DNA from: Desulfovibrio sp.
Lineage (GTDB): Bacteria; Desulfobacterota; Desulfovibrionia; Desulfovibrionales; Desulfovibrionaceae
NCBI GenBank assembly: GCA_031269345.1
Contig: JAISZH010000101.1
Coordinates: 1 to 45,244, forward strand
Direction: 5' to 3'
Length of the DNA stretch: 45,244 nucleotides
In this document: one piece after another, positions 1-45,244 of the stretch
How the letters are laid out: each line of letters begins with the position of its first letter
Numbering within the stretch: the stretch's first letter is position 1
Position numbers and translations under genes: made by a program
The notes under the pieces: model-generated
The model's input: the letters and a program-made list of their open reading frames with translations, nothing else
The model's database searches: none
What the model was told of the DNA's origin: nothing

Positions 1-125
1 GAGGTACAAAAAGCGATGAATTGGCCATAAACTGGTAGTCCCCAGGTGATTTTCAATACGTCAAAAGCCCTTTTGGGCTATGAGCTGGGTCATAAGCACA
101 GTTTATTACGGATTCAGGAATGACC

Positions 126-434
126 TTAGTTGTTGAGGCTGCTGCCGTTGCTCTGAGCTTCCACAGCCAGCCTGGCGTGCAGGTCAGGGGGAAGGCGCAG
201 GGTAACACGCCCGGAGTAAGGCTTGTTCGGCTCGTGGCCGGACCTGGCACAGATCTCAAGGTAAAAATCCACAGCTTCTTCAAATGCCTTATGGATTTCC
301 TCCACGGAGTCACCGTGAAAGCCGACAATATCATTGATGCCGACAAGCTGACCCACAAGGCATTCGTCTTCGGCACTGAAGCGGATAAGGGTCGTATAGC
401 CTTTGTGTGTCATGGTGCTGTCTGTGATATTCAT
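126..434 (-). CDS. hicB: HicB-like antitoxin, 3'-truncated
   Basis: The 102-residue product has the HicB layout: an N-terminal partial RNase H-like part (GFHGDSVEEIHKAFEEAVDFYLE) and the start of a C-terminal DNA-binding domain (GRVTLRLPPDLHARLAVEAQ). HicB antitoxins bind and neutralise the HicA mRNA interferase and repress their own operon. Translation ends in SSLNN-stop, just where family members continue with a tryptophan and a final helix. That missing tail, NNWLVSVLSQS, lies 3.4 kb away at 3516-3593 behind a copy of the same 37 bp. Its ATG overlaps the hicA stop, the usual hicAB coupling. The fold may be nearly complete but DNA binding is probably impaired, and the partner toxin is frameshifted, so the pair looks non-functional. 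Confidence 0.8.
   Translation of the reverse strand: MNITDSTMTHKGYTTLIRFSAEDECLVGQLVGINDIVGFHGDSVEEIHKAFEEAVDFYLEICARSGHEPNKPYSGRVTLRLPPDLHARLAVEAQSNGSSLNN
128..164. repeat. 37-bp direct repeat, left copy (within hicB)
   Basis: These 37 bases match 3557-3593 in the same orientation with one mismatch (fifth base, g against a). The copy lies inside the hicB coding region, and similarity stops sharply on both sides. With its partner it brackets the hicBA plus restriction-modification module. Joining the two copies would restore an uninterrupted hicB frame. Confidence 0.9.
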
Positions 435-684
435 GGTTCAACTCCAAGTTTTGTCAGAAAATCCCTGGCATTCCGCACTTGGTACGGCTTGGCGTCTTTG
501 CCGAGGTGCGGTCTGTGAAAGTCCGCTTTCAAACCGTCCCGGAGAAAAGCGATGCGACAACCGCTGCCCTCGATCAATTCACAACCGATGGCCAGCAAAA
601 GCGACTCGATATCGGCCAGACCAGGTTCTTCAACGTGGGCGTGACAAAAATGGAGGCGGGCGTTTTCCGCTGTTTGCTGTTCAT
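431..684 (-). pseudogene. hicA: hicA-like toxin gene with a one-base frameshift
   Basis: No single frame covers this gene, so the ORF track misses it. Read on the minus strand from the ATG at 684, the first frame gives MNSKQRKTPASIF then TPTLKNLVW. From about base 614 the next frame gives DIESLLLAIGCELIEGSG, then LKADFHRPHLGKDAKPYQVRN and a stop overlapping the hicB ATG. Joined, they make an 84-residue HicA mRNA interferase that includes the FHRPH motif with the catalytic histidine. The total length is one base short of a whole number of codons. The simplest reading is loss of one base in a WRDIE-like stretch near 614-616. The frames and join are seen directly; the family assignment rests on motif recognition. 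Confidence 0.72.
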
Positions 685-730
685 GCTGAATAGTGTCTCT
701 TTAGTGTCACTGTCAATATCCGGTACCGGC

Positions 731-775
731 AATTTTAGAGCATTTCACACTTGAAATGCTTTGGCAAGGATTTGC
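731..775 (-). repeat. Partial structured intergenic repeat
   Basis: The stretch holds an imperfect palindrome (agcatttca, then tgaaatgct) and, on the minus strand, gcaaatcctt. Both modules recur in the arrays at 3401-3488, 20404-20641 and 36780-37068. It lies between the divergent hicA remnant and the methyltransferase gene, just upstream of the putative promoter. Confidence 0.55.
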
Positions 776-796
776 GACACAACAGAAGGGTGAAAC

Positions 797-825
797 TTGC
801 GCATATCCGCAGGGCAAGCTATTAT
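797..825 (+). promoter_or_regulatory. Putative sigma-70-type promoter of the restriction-modification genes
   Basis: TTGCGC at 797-802 and TATTAT at 820-825 are separated by 17 bases and lie about 30 bases upstream of the methyltransferase ATG. The fit to the consensus is moderate. No controller-protein gene is visible nearby. Confidence 0.45.
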
Positions 826-856
826 GCTTTATGCAAGATTTGCCTAAGGATTCGAG

Positions 857-2317
857 ATGCTTCAATTATTTGAAACTTCTATGAATAAAAACAGCCCGGC
901 GGGCAAACCCGTAGGCAAGGCCGCCTTGGGCCAGTATATGACGCCCTCAAATATTGCGGCATTTATGGCTTCTCTCTTTCCGAAGTCCCTTGACGGCTTC
1001 CATTTGCTTGATGCTGGAGCGGGAGGAGGGAGCCTTACTTGTGCTTTCTTGGATGCTTTGAGAAATAGCGACAGCCCTTTTCCTTCCGGCAAAGCCTCGC
1101 TATTCGAGTTTGATGCCGCACTGGTGCAAAAGCTGGAAGCGAATACTGCCAACGCATTTAGCGCGTTGTCTGTCGAACGGCATATTTACCACACCGATTT
1201 CATTGAGCATGCAACGATGCTCGTTCTGCGCAAACAACGACTTTTCACGCATGCTATACTTAATCCGCCCTATAAAAAAATAAACAGCAGTTCTATGCAT
1301 CGAGCTTTTTTACGGGATGTCGGCATTGAGACCGTCAACCTGTATACGGCCTTTGTCGCGCTTGCTGTTGCTTTGCTGCGACCTGGGGGAACGCTGGTTG
1401 CTATTATCCCGCGCAGCTTTTGTAATGGACCGTATTACAAGCCATTTAGAGAATTCATTTTGCGCCATGCGGCTATCCGGCACATCCATCTCTTTACGTC
1501 CAGAACGGATGCATTCAAAGCCGACAAGATATTGCAGGAAAATGTCATTCTCAAACTTGAGCGGGACGCGGAGCAAGGCGATATTTGCATATCCACCTCG
1601 ACCAATGGCGATATGGATGATTATGATTCAACGCATTATTCCTTTGCGTATATAGTCAGGCCAGGAGACTTGGAAAAATTTATCCATATTCCAGATGCGC
1701 AGGACGAGGCCAAGTCGCTCTCCCTGGTGAACTCCTCGCTCGCCTCTTTGGGCATAGAGGTTTCCACCGGGCCTGTCGTCGATTTTCGCCTCAAGGAATA
1801 CTTGCGCGAAATACCGCAGGGCGATGACGCGCCGCTGCTTTACTCTGGGCACTTCAACGGCAAAACGGAATGGCCCAAAGCGGGATTCAAGAAATCCAAC
1901 GCCATCGCCTGTTGCCCGGAAACAATGAAATGGCTGTATCCGAACGGGTACTACGTCATAGTCCGACGGTTATCATCCAAGGAAGAGAAACGCCGAATCG
2001 TTGCGCATTTTGTAGACCCGGCGTATTTCCCTGAAAAACCCTTCTTCGGGTTTGAAAACCACCTTAACGTCTTTCATTGCCGCAAAGAAGGCTTGGATAA
2101 AGACGTGGCCCAAGGCCTTGCGCTTTATTTAAACTCTCGCTTTGTTGATACGATTTTCCGGCGTTTCAACGGGCATACTCAAGTCAATGCCACTGATTTA
2201 CGCGCTCTCCCGTACCCGCCCTCAAAAATCCTTGCTGAACTCGGTGTATGGGTGAAAGAGCAAAAAGAACTGACTCAGGAAGCTGTGGAACGCCATTTGG
2301 AGAATGTACTGGCATGA
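857..2317 (+). CDS. Type II N6-adenine DNA methyltransferase, BsuBI/PstI-associated type
   Basis: This 486-residue protein should methylate adenine in the site cut by the neighbouring endonuclease and so protect the host DNA. The sequence shows a GQYMTP motif near residue 27 (motif X-like), the AdoMet-binding motif I LLDAGAGGGSLT near residue 50, and the catalytic NPPY motif near residue 138, an order typical of gamma-class N6-adenine enzymes. The C-terminal half is the presumed target-recognition region. AAGGA lies seven bases before the first ATG and supports this start over the ATG at codon 9. The last bases overlap the endonuclease start (ATGA), so the two are translationally coupled. The region is less GC-rich than the housekeeping genes downstream, consistent with transfer. 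Confidence 0.88.
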   Translation: MLQLFETSMNKNSPAGKPVGKAALGQYMTPSNIAAFMASLFPKSLDGFHLLDAGAGGGSLTCAFLDALRNSDSPFPSGKASLFEFDAALVQKLEANTANAFSALSVERHIYHTDFIEHATMLVLRKQRLFTHAILNPPYKKINSSSMHRAFLRDVGIETVNLYTAFVALAVALLRPGGTLVAIIPRSFCNGPYYKPFREFILRHAAIRHIHLFTSRTDAFKADKILQENVILKLERDAEQGDICISTSTNGDMDDYDSTHYSFAYIVRPGDLEKFIHIPDAQDEAKSLSLVNSSLASLGIEVSTGPVVDFRLKEYLREIPQGDDAPLLYSGHFNGKTEWPKAGFKKSNAIACCPETMKWLYPNGYYVIVRRLSSKEEKRRIVAHFVDPAYFPEKPFFGFENHLNVFHCRKEGLDKDVAQGLALYLNSRFVDTIFRRFNGHTQVNATDLRALPYPPSKILAELGVWVKEQKELTQEAVERHLENVLA

Positions 2318-3261
2318 GCGCGACACAAAAAATCAATGAAGCACTGGAAATACTTAAAACTTTAGGCTTGCCGAGGGCGCAGCAAAATGAGCGTTCCGCT
2401 CTTTGCCTCCTGGCGCTTTGCAATATGACTCCCGATTTGAACTGGAGCCAAGCGGAAAGTCCCTATATCGGCATCACGCCAATAATGGATTGGGCCAAGG
2501 AACATTATGCCACCAACTACGCGCCCAACACCCGTGAAACCTTTCGGCGCCAGAGCATGCACCAATTCATGGCGGCGGGTATCTGCCTTTACAATCCCGA
2601 CGACCCCGGCCGTGCCGTAAACAGCCCGAAAGCCGTATACCAAATAGCACAGGAAACCCTCGCCTTGGTGCGTCTCTATGGAACGAAGCGTTGGCCAAAG
2701 GTGGTGAAAGACTTTTTGCAGCAACAGGAAAGTTTGGCAAAAAGGTATGCCCGTGAACGGGATCTGGTAAAAATTCCTGTTTCGCTGCTGGAAGGAACGC
2801 AAATCGAACTCAGCCCTGGTACGCACAGCGAACTCATCAAAGCCATTATTGAGGTATTCGCCCCTTGCTTTGCACCGGGGAGTAGCCTTGTCTACGCAGG
2901 GGACACCGGTGACAAGTGGGGTTATTTTGATGAGAAGCTGCTCGCCAGCCTTGGAGTAACTACAGATTCTCATGGCAAAATGCCTGACGTTGTTCTTTAT
3001 TATAAAAAGAAAGATTGGCTTTTGCTGGTGGAGTCCGTTACCAGCCACGGGCCAGTAGATGGTAAACGCCACGATGAACTGGCGGTTCTTTTTTCGGATG
3101 CCAAACCGGGCGTTGTTTATGTGACCGCCTTCCCCAATCGTGCAACTATGACCCGCTACCTTGGAGATATCGCCTGGGAAACAGAAGTTTGGGTAGCGGA
3201 TGCTCCTACCCACTTGATTCATTTCAATGGAGAGCGTTTTTTAGGGCCGTATGAAAAATAA
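2314..3261 (+). CDS. Type II restriction endonuclease, BsuBI/PstI family
   Basis: The 315-residue protein matches the BsuBI/PstI endonuclease family. Its C-terminal half carries SSLVYAGDTGDKWGYFDE, then HGKMPDVVLYYKKKDWLLLVESVTSHGP, the family signature containing the presumed PD-(D/E)xK-type active site (PD then E-S-V). The N-terminal half fits the family's helical region (ETFRRQSMHQFMAAGI). Known members cut CTGCAG; that specificity here is inference. The ORF-track start at 2248 lies inside the methyltransferase gene. The ATG at 2314, overlapping the methyltransferase stop, gives the family's usual beginning. No frameshift is seen, so the pair looks intact. Confidence 0.9.
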   Translation: MSATQKINEALEILKTLGLPRAQQNERSALCLLALCNMTPDLNWSQAESPYIGITPIMDWAKEHYATNYAPNTRETFRRQSMHQFMAAGICLYNPDDPGRAVNSPKAVYQIAQETLALVRLYGTKRWPKVVKDFLQQQESLAKRYARERDLVKIPVSLLEGTQIELSPGTHSELIKAIIEVFAPCFAPGSSLVYAGDTGDKWGYFDEKLLASLGVTTDSHGKMPDVVLYYKKKDWLLLVESVTSHGPVDGKRHDELAVLFSDAKPGVVYVTAFPNRATMTRYLGDIAWETEVWVADAPTHLIHFNGERFLGPYEK

Positions 3262-3400
3262 TCGCTGCTTCGCTTGCTCCAATTTTGCTCCACTGACTTT
3301 GGCGACATCTGAATTCTCAAAAATTTTATGGATAAAGATTCATCTGATATTATTTGAATAAAACTGATAACCGGCAGAAATTATTGAGGGTAAAATCACT

Positions 3401-3488
3401 CTTGAAATGCTCTGGCGGCCGCGAGAGCGGGCGCCCGCCGCGAAGGCACAAGCGCAAGTTATTTGCGCTGCAAATCCTTGCAGAGTGG
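3401..3488 (+). repeat. Structured multi-hairpin intergenic repeat
   Basis: The gap after the endonuclease gene (3262-3515) has no gene. It contains a half-palindrome ending in ttgaaatgctctggcgg, a perfect GCGGGC/GCCCGC inverted repeat at 3427-3438, an AGCGCAA/TTGCGCT hairpin at 3451-3469 and the motif gcaaatccttgc. The same module order occurs at 20504-20563 and 36820-36878 with different stem bases. The ctctggcggccgcgagagcgg part also appears, reversed, at about 41781-41802. Confidence 0.65.
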
Positions 3489-3515
3489 ATCATATATTTT
3501 CAATAGCAATTCGCT

Positions 3516-3593
3516 CTAAGATGGGTGGTGGGATTGGCTGAGTACGGACACCAGCCAGTTATTGAGGCTGCTGCCGTTGCTCTGAGCTTCCAC
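3516..3593 (-). pseudogene. hicB: Detached 3' end of hicB
   Basis: On the minus strand this encodes VEAQSNGSSLNNWLVSVLSQS followed by a few residues and a stop. It is exactly the continuation lost from the hicB copy at 126-434. It has no start and no N-terminal part. Upstream of base 3593 the sequence changes abruptly to the 3' flank of the MATE gene. The overlap with the left copy is the 37-bp direct repeat. Confidence 0.8.
3557..3593. repeat. 37-bp direct repeat, right copy
   Basis: This copy matches 128-164 with one mismatch. It ends 20 bases from the stop codon of the MATE gene and marks the right border of the hicBA/restriction-modification module. Confidence 0.9.
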
Positions 3594-3613
3594 TACATGG
3601 TTGGGGACGCGCC

Positions 3614-4996
3614 TCAGATCATGCGTATGTTTTGCCATTTTCCGCGCAGAAAGCGCCACCGGGCGGTCAGGGCGAGAGCGACCACGTAGGCCGTGAAAAT
3701 CATCCACAGGGAATGCAGGGAGGTCAGACCGAAGATCTTCAGCAGGGTGATCGGCAGGATCAGGCAGAACAAGGCCGCGAAACAGAGGATCAGCAGAACC
3801 GCAAAGGTGTCCCCCGCCCCTTTCAGGGCTCCCATATAGACTATATTGCAGGAATCCACCAGGGAATAGGCGGCCACATAGTAGAGCAGCATTATCCCGG
3901 TTTCCCGGATGCCGGCGTAAGCGGTCCCGCCGTCCGTAGGCCGGAAAATATCCATGAGCGCGCCGCCGAACAGAACGCAGCAGGCCGCCACCGGCAGCAT
4001 GTAGGACAGGGAAAGGCGCATGGCGTTTCCCGCGATGAGGAACGCGTCTTCGGGCCGGCCCTTCCCCATGGCGTTGCCCGTCAGCGTGGACACGGCTAAA
4101 GTCAGCCCCAGCATGGGCATGAAGATCAACATGTTGATGGAAACGGCGATGTTGCTCGCCGCAAGTTCAGCCAGACCCAGCTTCCCCACCTCCATAATGA
4201 ACCAGGTGAAGGCCAGCATGTCCACAAGCAGATTGGCGCCGCTGGGAGCGCCGAAGCGCAGCAGACGCAGAAACATGTCCCTGTCCGGCTTCCAGTTGCC
4301 GAGGATGTCGAGATGGCTGGCGGATTTCAGGATCAGGACAGCGAAGATTAGAGAACTCAAGGCCCAGCCGGCCACAGTGGCCAGGGCCGCGCCTTTGATG
4401 CCCAGCTCCGGGAAAAAGGCCCAGCCGAAGATCAAGGCGTAGTCCAGGGGAATGTTCAGCAGCGCTCCGGCGAAGTTGACCAGCAGCACGGGCCGCGTCG
4501 TTCCCATGCCGACAAAAAAGCCGCCCAGCGCGGAATTGAGGAGGAAAAAGACCCCGCCCAGGTTCAGTATGGAAAAATAGGCCTCCTCTTCCGCCGCTAC
4601 TTCCGGGCCGTGGCCCATCCAAGAAAAAAGCGCCCCGGCCCCGAGACAGGAGAAGGCCAGGAGCAGCGCGCCGGCAAGGGAAAGCCAGATGCCCTGCCAA
4701 AGGGCGCAACTGATGCGTTCCGGCCGTCCGGCCCCGGCATATTGGGCGATCAGGGTGGAAACGTAGCCGCACAGGCCGGACAAGGCGAACTGCAAGACCA
4801 TGGAGGCCGTTCCGGCGGGCAGGGCGGCGGCTATGGCGGTTACGGAGTAACGGCTGAGGAAAAGCCTGTCCGTGAATTCCATCAAGGTGGTGGAAAACAT
4901 TCCGGCCACCAGTGGCAGGCCGACCCGGAGGATGGCGCGGTAGCCCTGCGGCGTGGCCGGATGCTTACGCCAAAAACGAAAAAGACATTCACGCAT
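3614..4996 (-). CDS. MATE family multidrug/metabolite exporter
   Basis: The product is an inner-membrane protein with about twelve hydrophobic segments, typical of MATE antiporters that expel cationic compounds in exchange for Na+ or H+. Recognisable parts are GLPLVAGMFSTTLMEFTDRLFL near the N-terminus and the second-half repeat RFGAPSGANLLVDMLAF. Substrate cannot be inferred. The ORF track begins at 5077, but the ATG at 4996 gives about 460 residues, the usual family length, and places the first membrane segment after a short basic tail; no clear ribosome site decides it. It is transcribed away from nfnA, and its 3' end abuts the hicB remnant. Confidence 0.87.
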   Translation of the reverse strand: MRECLFRFWRKHPATPQGYRAILRVGLPLVAGMFSTTLMEFTDRLFLSRYSVTAIAAALPAGTASMVLQFALSGLCGYVSTLIAQYAGAGRPERISCALWQGIWLSLAGALLLAFSCLGAGALFSWMGHGPEVAAEEEAYFSILNLGGVFFLLNSALGGFFVGMGTTRPVLLVNFAGALLNIPLDYALIFGWAFFPELGIKGAALATVAGWALSSLIFAVLILKSASHLDILGNWKPDRDMFLRLLRFGAPSGANLLVDMLAFTWFIMEVGKLGLAELAASNIAVSINMLIFMPMLGLTLAVSTLTGNAMGKGRPEDAFLIAGNAMRLSLSYMLPVAACCVLFGGALMDIFRPTDGGTAYAGIRETGIMLLYYVAAYSLVDSCNIVYMGALKGAGDTFAVLLILCFAALFCLILPITLLKIFGLTSLHSLWMIFTAYVVALALTARWRFLRGKWQNIRMI

Positions 4997-5112
4997 TGGA
5001 TAAGCATACAGCCAAGCGTTGCGGGCAACAACGTCCCGGCGCGGAAAAAAGCCCACCCGCCGGAAAAAAAGTAGCATTTAAAAATAAAATTGCCCATAAT
5101 GCCAGGACAAGC

Positions 5113-5140
5113 TTGCCAGTAGGCCGCGCAGCGTTATAAA
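5113..5140 (+). promoter_or_regulatory. Putative promoter of nfnAB
   Basis: TTGCCA at 5113-5118 and TATAAA at 5135-5140 are separated by 16 bases, a good sigma-70-like match. Transcription from here would give a leader of about 145 nucleotides before nfnA that includes the repeats at 5150-5276. Confidence 0.5.
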
Positions 5141-5149
5141 ATGTTCAGG

Positions 5150-5276
5150 GCACAGGCGTTACGTCTCACTAGTGCCGCGTCACGCGACACCAGTCGCAAT
5201 CCCGCAAGGGGCTCACGCCTGTTACGACAGTACAGGCGTGACATCGCACCAGTAATCAGTGTTTCCCTAAAACCGG
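5150..5276 (+). repeat. Repeat-bearing leader upstream of nfnA
   Basis: Two direct copies of an approximately 20-bp unit (caggcgttacgtctcactag and caggcgtgacatcgcaccag) lie at 5152 and 5236. The first is also followed by its complement acgcctgt at about 5214, so a hairpin of at least seven pairs can form. At 5257-5273 is aatcagtgtttcccta, the terminal motif of the element at 10251/11773. Related units occur at 45156 and, reversed, at 41757-41777. Confidence 0.6.
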
Positions 5277-5294
5277 TAATCCCGAAGGGGCGCC

Positions 5295-6140
5295 ATGCCG
5301 ACCAAGATCATCCGCAAAGAGGAACTTATACCGGGGCGCACCAGTCTTATGCTGCTTGACGCCCCGCATGTGGCCGCCGCGGCCAGACCCGGAAATTTCG
5401 TCATGCTGCGCGTCGACGAAAAAGGGGAACGCTTCCCTCTGACCATTGCCGACGCTGACCCCGCGGCCGGCGCCATCAGCATCGTCTTTCTGGTCATGGG
5501 CAAGAGTACGGACGCCCTCAACCGGCTACGGGCCGGGGACAGCATAGCCGATGTTTGCGGGCCTCTAGGCCGGGCCACGCATATTGAAAAAACAGGCACG
5601 GTGATCTGTACCGGCGGCGGCACCGGCATAGCCGCCATGCACCATATCGCCAAGGGGCACCACCAGGCCGGCAACCATGTGGTGGCTGCCATTGGCGCGC
5701 GTAGCGAAAATCTGCTCCTCTTCCGCAGAGAACTGGAATCTTTCTGCCCTGAAGTTCTGGTCTCAACTGACGACGGCAGCGCCGGGCGCAAAGGTCTGGT
5801 CACAGAACTGCTCAAGGATCGCCTGAGCGGAGATCCTTCCGTCCGGGAAGTGGTGGCTGTGGGTCCGGTACCCATGATGAAAGCCGTGGTCGCAACCGTC
5901 AAACCTTTCAAAACCCCGGTCACGGTGAGCCTGAACGCCATGATGGTGGACGGGATGGGCATGTGCGGGGCCTGCCGGGTCAGCCTGGACGGAGAAACCC
6001 GTTTCACCTGCGTGGACGGTCCGGAGTTTGACGGGAATCTGGTGGATTTTGACGAACTTCAGCAACGTCTCGCCGCTTTTAAAAGTCAGGAAAAAATTTC
6101 CCACGACCTTTATCGTGAACAATGCGGGTGTGCGGTATGA
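5295..6140 (+). CDS. nfnA: NADH-dependent ferredoxin:NADP+ oxidoreductase subunit NfnA (SudB-like)
   Basis: This 281-residue flavoprotein resembles the small NfnA subunit, also annotated as sulfide dehydrogenase beta or dihydroorotate dehydrogenase electron-transfer-like. An N-terminal FAD-binding barrel (RPGNFVMLRV, then RFPLTIAD) is followed by a nucleotide-binding domain (ICTGGGTGIAAMH). A C-terminal cysteine cluster, GMGMCGACRV then FTCVDGPEFD and a late CGC, fits a [2Fe-2S] ligand set. With NfnB it bifurcates electrons between NADPH, ferredoxin and NAD+ in the cytoplasm. The stop overlaps the nfnB ATG (ATGA). The long repeat-containing leader is unusual. Confidence 0.88.
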   Translation: MPTKIIRKEELIPGRTSLMLLDAPHVAAAARPGNFVMLRVDEKGERFPLTIADADPAAGAISIVFLVMGKSTDALNRLRAGDSIADVCGPLGRATHIEKTGTVICTGGGTGIAAMHHIAKGHHQAGNHVVAAIGARSENLLLFRRELESFCPEVLVSTDDGSAGRKGLVTELLKDRLSGDPSVREVVAVGPVPMMKAVVATVKPFKTPVTVSLNAMMVDGMGMCGACRVSLDGETRFTCVDGPEFDGNLVDFDELQQRLAAFKSQEKISHDLYREQCGCAV

Positions 6141-7531
6141 GCGCAAAAGAAATCAAAACGCGCGTCCCCATGCGCTGTCAGGACGCCGGGACGCGTATAG
6201 GCAACTTTGAGGAAGTGGCTCTCGGCTACAGCGAAGAAGAGGCCAGATTCGAGGCCGGGCGCTGTCTTCAATGTAAAAAGCCGCTTTGCGTCGCCGGCTG
6301 CCCGGTGGAAGTGCCCATACCGGAATTCATCGGGGCCGTCGCCAGCGGAGACCCGGAAGCGGCGTACAGGATCATAGCGTCCACCAACAGTCTTCCCGCG
6401 ATCTGCGGCCGGGTCTGTCCCCAGGAAAACCAGTGCGAAGGCCGCTGCATCCTGAACGCGAAAAAGAATCCCCTGGCCATAGGCCGTCTGGAGCGCTATG
6501 TGGCCGACCTTTTCCTGGCCCGTGGGGGTCCGGGGGAAAAGCGCGAGCCCGCCCCCGGCGCCCCGGCCGTGGCCTGTATAGGCGGAGGTCCGGCCTCAAT
6601 CACCGCGGCCGGGTATCTGGCCGCCAGGGGCGCCAAGGTGACGGTCTTTGAGGCCTTGCATGAAATGGGCGGAGTGTTGGTCTACGGCATCCCGGAATTT
6701 CGGCTGCCCAAGCGGGACGTGGTGCAAAAGGAACTGTCCGCGCTTGCCGACTTGGGGGTGGAATTTCGACTTAACTGGGTCGCGGGCAAGACTGTCAGCC
6801 TCAAATCGCTTTTCGAGCAGGGTTATAAGGCCGTATTTGTGGGCATAGGCGCCGGACTGCCGAAATTTTTCGGCATACCGGGCGAAAATTTGATCGGCGT
6901 GCTGTCCGCGAACGAATACCTGACGCGACTGAACCTTGGCCGGGCTTACGATTTCCCGAACCACGACACTCCGGTTTACCAGGGCCGCAAAGTTACGGTT
7001 TACGGCGCGGGCAACGTGGCCATGGACGCGGCCCGTTGCGCCCTGCGCATGGGCGCGCAGAACGTGCGCATAGTCTACCGTCGCACCAGGGCGGAGATGC
7101 CCGCGCGCGCCGAGGAACTGGAGCATGCGGTGGAAGAAGGCGTGATTCTGGAGGAACTGGCCGCCCCGGTGTCTTTCGCGGGGAACGACCAGGGCTGTCT
7201 GGTTTCCGTCACGCTCCAGGAAATGGAACTCGGCGAACCGGACGCCTCCGGACGGCGCAGCCCCGTGCCCAAAGCCGGGAGCCTGCGCGAGTTGAAGACC
7301 GACCTGGCCATAGTCGCTCTGGGCACGGAGGCCAACCGCATCCTTCTGGAGGAGACACCGGAAATCAAGCTGAACAGGCGCGGTTACATAGAGGTGGACG
7401 AGCGTTACGAAACATCCGTTCCGGGGGTTTTTGCGGGCGGAGACATAGTGACCGGCGCGGCCACAGTGATTATGGCCATGGGGGCTGGGCGCTCGGCCGC
7501 GAAACAGATTGCCGAAAACCTCGGACTGTAA
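6137..7531 (+). CDS. nfnB: NfnB subunit, glutamate synthase small-chain-like NADPH oxidoreductase
   Basis: The 464-residue protein belongs to the GltD/SudA/NfnB flavoprotein family. Its N-terminal segment holds cysteines for two [4Fe-4S] clusters (GRCLQCKKPLCVAGCPV, then CGRVCPQENQCEGRC). A first Rossmann motif, CIGGGPASITAAGYLA, binds FAD, and a second, VYGAGNVAMDAARCAL, binds NADPH; GGDIVTGAATVI near the end is the usual FAD contact. It lacks a glutamate synthase large subunit partner here and follows nfnA directly, so NfnB is preferred over GltD. The ATG at 6137 overlapping the nfnA stop is chosen over the track start five codons earlier. Confidence 0.9.
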   Translation: MSAKEIKTRVPMRCQDAGTRIGNFEEVALGYSEEEARFEAGRCLQCKKPLCVAGCPVEVPIPEFIGAVASGDPEAAYRIIASTNSLPAICGRVCPQENQCEGRCILNAKKNPLAIGRLERYVADLFLARGGPGEKREPAPGAPAVACIGGGPASITAAGYLAARGAKVTVFEALHEMGGVLVYGIPEFRLPKRDVVQKELSALADLGVEFRLNWVAGKTVSLKSLFEQGYKAVFVGIGAGLPKFFGIPGENLIGVLSANEYLTRLNLGRAYDFPNHDTPVYQGRKVTVYGAGNVAMDAARCALRMGAQNVRIVYRRTRAEMPARAEELEHAVEEGVILEELAAPVSFAGNDQGCLVSVTLQEMELGEPDASGRRSPVPKAGSLRELKTDLAIVALGTEANRILLEETPEIKLNRRGYIEVDERYETSVPGVFAGGDIVTGAATVIMAMGAGRSAAKQIAENLGL

Positions 7532-7553
7532 ACCTGTCCGCCCTTGGCTCTCT

Positions 7554-7733
7554 CTATGCCCGTACCCAGGTCGGAACAGCGTTTTCAGAAATTTCAAAAA
7601 GTTTTGCCGCAGCTCTCTGCATCGTTTTCTTCACCACAACAGCTCTGGCACCCTTCTGTCTGAGCGCCTCTTGCGCGCCTTGAGGCAACTTGCGCGTTTC
7701 TTGATGTTCCAGGAGACCAAGGTCACCAAGTTT
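7554..7733 (-). pseudogene. Remnant of an IS630-like transposase N-terminal domain
   Basis: The 295-base gap between nfnB and the sensor kinase is not empty. The minus strand has an open frame without a start: LGDLGLLEHQETRKLPQGAQ, then EALRQKGARAVV, then AAAKLFEISENAVPTWVRA and a stop. The pattern (KL..AQEALR..AVRAVV, then an AAKLF.VS..AV..WVRAY-like helix-turn-helix) resembles the DNA-binding start of IS630-family transposases. A stop precedes it and no catalytic domain follows, so it is a relic. The frame is seen directly; the family call is by pattern memory only. Confidence 0.5.
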
Positions 7734-7826
7734 TCATAAATTACAAATATTTTTTGCTCCAAATAATACATCTAATGAGAGAAGACGGGTATCCGTTGCG
7801 ATCAACAGGCAGGAAAGGACTGTATC

Positions 7827-10253
7827 ATGGCATACCAGTGCGGACAGGAGAATACATCCGGGCAACGAGATGTTTCAGTTATAGATGTGAAAAAGAACCC
7901 CGTTTCAAAATTCATTATTATCATTATTCTGGTGTGGACCTCCTTTATTGGCGTCCTGCTCTGGTACAATATCGGTCAAACCTATAAAAACGCCTATAAA
8001 TCAGCCTTGTTACAAGCGAGAACCGCCTATGAAAAGGATGTTGTCTATCGGCGCTGGGTTTCCGGAATGGGTGGCGTTTACGGCAAAGTCAGTGAAACGC
8101 TGCCCCCCAACCCATATCTTAAAGATGACGGCACACGGGAAATCACAGGCCCGAACGGTGTCACATACACCAAAATCAATCCGGCTTACATGACGCGCCT
8201 GGTTCATGAACTGGGCAGGCTGAACTCCGGAGTGGAAGGACATATTACCAGTACCAATCCTATCCGGCCCGGGAACATGGCGGATCAATGGGAAACGGAT
8301 GCCCTGAATGCATTGACCGGCAGCGAGGGCTTGAAAGAGATTTCCGCTGTCCAGACCATCCGCGACCAGGAATACCTCCGATTTATGGGCACCTTGCCTG
8401 TGGAACAGAGCTGCATGAGTTGCCACGCCTTTCAGGGATATAAGGTCGGGGATCAGCGCGGCGGCATCAGCGTGGCGGTACCCATGTTTCCTTTTCTTCT
8501 CTCGGCGAAGGAAACCGCAACCGGGCTGACCGTCACACATGTCAGCATCTGGTTGCTCGGCATCTTTATCTTTTTCTTCTTATACAAACATCTGGCCCAA
8601 TATTTGGAAGAACGGAATCTGGCGGAACAGCAACTTCGGGATTTGGCCAATGATCTGGAAAACCGTGTTGCCGACCGGACAAAGGATTTGATCACCGCTC
8701 GGGAAGAGGCTGAACTCGCAAGCAGGGCTAAAAGCACTTTCCTTTCCAGCATGAGCCATGAAATCCGTACCCCGATGAACGCCATTATCGGCATGATGAC
8801 GGTTGCCAAAAAGGCCAGTACCATTGAGCGCAAAGACTACGCCCTTGATAAAATTGAAATAGCCTCGTCGCATCTGCTCGGCGTCATCAATGACGTGCTG
8901 GACATGTCGAAAATAGAAGCAAACAAAATGGAGCTTGCGCCGGATACATACGATTTTGAAAGAACCATGCAGAAGGTGGTCAATGTGAACTTGTTCCGCA
9001 TTGAAGAGAAAGGGCAGACGCTTACCGTACATCTGGATCAGGATATTCCTGAACGTCTTGTGTATGATGAACAACGCCTGGTGCAGATCCTTACCAACTT
9101 TCTGGGCAACGCGAATAAATTCACACGCGAGGGCGGAACTATAGCAATAAGCGCCGCTTTGGAGGAAAGGCGCGACAACGAGTGTGTCCTCAGGATTGAG
9201 GTAAAGGATAACGGAATCGGCATTGCCCCCGAAGACCAGGCTCGCTTGTTCCAATCCTTTGAACAGGTGGAGAAAAACACCGCCCGCAAATTCGGAGGGA
9301 CCGGACTGGGGCTTGCCATAGCGAAAAGCCTGATTGAAATGATGGGCGGCAAGGTATGGATCGACTCGGAGCAGGGCAAGGGTTCCCTCTTCGGCTTTAC
9401 GATCAAAACTCTTGCTGCCGGCAAACACAGCGGCACCGGCATGCTGCCCGGACGAAACTGGAGCGATATTCGTGTTCTGGCGGTGGATGACGAGGAGGAT
9501 GTCCGTACGTATTTCCTGGAAATTGCGAACCACCATAAGTTTCACTGCGAGGTGGCCGCTGGCGGCATTGAAGCGTTGCGTCTTATAGAAGAAAAGCAGC
9601 CTTATGATATATATTTCCTGGACTGGAAAATGCCTGAAATGGACGGCGTGGAACTGGCACAGCAAATCAAGGAGCATGTGTCCCCGAAAAGCATCATTAT
9701 CATGATTTCAGCCGCCGCCCTAGGAGATTTCCAAGACAAAGCCAAAGCAGTTGGAGTTGAGAAATTTCTGGCCAAACCCCTCTTCGCTTCTTCCATTATT
9801 GATTCCATCCGTGGTTGCCTTGACCGCGCCCCGCTTCTCCGGTCCACCAAAGCGGACGAACAGCCGCAACGTTTCTCGGGGCGTCGGGTATTGCTGGCCG
9901 AGGACGTGGAAATCAACCAGGAAATCGTCCAGGCCCTTCTTGAACCCATGGAAGTGGATATCATTACCGCCTTCAACGGCCGGGAAGCTGTGGATATCTA
10001 TCAGAGCGACCCGGATGCTTTCGATATTATTTTCATGGATATGCAGATGCCCGAAATGGACGGGCTTGAGGCGACACGGCGCATTCGGGCTCTTGACCTG
10101 GAAAAGGCCGGAACAGTCCCCATTATCGCCATGACGGCCAATGTCTTTCGTGAAGATGTGGAACGGTGCATGCAAGCCGGGATGAACGGCCACATTGGCA
10201 AACCCTTGAAATATGAGGAAATTCTCGAAGCGTTGGAAAAATATCTCATCTAA
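7827..10253 (+). CDS. Heme-binding hybrid sensor histidine kinase with two receiver domains
   Basis: This 808-residue protein reads in order: membrane helix (about 29-48); periplasmic DUF3365/Tll0287-like sensor ending in a c-type heme motif C-M-S-C-H (196-200); second membrane helix (about 236-258); a coiled linker; HisKA with the phospho-acceptor H311 in SMSHEIRTPMNAI; an ATPase domain (DNGIGI, then GTGLGLAI); a first receiver with D599 (LDWKMPEMDG); a second receiver with D738 (MDMQMPEMDG). It probably senses a redox or gas signal through covalent heme and relays phosphate internally. No HPt or DNA-binding regulator is adjacent. AGGAAAGGA precedes the start. Its stop codon coincides with the first bases of the terminal repeat at 10251. 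Confidence 0.9.
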   Translation: MAYQCGQENTSGQRDVSVIDVKKNPVSKFIIIIILVWTSFIGVLLWYNIGQTYKNAYKSALLQARTAYEKDVVYRRWVSGMGGVYGKVSETLPPNPYLKDDGTREITGPNGVTYTKINPAYMTRLVHELGRLNSGVEGHITSTNPIRPGNMADQWETDALNALTGSEGLKEISAVQTIRDQEYLRFMGTLPVEQSCMSCHAFQGYKVGDQRGGISVAVPMFPFLLSAKETATGLTVTHVSIWLLGIFIFFFLYKHLAQYLEERNLAEQQLRDLANDLENRVADRTKDLITAREEAELASRAKSTFLSSMSHEIRTPMNAIIGMMTVAKKASTIERKDYALDKIEIASSHLLGVINDVLDMSKIEANKMELAPDTYDFERTMQKVVNVNLFRIEEKGQTLTVHLDQDIPERLVYDEQRLVQILTNFLGNANKFTREGGTIAISAALEERRDNECVLRIEVKDNGIGIAPEDQARLFQSFEQVEKNTARKFGGTGLGLAIAKSLIEMMGGKVWIDSEQGKGSLFGFTIKTLAAGKHSGTGMLPGRNWSDIRVLAVDDEEDVRTYFLEIANHHKFHCEVAAGGIEALRLIEEKQPYDIYFLDWKMPEMDGVELAQQIKEHVSPKSIIIMISAAALGDFQDKAKAVGVEKFLAKPLFASSIIDSIRGCLDRAPLLRSTKADEQPQRFSGRRVLLAEDVEINQEIVQALLEPMEVDIITAFNGREAVDIYQSDPDAFDIIFMDMQMPEMDGLEATRRIRALDLEKAGTVPIIAMTANVFREDVERCMQAGMNGHIGKPLKYEEILEALEKYLI

Positions 10254-10283
10254 GGAAACACTGATTGATTGGGGCTCCGCCCC

Positions 10284-11634
10284 ATAAGCGCTAACTAATT
10301 TTAAAAGCCCATGCAGGGCCGTCGTTTACGCGGCGGCTCAGCCAACTCACGCTTGATATTATGCCAATTTGAAAGAACGCCTCGTAAATCTTGATATGGC
10401 AGAATCACTGCCGTCAATTGGTGGAACATAAAGGCAAATTCCCTCCAGCGACTCCTTGTCAATTTCCTCGCACTCTTCCCTCCAGGGGGAAATTGCGCCC
10501 TCATAGGCGAGCAGTTTTTCTGTCAGTAGCGCGACGAATAGTTTTCCGTAAAGCCAAGCTTTCGAACTTTCGTCATCATATTTAGGCAAATGCCCGAATC
10601 CGGCCAATTGCTTAAATCTCTTGAACACAAGCTCAATCTGCCAGCGTAAACGATAGTAGTTGAGAATGGAGTCAATGGTGTGCTCTTTCTCAAATGTGGT
10701 GAATATTATTATATAGTCGGCATAAAACAACGTGCTCTCGCGAACATTGCGGCTGTTTTTATTGGCTTTGCGAAGGATCTTTTTGCGAGATTGTGCTGCA
10801 GCCTCGGCTGACTTGCGCATAGCGCATATCCGTCCTTTTACAGGTTTGCTGTCCTTACCGCGAATTTGAACATCCCATTCTCCAGCCATCCCAGCTGCGC
10901 TCAGTTTTCCAAGCTCTCCCAACAAGTCAAACTTGTCTCCATTTTTGTCGGCAAGGAGGACTGCTTCCGGCTGAAGGCGAACGGTTATGAAGCCTCCGCT
11001 ATCTACTACATACTCCAGGCCTTTGCCTCTGCAATACACACGATCAGCCAGGATATGGTCACCTTTGTTAATGGGAAACCTTTGCAAAGATTCGTTGCAG
11101 CCCTTACCTTTGATGCCACTGATTGAGAAAGAATCGCAACTAAAATCAGGCAGATTGATGCAGTAGTGAATCCTCCACTGGCTGCCTGTTTGCCCTGGCT
11201 CTTTTACATGAGTCGCGTCAAACACTCGGAGGGGCAGCTTGGCTGATTCCATATTTACTGTGCCCCTCTCGCCAAGAAGGGCCACACACATCGCATGGAA
11301 CCAGGGACCACATTTTTTAAGTCGTTTCATAAGCGCTACATCGGACATATCAGCCAACCCAGTTGCCTTGGCACGGGCGGCGGTTTCACGCAAAGAATAG
11401 CCACACGCGCAATGCAGCAACATTGTGCGCAGCAAAGAATCCGGCGACTTGTCTTTGCGCAACCCCTTCAACGCTCCATACTCCTGCGCAAGCTGAAGCC
11501 ATTTCTGAGGAAGGAAAGTCAGTAATTCTTGCCAATCATCTTGGATCGTAATTGTTTTCATGGGCAAACCTCCAAATGCTCGCTTGGGAAGGTTTACCAT
11601 AAAAATAAACAGAAGAAAACTAGTTAGCGCTTAT
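10284..11634 (-). mobile_element. IS4-family insertion sequence, complete, with 13-bp target duplication
   Basis: The element is about 1.35 kb with inverted ends ataagcgctaactaatttt (left) and the complement of aaaactagttagcgcttat (right), one mismatch over 19 bases. Both ends are flanked by ggggctccgcccc in the same orientation (10271-10283 and 11635-11647), a 13-bp duplication as known for IS4 members. It holds one transposase gene. Both ends and the gene look intact, so it may be recent. Confidence 0.85.
10359..11561 (-). CDS. IS4-family DDE transposase
   Basis: The 400-residue transposase catalyses cut-and-paste movement of its IS. Visible parts are the first catalytic aspartate in RVFDATHVKEPG, the second in HILADRVYCRGKG, and the IS4 signature with the glutamate in YYRLRWQIELVFKRFK. 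The N-terminal region (SLLRTMLLHCACGYSLRETA) fits the family's DNA-binding part. The track starts at 11600, but the ATG at 11561 is preceded by GGAGG at a normal distance and gives the expected beginning MKTITIQDDWQ. No frameshift is seen. Confidence 0.9.
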   Translation of the reverse strand: MKTITIQDDWQELLTFLPQKWLQLAQEYGALKGLRKDKSPDSLLRTMLLHCACGYSLRETAARAKATGLADMSDVALMKRLKKCGPWFHAMCVALLGERGTVNMESAKLPLRVFDATHVKEPGQTGSQWRIHYCINLPDFSCDSFSISGIKGKGCNESLQRFPINKGDHILADRVYCRGKGLEYVVDSGGFITVRLQPEAVLLADKNGDKFDLLGELGKLSAAGMAGEWDVQIRGKDSKPVKGRICAMRKSAEAAAQSRKKILRKANKNSRNVRESTLFYADYIIIFTTFEKEHTIDSILNYYRLRWQIELVFKRFKQLAGFGHLPKYDDESSKAWLYGKLFVALLTEKLLAYEGAISPWREECEEIDKESLEGICLYVPPIDGSDSAISRFTRRSFKLA

Positions 11635-11996
11635 GGGGCTCCGCCCCGAACCCCGCCGGGGGAAATGATTTCCCCCGGACCCCCTCAGCTGGGGGTCAGG
11701 GGAATCATTCCCCTGCTGAGGGAGTGTGAGGAGGTAAAGCCTCCTCACTGGAATAAATCAGTGTTTCCCTAAACATTTTCTGGGCCGGGCCGATAGATTC
11801 CATGTGGAAACAGGCCCTGAAATCAGACGCCGCGTTTCATACCAAGTCGCATCCAAACGAGTTTGAATGCAAGACGCCAAAAGGAATTTTTAACCAAGAA
11901 GGCAGTATGGGCCTTCAGGCCATGCGTCTTGCGGTTGGGCGGAATCGGGCTGTCCCTGCCTGAAGGCCGGGGTCTCAAACCGTAAAGGAAACTCAG

Positions 11997-12473
11997 ATGA
12001 AGGATGCCGCGCCGCCTTATCAAATTCTTGTGCTTAACGGGCCGAATCTGGCTTTTATAGGCAGCCGGCGGCCAGAGATATACGGAGATCGTCCCCTGTC
12101 GGACATCCCGGAAATGGTTTCCGCTTTGCTCAAAGAGGAAAAGTCGAGGGTCAACCTGATTTTTTTTCAGAGCAACAGTGAAAGCGGGCTCATCGAGCGT
12201 TTGGAAAAGGCACGGAAGGACGCGGTGCACGGCATAGTCCTCAACGCCGGGGCCTATACGCATACCAGTCTGGCGCTGGGTGACTGCATCGAATGGATCG
12301 GGATTCCGGTTGTAGAGGTGCATATCACCAATATTTTCGCCCGTGCCGAAAAAATCCGCAGCCGCAGCTTTCTTGCCCCGCATGCCCTCGGAATAATTTC
12401 CGGTTTCGGCCTGCAAAGCTACGCTCTGGGCGTTTTGGCGCTCTATGCGCATCTGTCCGGTATTGCGGAATAA
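11997..12473 (+). CDS. aroQ: 3-dehydroquinate dehydratase, type II
   Basis: The product dehydrates 3-dehydroquinate to 3-dehydroshikimate in the shikimate pathway. It is 158 residues, slightly long for the dodecameric type II enzyme. Motifs are ILVLNGPNL near the start, a Tyr-Gly at the active-site lid (RRPEIYG; most relatives have REP rather than RRP), [21 protein letters not shown] and [11 protein letters not shown] with the catalytic histidine region, and [15 protein letters not shown] lies ten bases upstream of the ATG. It sits 20 bases ahead of efp, and the two are probably cotranscribed. The IS/MITE insertion is about 220 bases upstream. Confidence 0.93.
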
Positions 12474-12492
12474 TTTGCCTGTTGGAGGAAAT

Positions 12493-13050
12493 ATGTATTC
12501 GACTACGGATTTCAGGAAGGGACTTAAAATTGAAATAGACGGCATCCCTTATGAAATAATAGAATTTCAGCATTTCAAGCCCGGCAAGGGCGGGGCCATG
12601 GTACGCACCAAACTGCGTAATTTCCTCAACGGGCGGGTACAGGACATCACCTTCCGCTCCGGCGAGAAAGTTGAGAAGCCGGACCTGGAAGCACGAGAGA
12701 TGCAGTTTCTGTATCGCGAGAGCGATGAGCTGATATTTATGGATCTTACCAGTTATGAGCAGATGCACATAAAAGGGGATGCGGCTGCGGGTAAAGCCGG
12801 CTATCTTAAGGAGAGCCAGGTTGTGCAGGTTTTGCTTTACAATGGAGAGCCTCTTGATATCGAACTGCCAGCCGCGCTGGTCTTTGAGGTGACGGAGACG
12901 GAACCGGGGGTCAAGGGGGATACGGTATCCAATGTCACCAAACCCGCGACACTGGAAACCGGCTTGGTGATCCAGGTACCTATTTTCGTAAACAAGGGCG
13001 ACAGGTTGAAGGTCGATACCCGCTCAGGCGCTTATCTGGGGCGTGAATAA
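12493..13050 (+). CDS. efp: Translation elongation factor P
   Basis: EF-P binds ribosomes stalled at polyproline stretches and stimulates peptide bond formation. The 185-residue length is normal. The three-domain protein starts [17 protein letters not shown]. The loop [15 protein letters not shown] carries K32, the position modified in many species; no modification enzyme gene is in this window. The C-terminal signature ([13 protein letters not shown]) is present. The track start at 12445 is replaced by the ATG at 12493, which has GGAGG eight bases before it. The stop overlaps the ftsK start by one base. Confidence 0.95.
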
Positions 13051-16000
13051 TGGCGATAAGCATGACTGAACAGGGGCGGAGAAGGGTTTCGCCCAGCGAT
13101 GGAGGCAGGCTCGGACGCGATGTCACCGGGCTCTTGTCCATTTTTTTCTGCGTACTTGTCATTTTGAGTCTGGCTACATTCGACAGCCGCGATCCCTGGC
13201 TTAACCATGTAGTGAGCGGAGCGGCCGCCGTGCGTAATAAAACCGGGCTGTTCGGGGCTTATATCGCCGGTTTTATGTATGACATTTTCGGAGCGGCTTC
13301 CTGGACCCTGCCGGCTTTTCTGAGTCTTGCCGGCGCAAGGCGCATATTGTGCGCGCAACCCTGGCCCTGGTGGCGCTGGACCGGTTTTATTTTCCTGGCT
13401 TTTTGCGTCAGCGTCGCCGGAGCGGCCGGCGATCTGGGAGATGTGACAATTTTCAACCGCGGGGCCGCGCCCGCAGGGTCAGGCAATATCTCAGCCCATG
13501 GAGGAGGAATCCTAGGACAGATCATTTATGTGTGGATGCTGGGCTGGCTGAGTCCGGCAGGGGCTTTTCTCGTGTGGCTGTTCAGCCTGCTTTTGGCCGC
13601 GCAGATGCTTTCCGGCCTGTCTTTGCCTTTCATCCTCAATGCCGGATTTGTTTCGGCGCGCGCCCTGTTTGTGAGACTGGCGGAAGCGTTTTCAGCGCGC
13701 CGCGAAGAAAGAAGGCGGGAACCCCAACCTGAGCCTGATGCGCGAAAAAATTTCGGCAGAGGTGTCATTTTCCCCGGTCGGGCAAACAGAAGGCCGGACC
13801 GGGCGGAAAATACAGATAGCTCGGACGGAAAACAGGAGAAGGCGGACGTTCCTGCGCGCAAAGAAAAAAGCAACGCGCCGCTCGAAGATGTGGATGATGA
13901 CATGCCCCCCTGGGTTTCTGATTTTGAAAGCGGCCGCCTTGGGCTTCCTTCGTCCGCCGAGGATCCGGTGCAGGCGCCGCCTGTCTGCGTACCTTGGCGA
14001 AAGCCGGAAAACGAAGGGGAAGACCTGTTGCAGACGCTTTGGGCGGAGGAACAGGCGCGGCTGGACAACGGCAACGCGGATGTCGGCATGGGCAAAGATG
14101 CAACGATCGCAAGCGTTTCCCCTTGCTCACCTGAAGAGCTGGCGCTTTCCCCGCAAACAGCGGCCGCTGTGCTGGCTCTGCGCAAGGCCGGGGACGAGCC
14201 GTTTCCGGAACTTCCGGTCCATCCCCCTATTATTCAGTCCTGCGCAGGGGAAGATAAAATTGAAGACGACTTCGACAAGTATCTGAAAGAAGAGATATAT
14301 TCTCCTGCCGCTTCAACTGCTTCGGCAGTGACTGTCCTGGTCGCGCCGGATGCGCCGCCTTGCCTGTCGACGGACGCGCAGCAGGGTCTGACCCCGCAAG
14401 TACAGCCCGCAAACCAAAGCTGCGTTGAAGAAACAGCCCCCGATACATCCGTGACGGCCGGACTTGAAGATGACAAAACACGGCCCGATAATGCTCCACC
14501 AGCAACCGACGCGCGTCCGGCGGCAGGGAAAATAGTGCGTATGACTTTTTCGCTCCGCCCTCCTTCTTCTGGAACAAGCGCATCGGTAAACATTCTTTCG
14601 ACAACGAAACCTCAGGAGAACGCATCGGAGAAAAGCGCTTCCGTACCGGAATCCGCACCGGGAAAAATCGAAATACAACCGTCACAGTGGGAAGAAAAAC
14701 TCCCTCCGGTTTTTGCCGAAAAGGAGGGGAACGCTTTTGCTCTTTCCGATGATGAGCGGACTTCACCGGTAACAACTGTTGCTCCTTCGATTACGAAAAT
14801 CGAAGCGTATGGCGGGGCAGCAGTGCAGCCGGCGTCGAAAGCCAGCAAAATGTTGTTGCCGTCTTTGCAGCTTCTGGACGCCGCTCCTCAAGTTTTTGGG
14901 GGGATTGAGCGCGAAAAGCTGGAGCAGAAGGGCGGAAACCTTATGGGTTGCCTGAACGACTTTGGCGTGCAGGGTGAACTTGTGGGCATCACTCCGGGGC
15001 CGGTGGTGACGATGTTTGAAATAAGGCCTGCCCCGGGAGTGCGTGTAGCGCGCATATCCAACTTAAGCGACGATCTCGCTCTCGCCTTGAAAGCCGTGGC
15101 CGTGCGCATTCAGGCCCCTGTGCCCGGCACGGATACCGTCGGCATTGAAATTCCCAACGACAAACGCGAAACCGTATACCTGAGGGAACTGCTCGATTCG
15201 GCGGAGTTCACGAATTCCCGCTCTCTGCTGACCTTGGCTTTGGGCAAGGATATAGCCGGGCATCCGGTGACGGCCGATCTTGCTTCGATGCCTCACCTTC
15301 TGGTGGCTGGCGCCACCGGCGCCGGGAAAAGCGTCGGCATAAATTCAATCATTTTGTCTTTGCTCTACAAAGCGCGACCGGAGGAAGTAAAGCTTCTGCT
15401 GGTAGACCCCAAACGTGTCGAAATGGCCGCCTATGCGGATCTTCCCCATCTTGTGCATCCTGTGGTCACGGACGTGCAGTTGGCCAAAAACGCTCTGGAG
15501 TGGGCTGTAGCGGAAATGGAGCGGCGTTACGCCTGCATAGCCAGGGCTATGGTGCGCAACGTTACGGATTACAACGCCAAAATAGCCGCCTTTGGGTCTT
15601 GCCCTCCGCCGGGTATGGAAGATTTGGCTCCCATGCCTTTCCTGGTCATAATAATTGACGAATTTGCGGATCTTATGCTGACGGCGGCAAAAGAAGTGGA
15701 AACGAGTATCGTACGTCTGGCCCAACTGGCCCGCGCGGCCGGAATCCATCTGGTCCTGGCCACGCAACGTCCGAGCGTGGATGTGGTCACCGGACTGATC
15801 AAGGCCAATTTTCTCTGCCGCATAGCCTTTCAGGTGATGTCGAAGCACGATTCCCGGACCATTCTGGACGCTGTGGGCGCGGAACACCTGCTTGGCAAGG
15901 GCGATATGCTGTTTAAGCCCAGTGGGGGGAAATTCAAACGCCTGCACGGAGCTTTTGTCAGCGACGACAATGTTAACGTAGTGGTGGACTACTGGAAGTC

Positions 16001-16271
16001 CTTGCAACTACCTGATTATAAAATTAATTTTATCGAGTGGGGCCAGGATGCAGGCGGGGGCGGAACCGGCAGTGGCGGAGACCTTTATTCCGACCCCATG
16101 TACAATGAGGCGGTCGAATTTGTCCGGGATCGGGGCACGGCTTCCATTTCTCTCATTCAGCGCAAATTCAGCATAGGTTTCAACAAGGCCGCCCGTTTAG
16201 TGGAACAGATGGAGGCGGACGGGATCATTGGGCCGGCGGACGGCAGCAAGCCGCGTAAAGTCACCGGATAG
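13050..16271 (+). CDS. ftsK: DNA translocase FtsK
   Basis: FtsK pumps DNA at the division septum and activates XerCD recombination during chromosome segregation. The 1073-residue protein has about four N-terminal membrane helices (residues ~25-190), then a long low-complexity acidic and alanine/proline-rich linker (~210-600). The motor follows, with Walker A GATGAGKS (754-761) and Walker B IIIDEFADLM (D870), then a winged-helix gamma domain (IQRKFSIGFNKAARLVEQME) that reads KOPS sites. The linker differs in composition from the motor, as is usual. The start overlaps the efp stop; an ATG at codon 5 is an alternative. Confidence 0.95.
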   Translation: MAISMTEQGRRRVSPSDGGRLGRDVTGLLSIFFCVLVILSLATFDSRDPWLNHVVSGAAAVRNKTGLFGAYIAGFMYDIFGAASWTLPAFLSLAGARRILCAQPWPWWRWTGFIFLAFCVSVAGAAGDLGDVTIFNRGAAPAGSGNISAHGGGILGQIIYVWMLGWLSPAGAFLVWLFSLLLAAQMLSGLSLPFILNAGFVSARALFVRLAEAFSARREERRREPQPEPDARKNFGRGVIFPGRANRRPDRAENTDSSDGKQEKADVPARKEKSNAPLEDVDDDMPPWVSDFESGRLGLPSSAEDPVQAPPVCVPWRKPENEGEDLLQTLWAEEQARLDNGNADVGMGKDATIASVSPCSPEELALSPQTAAAVLALRKAGDEPFPELPVHPPIIQSCAGEDKIEDDFDKYLKEEIYSPAASTASAVTVLVAPDAPPCLSTDAQQGLTPQVQPANQSCVEETAPDTSVTAGLEDDKTRPDNAPPATDARPAAGKIVRMTFSLRPPSSGTSASVNILSTTKPQENASEKSASVPESAPGKIEIQPSQWEEKLPPVFAEKEGNAFALSDDERTSPVTTVAPSITKIEAYGGAAVQPASKASKMLLPSLQLLDAAPQVFGGIEREKLEQKGGNLMGCLNDFGVQGELVGITPGPVVTMFEIRPAPGVRVARISNLSDDLALALKAVAVRIQAPVPGTDTVGIEIPNDKRETVYLRELLDSAEFTNSRSLLTLALGKDIAGHPVTADLASMPHLLVAGATGAGKSVGINSIILSLLYKARPEEVKLLLVDPKRVEMAAYADLPHLVHPVVTDVQLAKNALEWAVAEMERRYACIARAMVRNVTDYNAKIAAFGSCPPPGMEDLAPMPFLVIIIDEFADLMLTAAKEVETSIVRLAQLARAAGIHLVLATQRPSVDVVTGLIKANFLCRIAFQVMSKHDSRTILDAVGAEHLLGKGDMLFKPSGGKFKRLHGAFVSDDNVNVVVDYWKSLQLPDYKINFIEWGQDAGGGGTGSGGDLYSDPMYNEAVEFVRDRGTASISLIQRKFSIGFNKAARLVEQMEADGIIGPADGSKPRKVTG

Positions 16272-16313
16272 CATATATCAGTAGAATCAGTAGAATAACA
16301 TATCCGGGCAAGT

Positions 16314-16325
16314 GACAAATTTGTC
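16314..16325. promoter_or_regulatory. 12-bp perfect palindrome between ftsK and lolA
   Basis: gacaaatttgtc reads the same on both strands and lies about 27 bases before the lolA start. It could be an operator half-pair, but a 12-base palindrome alone is weak evidence. A tandem cagtagaat pair lies just upstream. Confidence 0.25.
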
Positions 16326-16351
16326 CCGTTTTGAAGGAGATGGAAGCGGAC

Positions 16352-17023
16352 ATGCTCAGGTTTATGACGCTACTGCCGGCAATCTGCCTTTTGACGCTCA
16401 TCTTGCCTGTTTGCGCCAGGGCGGCCGGCACTGTGGACAATCTGCAACGCGTCTATGCGGGCATATCGGCCATGCGGGCTGAATTCAGACAGACTTTGCT
16501 GCACAAGGAAAGCGGATCGCGCGAGGAGCGTAGCGGCAGCCTGTTCTTTAAAAAGCCGCTTCTTTTGCGCTGGGAAACGAAAAAACCGGCCCCGGAGCTT
16601 CTGGTGATTGGTCGGGACGCGATCTGGCACGCCTTTCCGGAAGAAGAACTGGTCTACAAGTATTCCCTCAAACTGGCCGGTTCCGCCTCTTTGGCGCGCA
16701 TTGTCACCGGCCAGGCGCGCATTGATCAGGATTTCGATCTGGAAGAGGAAGGACGGGAAGAGGGCCTGCACACACTACGTCTTTATCCTAAAAAGGCCGA
16801 CCAATCGGTGGTGGAGGTTCTGCTTTGGGTGGACCCGGCTAATTTTATGATCCGCAGGTTACGCGTATATGATTTCTACGGCAATGAAAACGAGATCGTC
16901 TTTTCCCGCTATGACGCCAAAACCGGTGTGCGCGATGCCGTTTTCAGCTACACCCCCCCCAAGGGCTTTGAAGTAGAAGACAGAACAGGCGCCGCCGCCC
17001 CTGAGCGTTCTCTGTTCCAATAA
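16352..17023 (+). CDS. lolA: Outer-membrane lipoprotein carrier protein LolA
   Basis: LolA ferries lipoproteins across the periplasm from LolCDE to the outer membrane. A signal peptide (MLRFMTLLPAICLLTLILPVCARA) precedes the mature domain. SGSLFFKKPLLLRWETKKP is the recognisable LolA stretch, and the rest alternates short strands as in the family's half-barrel. The track uses a TTG at 16331; ATG at 16340 and 16352 are alternatives. The latter gives the normal signal peptide and has GGAAG five bases upstream. The gene converges with the lipoprotein gene downstream of mutS. Confidence 0.87.
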   Translation: MLRFMTLLPAICLLTLILPVCARAAGTVDNLQRVYAGISAMRAEFRQTLLHKESGSREERSGSLFFKKPLLLRWETKKPAPELLVIGRDAIWHAFPEEELVYKYSLKLAGSASLARIVTGQARIDQDFDLEEEGREEGLHTLRLYPKKADQSVVEVLLWVDPANFMIRRLRVYDFYGNENEIVFSRYDAKTGVRDAVFSYTPPKGFEVEDRTGAAAPERSLFQ

Positions 17024-17032
17024 CGGGTTTCA

Positions 17033-17062
17033 CGCATTGCCCGGTTGCGGCGGGATGCGTAA
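17033..17062. terminator. Possible hairpin between converging lolA and lipoprotein genes
   Basis: ACGCAT and ATGCGT can pair around an inner CCCG/CGGG. There is no run of T after it, so it is a weak terminator candidate, noted because both flanking genes end here. Confidence 0.3.
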
Positions 17063-17074
17063 CCATCCCTTCCG

Positions 17075-17599
17075 TTATGGCTCTTCGTCCATGAGCAGTA
17101 AACGATCCGACATGGAAGCATGGGGAAGGCTGCCGAATACGTTTGCAGCGATCATGCGCCAGCGATAGGCTTGGGCGGACCTGGGGCAATAGGAAAAGCC
17201 CAGGTCGCCGGTCATGGGATTGAAGCCGGCGCCGGAGGGGGAAAATTCCGCTATTTCGTCTGCCACGAAGGGACAGCCCTGACATTCGTCAAGGCGGCGT
17301 AGCCCGTCCAGTTCAAGGCGCAATCCGTCAAAATTCTGATAGGCTCCTGTAAATTTTCCGCTGAAGGCAATGCATTCGCCTGCTGGAACAGCATGGGATT
17401 CCATCCAGGAAAAGGTCTGGCCTTCGTCCATCGGCCTGGGGTAGCCGGTTTTCCCGCAGGCGGCGCATAACAGCGCCAGGGCACAGGCCATAACCGCCAT
17501 CATGGCCGGACGCGGGAAATCCCGGCAGATACCGTACGCTACGTATTTGTTGCCATCATTGTCGCTCGTCACTTGCGCCCCAGAGTTTTTTCCATTCAT
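17075..17599 (-). CDS. Putative lipoprotein of unknown function
   Basis: The function is not recognised. A hydrophobic stretch ending in a lipobox (MAVMACALALLCAAC) indicates a lipoprotein of about 130 mature residues with two further cysteine groups (DECQGCPF and SYC). The track start at 17599 lies within the last 44 bases of mutS on the same strand, giving a long untypical N-terminus; a start at the double ATG near 17503 gives a compact signal peptide but no basic residue. The close overlap suggests coupling to mutS translation. Membrane anchoring is likely; a role in mismatch repair is not implied. Confidence 0.65.
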   Translation of the reverse strand: MNGKNSGAQVTSDNDGNKYVAYGICRDFPRPAMMAVMACALALLCAACGKTGYPRPMDEGQTFSWMESHAVPAGECIAFSGKFTGAYQNFDGLRLELDGLRRLDECQGCPFVADEIAEFSPSGAGFNPMTGDLGFSYCPRSAQAYRWRMIAANVFGSLPHASMSDRLLLMDEEP

Positions 17600-20282
17600 T
17601 GATTAAAAGTAGCGCCCGCATCGGCGTTAGACTGTCTGTATCAAGATCTTTGAGAATTGTAAAAAGAGGATGAGGGATTTTCTTCTCCACCCCTGGTTCA
17701 GGGAGGGACTGCGGAGCGTCCCGGTTTTCCAGACTCGGCAGGAGCAGGCGCACCGCATCGGCCGTGGTTTCTACCGATCGGGATTTTGTCATTTCAAGGG
17801 TTTTCAGAATATTTTTTGCCCGTTGCACAACGGAGGCAGGCACTCCCGCGAGCCGCGCCACTTCAATCCCGTAGCTGCGATCAGCCGGACCGGGCACGAG
17901 ACGGCGCATAAAAATAATGTCTCCTCCGTGTTCCTGTACGGCGACGTTCATGTTGTGCACCCCTGGGAGGCTCTTTTCCAGAGCGGTCAGCTCATGGTAA
18001 TGGGTGGCGAAAAGCGTGCGGATCGGTCCTTCCTTGCGCCCCGCCAGATCCTCGACAACGGCCCAGGCCAAAGACAAACCGTCAAAAGTGCTGGTTCCCC
18101 GGCCTATTTCATCCAGGATCACCAGACTCCGGGCCGTCGCCTGACGCAAAATCCTGGCTGTCTCCGTCATTTCCACCATAAAGGTGCTATGGCCCTTGGC
18201 GAGATTGTCCGAGGCCCCTACGCGGGAAAATATACGGTCGGTTATCCCCAAACGCGCCTGCCCGGCCGGTATGAAGGAGCCGATTTGGGCCATGAGGGCC
18301 ATTATGGCTGTCTGGCGCAGGACAGTTGATTTTCCGGACATATTTGGGCCGGTGATTATCAGTATGCACCTTTGCCGATCCATATGCAGATCATTGGGCA
18401 CAAAGCCGGAGACGGCAGCTTCGACGACCGGATGCCTGCCCTGGCGGATAGTTATGTCCCTTCCGCCGTGTAAGGCGGGACGACGCCAGTCCCGTTTGCG
18501 CGCCCCTTCAGCCAGACCTTGCCAGAAATCCAGAGCGGCTATGCTTTCAGCCATGAACAGAATGCGGGAACGGGCTTCCGCCACCTGTCCGCAAAGATCA
18601 CGGAAAAGCTGATATTCCAGCTTGTTGACCTGGTCCGAGGCACCGGCCATTTTGTCTTCCAGAGCTTTGAGTTCCGCCGTGACGTAACGTTCGGCGTTGG
18701 CTACCGTCTGGCGGCGGATGAAGTGATCTGGGACATCGGCGGCGAAAGATTTGTTCAGTTCAAAATAATACCCGAAAACCCTGTTGTATCCCAGTCGGAG
18801 CTTGGGCAGACCGTTCGCTGCCTGTTCATTTTCGAGAAGTTTTTTAAGACGTTGTTCGCTATTGTTCAAAATGTCCAGCAGCTCGTCCAGTTCAGAGTTA
18901 AAGCCGGATCGGAAAATCCCTCCCTCGCTCACTGTGAGCGGTGGGGGGTCGGAAAGCGCTTGCCGGAGCAATCCGGCGACGTCGGCGAGGTCGTCCCAGC
19001 GCGCGCTGATTTCAGTGAGTTTCAGCGGGACATTGTCCGTGTCCGGGGCTGTGGTTTCTGGGTTCGCCTTTTCCAAAGCTTGGCGCACCGTTGCGATATT
19101 GGCCATGCTTCGGCCGAGGGCCGCCAGATCTCTCGGTGTCGCCCGTCCCAAGGTAACACGCGTGGTCAGGCGCTCCAGATCGTGGACAAAATTGAGGGCT
19201 TCGCGCAAAGCGGCGCGGATATAGTTGCGTTCAAAAAAAAATTGAACCGCATCCGCGCTTTGGGCGATACGCCTCTCGTCCAGCCAGGGGTGGCGCAGAC
19301 GTTCTTCCAGAAGCCGTCCGCCCATGGGGGTTATGCTCTCATCAAGAACATGCACAAGCGTTCCCGGGCCTTTTTTACCTTCAATTGTCCTGAATATTTC
19401 CAGATTTCTTTCCGTTACCTCGTCGATAATCAGATGTTGCCCCGGATTCAGCAGTTTGAAGGGCTTTAAATGTTCAATTCCCTGTTTCTGGGTGCGCATG
19501 AGATACGAAAGCAGGGCTCCGCAGGCCCGGACGAGTTCGTCTTTCTCCTCAAGACCTATCACGGACAGGGCAGGGATTTTTTGGGCTTCGAAAACATGAG
19601 TTTGCGCGCTTCTCAAGTCGAAATAGGCACGTAGGGGGACGCGCACCGGAGCAATCTCCGGCGGAAGCTCCGACAGAGGAATGCCGCATTCCGCATCGGA
19701 TATCGCCGGCAGCAGGAGTTCTCTGGGTTGCATCTTCTGCACCCACTGCATAAGTTCCGTTTTACGTTTACTGTAGAGTCCTGACCATTCGCCCGTGGAA
19801 TAATCAAGCCAGGCAAAACCGCCTCTGGCCTGGGACGGATTCCAGTAGACCGCTCCCAGGTAGTTGTGCGCCTTTGCGCTCAAGCTTTCCTCATCAATAA
19901 TAGTCCCAGGCGTTAATATCCTCAGGATATCGCGCTTGACCAGTCCCTTGGCATTTTTGGGTTCTTCCGTCTGCTCGCAGACGGCGACATTAAATCCTTG
20001 TTCGATGAGCTGTCTGGCGTAAGACAAGTAAGCGTGATGCGGCACTCCACACATGGGTACGGGGTATTCGGCCTGCGGATTCCTGCTGGTCAGGGTAATC
20101 TGCAGGGCCTTTGAAGCTACGAGCGCGTCATCAAAAAAAAGTTCGTAAAAGTCGCCCATGCGGTAGAAGAGTAGGGCGTTTTCGCACTGACTCTTTATTT
20201 CAAGATACTGGACAAACATGGGCGTCAGCTTTTCAGCCGGCACAACGGGCGCGGGATGAAGAGGTGGGGCGGAGGAGGTCAT
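17556..20282 (-). CDS. mutS: DNA mismatch repair protein MutS
   Basis: MutS recognises mismatches and starts repair with MutL. The 908-residue length is normal for MutS1. The mismatch-reading motif FYRMGDFYELF lies in the N-terminal domain. The connector, core lever and clamp regions follow. The ATPase has Walker A GPNMSGKST (about residue 645), the signature EIGRGTSTFDGLSLAWA and the ATHYHELT switch histidines. A C-terminal dimer region is present. No mutL lies in this window. The upstream 367 bases contain a hairpin array but no gene. Confidence 0.96.
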   Translation of the reverse strand: MTSSAPPLHPAPVVPAEKLTPMFVQYLEIKSQCENALLFYRMGDFYELFFDDALVASKALQITLTSRNPQAEYPVPMCGVPHHAYLSYARQLIEQGFNVAVCEQTEEPKNAKGLVKRDILRILTPGTIIDEESLSAKAHNYLGAVYWNPSQARGGFAWLDYSTGEWSGLYSKRKTELMQWVQKMQPRELLLPAISDAECGIPLSELPPEIAPVRVPLRAYFDLRSAQTHVFEAQKIPALSVIGLEEKDELVRACGALLSYLMRTQKQGIEHLKPFKLLNPGQHLIIDEVTERNLEIFRTIEGKKGPGTLVHVLDESITPMGGRLLEERLRHPWLDERRIAQSADAVQFFFERNYIRAALREALNFVHDLERLTTRVTLGRATPRDLAALGRSMANIATVRQALEKANPETTAPDTDNVPLKLTEISARWDDLADVAGLLRQALSDPPPLTVSEGGIFRSGFNSELDELLDILNNSEQRLKKLLENEQAANGLPKLRLGYNRVFGYYFELNKSFAADVPDHFIRRQTVANAERYVTAELKALEDKMAGASDQVNKLEYQLFRDLCGQVAEARSRILFMAESIAALDFWQGLAEGARKRDWRRPALHGGRDITIRQGRHPVVEAAVSGFVPNDLHMDRQRCILIITGPNMSGKSTVLRQTAIMALMAQIGSFIPAGQARLGITDRIFSRVGASDNLAKGHSTFMVEMTETARILRQATARSLVILDEIGRGTSTFDGLSLAWAVVEDLAGRKEGPIRTLFATHYHELTALEKSLPGVHNMNVAVQEHGGDIIFMRRLVPGPADRSYGIEVARLAGVPASVVQRAKNILKTLEMTKSRSVETTADAVRLLLPSLENRDAPQSLPEPGVEKKIPHPLFTILKDLDTDSLTPMRALLLINEWKKLWGASDERQ

Positions 20283-20403
20283 AGCTTGGAATATGCCTGC
20301 CTGGTAAAGCCGGTCAAGGCCGTGCGCTTGGAAGACCTTTAGGCCGTACCGGGGCGGGCCGGGGATTTTTATCCTGTACGGATATTTTCACTTTTACGGG
20401 TAC

Positions 20404-21066
<663 letters not shown>

Positions 21067-21101
21067 AGGAAGTCTCCCTGTTTGTCGTTACGGCAAAGCC
21101 A

Positions 21102-21578
21102 TTAGTTGAAGTAGGTTTTTAAACTGTTATAAGTCGCCCGCAGATGTTCCGGGATCACGCGCACCTCATCCAAAACCGCCATAAACGAAGAATCACCGTT
21201 CCAGCGCGGCACCAGATGAAAGTGCATGTGTTCGCGTATGCCTGCCCCGGCCGCTTCGCCCAAGTTCAGTCCGATGTTCAGCCCCTGGGGTGAAAAATGT
21301 TTTTGCAGGATTGCCGTGCAACTCCGTAAAAGGTCCATCATTTCCGATGCCTCCTCCGGGGAAAGCAGCGTGATGTCCATTACATGGCGGTTGGGCGCAA
21401 TCATAATGTGCCCGTTATTATACGGATATTTGTTGATAATGACGAAATTCCATTTTCCCCGGTACAGCACAAGACGCTCGTCGTCCTCATCTCTACGCTC
21501 CGGCAGGCAAAGAACACAGGAATCCGCTTTGGGACCCAGTATGTAGTCTATACGCCAAGGGCACCAGAGATGTTTCAT
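21102..21578 (-). CDS. HIT-family nucleotide-binding hydrolase or phosphorylase
   Basis: The 158-residue protein carries the histidine triad HMHFHLVPRW near residue 117, which catalyses hydrolysis or phosphorolysis of nucleoside phosphates. CVLCLPERRDED near the N-terminus has the C-x-x-C seen in zinc-binding HIT relatives similar to Ap4A phosphorylases. NKYPYNNGHIMIAPNRHV is the other typical stretch. Substrate is not predictable. It is followed closely by the LapA-like gene. Confidence 0.85.
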   Translation of the reverse strand: MKHLWCPWRIDYILGPKADSCVLCLPERRDEDDERLVLYRGKWNFVIINKYPYNNGHIMIAPNRHVMDITLLSPEEASEMMDLLRSCTAILQKHFSPQGLNIGLNLGEAAGAGIREHMHFHLVPRWNGDSSFMAVLDEVRVIPEHLRATYNSLKTYFN

Positions 21579-21702
21579 GCTTTGTCCGCTCTAGCAGATA
21601 CCCCGTCGCACAAAGAAAATTGTACGCCGCATGGCGGCACTGGTCAGCCGGAAAGCGCACTTTCCGGCCTGATCCGATCCGCGCGTTGAAAAATTCTTTA
21701 CT

Positions 21703-21790
21703 GATACCCGCATTGAAAAGTAAACTCTTCCCTGCGGAGGATCGTCTGCCAAAAACGCGGTTTTCGGCTGACTTGCGCCGTGAAGCGGCA
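21703..21790 (+). repeat. Three-hairpin repeat element, copy 2 (degenerate stem)
   Basis: The stretch from gatacccgcattgaaaag to gccgtgaagcggc matches the elements at 23491 and, reversed, 24774 and 20570. Here the central stem has mismatches (GTCTGCCAAAAA against TTTTCGGCTGAC), so this copy is decaying. It lies between the HIT gene and hslV. Confidence 0.8.
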
Positions 21791-21972
21791 TGCGGCGGCA
21801 TACGCGCGCAACGGGCCGGATTCCGGCGCATACATATTTCCTGTTTATACCCAGGCGCGGTTTTGAGCAAGCCCTCCGTTTTCGACAATTTCCCTTGCCT
21901 TTACATTTATATCTCTACATCGTAATTTTTGGCAGCACGCCGGAGGGAAGGTCAGCAAACCGCAGAAGTTCC

Positions 21973-21998
21973 GGCGCGCCCGAAGTGCGGGGCGCGCC
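21973..21998. other. GC hairpin in the hslV leader
   Basis: GGCGCGCC at 21973-21980 and again at 21991-21998 can pair across a ten-base loop. It lies 35 bases upstream of the hslV start. It could affect transcription or translation of hslV; no T run is present. Confidence 0.35.
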
Positions 21999-22032
21999 GA
22001 TTTCCCTAGAAACCTGTTGCAGAGAGGGCGCG

Positions 22033-22596
22033 ATGCAGACACGGGGAACGACCATATTGGCAATACGTTATAATGATGAGGTCGCCATGGCTGGAGACGG
22101 ACAGGTGACCTTCGGTCAGAACGTGGTCATGAAGCGCGGGGCCAAAAAAGTGCGACGTCTGTGCAAGGGTACGATCCTGTCCGGATTTGCGGGCTCCACG
22201 GCCGACGCTTTCACCCTTTTCGAGCGCTTCGAAACGAAACTTGAGGAGTATAACGGCAGTCTTCTGCGCGCCGCAGTAGAACTTGCGAAAGACTGGCGCA
22301 AGGACAGATACCTGCGTCGTCTTGAGGCCATGTTGCTTATAGCGGACGCCGCAAACATCCTCATACTCTCGGGTACAGGGGACGTCATAGAACCGGACGA
22401 CGGCATAGCCGCCATCGGCAGTGGAGGACCTTACGCTTTGGCCGCTGCCCGCGCCCTGGCGCGTCATGCCGGAAACTCCTCTCTGAGCGCGGAATTTATA
22501 GCAAGAGCGGCTATGGGCATTGCCGGGGAGATCTGCGTATATACTAACAGCGAACTTACCGTGGAAACTCTGCCCGAGAAGAGTAATCAGGAATAG
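22033..22596 (+). CDS. hslV: ATP-dependent protease subunit HslV
   Basis: HslV is the threonine protease that forms a double hexamer capped by HslU. The 187-residue chain begins MQTRG before the catalytic TTILA, a short propeptide as in other deltaproteobacteria. [10 protein letters not shown], then [13 protein letters not shown] and the glycine-rich [14 protein letters not shown] are family signatures. The 81 codons before this ATG in the track ORF are not HslV-like and cross a repeat, so the start is set at 22033. No hslU is adjacent; ispE follows after four bases. Confidence 0.93.
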
Positions 22597-22599
22597 AGC

Positions 22600-23475
22600 G
22601 TGGATTCGGTTAATCTCAAGGGCGGTTGCAAGATAAATCTTTTTCTGCGCGTTGGCAGGCGTCTGGAATCCGGCTATCACGAATTACGCAGCCTTATGCT
22701 GCCGCTTGCCGAACCGCATGACCGCATTGTGGTCATGCCCCTCCGGAAGTCCCTCACATCCGGCCTTGCCGTGCGGTTTTTCGCTTTGGATGAAGCAGCG
22801 GAGATCAAGGGCATAGATCCGGAAAACAACACCCTGAGCAAAACCTACCGCTGGTTTGAACGCAGAACGGGTTTTGCTCCGCCCCTGTCTCTTGAGGTGT
22901 ATAAAGGTATACCGCATGGGGCGGGTCTTGGAGGCGGAAGCTCGGATGCGGCGCTTTTTTTGTCCTTTCTTTGCGATCTCGCGCGCAGATTTGACCGCCT
23001 CCACGATGATGCGGATTTTCTGCGCGACAGCGTCGAGATCGGGGCGGACGTGCCCTTTTTCCTGTTCCGGGCGCCCGCCCTGGTTTCGGGTATGGGCGAA
23101 GTGCTGACCGCCTGCTCCAATCCTTGCTCCGGATTGTCGTTGCTTCTGGTTTGTCCGGGCATCGGCATATCTACCGCCTGGGCCTTCCGGGAGTTGGATA
23201 TGAAAAGAGGAGAGCGGGTCACGGCGCTTCCGGACAGCCGGGATCCTGTTGCGTTGATGCGGTTCGGCAATGATTTTGAGGATCTGGTCTTTGAGCGCCA
23301 TCCGGAAACAGAAGCCGTTCGGAATCTGCTTCTGGCATATGGGGCGGGGACGGCGCGCCTCACCGGTACAGGCTCGGCTTTGTTCGGCCTTTTTTACGAC
23401 GCGGACGCGGCGCAAAAGGGGGCGGAAGAGCTTGCCAGACGCGGGTATAGCGTGTATAGGCAAAAACTGCTCTGA
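22600..23475 (+). CDS. ispE: 4-diphosphocytidyl-2-C-methyl-D-erythritol kinase
   Basis: IspE phosphorylates CDP-methylerythritol in the non-mevalonate isoprenoid pathway. It is a GHMP kinase of 291 residues: KINLFLRVGRRLESGYHEL at the N-terminus with the conserved lysine, the ATP loop GIPHGAGLGGGSSDAALFL, the aspartate region IGADVPFFLF, and TGTGSALFGLF near the end. It starts with GTG, four bases after the hslV stop, so translation is likely coupled. tRNA-Gln follows 170 bases downstream, a neighbourhood known in Desulfovibrio. Confidence 0.93.
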   Translation: MDSVNLKGGCKINLFLRVGRRLESGYHELRSLMLPLAEPHDRIVVMPLRKSLTSGLAVRFFALDEAAEIKGIDPENNTLSKTYRWFERRTGFAPPLSLEVYKGIPHGAGLGGGSSDAALFLSFLCDLARRFDRLHDDADFLRDSVEIGADVPFFLFRAPALVSGMGEVLTACSNPCSGLSLLLVCPGIGISTAWAFRELDMKRGERVTALPDSRDPVALMRFGNDFEDLVFERHPETEAVRNLLLAYGAGTARLTGTGSALFGLFYDADAAQKGAEELARRGYSVYRQKLL

Positions 23476-23490
23476 GTATGGCGTATTTAT

Positions 23491-23580
23491 TGATACCCGC
23501 ATTGAAAAGTGAACTTTTTCCTGCGGAGGATCGTCAGCCGAAAACGCGGTTTTCGGCTGACTTGCGCCGCTTCGCGGCGA
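23491..23580 (+). repeat. Three-hairpin repeat element, best-preserved copy
   Basis: Three stems lie in a row: GAAAAGT/ACTTTTT, then after cctgcggaggatc the perfect 12-bp stem GTCAGCCGAAAA/TTTTCGGCTGAC, then CGCCGC-TTC-GCGGCG. The same order is found at 21703, and reversed at 24774, 20570 and 36973. It lies 15 bases after ispE and upstream of tRNA-Gln. No ORF is plausible in it. Confidence 0.85.
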
Positions 23581-23646
23581 CAGCGGCCGCCAAGCCGCTT
23601 GCAGATTTTCATGCGGAAATTTGTACATATGAAATGGAATAAAAGA

Positions 23647-23721
23647 AGGGGTGTAGCCAAGCGGCAAGGCAACGGGTTTTGGTCCCGTCATGCGAGGGTT
23701 CGAATCCTTCCACCCCTGCCA
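23647..23721 (+). tRNA. tRNA-Gln (anticodon TTG)
   Basis: The 75-base sequence folds as a cloverleaf: acceptor AGGGGTG/CACCCCT, D-arm with AGCGGCAAGG, anticodon stem ACGGG/CCCGT around the loop TTTTGGT (anticodon TTG), T-arm with GGTTCGAATCC, and an encoded GCCA end. It reads CAA and, by wobble, CAG. No duplicated 3' end suggesting an integration site was seen nearby. Confidence 0.96.
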
Positions 23722-23809
23722 TAAACAGCTTTACGGCGTTTGCCGAAATTTATATCCGGCAATGGAATTACGCGACTGGATGTCGCGCCGAGACAGGAAG
23801 TAATTCAGT

Positions 23810-23846
23810 CCTCCGGAGCAATTTCAAAGTGAAATTGCTCCGGAGG
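23810..23846. terminator. Perfect 17-bp hairpin between tRNA-Gln and the radical SAM gene
   Basis: cctccggagcaatttca and its complement are separated by three bases. It sits between two converging units and may stop transcription from either, although no strong T run follows. The core agcaatttcaaagtgaaattgct also forms the hairpin at 41799-41825. Confidence 0.6.
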
Positions 23847-23860
23847 TTTCGGCAATGGAA

Positions 23861-24751
23861 TTATAGGGCGCGCATCCACTCTTTACGCAGGGAAACTCTG
23901 CCGTCCAAAGCAGCGGCTATGCGTTGCAGGGTTTTTTCCCTGTCCTCCGGCAAGTGAGCCTTGACGGTCAGATAATTGCTGGCGTGGTTGGCCATGAACC
24001 AGCCGTCGCTGAGGGTGGTGTTTGCAAACATCAGACCGAGTTCCTGAACAAAATCCAATCCTTCAGGTAGAACCAGCTCTCCGCTTCGTACCCGTTCATA
24101 GATCGGAGCGTCTTCCGAAAGCATAAGGGAGAGAGCTCCCACGTATTCAGGGTCTACGGCGCTTAGCACCCGTCCGGTCTCAACGGCGTGTTCCCGGCTT
24201 TTCTCCGTCCCGGCGAGACCGAGGATCACTGTCACTGACAAGGCGAACCCGGCTTTTTTCAGCCTCAGCGCCTGCTCGACAAGCTTTTCCGGGGTAGCAC
24301 CTTTTTTTATGTCTTTAAGCACCTGCGGATGTCCGCTCTCTATCCCGTAATAGATCAGTGACAGGCCCATTTCGCGCAGGCGCCGCAGATCCTCGTCGCT
24401 CTTCAGGGCCACGCCTTTGGCGTTGCCGTAAGTGGAAACGCGTTCCACCCATGGCAGACGATTGGATATGTTGGAAAGCAGCCATTCCCAATGGCGCATC
24501 GGCATTATCAAGGCGTCTCCGTCCATGACGAAAAGCCGTGTTTGTCCGCGGCAATATTTTTCCGCGAACTCCAGGTCTTTTTCCCAGATGCTCCTGTCCT
24601 TGATGGCAAAGCGCTTTTCTTTGAAGGCGCTGCAAAAAGTGCATTTATTGTGCGAACAGCCCAAGGTGGCCTGAAACAGGATATTGTAGGCCTCACTGGG
24701 AGGGCGAAAACAAAAGCCCTGATGGTCCAGACCTTCACTCTCAAAAAACAT
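23861..24751 (-). CDS. Radical SAM protein of unknown specificity
   Basis: The roughly 296-residue protein has a cluster-binding motif GCSHNKCTFC, i.e. C-x4-C-x2-C rather than the usual C-x3-C-x2-C, followed by a TIM-barrel pattern (VMDGDALIMP, then STYGNAKGV, then YYGIESGHPQVLKDIKKGAT). This resembles Elp3/MiaB-like and COG1032-type radical SAM proteins that lack extra domains; the reaction is not predictable. The start at 24751 is preceded by AAGGAGTCC at a normal distance, so the track start 13 codons earlier is rejected. A structured repeat lies just upstream of the start. Confidence 0.85.
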   Translation of the reverse strand: MFFESEGLDHQGFCFRPPSEAYNILFQATLGCSHNKCTFCSAFKEKRFAIKDRSIWEKDLEFAEKYCRGQTRLFVMDGDALIMPMRHWEWLLSNISNRLPWVERVSTYGNAKGVALKSDEDLRRLREMGLSLIYYGIESGHPQVLKDIKKGATPEKLVEQALRLKKAGFALSVTVILGLAGTEKSREHAVETGRVLSAVDPEYVGALSLMLSEDAPIYERVRSGELVLPEGLDFVQELGLMFANTTLSDGWFMANHASNYLTVKAHLPEDREKTLQRIAAALDGRVSLRKEWMRAL

Positions 24752-24773
24752 GCCGGACTCCTTCGAAATATAT

Positions 24774-24862
24774 GCCGCGAAGCGGCGCAAGTCAGCCGAA
24801 AACCGCGCTTTCAGCTGACTTGCGCCGCAGGGAAAAGTTTACTTTTCAATGTGGGTATCCAT
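24774..24862 (-). repeat. Three-hairpin repeat element, reverse copy
   Basis: Read on the minus strand it has the same modules as 23491-23580: gatacccacattgaaaag, GAAAAGT/ACTTTTC, the central stem (one arm altered, CTTTCAGCTGAC) and GCCGC/GCGGC. It lies in the 5' region of the radical SAM gene, 23 bases before its start. Confidence 0.8.
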
Positions 24863-25150
24863 AAGGCAACCTGACGGAAGACATAAAATAAGCACCAGAC
24901 GTCGTTTGTCCATAGGAGTGGAATAATACGCTTGGAATGTCAGCAAAAATTTGCTTGCCGGAAATTTCCCGTTCCCGGCTTGCCAAAAGGACAGCTTCGT
25001 GCCACAAGATGGCGCATCCAAAGATGAATCTGTTGTCCAACGTCGGCCGTTACCTCCGGGCCTATAAAACACACGCGCCCATACCTGCGGGTCTGCTTCA
25101 TGCTTTTTGCGCAAAGTCCTGAATTTGGCCGAAACAGCCAGGTGTGTCCG
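24863..25150. other. Gene-free gap before the heptosyltransferase
   Basis: The ORFs here (for example 24937..25122) have no ribosome site, no recognisable motif and overlap in other frames. I see no gene or clear promoter. Confidence 0.4.
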
Positions 25151-26185
25151 ATGCGTATAGGGGTGTGGAACACGGCATTTCTGGGCGACGCGGCGCTTAC
25201 CCTGCCTTTGTTGCAAAGCCTGCGCCTGCGACATCCGGATGCCTGTATTGACTATTATGTGCGCTCCGGTCTGGAGAGTCTGTTCGCCCCGCACCCTGCC
25301 ATAAACTCCGTCTACGGCTACGCCAAAAACACCGGAGAGGGCGGGACGATGAAAATTGCCGGGGAAATCAGATCCCGACGCTACGATCTGTGGATTTCCG
25401 CGCACTCAAGCGCGCGTAGCGGACTTATAGCCCTGTTGGGCAAAGCACCGACGCGCATCGGCTATGACCGGCCGTTTTTCAACCGGCTGCTATATTCCCA
25501 AGTTGTCAGACGCCGCTTCGGGGAAGTGGACGAAACCGACTGTCTGCTGGAATTGCTTCGTCCCCTTGGAGAAGGTCCCATGTCCTGCTGGCCTGAAATA
25601 CACACCGACGCCGGAGCCAGAGAAACAGCCCGGACCTTTTTTGCAGATGTTGACGTTCCAGTTCTGGGACTGCACCCCGGCTCAGTCTGGGCGACAAAAC
25701 GTTGGCCGGCGGACTTTTTTGCGGAAATCGGCAAAAGAGCGCTTAAAGAAGGCGCCTGTGTCCTGATTTTCGCCGGCAAAGGCGAGGAAGAACTGGCAGG
25801 ACGCGTGCAGGAGGCGATTTTACGCGGCGGTGGGGCGGTTACCGGGCATCTGGAAAAAAGATTGAAAAACTTTGCTGGTCAGCTTTCTCTTCCAGAACTA
25901 GCGGCTTTTTTCGCGCGACTGACTTGTTGCCTGACAAACGACGCCGGTCCCATGCACTTGGCCTGGACGCAAAAAGTGCCTCTTACGGCTGTTTTTGGTC
26001 CCACAGTGAGATCTTTCGGCTTTTTTCCGCGCGGGATGGCCTCCACGGTCATCGAGCTACCGCTGGACTGCCGTCCTTGCGGATTGCATGGGCACACCGT
26101 CTGCCCCTTGCGGCATCACAACTGCATGACGAAAATCAGCCCGGACATGGTCTGGTCGGATGTAAAAGTTAAACTTTTACATTAA
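25151..26185 (+). CDS. Glycosyltransferase family 9, heptosyltransferase-like (WaaF type)
   Basis: The 344-residue protein has the GT9 two-domain layout. MRIGVWNTAFLGDAALTLPLL starts the N-terminal Rossmann domain; LGLHPGSVWATKRWPADFFAEIG is the heptosyltransferase signature that binds the ADP-heptose diphosphate; NDAGPMHLAW and FGPTVRSFGFFP follow. It should add L-glycero-D-manno-heptose to the LPS inner core at the cytoplasmic membrane face. Closest in pattern to heptosyltransferase II. The start at 25151 is used instead of 25100 because family members begin MRIG/MKIL. MsbA follows 117 bases downstream. Confidence 0.85.
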   Translation: MRIGVWNTAFLGDAALTLPLLQSLRLRHPDACIDYYVRSGLESLFAPHPAINSVYGYAKNTGEGGTMKIAGEIRSRRYDLWISAHSSARSGLIALLGKAPTRIGYDRPFFNRLLYSQVVRRRFGEVDETDCLLELLRPLGEGPMSCWPEIHTDAGARETARTFFADVDVPVLGLHPGSVWATKRWPADFFAEIGKRALKEGACVLIFAGKGEEELAGRVQEAILRGGGAVTGHLEKRLKNFAGQLSLPELAAFFARLTCCLTNDAGPMHLAWTQKVPLTAVFGPTVRSFGFFPRGMASTVIELPLDCRPCGLHGHTVCPLRHHNCMTKISPDMVWSDVKVKLLH

Positions 26186-26302
26186 CTTTGCTATTCCGTA
26201 AAACGCGCTTCCGCCTCCGGCATTTGACAGCCGCAGATCTCCGGCATAAACACAGCGTCTGGGCGGTTTTCTGGCATCAGACAATTTCAGATCTGAGCGA
26301 GT

Positions 26303-28096
26303 ATGATTACAAATTCTCCCAACGTAATTTTATTCAAGCGTTGCTTGAAGTATTTTCTTCCCTATAAAATACGTATTATCGTGGGCTTGTGCTCCATGAG
26401 CCTCGCCGGTGTTTGCGATGCTGCCGCAGCTTGGCTGATCAAACCCGCTCTGGACGATATCTTCGTCAACAAGAGCGTCGGCGCCCTTTACCTCATCCCT
26501 CTGGCCTACCTGATTGTGGCCGGTTCCAAGGCGTTGCTGAAGTTTTCCCAGAATTACCTTATGGATTATTCGGGTATAAAAGTGCTGCAGACCTTGCGCG
26601 CCGAGCTTTACAACAAGATCGTCCTTCTTCCCCTGCGTTTTTACGAACGGGAGCCGGTCGGCGTGATCATGTCGCGCATACAGAACGATGTGGCCGCGAT
26701 ATCCTCCAGCATGCCGGCCGCCGTGCTGATCGTCCGCCAGATTATCACACTGTTCAGTCTGGCCTGTGTGGTTTTCTATCAGAATTTTTATCTGGCCCTG
26801 ATGGCTGTTGCCATTCTGCCGATAGCCTTTTTTCCCCTTGTGCATTTCAGCAGGCGCGTGCGCAAGCTGGCAGGCAAGGGCCAAGCCCAGACCGGGACTA
26901 TTTTTTCCCAGCTGCAGGAAATTCTGAGCGGCATACGGGTCGTCAAGTCCTATTGCATGGAGGAGCAGGAACGACAGCGCTTTGACGATGAGAACAAGCG
27001 CTTTTTTCGCATTTCATTAAAATCCACGTTGGCAGGAGAAGTGTCATCTTCCACGATGGAGGTGGTGGGAGGTGTGGGAGTAGCCATTGTCCTCTTCATC
27101 GGGGGAATGCAGGTCATTGACGGTATTTCGACCCCGGGGGTATTTTTTTCTTTTATCGCCGCCCTGATTATGATGTACGGTCCGGTAAAGCAGTTGAACG
27201 CCGCCAACGTCACCGTTCAGAGCGCTCTGGCCGGGGCGGAGCGGGTATTCGGCTTTCTGGACGATACGGAAAAAATCGCTGAAAGAGGCGGAGACAAGAA
27301 AGTGCGGATGCCCTTTGCCGAACTTAAGTGCGAAAACGTCTCCTTTTCCTATCCTGACGGGACGCTTGCTCTGGAAGACATATGTTTTACCGTGCGGGCC
27401 GGGGAGCGTTTCGCCCTGGTAGGGCCGTCCGGCGCCGGGAAAACCAGTCTGGTCAACTTGATTCCCCGCTTCTATGATTGCCGGACAGGGCGTATTCTGC
27501 TAAACGGCCTCCGCCTTGAGGAATATGATATGTCTTCGTTGCGTTCCATGATTTCCGTAGTTTCCCAAGACGCATTTCTTTTCAATCTTTCCGTGCGTGA
27601 CAACATACTGTATGGAACTGCCGGGGCGGATGAAAAAACCTGCATGGAGGCGGCCGCAGCCGCCTATGCCGACGAATTTATAAAAGAGATGCCCAACGGT
27701 TACGATACCATCGTCGGCGAGCGAGGGGTAAAGCTTTCAGGCGGGCAGAGGCAGAGGTTGACGATAGCCAGGGCCTTGGCCAAGAATGCGCCTCTGCTTA
27801 TTCTGGATGAAGCCACAAGCGCTTTGGATACCCAATCGGAGCGCATAGTGCAAAAAGCCTTGGACAACCTGATGCGTAACCGGACCAGCATAGTAATAGC
27901 CCATCGCCTGTCCACGATTATTGACGCGGACCGTATCCTTGTGCTTGATAAAGGGCGGATTACGGCTCAAGGCACACACAGCGAACTGGTTAAAACCTCA
28001 TCTCTATACTCGGCCCTCTACAAAAGACAGTTCCATACGACAGGACGCGGAGAGGGCGCTTGCACGGCCTGTTCTGAACCGGCGGAACGGGCATGA
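26303..28096 (+). CDS. msbA: Lipid A/LPS flippase-type ABC transporter MsbA
   Basis: MsbA flips core-lipid A from the inner to the outer leaflet of the inner membrane. The 597-residue half-transporter has six N-terminal membrane helices (about 20-310) and a C-terminal ATPase: Walker A VGPSGAGKTSL, Q-loop SQDAFLF, signature LSGGQRQRLTIARAL, Walker B LLILDEATSAL and the switch histidine IVIAHRLST. Its position between a heptosyltransferase and two acyltransferase genes favours MsbA over other exporters. Its stop overlaps the next start (ATGA). Confidence 0.93.
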   Translation: MITNSPNVILFKRCLKYFLPYKIRIIVGLCSMSLAGVCDAAAAWLIKPALDDIFVNKSVGALYLIPLAYLIVAGSKALLKFSQNYLMDYSGIKVLQTLRAELYNKIVLLPLRFYEREPVGVIMSRIQNDVAAISSSMPAAVLIVRQIITLFSLACVVFYQNFYLALMAVAILPIAFFPLVHFSRRVRKLAGKGQAQTGTIFSQLQEILSGIRVVKSYCMEEQERQRFDDENKRFFRISLKSTLAGEVSSSTMEVVGGVGVAIVLFIGGMQVIDGISTPGVFFSFIAALIMMYGPVKQLNAANVTVQSALAGAERVFGFLDDTEKIAERGGDKKVRMPFAELKCENVSFSYPDGTLALEDICFTVRAGERFALVGPSGAGKTSLVNLIPRFYDCRTGRILLNGLRLEEYDMSSLRSMISVVSQDAFLFNLSVRDNILYGTAGADEKTCMEAAAAAYADEFIKEMPNGYDTIVGERGVKLSGGQRQRLTIARALAKNAPLLILDEATSALDTQSERIVQKALDNLMRNRTSIVIAHRLSTIIDADRILVLDKGRITAQGTHSELVKTSSLYSALYKRQFHTTGRGEGACTACSEPAERA

Positions 28097-28764
28097 GCGT
28101 TCCTTTCTCTTTGCTGGCCCGGCCGATCAACATCCTTTATCGTCTCTGGTGCTCAAGCCTGCATATTGTGCAAACCGGACGCGAAACAGTTGACGGTCTC
28201 GATGCGCAAGGCAGGATAATGATATTTGCCCTTTTCCATGACGAGCTTTTTTCCCTGATGCATGTGCGCGAGAACCTGCGTCTGGTCACTGTGGTCAGCC
28301 GCAGCAGGGATGGTGAATATCTGGCCCGCCTGCTCCAGTCCCTGGGCCTGAAAACCGCCAGAGGCTCAAGTTCCCGCCAAGGGGCTTCCGCCTTGCGGCA
28401 GATCGCCCGCATAATGCGCGAAGATAAATATCACGGGGTCATTACCGTTGACGGACCGCGCGGTCCGCGCCACAAGGTCAAGCAGGGAGCGATAATTCTT
28501 GCTTTCCGTACCCCGGCCATCATACAGCCGGTGCGCCTTTTCCCTAACCGCGCGAAGAGATTCAATTCATGGGATCGTTTTCAGCTTCCTCTGCCGTTTA
28601 CCCGCGTGGATATTGTTTTCGGAGAACCTTACGCGGTGCGGGCCGCCAAATTGGATGAGGAGATAATTGTTGCCGAATGCCTGGAGCTTGAAAGACGCCT
28701 GAAAGATTTGCGTCCCACGCAACTCCTTCATGCCGGACAAAAGGGGCGCTGCTGTGCTTTATAG
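28093..28764 (+). CDS. DUF374 lysophospholipid-acyltransferase-like protein
   Basis: The 223-residue protein has the DUF374 pattern: ALFHDELFSLM near residue 50, SRSRDGEYLARLLQSLGLKTARGSSSRQG, and the strongly conserved VDGPRGPRHKVKQGAIILA. DUF374 proteins sit beside lipid A genes in deltaproteobacteria and are thought to acylate or process lipid A or KDO-lipid A; the exact reaction is not known to me. Translation is coupled to msbA by ATGA overlap, and the next acyltransferase gene overlaps its end, so the three form one operon. Confidence 0.85.
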   Translation: MSVPFSLLARPINILYRLWCSSLHIVQTGRETVDGLDAQGRIMIFALFHDELFSLMHVRENLRLVTVVSRSRDGEYLARLLQSLGLKTARGSSSRQGASALRQIARIMREDKYHGVITVDGPRGPRHKVKQGAIILAFRTPAIIQPVRLFPNRAKRFNSWDRFQLPLPFTRVDIVFGEPYAVRAAKLDEEIIVAECLELERRLKDLRPTQLLHAGQKGRCCAL

Positions 28765-29656
28765 GGCATTGCGGAACTTGTTAGCGGCCGCCTCCCGGAT
28801 TCCTTGGACCGCTTTGAGCCGTCTGGCGCGCGTCCTGGCTTTTTTCTTCTGGCATTTGGTCCCTTCACGCAGAAAAGAAGCGGTAAGCGCAATACGTAAA
28901 CATCTTAAAGTATCACATGAAGAAGCCTTAAATCTTGCCAGGCAAAGTTTTGCGGAAAATTTTCTGTCATTTCTGGAGATTCTGCATGCTGGCCGTTTTT
29001 TTACGGAACAATCGGTGCGTATCCTTTATACTCCGGAAGTGAAAGCCAGACTTCAAGCTGAAAAGGGACCGATTATTATAGCCACCGCCCATCTTGGTTC
29101 CTGGGAATTGATGCCGGGTCTGGCCGCGGATGTTCTCCCGCAACGCGAGGGCATGGTAGTCGTGCGCAGCCACAGGAACAGGACTTTGAACAAAATTATT
29201 GCCGAGCTGCGCGGGGCGCGGGGCATGCTGGTCGTAGACCACCGCAGGGCGGTGGAAATTCTTCTGCCCAAACTGCGCAATGGGGGTCTCGCGGCTTTTC
29301 TGGTGGATCATAACACGAACCGCAGGGAGGCTGTCTTTCTGCCCTTTCTCGAGGATACGGCGGCAGTGAATATGGGGCCGGCAAGTATCGCCTTGCGCGC
29401 CAAAGCGGCTGTGTACCCGGTTTTTCTGCTGCGGGACGGTAAAGGCGGACACATCCTGCATATGCTTGAGCCGTTGCATACAGAGGGGCTGGAGGGAAAC
29501 ATACGGGAACGGGTAGCGAAAATAGCGCGTTTTTATACCGATGCTGTGGATAAAATGGTGCGGATTTACCCGGCACAATGGTTTTGGATGCATAGACGCT
29601 GGAAGACCAGACCGGATCAGTCCGCATCCTCCGGCAAACAGGGACGTAGCGTATAG
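28730..29656 (+). CDS. Lipid A biosynthesis acyltransferase, LpxL/HtrB family
   Basis: The 308-residue membrane-associated enzyme should transfer a secondary acyl chain to KDO-lipid A. The catalytic HxxxxE motif is AHLGSWEL (about residue 120), followed by RSHRNRTLNKIIAELR and the FLVDHNTNRREAVFLPFLE loop typical of LpxL. One N-terminal hydrophobic anchor is visible. The start is ambiguous: ATG at 28730 overlaps the DUF374 gene by 35 bases, while GTG at 28754 has an AGGGG upstream and gives MLYRALRN. The 3' end overlaps the opposite-strand gene by 40 bases. Confidence 0.88.
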   Translation: MPDKRGAAVLYRALRNLLAAASRIPWTALSRLARVLAFFFWHLVPSRRKEAVSAIRKHLKVSHEEALNLARQSFAENFLSFLEILHAGRFFTEQSVRILYTPEVKARLQAEKGPIIIATAHLGSWELMPGLAADVLPQREGMVVVRSHRNRTLNKIIAELRGARGMLVVDHRRAVEILLPKLRNGGLAAFLVDHNTNRREAVFLPFLEDTAAVNMGPASIALRAKAAVYPVFLLRDGKGGHILHMLEPLHTEGLEGNIRERVAKIARFYTDAVDKMVRIYPAQWFWMHRRWKTRPDQSASSGKQGRSV

Positions 29657-30006
29657 TCACGAATATGGCGCAGGGGGATATGGGTTTTCGCTCCGTCCGG
29701 GGCTTCGACGCACAGGGTGTCATGGTCCGTGGCAAAGCAGGAGAGGCAGGTGAAAGACAGTGTCCCGCCCGCCGTGAAATGCACGGAAATACTTTGCAGA
29801 CAAGGAACGGCTTTGTACTTGGCGATATTGACGGCTGTGGAAATGTTCTCAAGCAGGAGAGCATGCCAGGCGTCTTCCAGAGCGAGGCGGTTATCCCTGG
29901 TGTCGTGGTCTGGACACAGGGCGAGTTTCTGGCTGTCCCCGGCCGGGGCGAAGCCTTCAGTCCAGCCGGTGGAGGCGTCACATCCGCATATCCAGCAAGG
30001 GATCAT
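29617..30006 (-). CDS. Small cysteine-rich protein of unknown function, coupled to purQ
   Basis: The 129-residue protein is not recognised. It begins MIPCWICGCDASTGW, with a further CPDHD about residue 31 and LSCF near residue 89, so a small metal-binding knuckle is plausible. The middle (ALEDAWHALLLENISTAVNIA) looks helical. Its start overlaps the purQ stop (ATGA), implying coupled translation; its end overlaps the acyltransferase gene on the other strand by 40 bases. The coupling suggests a conserved gene, but I infer no role. Confidence 0.65.
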   Translation of the reverse strand: MIPCWICGCDASTGWTEGFAPAGDSQKLALCPDHDTRDNRLALEDAWHALLLENISTAVNIAKYKAVPCLQSISVHFTAGGTLSFTCLSCFATDHDTLCVEAPDGAKTHIPLRHIRDYTLRPCLPEDAD

Positions 30007-30836
30007 GGCCGGGGCAAGGAGCGTTGTCTGCGCAGATGGTCGACGGCGTTTTCAAAAACTTTCAGATCCGCGCCTTCGCCTTCTCCGCGCGTCCAGGCCG
30101 GATGATTAGTAGGATGGTTATATGCCTCGGGATGGGGCATAAGCCCGAAAATACGCCCGGAAGGATCACAAACTCCGGCTATTCCGAGCGGAGAACCATT
30201 GGGATTGTCCGGATATTCCTCTGTGGGCAGTCCGGATTTCTGATCCGCGTACTGCACCACTATGAGGTTTTCCGCAATCAAGCGTTCAAGCAGACCCGGC
30301 TCCCGGGGCACCAGTTTGCCTTCCCCGTGCCGTACCGGAAAGTAGAAGGATTCGATGCCTGTGGTAAACAGGCAGGGGCTGTTTTTATTGACGGCCAGCC
30401 TGCACCAGCGATCCTCGTAGCGGGCGGAGGCGTTGTTGGCAAGTGAGACCTGACGTTCCAAATATTTTCCGTCAAGGGCCGGCAGCAGCCCCAGTTTCAC
30501 CAGGAGCTGAAACCCGTTGCAAATGCCGAGAATGAGGCCACCGTCCCTGACGCATGAGAGTAATTGTTCGACAAGAGGGACGCCTTTTTCAGGGCGGGAG
30601 TATTTCCATCGTTGCGCCGCCGCCTGAGCCGCGCCCAAATCGTCCCCGTCCAGAAATCCTCCAGGGAAAATCAAAAAATTATAATCAGCTATAAGAATGC
30701 GTCCTTTGATTATGTCGGCGAAATGCGCTATGTCCGCAACCGCCGCGCCAGCAAGCAACGCGGCATGTGCGCATTCCTTTTCGCAGTTTGTGCCGTATCC
30801 GGTAATGACAAGGGCACGCGCGTCGTTCATGACCAT
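30003..30836 (-). CDS. purQ: Phosphoribosylformylglycinamidine synthase, glutaminase subunit PurQ
   Basis: PurQ supplies ammonia from glutamine for FGAM synthesis in purine biosynthesis. The 277-residue class I amidotransferase is longer than the small Bacillus form. Visible parts are VITGYGTNCEKECA, FPGGFLDGDDLGAA, the nucleophile C106 in LGICNGFQLLVKLGLLP, the QYADQKSGLPTEEYPDNPNGS stretch and the catalytic H-x-E in MPHPEAYNHP. No purL or purS is in the window. The ATG at 30836 is used; a second ATG two codons on is equally possible. Confidence 0.9.
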   Translation of the reverse strand: MVMNDARALVITGYGTNCEKECAHAALLAGAAVADIAHFADIIKGRILIADYNFLIFPGGFLDGDDLGAAQAAAQRWKYSRPEKGVPLVEQLLSCVRDGGLILGICNGFQLLVKLGLLPALDGKYLERQVSLANNASARYEDRWCRLAVNKNSPCLFTTGIESFYFPVRHGEGKLVPREPGLLERLIAENLIVVQYADQKSGLPTEEYPDNPNGSPLGIAGVCDPSGRIFGLMPHPEAYNHPTNHPAWTRGEGEGADLKVFENAVDHLRRQRSLPRP

Positions 30837-30919
30837 ATCCGAATGTCGGGAAGGAATATTTTCATTTTCTTTTCGTGCGGCTTATAGTAGAAAAAAGCGC
30901 TGGCGATCGCAATATTGCC

Positions 30920-30948
30920 TTGTCAAAAGCCGCTTGGCGCTGTTTATC
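30920..30948 (+). promoter_or_regulatory. Candidate promoter for pyrG
   Basis: TTGTCA at 30920-30925 and TTTATC at 30943-30948 are 17 bases apart in the 464-base gap between purQ and pyrG. The match is weak, and if used the leader would be about 345 bases. Confidence 0.25.
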
Positions 30949-31102
30949 GCTTGACACTACGCGTTCGCTTCATTCCAGGCGATAAGACCGCACGCGAAAA
31001 CGCGGCTTTTGTCTGTGCCCGGCGGCGCGTGGCCGTCCACAGGCCGGGGGGAAGGCGGTTTTTATATTTGGCGATATATCGTAAGCTGCCGGGGCGTTAT
31101 GA

Positions 31103-33811
<2,709 letters not shown>

Positions 33812-33822
<11 letters not shown>

Positions 33823-34363
33823 TCCCGGCTCTTTCTTTTTTCCCGTTCAGACCGCGGCCGATATCCGCCTCCTGATCCTGGACGTGGACGGTGTGCTCAC
33901 AGACGGGGGACTTTACTACGATTTGCAAAATCAGGTCATGAAGCGCTTTGACGTGCAGGATGGTCTGGGGATCAAGCTTGCCCAGGAAGCGGGTATAGCC
34001 GTTGCCGTGATCACCGGACTAGATTCCCCGGCGGTCGCGGCCCGTATCCGCGATCTCGGCATTACCGACTATTTTCCAGGTTTCCTTGACAAAAAAGCTT
34101 GCCTTGAAAAACTTAAAGAAAAACATCAACTACGCTGGGAACAAATGGCCTACCTGGGCGATGACTGGGTGGATCTCTCCGTGATGGACATGGTCGGATT
34201 GCCTATGGCGGTTGCGAACGCCCAGCCGGAAGTCAAGGATATAGCCGGGTATGTCACCATCGCCAAGGGAGGCCAGGGCGCCGTGCGCGAGGTAATTCGA
34301 CATCTGCTTATGGCTCAGGGCAAATACGACGCGGTGCTTGCCGCATGGAGCAAGGCGTGCTGA
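33812..34363 (+). CDS. kdsC: 3-deoxy-D-manno-octulosonate 8-phosphate phosphatase
   Basis: KdsC removes the phosphate of KDO 8-phosphate. It is a C0-type HAD phosphatase of 183 residues: LLILDVDGVLTDGGLYY with the nucleophile D24 and acid D26, KRFDVQDGLGIKLAQ, VITGLDS, and YLGDDWVDLSVM for Mg2+. It starts with GTG 11 bases before the kdsA stop and ends overlapping lptC. Fits the KDO-LPS export operon. Confidence 0.93.
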
Positions 34364-34953
34364 AAAGACGGCAGGTCGCCTTGTTTCTCGTTTTTTGCTG
34401 CCTTATTACCCTGGTGGGCGCAATACTGTCGACCGATAAAGAAAGCGCGCGCGAAACGGACAGAAAAAACAAAGCCGAAACGAAAACCGGAAATGATGAA
34501 GGCGCGGCATTGAATCTCGACATAAAAACAGTTCTGTTGCACCAGGGGGAAGGCGGCATCGAATTATGGCGTCTCAAGGCAACATGGGCCAGGCTGTTGA
34601 AACATGACGATTTAATAATGGTTGAGGCGCCTAATCTTACCTATTTCATGAAAGAGGATGGGAAAACGCTGCTGGTAAGCTCAAAAACAGGAGATATCGG
34701 GCAAAAATCCAAAATTATACGGTTTATGGACGATGTGCGGGTGACCCAGGATGATAAATCGTTTACCGGAGATTTGCTTGTGTATAACGGCACGCAGAAA
34801 TCCATGCTTTTCCCCATCGGCGTAGATTTCAGCGATGCCGGAATAAATGCCAGAGCCGATTCCCTTATCTGGTTTATTGATCAGAAATTTATTACGGCTA
34901 AGGGAAATGTATTTGTGGAATTTGCGCGTTCCGAAAAACTGTTCATCAAATAA
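34345..34953 (+). CDS. lptC: LPS export protein LptC
   Basis: LptC is the single-pass periplasmic part of the Lpt bridge that receives LPS from LptBFG and hands it to LptA. The 202-residue protein has one N-terminal membrane helix (about 10-30), a charged linker, and a beta-jellyroll region. Position supports the call more than motif: it overlaps kdsC and precedes lptA by 12 bases. The sequence itself is only weakly conserved in the family. Confidence 0.83.
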   Translation: MEQGVLKRRQVALFLVFCCLITLVGAILSTDKESARETDRKNKAETKTGNDEGAALNLDIKTVLLHQGEGGIELWRLKATWARLLKHDDLIMVEAPNLTYFMKEDGKTLLVSSKTGDIGQKSKIIRFMDDVRVTQDDKSFTGDLLVYNGTQKSMLFPIGVDFSDAGINARADSLIWFIDQKFITAKGNVFVEFARSEKLFIK

Positions 34954-34965
34954 TAAGAGTGTGCA

Positions 34966-35535
34966 ATGTTTAAGTTTTTACTGCGTTACCCTTTATTCGT
35001 GCTGGCTATCGTCCTGATTTCGGCCTGTCCGGGGTTTGCTGCCAACACCGGGAACAGGATCGCTACATTGATAACTTCCAGCAGAATGGACTATGACGCC
35101 ACCGCCCAGACAGTTTTGTTCTCCGGAAATGTCCACGTGACAAGACCGGATTTTGAGCTCTGGTCCGACAAAATGACAGTCTACCTGGAAAAATCTTCGA
35201 AAACGCAGGCGGTTCCCGAAAGCGGAGGAATGGAAGCCGGTGACATTGATCGGATCGTAGCCGAAGGTTCCGTGCGGATGCATAGCGACAAGAAACGCGG
35301 AACCTGTGACAAGGCCACGTACTACTCAAAAAATGAACATTTTGTCATGGAAGGTTCTCCCGAACTCCGGGACGAACGGCAGAGTGTTATCACAGGCGGA
35401 ACGATAGTGCATAATTTCGCTACGAACCATAGTGAAGTGCTGAATGCCTCCAAGGTAGTTTTTTACACCCCGGATAAAAAAGAAGGTTCAAATGCACGAG
35501 GCGCAGCCACAACGCCGAAGAAGAGGGCGCAGTGA
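34966..35535 (+). CDS. lptA: LPS transport periplasmic protein LptA
   Basis: LptA polymerises into the periplasmic LPS bridge. The 189-residue protein has a signal peptide ending near CPGFAAN and an OstA-type repeat pattern: SSRMDYDATAQTVLFSGNVHVTRPDFELWSDKMTVYLE, then IVAEGSVRMHSDKKRGTCDKATYYSKNEHFVMEG. The C-terminal tail is basic. The stop overlaps the lptB GTG start. Confidence 0.9.
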   Translation: MFKFLLRYPLFVLAIVLISACPGFAANTGNRIATLITSSRMDYDATAQTVLFSGNVHVTRPDFELWSDKMTVYLEKSSKTQAVPESGGMEAGDIDRIVAEGSVRMHSDKKRGTCDKATYYSKNEHFVMEGSPELRDERQSVITGGTIVHNFATNHSEVLNASKVVFYTPDKKEGSNARGAATTPKKRAQ

Positions 35536-36266
35536 GCTCTGGTGAATGCCTGTTGCAGGCGGAAGCACTACGCAAGCGCTATGGAGACCGCGAGGTAGTG
35601 CGCGGAGTTTCCTTTGAATTGCGGGACAGGGAAATAGTCGGGATTCTCGGGCCAAACGGCGCCGGTAAAACAACCAGCTTTTACATGGTGATCGGTATCC
35701 AGAAACCTACGAGCGGCTCAGTTTATATGGACGGGGCGGATATAGCAGGTCTGCCCATGCATGAGCGCGCAAGACGCGGTTTGTCCTATCTGCCGCAGGA
35801 AAGCTCTGTATTCCGGCGCTTAAGCGTGTTGGACAACCTGCGCGTAATTCTGGAATATACAAATCTTGGCAAAGCAGAACAAAAAAAAAGGGCCGACCGT
35901 CTGCTTGAAGAATTCGGCATATCCCACCTGCGGGATTCATTGGCAGCGCATCTTTCCGGAGGAGAGCGGCGTCGCCTGGAAATCGCCAGGTCTCTCATCC
36001 GGGATCCTGAATTCATTCTGTTGGACGAGCCTTTCGCAGGCATAGATCCTCTAGCGGTCGACGATATCCAGTCACTCATCCGGGATCTTAAAGACAGGGG
36101 GATAGGCGTGCTGATCTCCGACCACAATGTGCGCGAGACGCTCAGCATTTGCGACCGCGCTTATCTGATGCACGAAGGCGTGATCATAGTACAGGGAACG
36201 CCAGATGAGGTAGTTGGCGATCCCCGGGCCAGACGGGTGTATCTGGGAGAAACTTTTCAGATGTAG
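35532..36266 (+). CDS. lptB: LPS export ABC transporter ATPase LptB
   Basis: LptB powers LPS extraction from the inner membrane together with LptF and LptG, which are not in this window. The 244-residue ATPase shows Walker A GPNGAGKTTS (40-48), the Q-loop LPQESSVFRRLSV, the signature LSGGERRRLEIARSL, Walker B FILLDEPFAGIDP and SDHNVRETL with the switch histidine. It starts with GTG overlapping the lptA stop. Normally rpoN follows; here the next gene is on the opposite strand. Confidence 0.95.
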   Translation: MSSGECLLQAEALRKRYGDREVVRGVSFELRDREIVGILGPNGAGKTTSFYMVIGIQKPTSGSVYMDGADIAGLPMHERARRGLSYLPQESSVFRRLSVLDNLRVILEYTNLGKAEQKKRADRLLEEFGISHLRDSLAAHLSGGERRRLEIARSLIRDPEFILLDEPFAGIDPLAVDDIQSLIRDLKDRGIGVLISDHNVRETLSICDRAYLMHEGVIIVQGTPDEVVGDPRARRVYLGETFQM

Positions 36267-36312
36267 GACGATTTTTTTTGTCGTTTCTATATTAAAGTTA
36301 ACATAATTTACA
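36267..36312. terminator. T-rich junction between converging lptB and EIIA genes
   Basis: ACGA and TCGT flank a run of eight T, followed by AT-rich sequence with cataatttacattatg. A weak bidirectional terminator is possible. Confidence 0.3.
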
Positions 36313-36750
36313 TTATGGGCGTTTCCCGTCACGCAAAACCTGACCAGCTGCAATGATGCCCTCACATCCGGATTTAATCGCTCTATCCGCAATTTCCCGA
36401 AGCGACAGCTTCCTGTTCTCCAGAATGCGCAACAACATGGGCAGATTTACGCCTGTGATCACTTCCACATCCGCGCGTGAGCCCAGAAGCGACAAGCTCA
36501 GATTTGTGGGCGTACCGCCGAACATATCCGTCAGTACAAGCACACCGTGCCCGTTGCTCAGCAACTTTACCGCGTCTTGAAGCCTTGCCACCACCTCTGT
36601 GGTTTCCAGTGTCGAATCCACCTGTATGCAGGTGCAATCCTGAACCGGTCCGCTGATGAATTCCGCTACGCGCAACAAAGCACTGCCGTAGTCCAGATGC
36701 GTGACTATAATTATGCCAGCTTGCGGCGATTTGCTTATGGTTTCGGACAT
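36313..36750 (-). CDS. PTS EIIA component, mannose/fructose type
   Basis: The 145-residue domain belongs to the EIIA-Man family, a phosphocarrier using a histidine near the N-terminus (IIIVTHLDYGSALLRVAEFI). VLTDMFGGTPTNLSLSL and VITGVNLPMLLRILENR are family signatures. In Desulfovibrio and relatives such proteins form a partial, probably regulatory PTS next to rapZ and rpoN. The start at 36750 is preceded by AAGGAGAAGG; the track start nine codons earlier is not. It converges with lptB, and a 300-base hairpin array separates it from rapZ upstream. Confidence 0.88.
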   Translation of the reverse strand: MSETISKSPQAGIIIVTHLDYGSALLRVAEFISGPVQDCTCIQVDSTLETTEVVARLQDAVKLLSNGHGVLVLTDMFGGTPTNLSLSLLGSRADVEVITGVNLPMLLRILENRKLSLREIADRAIKSGCEGIIAAGQVLRDGKRP

Positions 36751-36779
36751 CACCCTTCTCCTTGCCAACAAGGTCATGC

Positions 36780-37068
36780 GCCGCCAAAGGCGGCATAATC
36801 CAACGAAACTCGCATTTTACGGCGAGCAAAGCTCGCTTGCAACCCTTTGGCGGCAAAGATTTGCCGCCAAATCCTTATAGCATTTACGCTTGAGATGCAT
36901 ACTATACGTATCGTGACGGCACTGCTTTGTGTTTACTTGCAAAAGTAAACACTACAAAACCCGAAGGGTTTTGCGCCGCCGTAGGCGGCGCAAGTCGGCG
37001 GAAAACCACGTTTTTCCGCCGACGATCCTGCAAAAATAACCATAAAAAATATGTTCGTTATTTTTGCA
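36780..37068. repeat. Array of about nine hairpins between rapZ and the EIIA gene
   Basis: Successive inverted repeats fill the gap: GCCGCC-AAA-GGCGGC (36780), GCGAGC-AAA-GCTCGC (36822), GGCGGCAAA/TTTGCCGCC (36849) plus aaatcctta, gcattt/gagatgc (36880), GTGTTTACTT/AAGTAAACAC (36929), AAAACCC-GAA-GGGTTTT (36956), GCGCCGCC-GTA-GGCGGCGC (36973), GTCGGCGGAAAA/TTTTCCGCCGAC (36994) and TGCAAAAATAAC/GTTATTTTTGCA (37029). Several correspond, with altered stems, to modules at 20404-20641. The last one may serve as terminator of rapZ. Confidence 0.8.
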
Positions 37069-37076
37069 ATCAGGCA

Positions 37077-38000
37077 CTAACCGAGTTCCAGATGCCTGTG
37101 TTCCAACGTGGGAAAATAGTTTTTTTCCCTGAACGCCTCGGCAAGAGCTTCTGCTACCGCCACCGAGCGGTGCCTGCCGCCAGTGCAGCCAATAGCCACA
37201 GTGAGCCTGTAGCGCCCCTCTTTTTCGTTCTGCTTCAGAATAAATCCCATAAATGCCTGAAGTTTGATGAAAAACTTCCGGCCCGGGTTGTTTTTAAGAA
37301 CATAATCCCGTACCGGCGCATCCAGCCCGGATAAGGGTTTAAGTTCAGGTATGAAATACGGATTCGGCAGAAAGCGCAGATCAAAGACCATGTCGGCTTC
37401 AGAAGGTGTCCCATATTTGAAGCCAAACGTGACAAGGTGAATTTTTAGGTTGCGCGTAAGCTTGCTGAACATGTTCCATTTGGTCTGGATAAGGCGGCGC
37501 AGATCGTGAATGGAATGAGATGAGGTATCCATAACCAGATCCGCGCTCTTGCGCACATGCCGCAGGCGATAGCGTTCCTGCGCCATGGCCTGCTCAAGTC
37601 CCAGACCTTCTTTTTCAAGAGGATGCGGCCGCCTGGTGGTCGCATAGCGTTTCAGCAGGACATCATTGTTTGCCTCAAGAAAAATGACGCGTGGTACAAT
37701 GCCCTGAGAGGTCAGGTCATTTAGCGCCCTGCCCCAGCCCTGAAGGAAATCGCTTTGGCGCAGGTCCATCCCCAGGGCTATGCCCCGATATTTATCCAGA
37801 CCGTGTTCTCGGATCATTTTCGCCATGGAGGCCGCGAATTCCACCGGCAGTCCGTCCACTGTGACAAAATTAATGTCCTCGAACACTGCCAGAGCGGTGC
37901 TTTTTCCGGAACCGGACAGGCCTGTTATGATGACTACGGCGATATTATTCGCCCCGGCAGCAACAGCAAGCGATCCTGGTGGAGGAAACCCGGCTGCCAT
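37077..38000 (-). CDS. rapZ: RNase adapter / nucleotide-binding protein RapZ
   Basis: RapZ proteins link amino-sugar metabolism to small-RNA decay in enterobacteria; in other groups the role is less clear. The 307-residue protein has Walker A ITGLSGSGKST (25-35), FVTVDGLP, the RYATTRRPHPL stretch, VTFGFKYGTPSEADMVFDLRFLPNP and the C-terminal signature IGCTGGRHRSVAVAE. It follows hpf by 12 bases; the ptsN gene often found between them is absent. Confidence 0.93.
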   Translation of the reverse strand: MAAGFPPPGSLAVAAGANNIAVVIITGLSGSGKSTALAVFEDINFVTVDGLPVEFAASMAKMIREHGLDKYRGIALGMDLRQSDFLQGWGRALNDLTSQGIVPRVIFLEANNDVLLKRYATTRRPHPLEKEGLGLEQAMAQERYRLRHVRKSADLVMDTSSHSIHDLRRLIQTKWNMFSKLTRNLKIHLVTFGFKYGTPSEADMVFDLRFLPNPYFIPELKPLSGLDAPVRDYVLKNNPGRKFFIKLQAFMGFILKQNEKEGRYRLTVAIGCTGGRHRSVAVAEALAEAFREKNYFPTLEHRHLELG

Positions 38001-38012
38001 ACAAAATCCCGC

Positions 38013-38561
38013 CTATTCTCCGGGATCGATAAGGCCGAACCCACCCTGCTTGCGCCTATACAGAACATTGATTCTGTCGGTTTCGGCATTGATGAAAATA
38101 AAAACAGTGTCATCCCTTTGCCGCATCTGCAAAGCCGCCTCGTCAGCGAACATCGGCTTGGGTTCCACCTGTTCGCTCACTATAACGGGAAATTCTTCCT
38201 CTTTCCCCAGAGGCAAAGGATTTTCCGGATCCGCGCTTGCCATTCCGGGGCTTTTCCTGGACTCACGCCTTTTCTCGCGCATGCGGTCTACGTGTTTTTT
38301 CAGTTGCGCTTCTATTTTATCCTTGACCAGATCAACAGTGGCATACATATCCGAGGATTGCTCCACCGCCGATATGGAGATGCCGTCGCCTGCCAGTATC
38401 ACGTCGGCTTTATGACGGAATTTGTCCACGGTAAATACGGCGGTCAGCTCTATATTGCCGGCACGGTGAAGGAAACGTCCCAGTTTTTTAAACCGATGCT
38501 CGGCATAAGAACGCAAATGCGGTGACGGTTCGAAATTTTTAAAAGTCAAGGCGATGTTCAT
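38013..38561 (-). CDS. hpf: Long-form ribosome hibernation promoting factor
   Basis: HPF binds idle ribosomes and dimerises them in stationary phase. The 182-residue length marks the long form. The N-terminal domain is MNIALTFKNFEPSPHLRSYAEHRFKKL, and the C-terminal dimerisation domain includes FADEAALQMRQRDDTVFIFINAETDRINVLYRRKQGGFGLI. AAGGAGG lies seven bases before the start. It is encoded between rpoN and rapZ, the common arrangement. Confidence 0.94.
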   Translation of the reverse strand: MNIALTFKNFEPSPHLRSYAEHRFKKLGRFLHRAGNIELTAVFTVDKFRHKADVILAGDGISISAVEQSSDMYATVDLVKDKIEAQLKKHVDRMREKRRESRKSPGMASADPENPLPLGKEEEFPVIVSEQVEPKPMFADEAALQMRQRDDTVFIFINAETDRINVLYRRKQGGFGLIDPGE

Positions 38562-38611
38562 ATAACCTCCTTGTGCATGAACAGGCAGGGCTCGCTCCGA
38601 TCTCCAGACGG

Positions 38612-40036
38612 TCAGAAAAATATTCTTCGTTTTGATGAGGAAGGTATTCCCAAGGCGGTGCGATACTTCGCGACCGTTCGCCGTGCGATGCTGACTTTGA
38701 GTTCTTCTTTGAGCAGTTCGCCGATATGTTCGTCACTCATCGGCGCTTTTGGATCTTCGGCGGCAATATATCGTTTAATCAATGATTTTACGCTTTCGGA
38801 ACCAACTTCTGTGCCATCCTCCAAAGACAACGAACTGTTGAAGAAAAATTTTAACTCAAAAGTGCCGTACGGCGTGGCGGCGTATTTATTGGAAGTTATA
38901 CGGCTGATTGTAGATTCGTGCATATTTATGTCATCCGCAATATCTTTGAGTATCAACGGTTTGAGGCAAGAAATGCCGTTCAGGAAGAAATCTTTCTGGA
39001 AACGGACGATACTTTCCATGACCCTGTAAAGCGTACGCTGCCTTTGGAAGAGACTCTTGATCAGCCACTCGGCGGAATGTTTTTTTTCCTGATAATATTC
39101 CTTGTCGGTCGGCTTGGCAGTTTTGATGCTGTCCGGGTAAAGCGAGGACAGTTGAAGCCGGGGAAGCCCGTCCTCGTTGAGTACGATAATGAAGTCGTCA
39201 TCCATGCGGTATACATAGACGTCAGGAGAAACATAGGTCGGCTCGCTGCCGCCGAAACTGGCGCCTGGCATGGGATCGAGCCCCTGGATTATGCCCAGGT
39301 ATTCTTTTAGATCTTCAAGCGTCAGTTTAAATTTACGCAAAATCGTCTTATAACGCTTTGCTTCCAGGTCTTCCAGATGTTCGACCACCAGGGACACCAA
39401 GATGGGGTCCCGGTCATAATGCAAATTTTCCAGTTGGATGAGCAGACACTCTTGCGGGGTACGCGCGGCCACTCCCACCGGATCGAAACGCTGAACGGCG
39501 CTCAGGACTTTTTCAATCTTCTCGGCGGTAGTTCCTGCCAGCGCGGCCAAATCTTGAATCGACGCCTGCAAGTAGCCTGAAGAACTCAAGTTTCCTATAA
39601 TCGCTTCGCCAATGTCCTTTTCTTCGTCCGTAAGGCGGGAGAAGCGCAATTGCCAGGCAAGATGCCCTTCAAGGGTTTTTGTCCCCGCATAGCGGGCTTC
39701 AAAATTCGCCCCTTCTTCCAGGCTTTCCAGTTCATGCCGCGAAGACTGCCTTGAGGTGCTGGAAAAATCGCCCAGATAATCCTCCCAGTCCGCGTTGCGT
39801 GCGACCTCCGCACTGTAGGCGTCCTTGTCATCCTCGCTGCCGGATCGCTTTTCTTCGGCGGGCTGGATATTTTCCTCAACCGCTTCTTCCAAAAAAGGAT
39901 TTTCCAGAAGTTCATTTTGTACAGTTTCAACCAATTCCAGGCGCGAAAGCTGCAAGAGCCGGATAGCCTGCTGCAACTGCGGAGTCATTATGATCTGTTG
40001 AGTCAATTTTAATTGTTGGCGCAGTCCGAGATCCAT
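38612..40036 (-). CDS. rpoN: RNA polymerase sigma-54 factor
   Basis: RpoN directs transcription from -24/-12 promoters with AAA+ activators. The 474-residue protein has the glutamine-rich region I (LRQQLKLTQQIIMTPQLQQAIRLLQL), an acidic linker, the core-binding domain (about 110-300), the helix-turn-helix (DIADDINMHESTISRITSNKYAATPYGTFELKFFF) and the RpoN box ARRTVAKYR near the end. AAGGA precedes the start and a promoter lies upstream. It is usually directly downstream of lptB; here it is on the opposite strand. Confidence 0.96.
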   Translation of the reverse strand: MDLGLRQQLKLTQQIIMTPQLQQAIRLLQLSRLELVETVQNELLENPFLEEAVEENIQPAEEKRSGSEDDKDAYSAEVARNADWEDYLGDFSSTSRQSSRHELESLEEGANFEARYAGTKTLEGHLAWQLRFSRLTDEEKDIGEAIIGNLSSSGYLQASIQDLAALAGTTAEKIEKVLSAVQRFDPVGVAARTPQECLLIQLENLHYDRDPILVSLVVEHLEDLEAKRYKTILRKFKLTLEDLKEYLGIIQGLDPMPGASFGGSEPTYVSPDVYVYRMDDDFIIVLNEDGLPRLQLSSLYPDSIKTAKPTDKEYYQEKKHSAEWLIKSLFQRQRTLYRVMESIVRFQKDFFLNGISCLKPLILKDIADDINMHESTISRITSNKYAATPYGTFELKFFFNSSLSLEDGTEVGSESVKSLIKRYIAAEDPKAPMSDEHIGELLKEELKVSIARRTVAKYRTALGIPSSSKRRIFF

Positions 40037-40080
40037 GCAAAATCCTTGTCTGTTTTGTGAATATTGCCACAGTTTCCCTT

Positions 40081-40110
40081 TTTATGCAAGCTTTGTGCCT
40101 TATTTGTCAA
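40081..40110 (-). promoter_or_regulatory. Putative sigma-70 promoter of rpoN-hpf-rapZ
   Basis: On the minus strand TTGACA (40110-40105) and CATAAA (40086-40081) are 18 bases apart, about 45 bases before the rpoN start. The -35 box is a perfect match. It implies rpoN has its own promoter rather than read-through from lptB. Confidence 0.5.
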
Positions 40111-40136
40111 ATATAATGTTTTCGCCACTGCAGCCA

Positions 40137-40200
40137 TACCGGAAGCGCTTCGCAAGTGATTTTTGATCAGGCTCGAAGCCGAAAGCCTCGTCTTCCGGTA
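40137..40200. other. Multibranched inverted repeat between rlmD and rpoN
   Basis: TACCGGAAG (40137-40145) pairs with CTTCCGGTA (40192-40200), and the interior holds shorter complementary arms (for example aggct/agcct). It begins nine bases after the rlmD stop and may act as its terminator or as another structured repeat. No other copy was seen in the window. Confidence 0.4.
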
Positions 40201-40209
40201 GGTGTTTCA

Positions 40210-41712
40210 CTACCTCTTCTCGAAGACCAGAAGATTTTCCACATGCGGGCTGTACGGGAACATGTCCAGAGGCAGGCTTTTCAACGCCCGCCAACGTCCT
40301 TTCAGACGCAAGGCGTCACGCGCCTGGCTTGCCGGGTTGCAGGAAACGTAAAGCAGGCGACGGGCCGGCACGGCAAGCAGCAATTCGATGAGGGCATCGG
40401 GCAGCCCGAAACGCGGCGGATCCGCAACGACGATGTCCGGAGCGGGCAAATCGCGCATCGCACCGGGAAAATTCAGATCACAGACATGGAAAAAACAGTT
40501 TGACAAACCCATAGCTCCGGCATTTTCCCGGGCACAGGCCACCGCTTCGGGCGAGACCTCCACACCGTGGACGGTGGCCACAGACCTTGCCAGAAACATG
40601 GCTATACAGCCGACCCCCGAGAACAGATCCCAGACAATATCCGTAGAACGCGCCTTTGCCTGCTCGGCGACAAGTTCGAAAAGACGCAGCGCAACTTTTG
40701 TGTTCGTCTGCATAAAGACATTGTACGAGGCTTTTGCCGTCACATGCCCAAAAGATTCAAGATAGGCATCAGAGCCAAAGCCTTGCACTTTTTTTTCTCC
40801 ATAGGCGATATCCGAAAGCGCGCGACGTTCCGTATGCACAAAACCCGTCAGGGCAAAGCGATCCATCAGCCGTTCCCCCAGCATGCGCAGTCTCTCAAGC
40901 CGGGTAAGGCGTCGGTATGCGCTGTCCCCTGCCGCGTTTGGCGCGCCTGCCTGCCCTGCCTTGTCCCGAGCCAGATGGTCTGATCCGCTGATAATCTCAA
41001 TCAGCAACTGCCGCCTGCCGTCTGGCATATATTCCGGACTGTGCGCCACCAGCCTGCGTAAATAGCCGGGATCGCCCCCCCCGGACAAAGCACTCTTACC
41101 GGCGGCATTACACGCAGGCTTACCCCAGGCTGGAATGCCGAGACGGTTTACCTCACGACGCACATAATCCAGCAGTTGCATTACAGGCACCTCTTGAGCT
41201 ACGCAATGCGTTGTCTCAATTAGTTCGCGTCCGTCTCTGCCGCGCAAGCCAAGAAGAATTCCTCTGTTTTCGACCGGAGTGAAGGCATAGGACACCTTGG
41301 CCCGCCAAGCGAGTTTGCGTGCCGAGGGTTCCACCGGGCTTATATCCCCGAGTTCGAGTTTGCCGATGCGCGAAAGGCATTGTCGCACATAATCGCGTTT
41401 CCACTCAAGGAGTGCCTGATAGGAGTAGTGCTGTAAAACGCAACCGCCGCAATCGCGTACATGTGGACACAGCGCGGGCACCGCATTCGGAGAGGGTTTC
41501 AATACGCTTTCAATGCGGGCATGCAGCAGATTTTTTTTAACGCCTGTTATCCTGGCCCGGACAATTTCCCCCGGCAGACCTTTATCCAAAAAAACCACCC
41601 GGCCTGAGCTACGCGCAATGCCTTCCCCTTTCACGCTCAGGTCGGAAATAAGCAGGTTCTCCAACATATCGCCAACGACCGGGGCAGGAGAAAACGCATT
41701 TTCCCGTCGCAT
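40210..41712 (-). CDS. rlmD: 23S rRNA (uracil-C5)-methyltransferase, RlmD/RumA type
   Basis: The 500-residue enzyme methylates a uracil C5 of 23S rRNA using AdoMet. A TRAM domain (LLISDLSVKGEGIARSSGRVVFLDKG) is followed by the [4Fe-4S] cysteines C-x5-C-x2-C (CPHVRDCGGC), the AdoMet motif WDLFSGVGCIAMFLA, ADPPRFGLPDALIELL and the catalytic cysteine in LLYVSCNPASQARD. RlmC or RlmCD activity is an alternative. The start at 41712 has GGAGG five bases upstream; the track ORF begins in the repeat at 41811. Confidence 0.88.
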   Translation of the reverse strand: MRRENAFSPAPVVGDMLENLLISDLSVKGEGIARSSGRVVFLDKGLPGEIVRARITGVKKNLLHARIESVLKPSPNAVPALCPHVRDCGGCVLQHYSYQALLEWKRDYVRQCLSRIGKLELGDISPVEPSARKLAWRAKVSYAFTPVENRGILLGLRGRDGRELIETTHCVAQEVPVMQLLDYVRREVNRLGIPAWGKPACNAAGKSALSGGGDPGYLRRLVAHSPEYMPDGRRQLLIEIISGSDHLARDKAGQAGAPNAAGDSAYRRLTRLERLRMLGERLMDRFALTGFVHTERRALSDIAYGEKKVQGFGSDAYLESFGHVTAKASYNVFMQTNTKVALRLFELVAEQAKARSTDIVWDLFSGVGCIAMFLARSVATVHGVEVSPEAVACARENAGAMGLSNCFFHVCDLNFPGAMRDLPAPDIVVADPPRFGLPDALIELLLAVPARRLLYVSCNPASQARDALRLKGRWRALKSLPLDMFPYSPHVENLLVFEKR

Positions 41713-41736
41713 ACATGCCTCCGCGTCAAAATAAAA

Positions 41737-41825
41737 GCCGGCTTGTAGCCGGCCCCTTTGAGATATCACGCCTGTTGGCGTCCGCTCTCGCGGCCGCCAG
41801 AGCAATTTCAAAGTGAAATTGCTCT
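41737..41825. repeat. Composite hairpin repeat between bamD and rlmD
   Basis: It holds GCCGGCT-TGT-AGCCGGC (41737-41753), ACGCC/GGCGT (41768-41781), the cggccgccagag module shared with 3407-3430 in reverse, and agagcaatttca-aag-tgaaattgctct (41799-41825), whose core equals the hairpin at 23810. The last hairpin overlaps the bamD stop codon. The reverse strand also contains acaggcgtgatatc, matching the unit at 5236. Confidence 0.7.
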
Positions 41826-42552
41826 AAAGCCACTTGAACCAGTCGCGCCATGATCCTTCACGTTGTTTGCGCGTGTCCTCCGCTTCATTTTCTGTATTCA
41901 AAACAAAGGCAGCTTTGGATTTTTCTATGGCAAATTCATAGATTTCAGTAACATCTTGATATTTGTCTATGATTACTTTGTATCTCGCCAAGGCTGAGGC
42001 ATAACGGCCCATACGGTAATAAAAATCCGCGTAGAAAAGCTCGTGTTCGGCCATGAGTTTACGGCATTCCTTCATTTTTTCAGCGGATACCGCGGCATAT
42101 TCCGTATTTGGATAACTTTCGATCAGACGCTGAAAATAGGAATAAGCTTCGACAATAGGATCCGACGGTCGATCAATGGAGGGGTAGCCGTTCATGCTGG
42201 CCATGCCTATGTTGAACAGCACATAGGGAATTGCCTGATGCCTGGGATGCAAACTTTCAAATTCCTTATAGGCATCAACGGCCGCCGGCCATTCTTCATC
42301 TAAAAAATAGCAGTCCGCCAGGGAAAGCTCGGCTTCCACGGCATATGGGCTGAAAGGGAAAAGATCTTTCAATTTTGAGTAATATTTGCTCGCCCCTACG
42401 TAATTTTTGTCACGCATGGCGTCATTGCCGGCTTCGAAAAGCTCCTGAGCGGTATCTTCCCCTGGCGGCAGATAAAACCAGTCAATAATACCGCAGCCGG
42501 AAAGCAGGAAAACTATGATAAAAACGCCTAAAAACCGCGCCGGTTTATCCAT
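41824..42552 (-). CDS. bamD: Outer membrane protein assembly factor BamD
   Basis: BamD is the essential lipoprotein partner of BamA in folding outer-membrane barrels. The 242-residue precursor has a lipoprotein signal ([21 protein letters not shown]) and tetratricopeptide-like helical repeats, e.g. AQELFEAGNDAMRDKNYVGA, SPYAVEAELSLADCYFL and YPNTEYAAVSAEKMKECR. The start at 42552 yields this signal; the track start at 42603 does not. It overlaps the trxB end by eight bases, so it lies in the trxA-trxB-bamD operon. Confidence 0.92.
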   Translation of the reverse strand: MDKPARFLGVFIIVFLLSGCGIIDWFYLPPGEDTAQELFEAGNDAMRDKNYVGASKYYSKLKDLFPFSPYAVEAELSLADCYFLDEEWPAAVDAYKEFESLHPRHQAIPYVLFNIGMASMNGYPSIDRPSDPIVEAYSYFQRLIESYPNTEYAAVSAEKMKECRKLMAEHELFYADFYYRMGRYASALARYKVIIDKYQDVTEIYEFAIEKSKAAFVLNTENEAEDTRKQREGSWRDWFKWL

Positions 42553-43471
42553 GAGCGTGTTCCAGGTATGAATTGACCGCATTGGCGGCAGTTGCACCCT
42601 CACCGGCAGCCGTTATGATCTGGCGGCAGAGTTTGGAACGAATGTCACCCGCCGCGAAAACGCCGGGCAGATTAGTGCGCATCTCTGTGTCCGTTATTAC
42701 AAAGCCCTGTTCGTCGCGGGCGATTTCCGCAGGCAAAAACCGCGAGAGCGGCTCAAAACCCACAAAAACAAAAAGACCGTTCAAGGGCAGGAATTCTTCA
42801 TTGCCTGTGTCCAGTCTTTTGAGGCTGACCCCTTCCAGCTCTTTTTCCCCATGCAGGGCGGAAATTACGGTGCACATCTCAAAAACTACGTTTTTCACCG
42901 ACTTCAGCCTGTCCACGTAAAGAGGGACGGCCCGAAAGGAGTTTCTGCGATGGATAAGGTGCACCTTAGACACTATTTTGGTCAGATGCAGGGCTTCCTC
43001 CACGGCCGAATTGCCGCCGCCGGCCACTCCCACGACCTGTCCTCTGAAAAAATTCCCGTCACACATCGCGCAGTGGGAGATACCGCGGCCCAGCAGACGA
43101 TCTTCATTGGGCAGGCCAAGTTTACGGTGGCGAACGCCGGAACAGATGACAACGCTGTCAGCTTCCAGCCAGTCCTCGTCAACATGCAGCAGTTTGCGTT
43201 CTCCGTCAATTTTCAGTTCGGATATCTCGCCCTGAACTCGCGTCAAATTGGCGTAAGATTCCAGTTGATCCGAGAAAAGATCCGCCAATTCGTACCCTTT
43301 TATTCCCTTGGGAAAACCAGGATAGTTTTCCACCTCGCAGGTTTGCAATAAAAGGCCGCCGGGTGAAAGTTGTTCCGCTAATGCCGTCTTTATTCCAAAA
43401 CGTGCGAGATAGACGGCCGCCGTCATCCCGGCGGGCCCCGCTCCGACAACTACGGCCTCATAGCGTTTCAT
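42545..43471 (-). CDS. trxB: Thioredoxin reductase
   Basis: TrxB reduces thioredoxin with NADPH through FAD and a redox disulfide. The 308-residue protein has [19 protein letters not shown] for FAD, the redox-active [10 protein letters not shown] (C-x-x-C, about residue 135), the nucleotide motif [22 protein letters not shown] and [15 protein letters not shown]. It overlaps trxA (ATGA) upstream and bamD downstream. NADPH against NADH use cannot be settled from motifs alone. Confidence 0.95.
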
Positions 43472-43794
43472 CCGGTCAGAACCTTATGGTTTATAATCTC
43501 CTTAAGATTGGCCTTGGACACCGCACCGGTGATCTGATCAACGATCTGGCCCTTGTCGAAGATGATCATGGTCGGAATGGCGCGTATGCCGTATTTGGTG
43601 GAGCTAACGGGATTTTCGTCCACATTGAGTTTATATACGGATATCTTTCCTTCGTATTCAGCACTTATTTCTTCTATCACCGGGCCAATCGAGCGGCATG
43701 GACCGCACCAGGACGCCCAGAAATCAACCAGAACCGGTAACGGCGATTGAATGACATCTTTTTCGAAATCGCCATCTGTCACCGCTTTTGACAT
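43468..43794 (-). CDS. trxA: Thioredoxin
   Basis: The 108-residue cytoplasmic thioredoxin has the active site WCGPC (C30, C33), [13 protein letters not shown], the strand [10 protein letters not shown] and the cis-proline loop [15 protein letters not shown] lies before the start, and a strong promoter is seen upstream. It is first in the trxA-trxB-bamD operon. Confidence 0.96.
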
Positions 43795-43851
43795 AGCACT
43801 CTCCTTCCAGCTTTAAAATTTACCCATTTGGTCCCGCCCTGAAACTTCCCC

Positions 43852-43880
43852 ACAATAGTCGGCCAGCACTTCGCTGTCAA
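43852..43880 (-). promoter_or_regulatory. Putative strong promoter of trxA-trxB-bamD
   Basis: On the minus strand TTGACA (43880-43875) and TATTGT (43857-43852) are separated by 17 bases. The -35 box is perfect and the spacing ideal. The start codon of trxA follows about 58 bases later. Confidence 0.6.
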
Positions 43881-43933
43881 CACAATTTCCCGGCTGGCTT
43901 CACGGCTGACAACGGCATTGCCCGCTTCCCATT

Positions 43934-45082
43934 TCAAAGGATGGTCTTGCCATCCGGAAGCCCAACCATCTGAGCTTCCTTTTTCGAACAATATCCGCCC
44001 TGCCTGCTCCGGAGCATGTCCTGAGGAACAGGAGTGCCGCGCGGCACGGCACGCATACCCAAACCGTGCTCATATCCCATATCGGCCAGCAGCAACCCCA
44101 GATAGGCGATCATCGCACCGTTGTCAGCGCACAATTCCAAAGGTGGGACATTGCACTCAAGGCCGCGTTCCGCTGCAATTCGCCCGACACTTAAGCGCAG
44201 CAGAGAGTTAGCCGCAACCCCGCCCGCCAGGATGATGCTCTGCATATCAGCATTTTCCCTTCTGCTCAGGGTCTGCTCTACCCTCAGACAGAGACAGTCA
44301 ACAACCGCCTGCCGGTAAGAAGCACAGGTATCCGCCAGGCATTGCCTCGTCTGCCTGTTCTGCGGCAGAGACAACTCCCCGTTTTGCACGTCAAAGGACG
44401 CTCTGAGTTCGGGATGCCGGGAAACATGGAGCCACATGGCGGTCTTCAAGCCGCTGAAACTGAAATCCAGATTGTCCTTTCCAGTATGCGGACGAGGGAA
44501 AAGCCCTGCTTGTACAACGCCATCCTGCGCCAGACGGTCTATGTGCCTCCCGGCCGGATACGGAAGGCCAAGCATTTTTCCGGCTTTGTCAAAGGCTTCC
44601 CCTGCCGCGTCATCGGAGCTTTTTCCCAGAACGGTGAATTTGTCCGGCCCCTCTACCCTGTATAGCAGGGTATGCCCACCTGAAACCAGCAGAGCCAATG
44701 CAGGCAGACTCAACCTGTTTTTCAAGCCGGCGGCGAAAACATGGGCGTGCAGATGGTTGATTCCTATAAAGCGCACGCCACTGCCCAGAGCGAAGGCTTT
44801 AGCGAAAGCGACGCCTACCAGAAGACTGCCGAGCAGCCCTGGTCCCCTGGCGGGAGAGACAAGCTCAATATCTTCCGCTCTTACCCCGGTGCGCTCAAGA
44901 AGGCGATCAAAGAGGCCGCCGATGTTTTTGGCGTGTTCACGCGAAGCGAGTTCAGGCACAACTCCGCCGAACAGAGCGTGCAGATCGTTCTGGCTCCACG
45001 TCTCCACCCCCAGGATTTCAGCGTCGGCGACAAGCGCCAGAGAGGTGTCGTCGCATGAAGTCTCTATTCCGAGACAAAGCAT
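43934..45082 (-). CDS. tsaD: tRNA N6-threonylcarbamoyladenosine synthase catalytic subunit TsaD
   Basis: TsaD transfers threonylcarbamoyl to A37 of ANN-reading tRNAs, with TsaB and TsaE. The 382-residue protein begins MLCLGIETSCDDTSLALV and has the metal-binding INHLHAHVFAA (about residue 110), LLVSGGHTLLYRV, DDAAGEAFDKAGKMLGLPYPAG, the AGGVAANSLLR loop and CADNGAMIAYLG. It is about 40 residues longer than typical members at the C-terminus. No clear ribosome site was seen, but the start matches the family. Confidence 0.95.
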   Translation of the reverse strand: MLCLGIETSCDDTSLALVADAEILGVETWSQNDLHALFGGVVPELASREHAKNIGGLFDRLLERTGVRAEDIELVSPARGPGLLGSLLVGVAFAKAFALGSGVRFIGINHLHAHVFAAGLKNRLSLPALALLVSGGHTLLYRVEGPDKFTVLGKSSDDAAGEAFDKAGKMLGLPYPAGRHIDRLAQDGVVQAGLFPRPHTGKDNLDFSFSGLKTAMWLHVSRHPELRASFDVQNGELSLPQNRQTRQCLADTCASYRQAVVDCLCLRVEQTLSRRENADMQSIILAGGVAANSLLRLSVGRIAAERGLECNVPPLELCADNGAMIAYLGLLLADMGYEHGLGMRAVPRGTPVPQDMLRSRQGGYCSKKEAQMVGLPDGKTIL

Positions 45083-45152
45083 GGCAAAACCGGGCAGTGT
45101 ATCAATTCAGATTTTTGGAGCTTTGCCCAAACACCATCGGGAGTACGATAGT

Positions 45153-45192
45153 AGAGGCGTGACGTCGCACTGGAGCATTTTACCTTTGAGAT
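45153..45192 (+). repeat. Intergenic repeat at the window's right end
   Basis: gaggcgtgacgtcgcactgg resembles the units at 5152 and 5236, and is followed by agcattttacctttgagatg, similar to the modules at 735 and 36879. The flanks 45083-45152 and 45193-45244 show no gene. Confidence 0.5.
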
Positions 45193-45244
45193 GATGTATC
45201 CTGCCCTCTCCAGTCTACTCCCGCTCCGGCGTTTAACAGCGCAA

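Follow-up and report, generated by a model that had tools for sequence, protein, structure and literature searches.

The repeats that recur between the genes of this Desulfovibrio genome are most probably, with a likelihood of roughly 85%, a non-autonomous, TA-duplicating DNA transposon, that is, a MITE of the IS630/Tc1-mariner type. They were followed from the window, the whole stretch of 45,244 nucleotides analysed here, into the Desulfovibrionaceae assembly that holds it (2.63 Mb in 203 contigs, 92% complete), and into further assemblies, mostly MAGs. Their recurrence is not a matter of chance: the end motif TAYWGATWYCCGCAT, allowing at most one mismatch, has 161 matches in this genome against none for the reversed control, and a BLAST-style search with the third copy of the window gave at least 40 copies at about 91% identity or more, these being the 40 scored among 168 first-look candidates. 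Direct reading of the genome's copies covered 629 kb of the 2.63-Mb assembly and yielded 87 matches, in a sample enriched for copies because some stretches were chosen for containing them. Copy numbers across the wider family are lower bounds, being "at least" values counted among the candidates scored in each genome. Several copies are located at contig ends in this assembly, and as contigs end inside copies both here and in the compared genome G013, the element itself limits the assembly of these genomes.

Architecture of the element and its copies in the window

Full-length copies of the subfamilies compared measure 137-183 bp and consist of five consecutive hairpins, HP1 to HP5. Alignment of related copies from this genome gives subfamily E1 a layout of about 140 bp, in which YTGATAYCCGCATTGAAAAGTAAACTTTTCCCTGCGG - AGGATC - GTCAGCCGAAAACGCGGTTTTCGGCTGAC - TTGCGCCGCTTCGCGGCG - ACAGCGGCCGCCGGGCCGCTGT - TCAGATTTCCATGCGGAAATCTG is bordered on each side by TA. 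Its terminal inverted repeats are imperfect (TAYTGATAYCCGCAT on the left, TACAGATTTCCGCAT on the right), and other subfamilies have longer ones. As the left end runs into HP1, and the right terminal inverted repeat is the 3' arm of HP5, both ends are buried in paired stretches once a single strand is folded. Each of eleven subfamily representatives folds into such a chain, with shuffle z scores of -4.4 to -12.1; the weakest of these folds, G037 and G017, form less clean chains. RNAalifold, applied to a MAFFT alignment, recovered the structure only in parts because the E1 and E2 hairpins misalign.

The five copies of the original prediction are all present in the orientations claimed for them (Table 1), each being found by the core covariance model, whose seeds included E1 and E3 sequences, at E<=3.6e-11. 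The order of stem, linker and stem was also correctly described, and the difference pointed out between the central stem of the fifth copy, GTCGGCGGAAAA/TTTTCCGCCGAC, and that of the others, GTCAGCCGAAAA/TTTTCGGCTGAC, is exact. The copies are therefore real, but the extent of the unit had been drawn too short, as copy 3 continues into HP4 and HP5 after the GC stem. Nor does the fifth copy lack the first stem, as had been stated: it belongs to subfamily E3, of which five copies were read, and which has an HP1 (TTGCAAAAATAAC...GTTATTTTTGCA), an HP4 and an HP5 of its own. Only copies 3 and 5 are full length within the window, copies 1, 2 and 4 being truncated at their 3' side.

Table 1. Copies of the element, their parts and a related remnant in the 45,244-nucleotide window
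Feature	Position	Strand	Evidence
Copy 1: left end, HP1, HP2; 5 bp downstream of a LapA-domain gene	20550..20645	-	profile, 78 bits; core model
Copy 2: left end, HP1, degenerate HP2 and HP3, 3'-truncated; between a divergent HIT-domain gene and hslV	21698..21796	+	profile, 98 bits; core model
Sixth copy, decayed, abutting copy 2; absent from the original prediction	~21624..21699	-	core model, 35.5 bits, E 5e-8
Copy 3: full-length E1, terminal TA at 23488-23489 and 23624-23625; between ispE and tRNA-Gln	23487..23625	+	profile 1-140 of 140, 146 bits; core model, 70.8 bits
Copy 3, HP1: CCGCA/TGCGG and AAAAGT/ACTTTT with an internal mismatch	23497..23526	+	sequence; E1 consensus fold
Copy 3, conserved linker AGGATC	23527..23532	+	comparison with the wider family
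Copy 3, HP2: 12-bp stem; most of the wider family has loop NCGYGG	23533..23561	+	family comparison
Copy 3, HP3: CGCCGC/GCGGCG	23565..23579	+	sequence; E1 consensus fold
Copy 3, HP4: AGCGGC...GCCGCT	23581..23600	+	sequence; E1 consensus fold
Copy 3, HP5: right terminal inverted repeat formed by its 3' arm	23602..23623	+	sequence; E1 consensus fold
Copy 4: left end, HP1-HP3, 3'-truncated, altered linker	24773..24864	-	profile match
Copy 5: full-length E3 with its own HP1, HP4 and HP5; left TA in the rapZ stop codon, right TA changed	~36928..37079	-	core model, 73 bits
Remnant like the 3' half (HP3-HP5) of subfamily E2, with palindromic end TTACTGATTTCTGCATAAATCAGTAA	20410..20511	-	profile, 28.8 bits

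Shortened forms also occur. HP2 and HP3 have been deleted in a similar manner, with both ends kept, from three copies (L179:10719-10805, L183:15008-15096 and L187:12290-12376), which perhaps represent a shorter mobile derivative. Two stretches of 48 bp (G000:C60:3792-3839 and G000:C123:6375-6422) hold two facing element ends and nothing else, and are perhaps minimal deletion derivatives.

Other repeats share these intergenic regions. The 3' part of copy 1 is replaced by a repeat, at 20501-20562 and joined directly to it, of a distinct family GGCGGGCAAAGCCCGCC...TTTGCCGCCAAATCCTTAT that recurs in the window at 36817-36878, and whose palindromic 17-mer has 20 strand-wise matches in the 629 kb of this genome. 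A further palindromic repeat, GAGCAATTTCAAAGTGAAATTGCTC, often followed by TGGCGGCCGCGAGAGCGGGCGCC, is found at 23816-23840, 41794-41824 and 3384-3435; since a 998-bp IS630 in the congener G006 (L265) has similar ends, TAGAGCATTTTAACTTTGAAA, the repeat is probably another IS630-type MITE. In addition, an inverted pair of GGGGCTCCGCCCCATAAGCGCTAACTAATTTT, at 10271-10302 and 11616-11647, flanks an ORF at 10359-11600.

Target duplication and candidate transposases

The clearest evidence of mobility comes from empty sites. Five independent insertions in three genomes have a paralogous, element-free flank within the same genome, in which a single TA is found, and the alignments run from the left flank through one TA into the right flank with no gap at the junction. 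These cases comprise three of this genome's own copies (L013, L022 and L025), one copy of G013 (L032, 97.6% over 82 bases) and one of the compared genome G004 (L232). With one TA at empty sites, and two at occupied sites, the elements are TA-duplicating transposons, and hence MITEs of the IS630/Tc1 type. Such behaviour towards a TA target is typical of the IS630/Tc1-mariner group. Orthologous regions of this genome and G013 also include copies present in one and absent from the other, but at about 75% identity these empty sites are too diverged for a base-exact reading, and the paralogous sites were therefore used. The wider target differs between lineages: all 13 copies read in G004 are flanked by C-TA on the left and TA-G on the right, corresponding to insertion into CTAG, while E1 insertions in this genome and in G013 mostly have T-TA on the left and TA-A on the right, corresponding to a TTAA target.

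Candidate sources of the transposase are common among the relatives. Of 15 congeners, 12 have matches to DDE_3, the IS630-type transposase domain; this genome is among them, with one good match, and one DDE_3 protein was confirmed as NCBIfam transpos_IS630. The IS630 ends that could be read were CTAGTGTCATGTTCTTGAA/CTAGTGTTGCGTTCTTAAA in G005, CTAGTACCTTGCGTCC in G001 and CTAGTGCGTTGACAAAG in G013, together with the right end of this genome's own IS630, CTAGTGTCCTGACAAGG. Five-hairpin elements of other genera start with CTAGTGTGATGTTCC or CTAGTGTGACGTCC and finish with ..GGAACGCGACACTAG or ..GGACGCGACACTAG. The element ends of four other genera (G019, G045, G037 and G056) share 10 to 14 of 18 positions with the G005 IS630 ends, and those of G004 share 12 of 18 with the IS630 of G001; among 3,100 TA-started 20-mers of the window, used as a control against four IS ends, at most one per IS end reached 12 or more. 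The likeness to IS630 ends is clear for these five, marginal for E3, and absent for E1 and G014, the ends of E1, the subfamily that predominates in the window, sharing at most 8 of 18 positions with the IS630 ends read, which is no better than chance. The IS630 of G005 (L269:1339-2544) itself sits inside a long palindrome, TTTAGCCTGTTGTGGGT-CTAG-ACCCACAACAGGCTAAA, and is thus a CTAG insertion at the palindrome's centre.

These observations suggest a mechanism in which a resident or former IS630-family transposase would bind the left and right ends, and cut and paste the element in trans. Among the end matches listed for this genome, no left and right pair lies about 1 kb apart as an autonomous E1 copy would have, and the same holds for the end matches listed in G004 and an autonomous copy with G004 ends. 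As E1 has no partner among the IS630 elements read, and no autonomous copy among the end matches listed, the E1 part of this mechanism is one that we infer.

A REP-like mobile element had originally been named as one possibility for the repeats. The empty sites with a single TA bear out the mobility, but not the resemblance to REPs, which, with REPINs, are moved by RAYT, a Y1 HUH transposase acting on single-stranded hairpins. The repeats are indeed short, palindromic, intergenic and of high copy number, as REPs are, and Y1_Tnp genes are present in 10 of the 15 congeners, that of G014 being a 220-aa frame that may be RAYT-like. However, four observations argue against such a system. Firstly, the search for an IS200-like RAYT that had been advised gave no Y1_Tnp match in this genome, which is 92% complete. 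Secondly, the Y1 genes read in relatives, at IS200-type loci, have no flanking repeat. Thirdly, insertion duplicates TA, an outcome foreign to IS200/IS605-type transposition. Fourthly, the GTAG head is missing, as the copies read start with TAYTGATA, TAGTG, TAGTAC or TACAAG. REPs are defined by their association with a RAYT and by a GC-rich palindrome with a GT(A/G)G head in front of it (PMC2817692). With no Y1/RAYT gene in the genome the repeats are therefore not REPs, and mobilisation by RAYT, already contradicted by the TA duplications, is extremely improbable.

Compensatory changes and the case for RNA function

The covariation on which the original prediction rested is statistically real. 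Across 27 subfamily representatives, eight of the 12 pairs of HP2 change on both sides, a number reached by none of 500 shuffles, with slid controls falling far lower. Within this genome, 32 copies of E1 carry eight double compensatory changes, where shuffles average 2.3 and none of 2,000 reaches eight, although some of the eight may be shared by descent rather than independent.

It does not follow that a folded RNA is under selection, as had been proposed. A functional structured RNA, such as an mRNA stabiliser, a leader or a small RNA, kept by selection and with mobility as a secondary property, would be consistent with the covariation of HP2 and with the conserved linker and loop. Yet G.U mismatches, which one strand selected as RNA should favour, are no more common in the stems than A.C mismatches: the counts are 33 and 40 in this genome, 20 and 30 in G004, where copies were picked by their HP2 pattern and HP2 counts are therefore biased to intact stems, and eight and nine between subfamilies. 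Pooled over copies, the totals of 53 and 70 give a binomial p of 0.15. As the two types are equally common, there is no sign of selection on one strand as RNA, and this equality is what drift at the level of DNA predicts. Paired and unpaired positions also vary alike in G004, with change rates of 5.8% and 5.1%; the corresponding rates in this genome are 4.2% and 8.2%, a figure that includes subfamily polymorphism outside the stems.

The genomic context points the same way. The elements are almost exclusively intergenic, and by the gene calls of a simple ORF and hexamer script, those between tandem genes lie in the same orientation as the genes in 14 cases and opposite in 11, with a further 19 in divergent gaps, seven in convergent gaps and four inside ORFs. 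This lack of orientation preference does not suggest a role as a transcript end or 5' leader, and was the ground on which such elements were ruled against. Rfam covariance models match only a tRNA in the window, and gave three sub-threshold matches, and nothing else, on the relatives' loci. Hence neither the mRNA-stabilising end nor the structured RNA of the original prediction is supported, and selection for a functional RNA seems improbable.

Copy 4 offers a different route to matching arms. Left of its HP2, in the place of the GATC linker of other copies, 15 nt form an exact reverse complement of the 15 nt on the right-hand side, a footprint that also speaks against RNA selection. To judge from its sequence, this copy looks like the product of a template switch, by which arms could come to match through mutation, with no need of selection. 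Template switching has been reported both to create and to repair hairpins (PMC8794818). The compensatory changes might then be purely mutational, with template switching homogenising the arms of quasi-palindromes without any selection on structure, an explanation compatible with a MITE. It is favoured by copy 4, and by the excess of compensatory changes over shuffles with no strand bias; however, some of those changes may have been inherited by several copies, and it leaves unexplained why the linker and loop of HP2 are conserved across genera, unlike the outer hairpins. In this pure form we consider it a serious contender, at a little under even odds. Our reading is instead that the covariation stems mainly from processes at the DNA level in mobile palindromes, perhaps together with selection on source copies, and that it does not prove an RNA function. 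Within the proposed MITE mechanism, matching arms are probably kept by replication template switching and by selection on the mobile source copies, rather than by any function of resident copies.

A conserved core between differing ends

Each lineage has its own version of the element, in which HP1, HP4, HP5 and the ends differ, as seen from partial matches in other genera and from a GTDB-wide pattern scan whose matches fell exclusively in Desulfovibrionaceae records. What is constant is a core, comprising the GATC linker, whose GATC is retained by 22 of the 27 wider-family representatives; HP2, with the upper stem GAAAA/TTTTC and the loop NCGYGG; and CACGCCGCC, which leads into HP3. The core covariance model was positive in 47 of 199 genomes of the family, representing 21 of 44 genera, and all 53 positives in a class-wide sample of 297 genomes belonged to Desulfovibrionaceae. 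Outside the family, the exact E1 pattern was found in no other GTDB genome and in no viral contig, the core pattern was likewise found in no viral contig, and the elements of two relatives had no match in plasmids.

Conservation is higher in the core than in the ends, the reverse of what a plain deletion-derived MITE would show. Either the core has a role in mobility, for example by keeping the ends paired or as a binding site for a host factor, or it is a cargo to which various IS630-type ends have become attached. In the latter case, and still compatibly with a MITE, it may be a protein-binding or regulatory cargo, such as a host-factor site or a Dam-type GATC switch, repeatedly picked up by IS630-type ends. 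The sharing of the core across 21 genera, with differing ends and outer hairpins, favours cargo, as does the intact GATC in most linkers, and there is precedent in the IHF sites of Correia elements and the GANTC of Caulobacter repeats (PMC2229807). Set against this, several predicted folds pair the left end with that linker, for instance AAGTGAT with ATCGCTT in G014, a pairing that could be part of the reason for the linker's conservation in some subfamilies. Such a cargo is therefore a possibility of which we are less than convinced. The proposed mechanism would have the linker, HP2 and HP3 act like an exchangeable module, joined to different IS630-type ends in each lineage; that this core is a functional cargo moving between unrelated IS630-type end sets within Desulfovibrionaceae is a still more tentative suggestion, and on balance unlikely.

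The arrangement is similar to those of several known repeats, although it is identical to none. The RUP (repeat unit of pneumococcus), a MITE associated with IS630-Spn1, is likewise an intergenic element of about 100-200 bp in about 100 copies, with TA at its insertion site, ends like those of a resident IS630, and strong base pairing (PMC2229807; PMC3049150). However, the published picture of RUP is of a tight fold in which the inverted repeats pair with each other, whereas here there are five separate hairpins, and a core conserved over at least 21 genera while ends differ by lineage. The Correia/NEMIS elements share a TA target, inverted repeats, an internal motif, a mostly intergenic location and, as a feature of Correia elements, a folded transcript (PMC2229807), but no relation in sequence was seen, and they are set apart by the description of Correia-type repeats as a stem-loop of 5' and 3' ends, rather than a five-hairpin chain, and by their restriction to Neisseria. 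The BOX elements of Streptococcus pneumoniae are also short repeats built from modules and rich in secondary structure (PMC3049150), yet BOX varies in the number of its modules, whereas full-length copies here are fixed in number and order, and it is the sequences of the modules that are replaced. The CIR repeats of Caulobacter and Brucella combine separate hairpin arms, a linker and a conserved methylation-type motif (PMC2229807), with two arms and GANTC in the loop, rather than five hairpins and GATC in the linker.

The papers searched held no description of a Desulfovibrio element of this kind. Desulfovibrionaceae thereby gain a family-wide MITE system that is found neither in Rfam nor in those papers. 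If the core does prove to be a cargo, a regulatory or protein-binding module would have been spread throughout the family by whichever transposase was present. The system is a natural test case for two questions: how the interiors of MITEs persist while their ends are exchanged, and whether covariation in palindromic repeats can arise from template switching instead of from selection on RNA.

Follow-up and report, generated by a model that had tools for sequence, protein, structure and literature searches.

The hairpin-rich gap between rapZ and a mannose-type PTS EIIA gene in a Desulfovibrio sp. genome is a pile-up made of two mobile elements that are not related to each other, along with the probable remnant of a third, and not one functional array. 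The gap is very probably a stack of non-autonomous MITE-type elements which insert at TA, end in TAG and are tolerated in stop codons. At least three families of such elements (A, B and C) are present, together with a smaller family E linked to IS5. The kind of element is known, while families A to C were found described nowhere. The analysis started from one stretch of 45,244 nucleotides (contig JAISZH010000101.1), hereafter called the window, and its features are collected in Table 1.

The gap between rapZ and the EIIA gene

The initial annotation described nine consecutive hairpins in the gap. A hairpin search of 36780-37068 recovered eight clear inverted repeats, the ninth being only a weak palindrome. 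The strong folding was confirmed, as the gap folded at -86.9 kcal/mol against a mean of -45.1 for shuffled sequences (z = -10.1), and none of 100 shuffles was as good. Over the window, hairpins with arms of at least 8 nucleotides numbered 15 in the 6.3 kb of intergenic DNA versus 5 in the 38.9 kb of coding DNA, with the intergenic and coding borders taken from our own choice of ORFs.

Table 1. Genes, elements and element fragments located in the window
Feature	Position	Strand	Evidence
rapZ, full length; the C element opens with its TAG stop	37077-38000	-	NCBIfam RapZ 321 bits, profile 1-278/278
PTS EIIA gene (mannose type), 3' of the pile-up and codirectional with rapZ	36313-36777	-	
Family C element, complete (151 bp, with five hairpins)	36929-37079	-	Copies, ends, covariation
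Probable family E remnant (IS5-type miniature element), GCAGTGCCGTCACGATACGTATA	36900-36926	-	Local alignment to E
Decayed family A element	36799-36898	-	BLAST 78-82% to A consensus; covariance model R1 32.4 bits
Short hairpin GCCGCC/GGCGGC adjoining EIIA, outside the named families; also complementary to 36844-36854	36780-36798	.	
Family A copy running from H2 to the right end, with a C/D-type hairpin in place of its left end	20473-20563	-	98% to consensus
Chimera of B 5' part, 3387-3470 (+), and A left part, 3518-3454 (-)	3387-3518		B part 88% identical to family B
Left end of family A element	736-776	+	
Left end of family B element	41777-41826	-	
Right end of family B element; contig terminates inside	45174-45244	-	
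Empty site; G006 carries a B+A composite there between duplicated TA	29617-29626	+	

The order read from the rapZ stop codon would be C, E remnant, A and EIIA. The five hairpins of the C element were located at 37068-37029, 37023-36994, 36993-36971, 36973-36955 and 36952-36929. The probable E remnant aligned locally to a 118-bp E element with a score of 15, while the best of 500 shuffles reached 12. The decayed A element matched the A consensus by BLAST with E values of about 1e-11 to 2e-13, and its left-end module (about 36898-36877), H2 (36871-36846), the inner hairpin of H3 (36836-36822) and a degraded right end could still be recognized. The EIIA start at 36777 is probably placed too far 5', as alignments with relatives begin only near residue 9 and an internal ATG (MSETIS...) is the better candidate.

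The gap is lineage-specific. It measures 302 bp here, 185 bp with other content in the closest relative, and 108 and 78 bp in others. The closest named relatives are the Desulfovibrio MAGs Roe453_bin138, whose rapZ is 93% identical, and Hs463_bin41; a termite-gut origin is what we read from the isolate names. The single array of fixed module order proposed in the initial annotation thus dissolved into unrelated stacked elements whose content varies by lineage.

It is very unlikely that rapZ and EIIA are separated by a conserved array of regulatory or terminator hairpins. Hairpins between two genes of the same strand would be transcribed, and one terminator-like site does lie on that strand, but 0.9 ± 1.0 such sites are expected by chance, the gap is unlike in every relative and in some it comprises just 78-108 bp without elements. 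Furthermore, no covariance model of Rfam 15 matched the gap, even at E up to 1. An array of terminators or promoters was rejected since the counts were at chance level. A secondary effect of the hairpins on the mRNA is possible.

Families of elements and their distribution

The elements are 118-153 bp long and have no coding capacity, since stop codons occur in nearly all frames. In families A, B and C the two ends agree in 16-18 of 21 positions, forming imperfect terminal inverted repeats (TIRs), and start with TAG, or with TA in some B ends; TAG or TA was found at most resolved ends. The copies are many, dispersed, mainly intergenic, and differ between relatives.

The consensus of family A (about 127 bp) begins with TAGAGC and the H1 palindrome, followed by H2 (GCAAGGATTTGC-gg-GCAAATCCTTGC), by H3 (CGCGAAACAG...GGCGGGC-ttt-GCCCGCC...CTGTTTCAAGCG) and then by TTAATTGCTCTA. 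In the 2.63-Mb source genome, BLAST gave 97 matches including minor strand matches, of which about 46 were near-full or partial copies, and the covariance model gave at least 149 matches. We estimate about 150 or more family A copies in this genome. The TAGAGC end motif had 103 matches and its reversed control none. The covariance model matched in all 15 genomes of the genus that were searched, the figure being a lower bound in two of them. By BLAST all genomes of the same genus were positive, and outside the genus one of 25 genomes searched in the family and order. This one, G022, is a near-complete genome from another genus of the family with 13 matches, and could be a place to seek the mobilizing transposase or horizontal transfer. 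Family A gave no match in the plasmid and phage collections. Between codirectional genes of the source genome, family A stood in the transcribed orientation 19 times and in the opposite one 3 times; a general orientation bias was rejected because the relatives gave 13 versus 15.

Among the matches listed for the source genome, which comprise the best 40 or 150 candidates scored and, being picked by similarity, are biased to intact copies, family B (about 150 bp) had about 45 near-full copies and family C about 17, at 92-100% identity. Full-length C copies also occur in relatives, and the C ends read TA|GTG...CAC|TA. The interior of B (GGCGGCCGCG..GCGGACGCCCGCCGCGAAGGCGCAAGCGCAATTTATTTGCGC..GCGCCGGAGCGGGCG) is strongly kept across the genus, above the rest of B, and folds into nested helices (alignment A5).

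The initial annotation had aligned the second and third modules of the gap with two other loci in the window and proposed a search for further copies; these were found both in the source genome and in relatives. The homology to the locus at 20473-20563 held, both being family A, and GGCGAGC/GCTCGCC against GGCGGGC/GCCCGCC is indeed a paired change. The third locus (3427-3479), taken for a copy with other stems, turned out to lie in a B/A chimera.

Target sites and stop codons

Alignment of a syntenic contig from the relative G006 revealed an empty site in the window. Where the window has GGAT-CA-GTCC, the G006 sequence is GGAT-TA-(B element, TA, A element)-TA-GTCC. TA is therefore duplicated, with one substitution (CA for TA) in the window, and the two elements in G006 are stacked via a shared TA. 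This was the only clean empty site read.

Three lineages share the RapZ terminus RHLELG-TAG. In the window this TAG opens the C element, in the close relative G006 it opens a different element (TAGAGC...), and in the relative L012 it is a plain TAG without element. As judged from these sequences, the RapZ stop codon was struck independently by C in the window and by another element in G006.

The coincidence with stop codons extends beyond rapZ. Among all copies examined, whose selection by similarity favours intact ones, 52 element ends fell exactly on the stop of a long open frame, with no other offset exceeding 6, whereas about 8 exact coincidences were expected by intragenic insertion, as calculated from frames reading into elements. 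In all nine informative cases of a protein terminated by an element, the family profile is covered to its end and the protein is therefore not truncated; these proteins include HisD (393/393), FlgI (344/344), RodA (356/357), an HdrB-like protein (290/290) and RapZ (278/278).

These results suggest how the pile-up may have formed. An element would insert at a TA, which is thereby duplicated. As all families have ends starting with TA-G, an element that lands in the TA of a TAA or TAG stop would regenerate TAG in either orientation, and such an insertion would be tolerated because the protein keeps its end. Selection would filter for harmless sites such as stop codons and positions between genes, and is probably the main reason why stop-codon sites are so frequent. 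The inserted element would leave TA at both ends as landing places for further elements, and rows of unrelated hairpins would grow because the tolerated sites keep offering TA. TAG ends landing on stop codons give a countable rule for high-copy elements in a gene-dense genome, and the hairpin-rich intergenic arrays of the genus can be explained as layered mobile elements. For annotation, such arrays should be taken neither for dedicated riboregulators nor for recombination arrays, and they probably break MAG assemblies. Several other contigs begin or finish within or close to a copy of A or C, where the repeats seem to break the assembly.

Search for a mobilizing transposase

The ends of family E match the end TAGATAGTGCCGTCA of an IS5-type (DUF4096) element of the source genome. 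This element is located at G000:C43:29590-30249 (L068), and family E miniatures of 118-120 bp with matching ends were identified at L017:1257-1376, L227:338-457 and L123:34-151. No autonomous element with A, B or C ends was found in the draft MAGs when two transposase families and Y1 were searched. IS630 (DDE_3) and IS5 (DUF4096) elements were rejected as direct parents of A to C because their ends differ, and a search for long A-ended elements carrying a gene yielded three chance ORFs only. We infer that families A to C are mobilized in trans by TA-targeting DDE transposases of the IS5 or IS630 type.

A REP/BIME system mobilized by RAYT (a Y1 tyrosine transposase) is hardly credible. Family A is high-copy, palindromic and intergenic, and occurs in tandem about 125 bp apart, as such a system might be. 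However, the units are 118-153 bp with TIRs, TA-G ends and TA duplication and not GTAG units of 20-40 bp; Y1_Tnp was absent from the source genome (92% completeness), on which ground this origin was rejected, and also from several other genomes bearing copies, being patchy in the genus.

Covariation of the hairpin stems

In 29 copies of family A, 95.4% of the cells were paired and 12 pairs were changed on both sides, compared with 5.4 ± 1.5 in shuffles (0 of 500 had as many) and at most 4 in slid controls. Family C likewise had 12 doubly changed pairs against 6.8 in shuffles (2 of 500). Family B is mostly invariant, with one covarying pair. The modules do recur and their stems vary through paired changes, as the initial annotation had expected. 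Its interpretation is only partly supported, because its structural argument leaned on the chimeric third locus and on AAATCCTT as a conserved single-stranded motif. AAATCCTT is in fact the 3' strand of H2 (GCAAGGATTTGC/GCAAATCCTTGC), the best-conserved stem of A, and 94.8% of its cells are paired in the consensus. It looks unpaired in the window copies because the opposite strand is partly decayed.

One explanation of the covariation is that the multi-hairpin body is an RNA or single-stranded DNA recognized in mobilization or by a host factor, and kept by selection on pairing. The doubly changed pairs of A and C are in line with this, as are pairs flipped between G-C and C-G in the outer stem of H3 in A and a conserved unpaired AA bulge. 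Single changes in relatives also produced more G-T than A-C (59 versus 21), as a structure of one strand predicts. However, this excess was weak when events were counted once (33 versus 19) and almost vanished in the source genome (29 versus 24), so that reading an RNA strand from it is suggestive only. The copies are also related and the counts not independent. Young copies of the source genome had 68 single versus 6 double changes, and these mostly one-sided changes indicate that pairing is not maintained site by site. We consider a recognized structure possible but rather doubtful. A stronger form, in which several unrelated families converged on TA-G ends and their hairpin bodies are conserved as RNA or single-stranded DNA for spread, is unlikely; if true, such elements would be a structured class apart from deletion-derived MITEs.

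The covariation may also be mutational. Template switching, documented in quasi-palindromes (PMC8794818), rewrites one arm from the other without selection. In one G006 copy the asymmetric loop usually present inside H3 has disappeared and its two arms pair perfectly, in L020 the 11-nt loop of H1 is exactly inverted relative to the core, and several H2 loops occur along with their reverse complements, although very short loops can equal their reverse complements by chance. If arms were corrected often, neither the AA bulge nor the asymmetric loop inside H3 should survive, yet both persist in most copies and subfamilies. The inverted and erased loops favour template switching as at least a partial cause, and the persistent bulge and internal loop speak against its being the only one; as the source of the covariation it is a real possibility, at somewhat less than even chances. 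Both explanations are compatible with the gap being a stack of mobile elements, and the hundreds of related copies provide material to ask whether selection or template switching compensates the stems.

Comparison with known elements

Small mobile repeats that carry TIRs, end in TA and duplicate their target form a well-known class (PMC2229807; review PMC10969869). Families A to C resemble RUP of Streptococcus pneumoniae, a 107-bp element for which IS630-Spn1 was proposed as mobilizer (PMC2229807), in being short, non-coding and dispersed, with TIRs and a TA target. They differ in a sequence that is unrelated as far as known, in comprising three to four families with more internal hairpins, and in that the search yielded no partner IS for A to C. 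BOX elements of S. pneumoniae supply the stop codon of a full-length gene in 36 cases (PMC3049150), as the elements do here, but BOX is modular (boxA/B/C), whereas here the stop is restored because several families have TAG at either end. ERIC/IRU/RU-1 (127 bp) is of similar size and shares the palindromes, TA termini and intergenic location (PMC2229807), but belongs to another host lineage and has another internal architecture. Correia/NEMIS elements share TIRs, TA ends and high copy number, and their transcripts fold (PMC2229807); sequence and host differ. The REP/BIME and CGTC/GTAG palindromes are likewise high-copy, extragenic and clustered (PMC3733652), but are 20-40 bp long with GTAG tied to RAYT, whereas the elements here are larger, with TIRs and TA duplication.

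Many MITEs are AT-rich. The G+C content was 0.51-0.52 in A, 0.54 in B and 0.44 in C, compared with 0.54 in the window, and A and B in particular are not AT-rich. AT-richness is usual in this class but not universal, as YPAL/RU-2 is not AT-rich either (PMC2229807). A literature search found no paper linking Desulfovibrio with MITEs or such elements.

A further hairpin module, AGCCGAAAA..TTTTCGGCT followed by GACGATCC, has about four copies in the window (20571-20645, 21698-21780, 23487-23579 and 24782-24864) with paired changes in the stem, and resembles the second hairpin of C.
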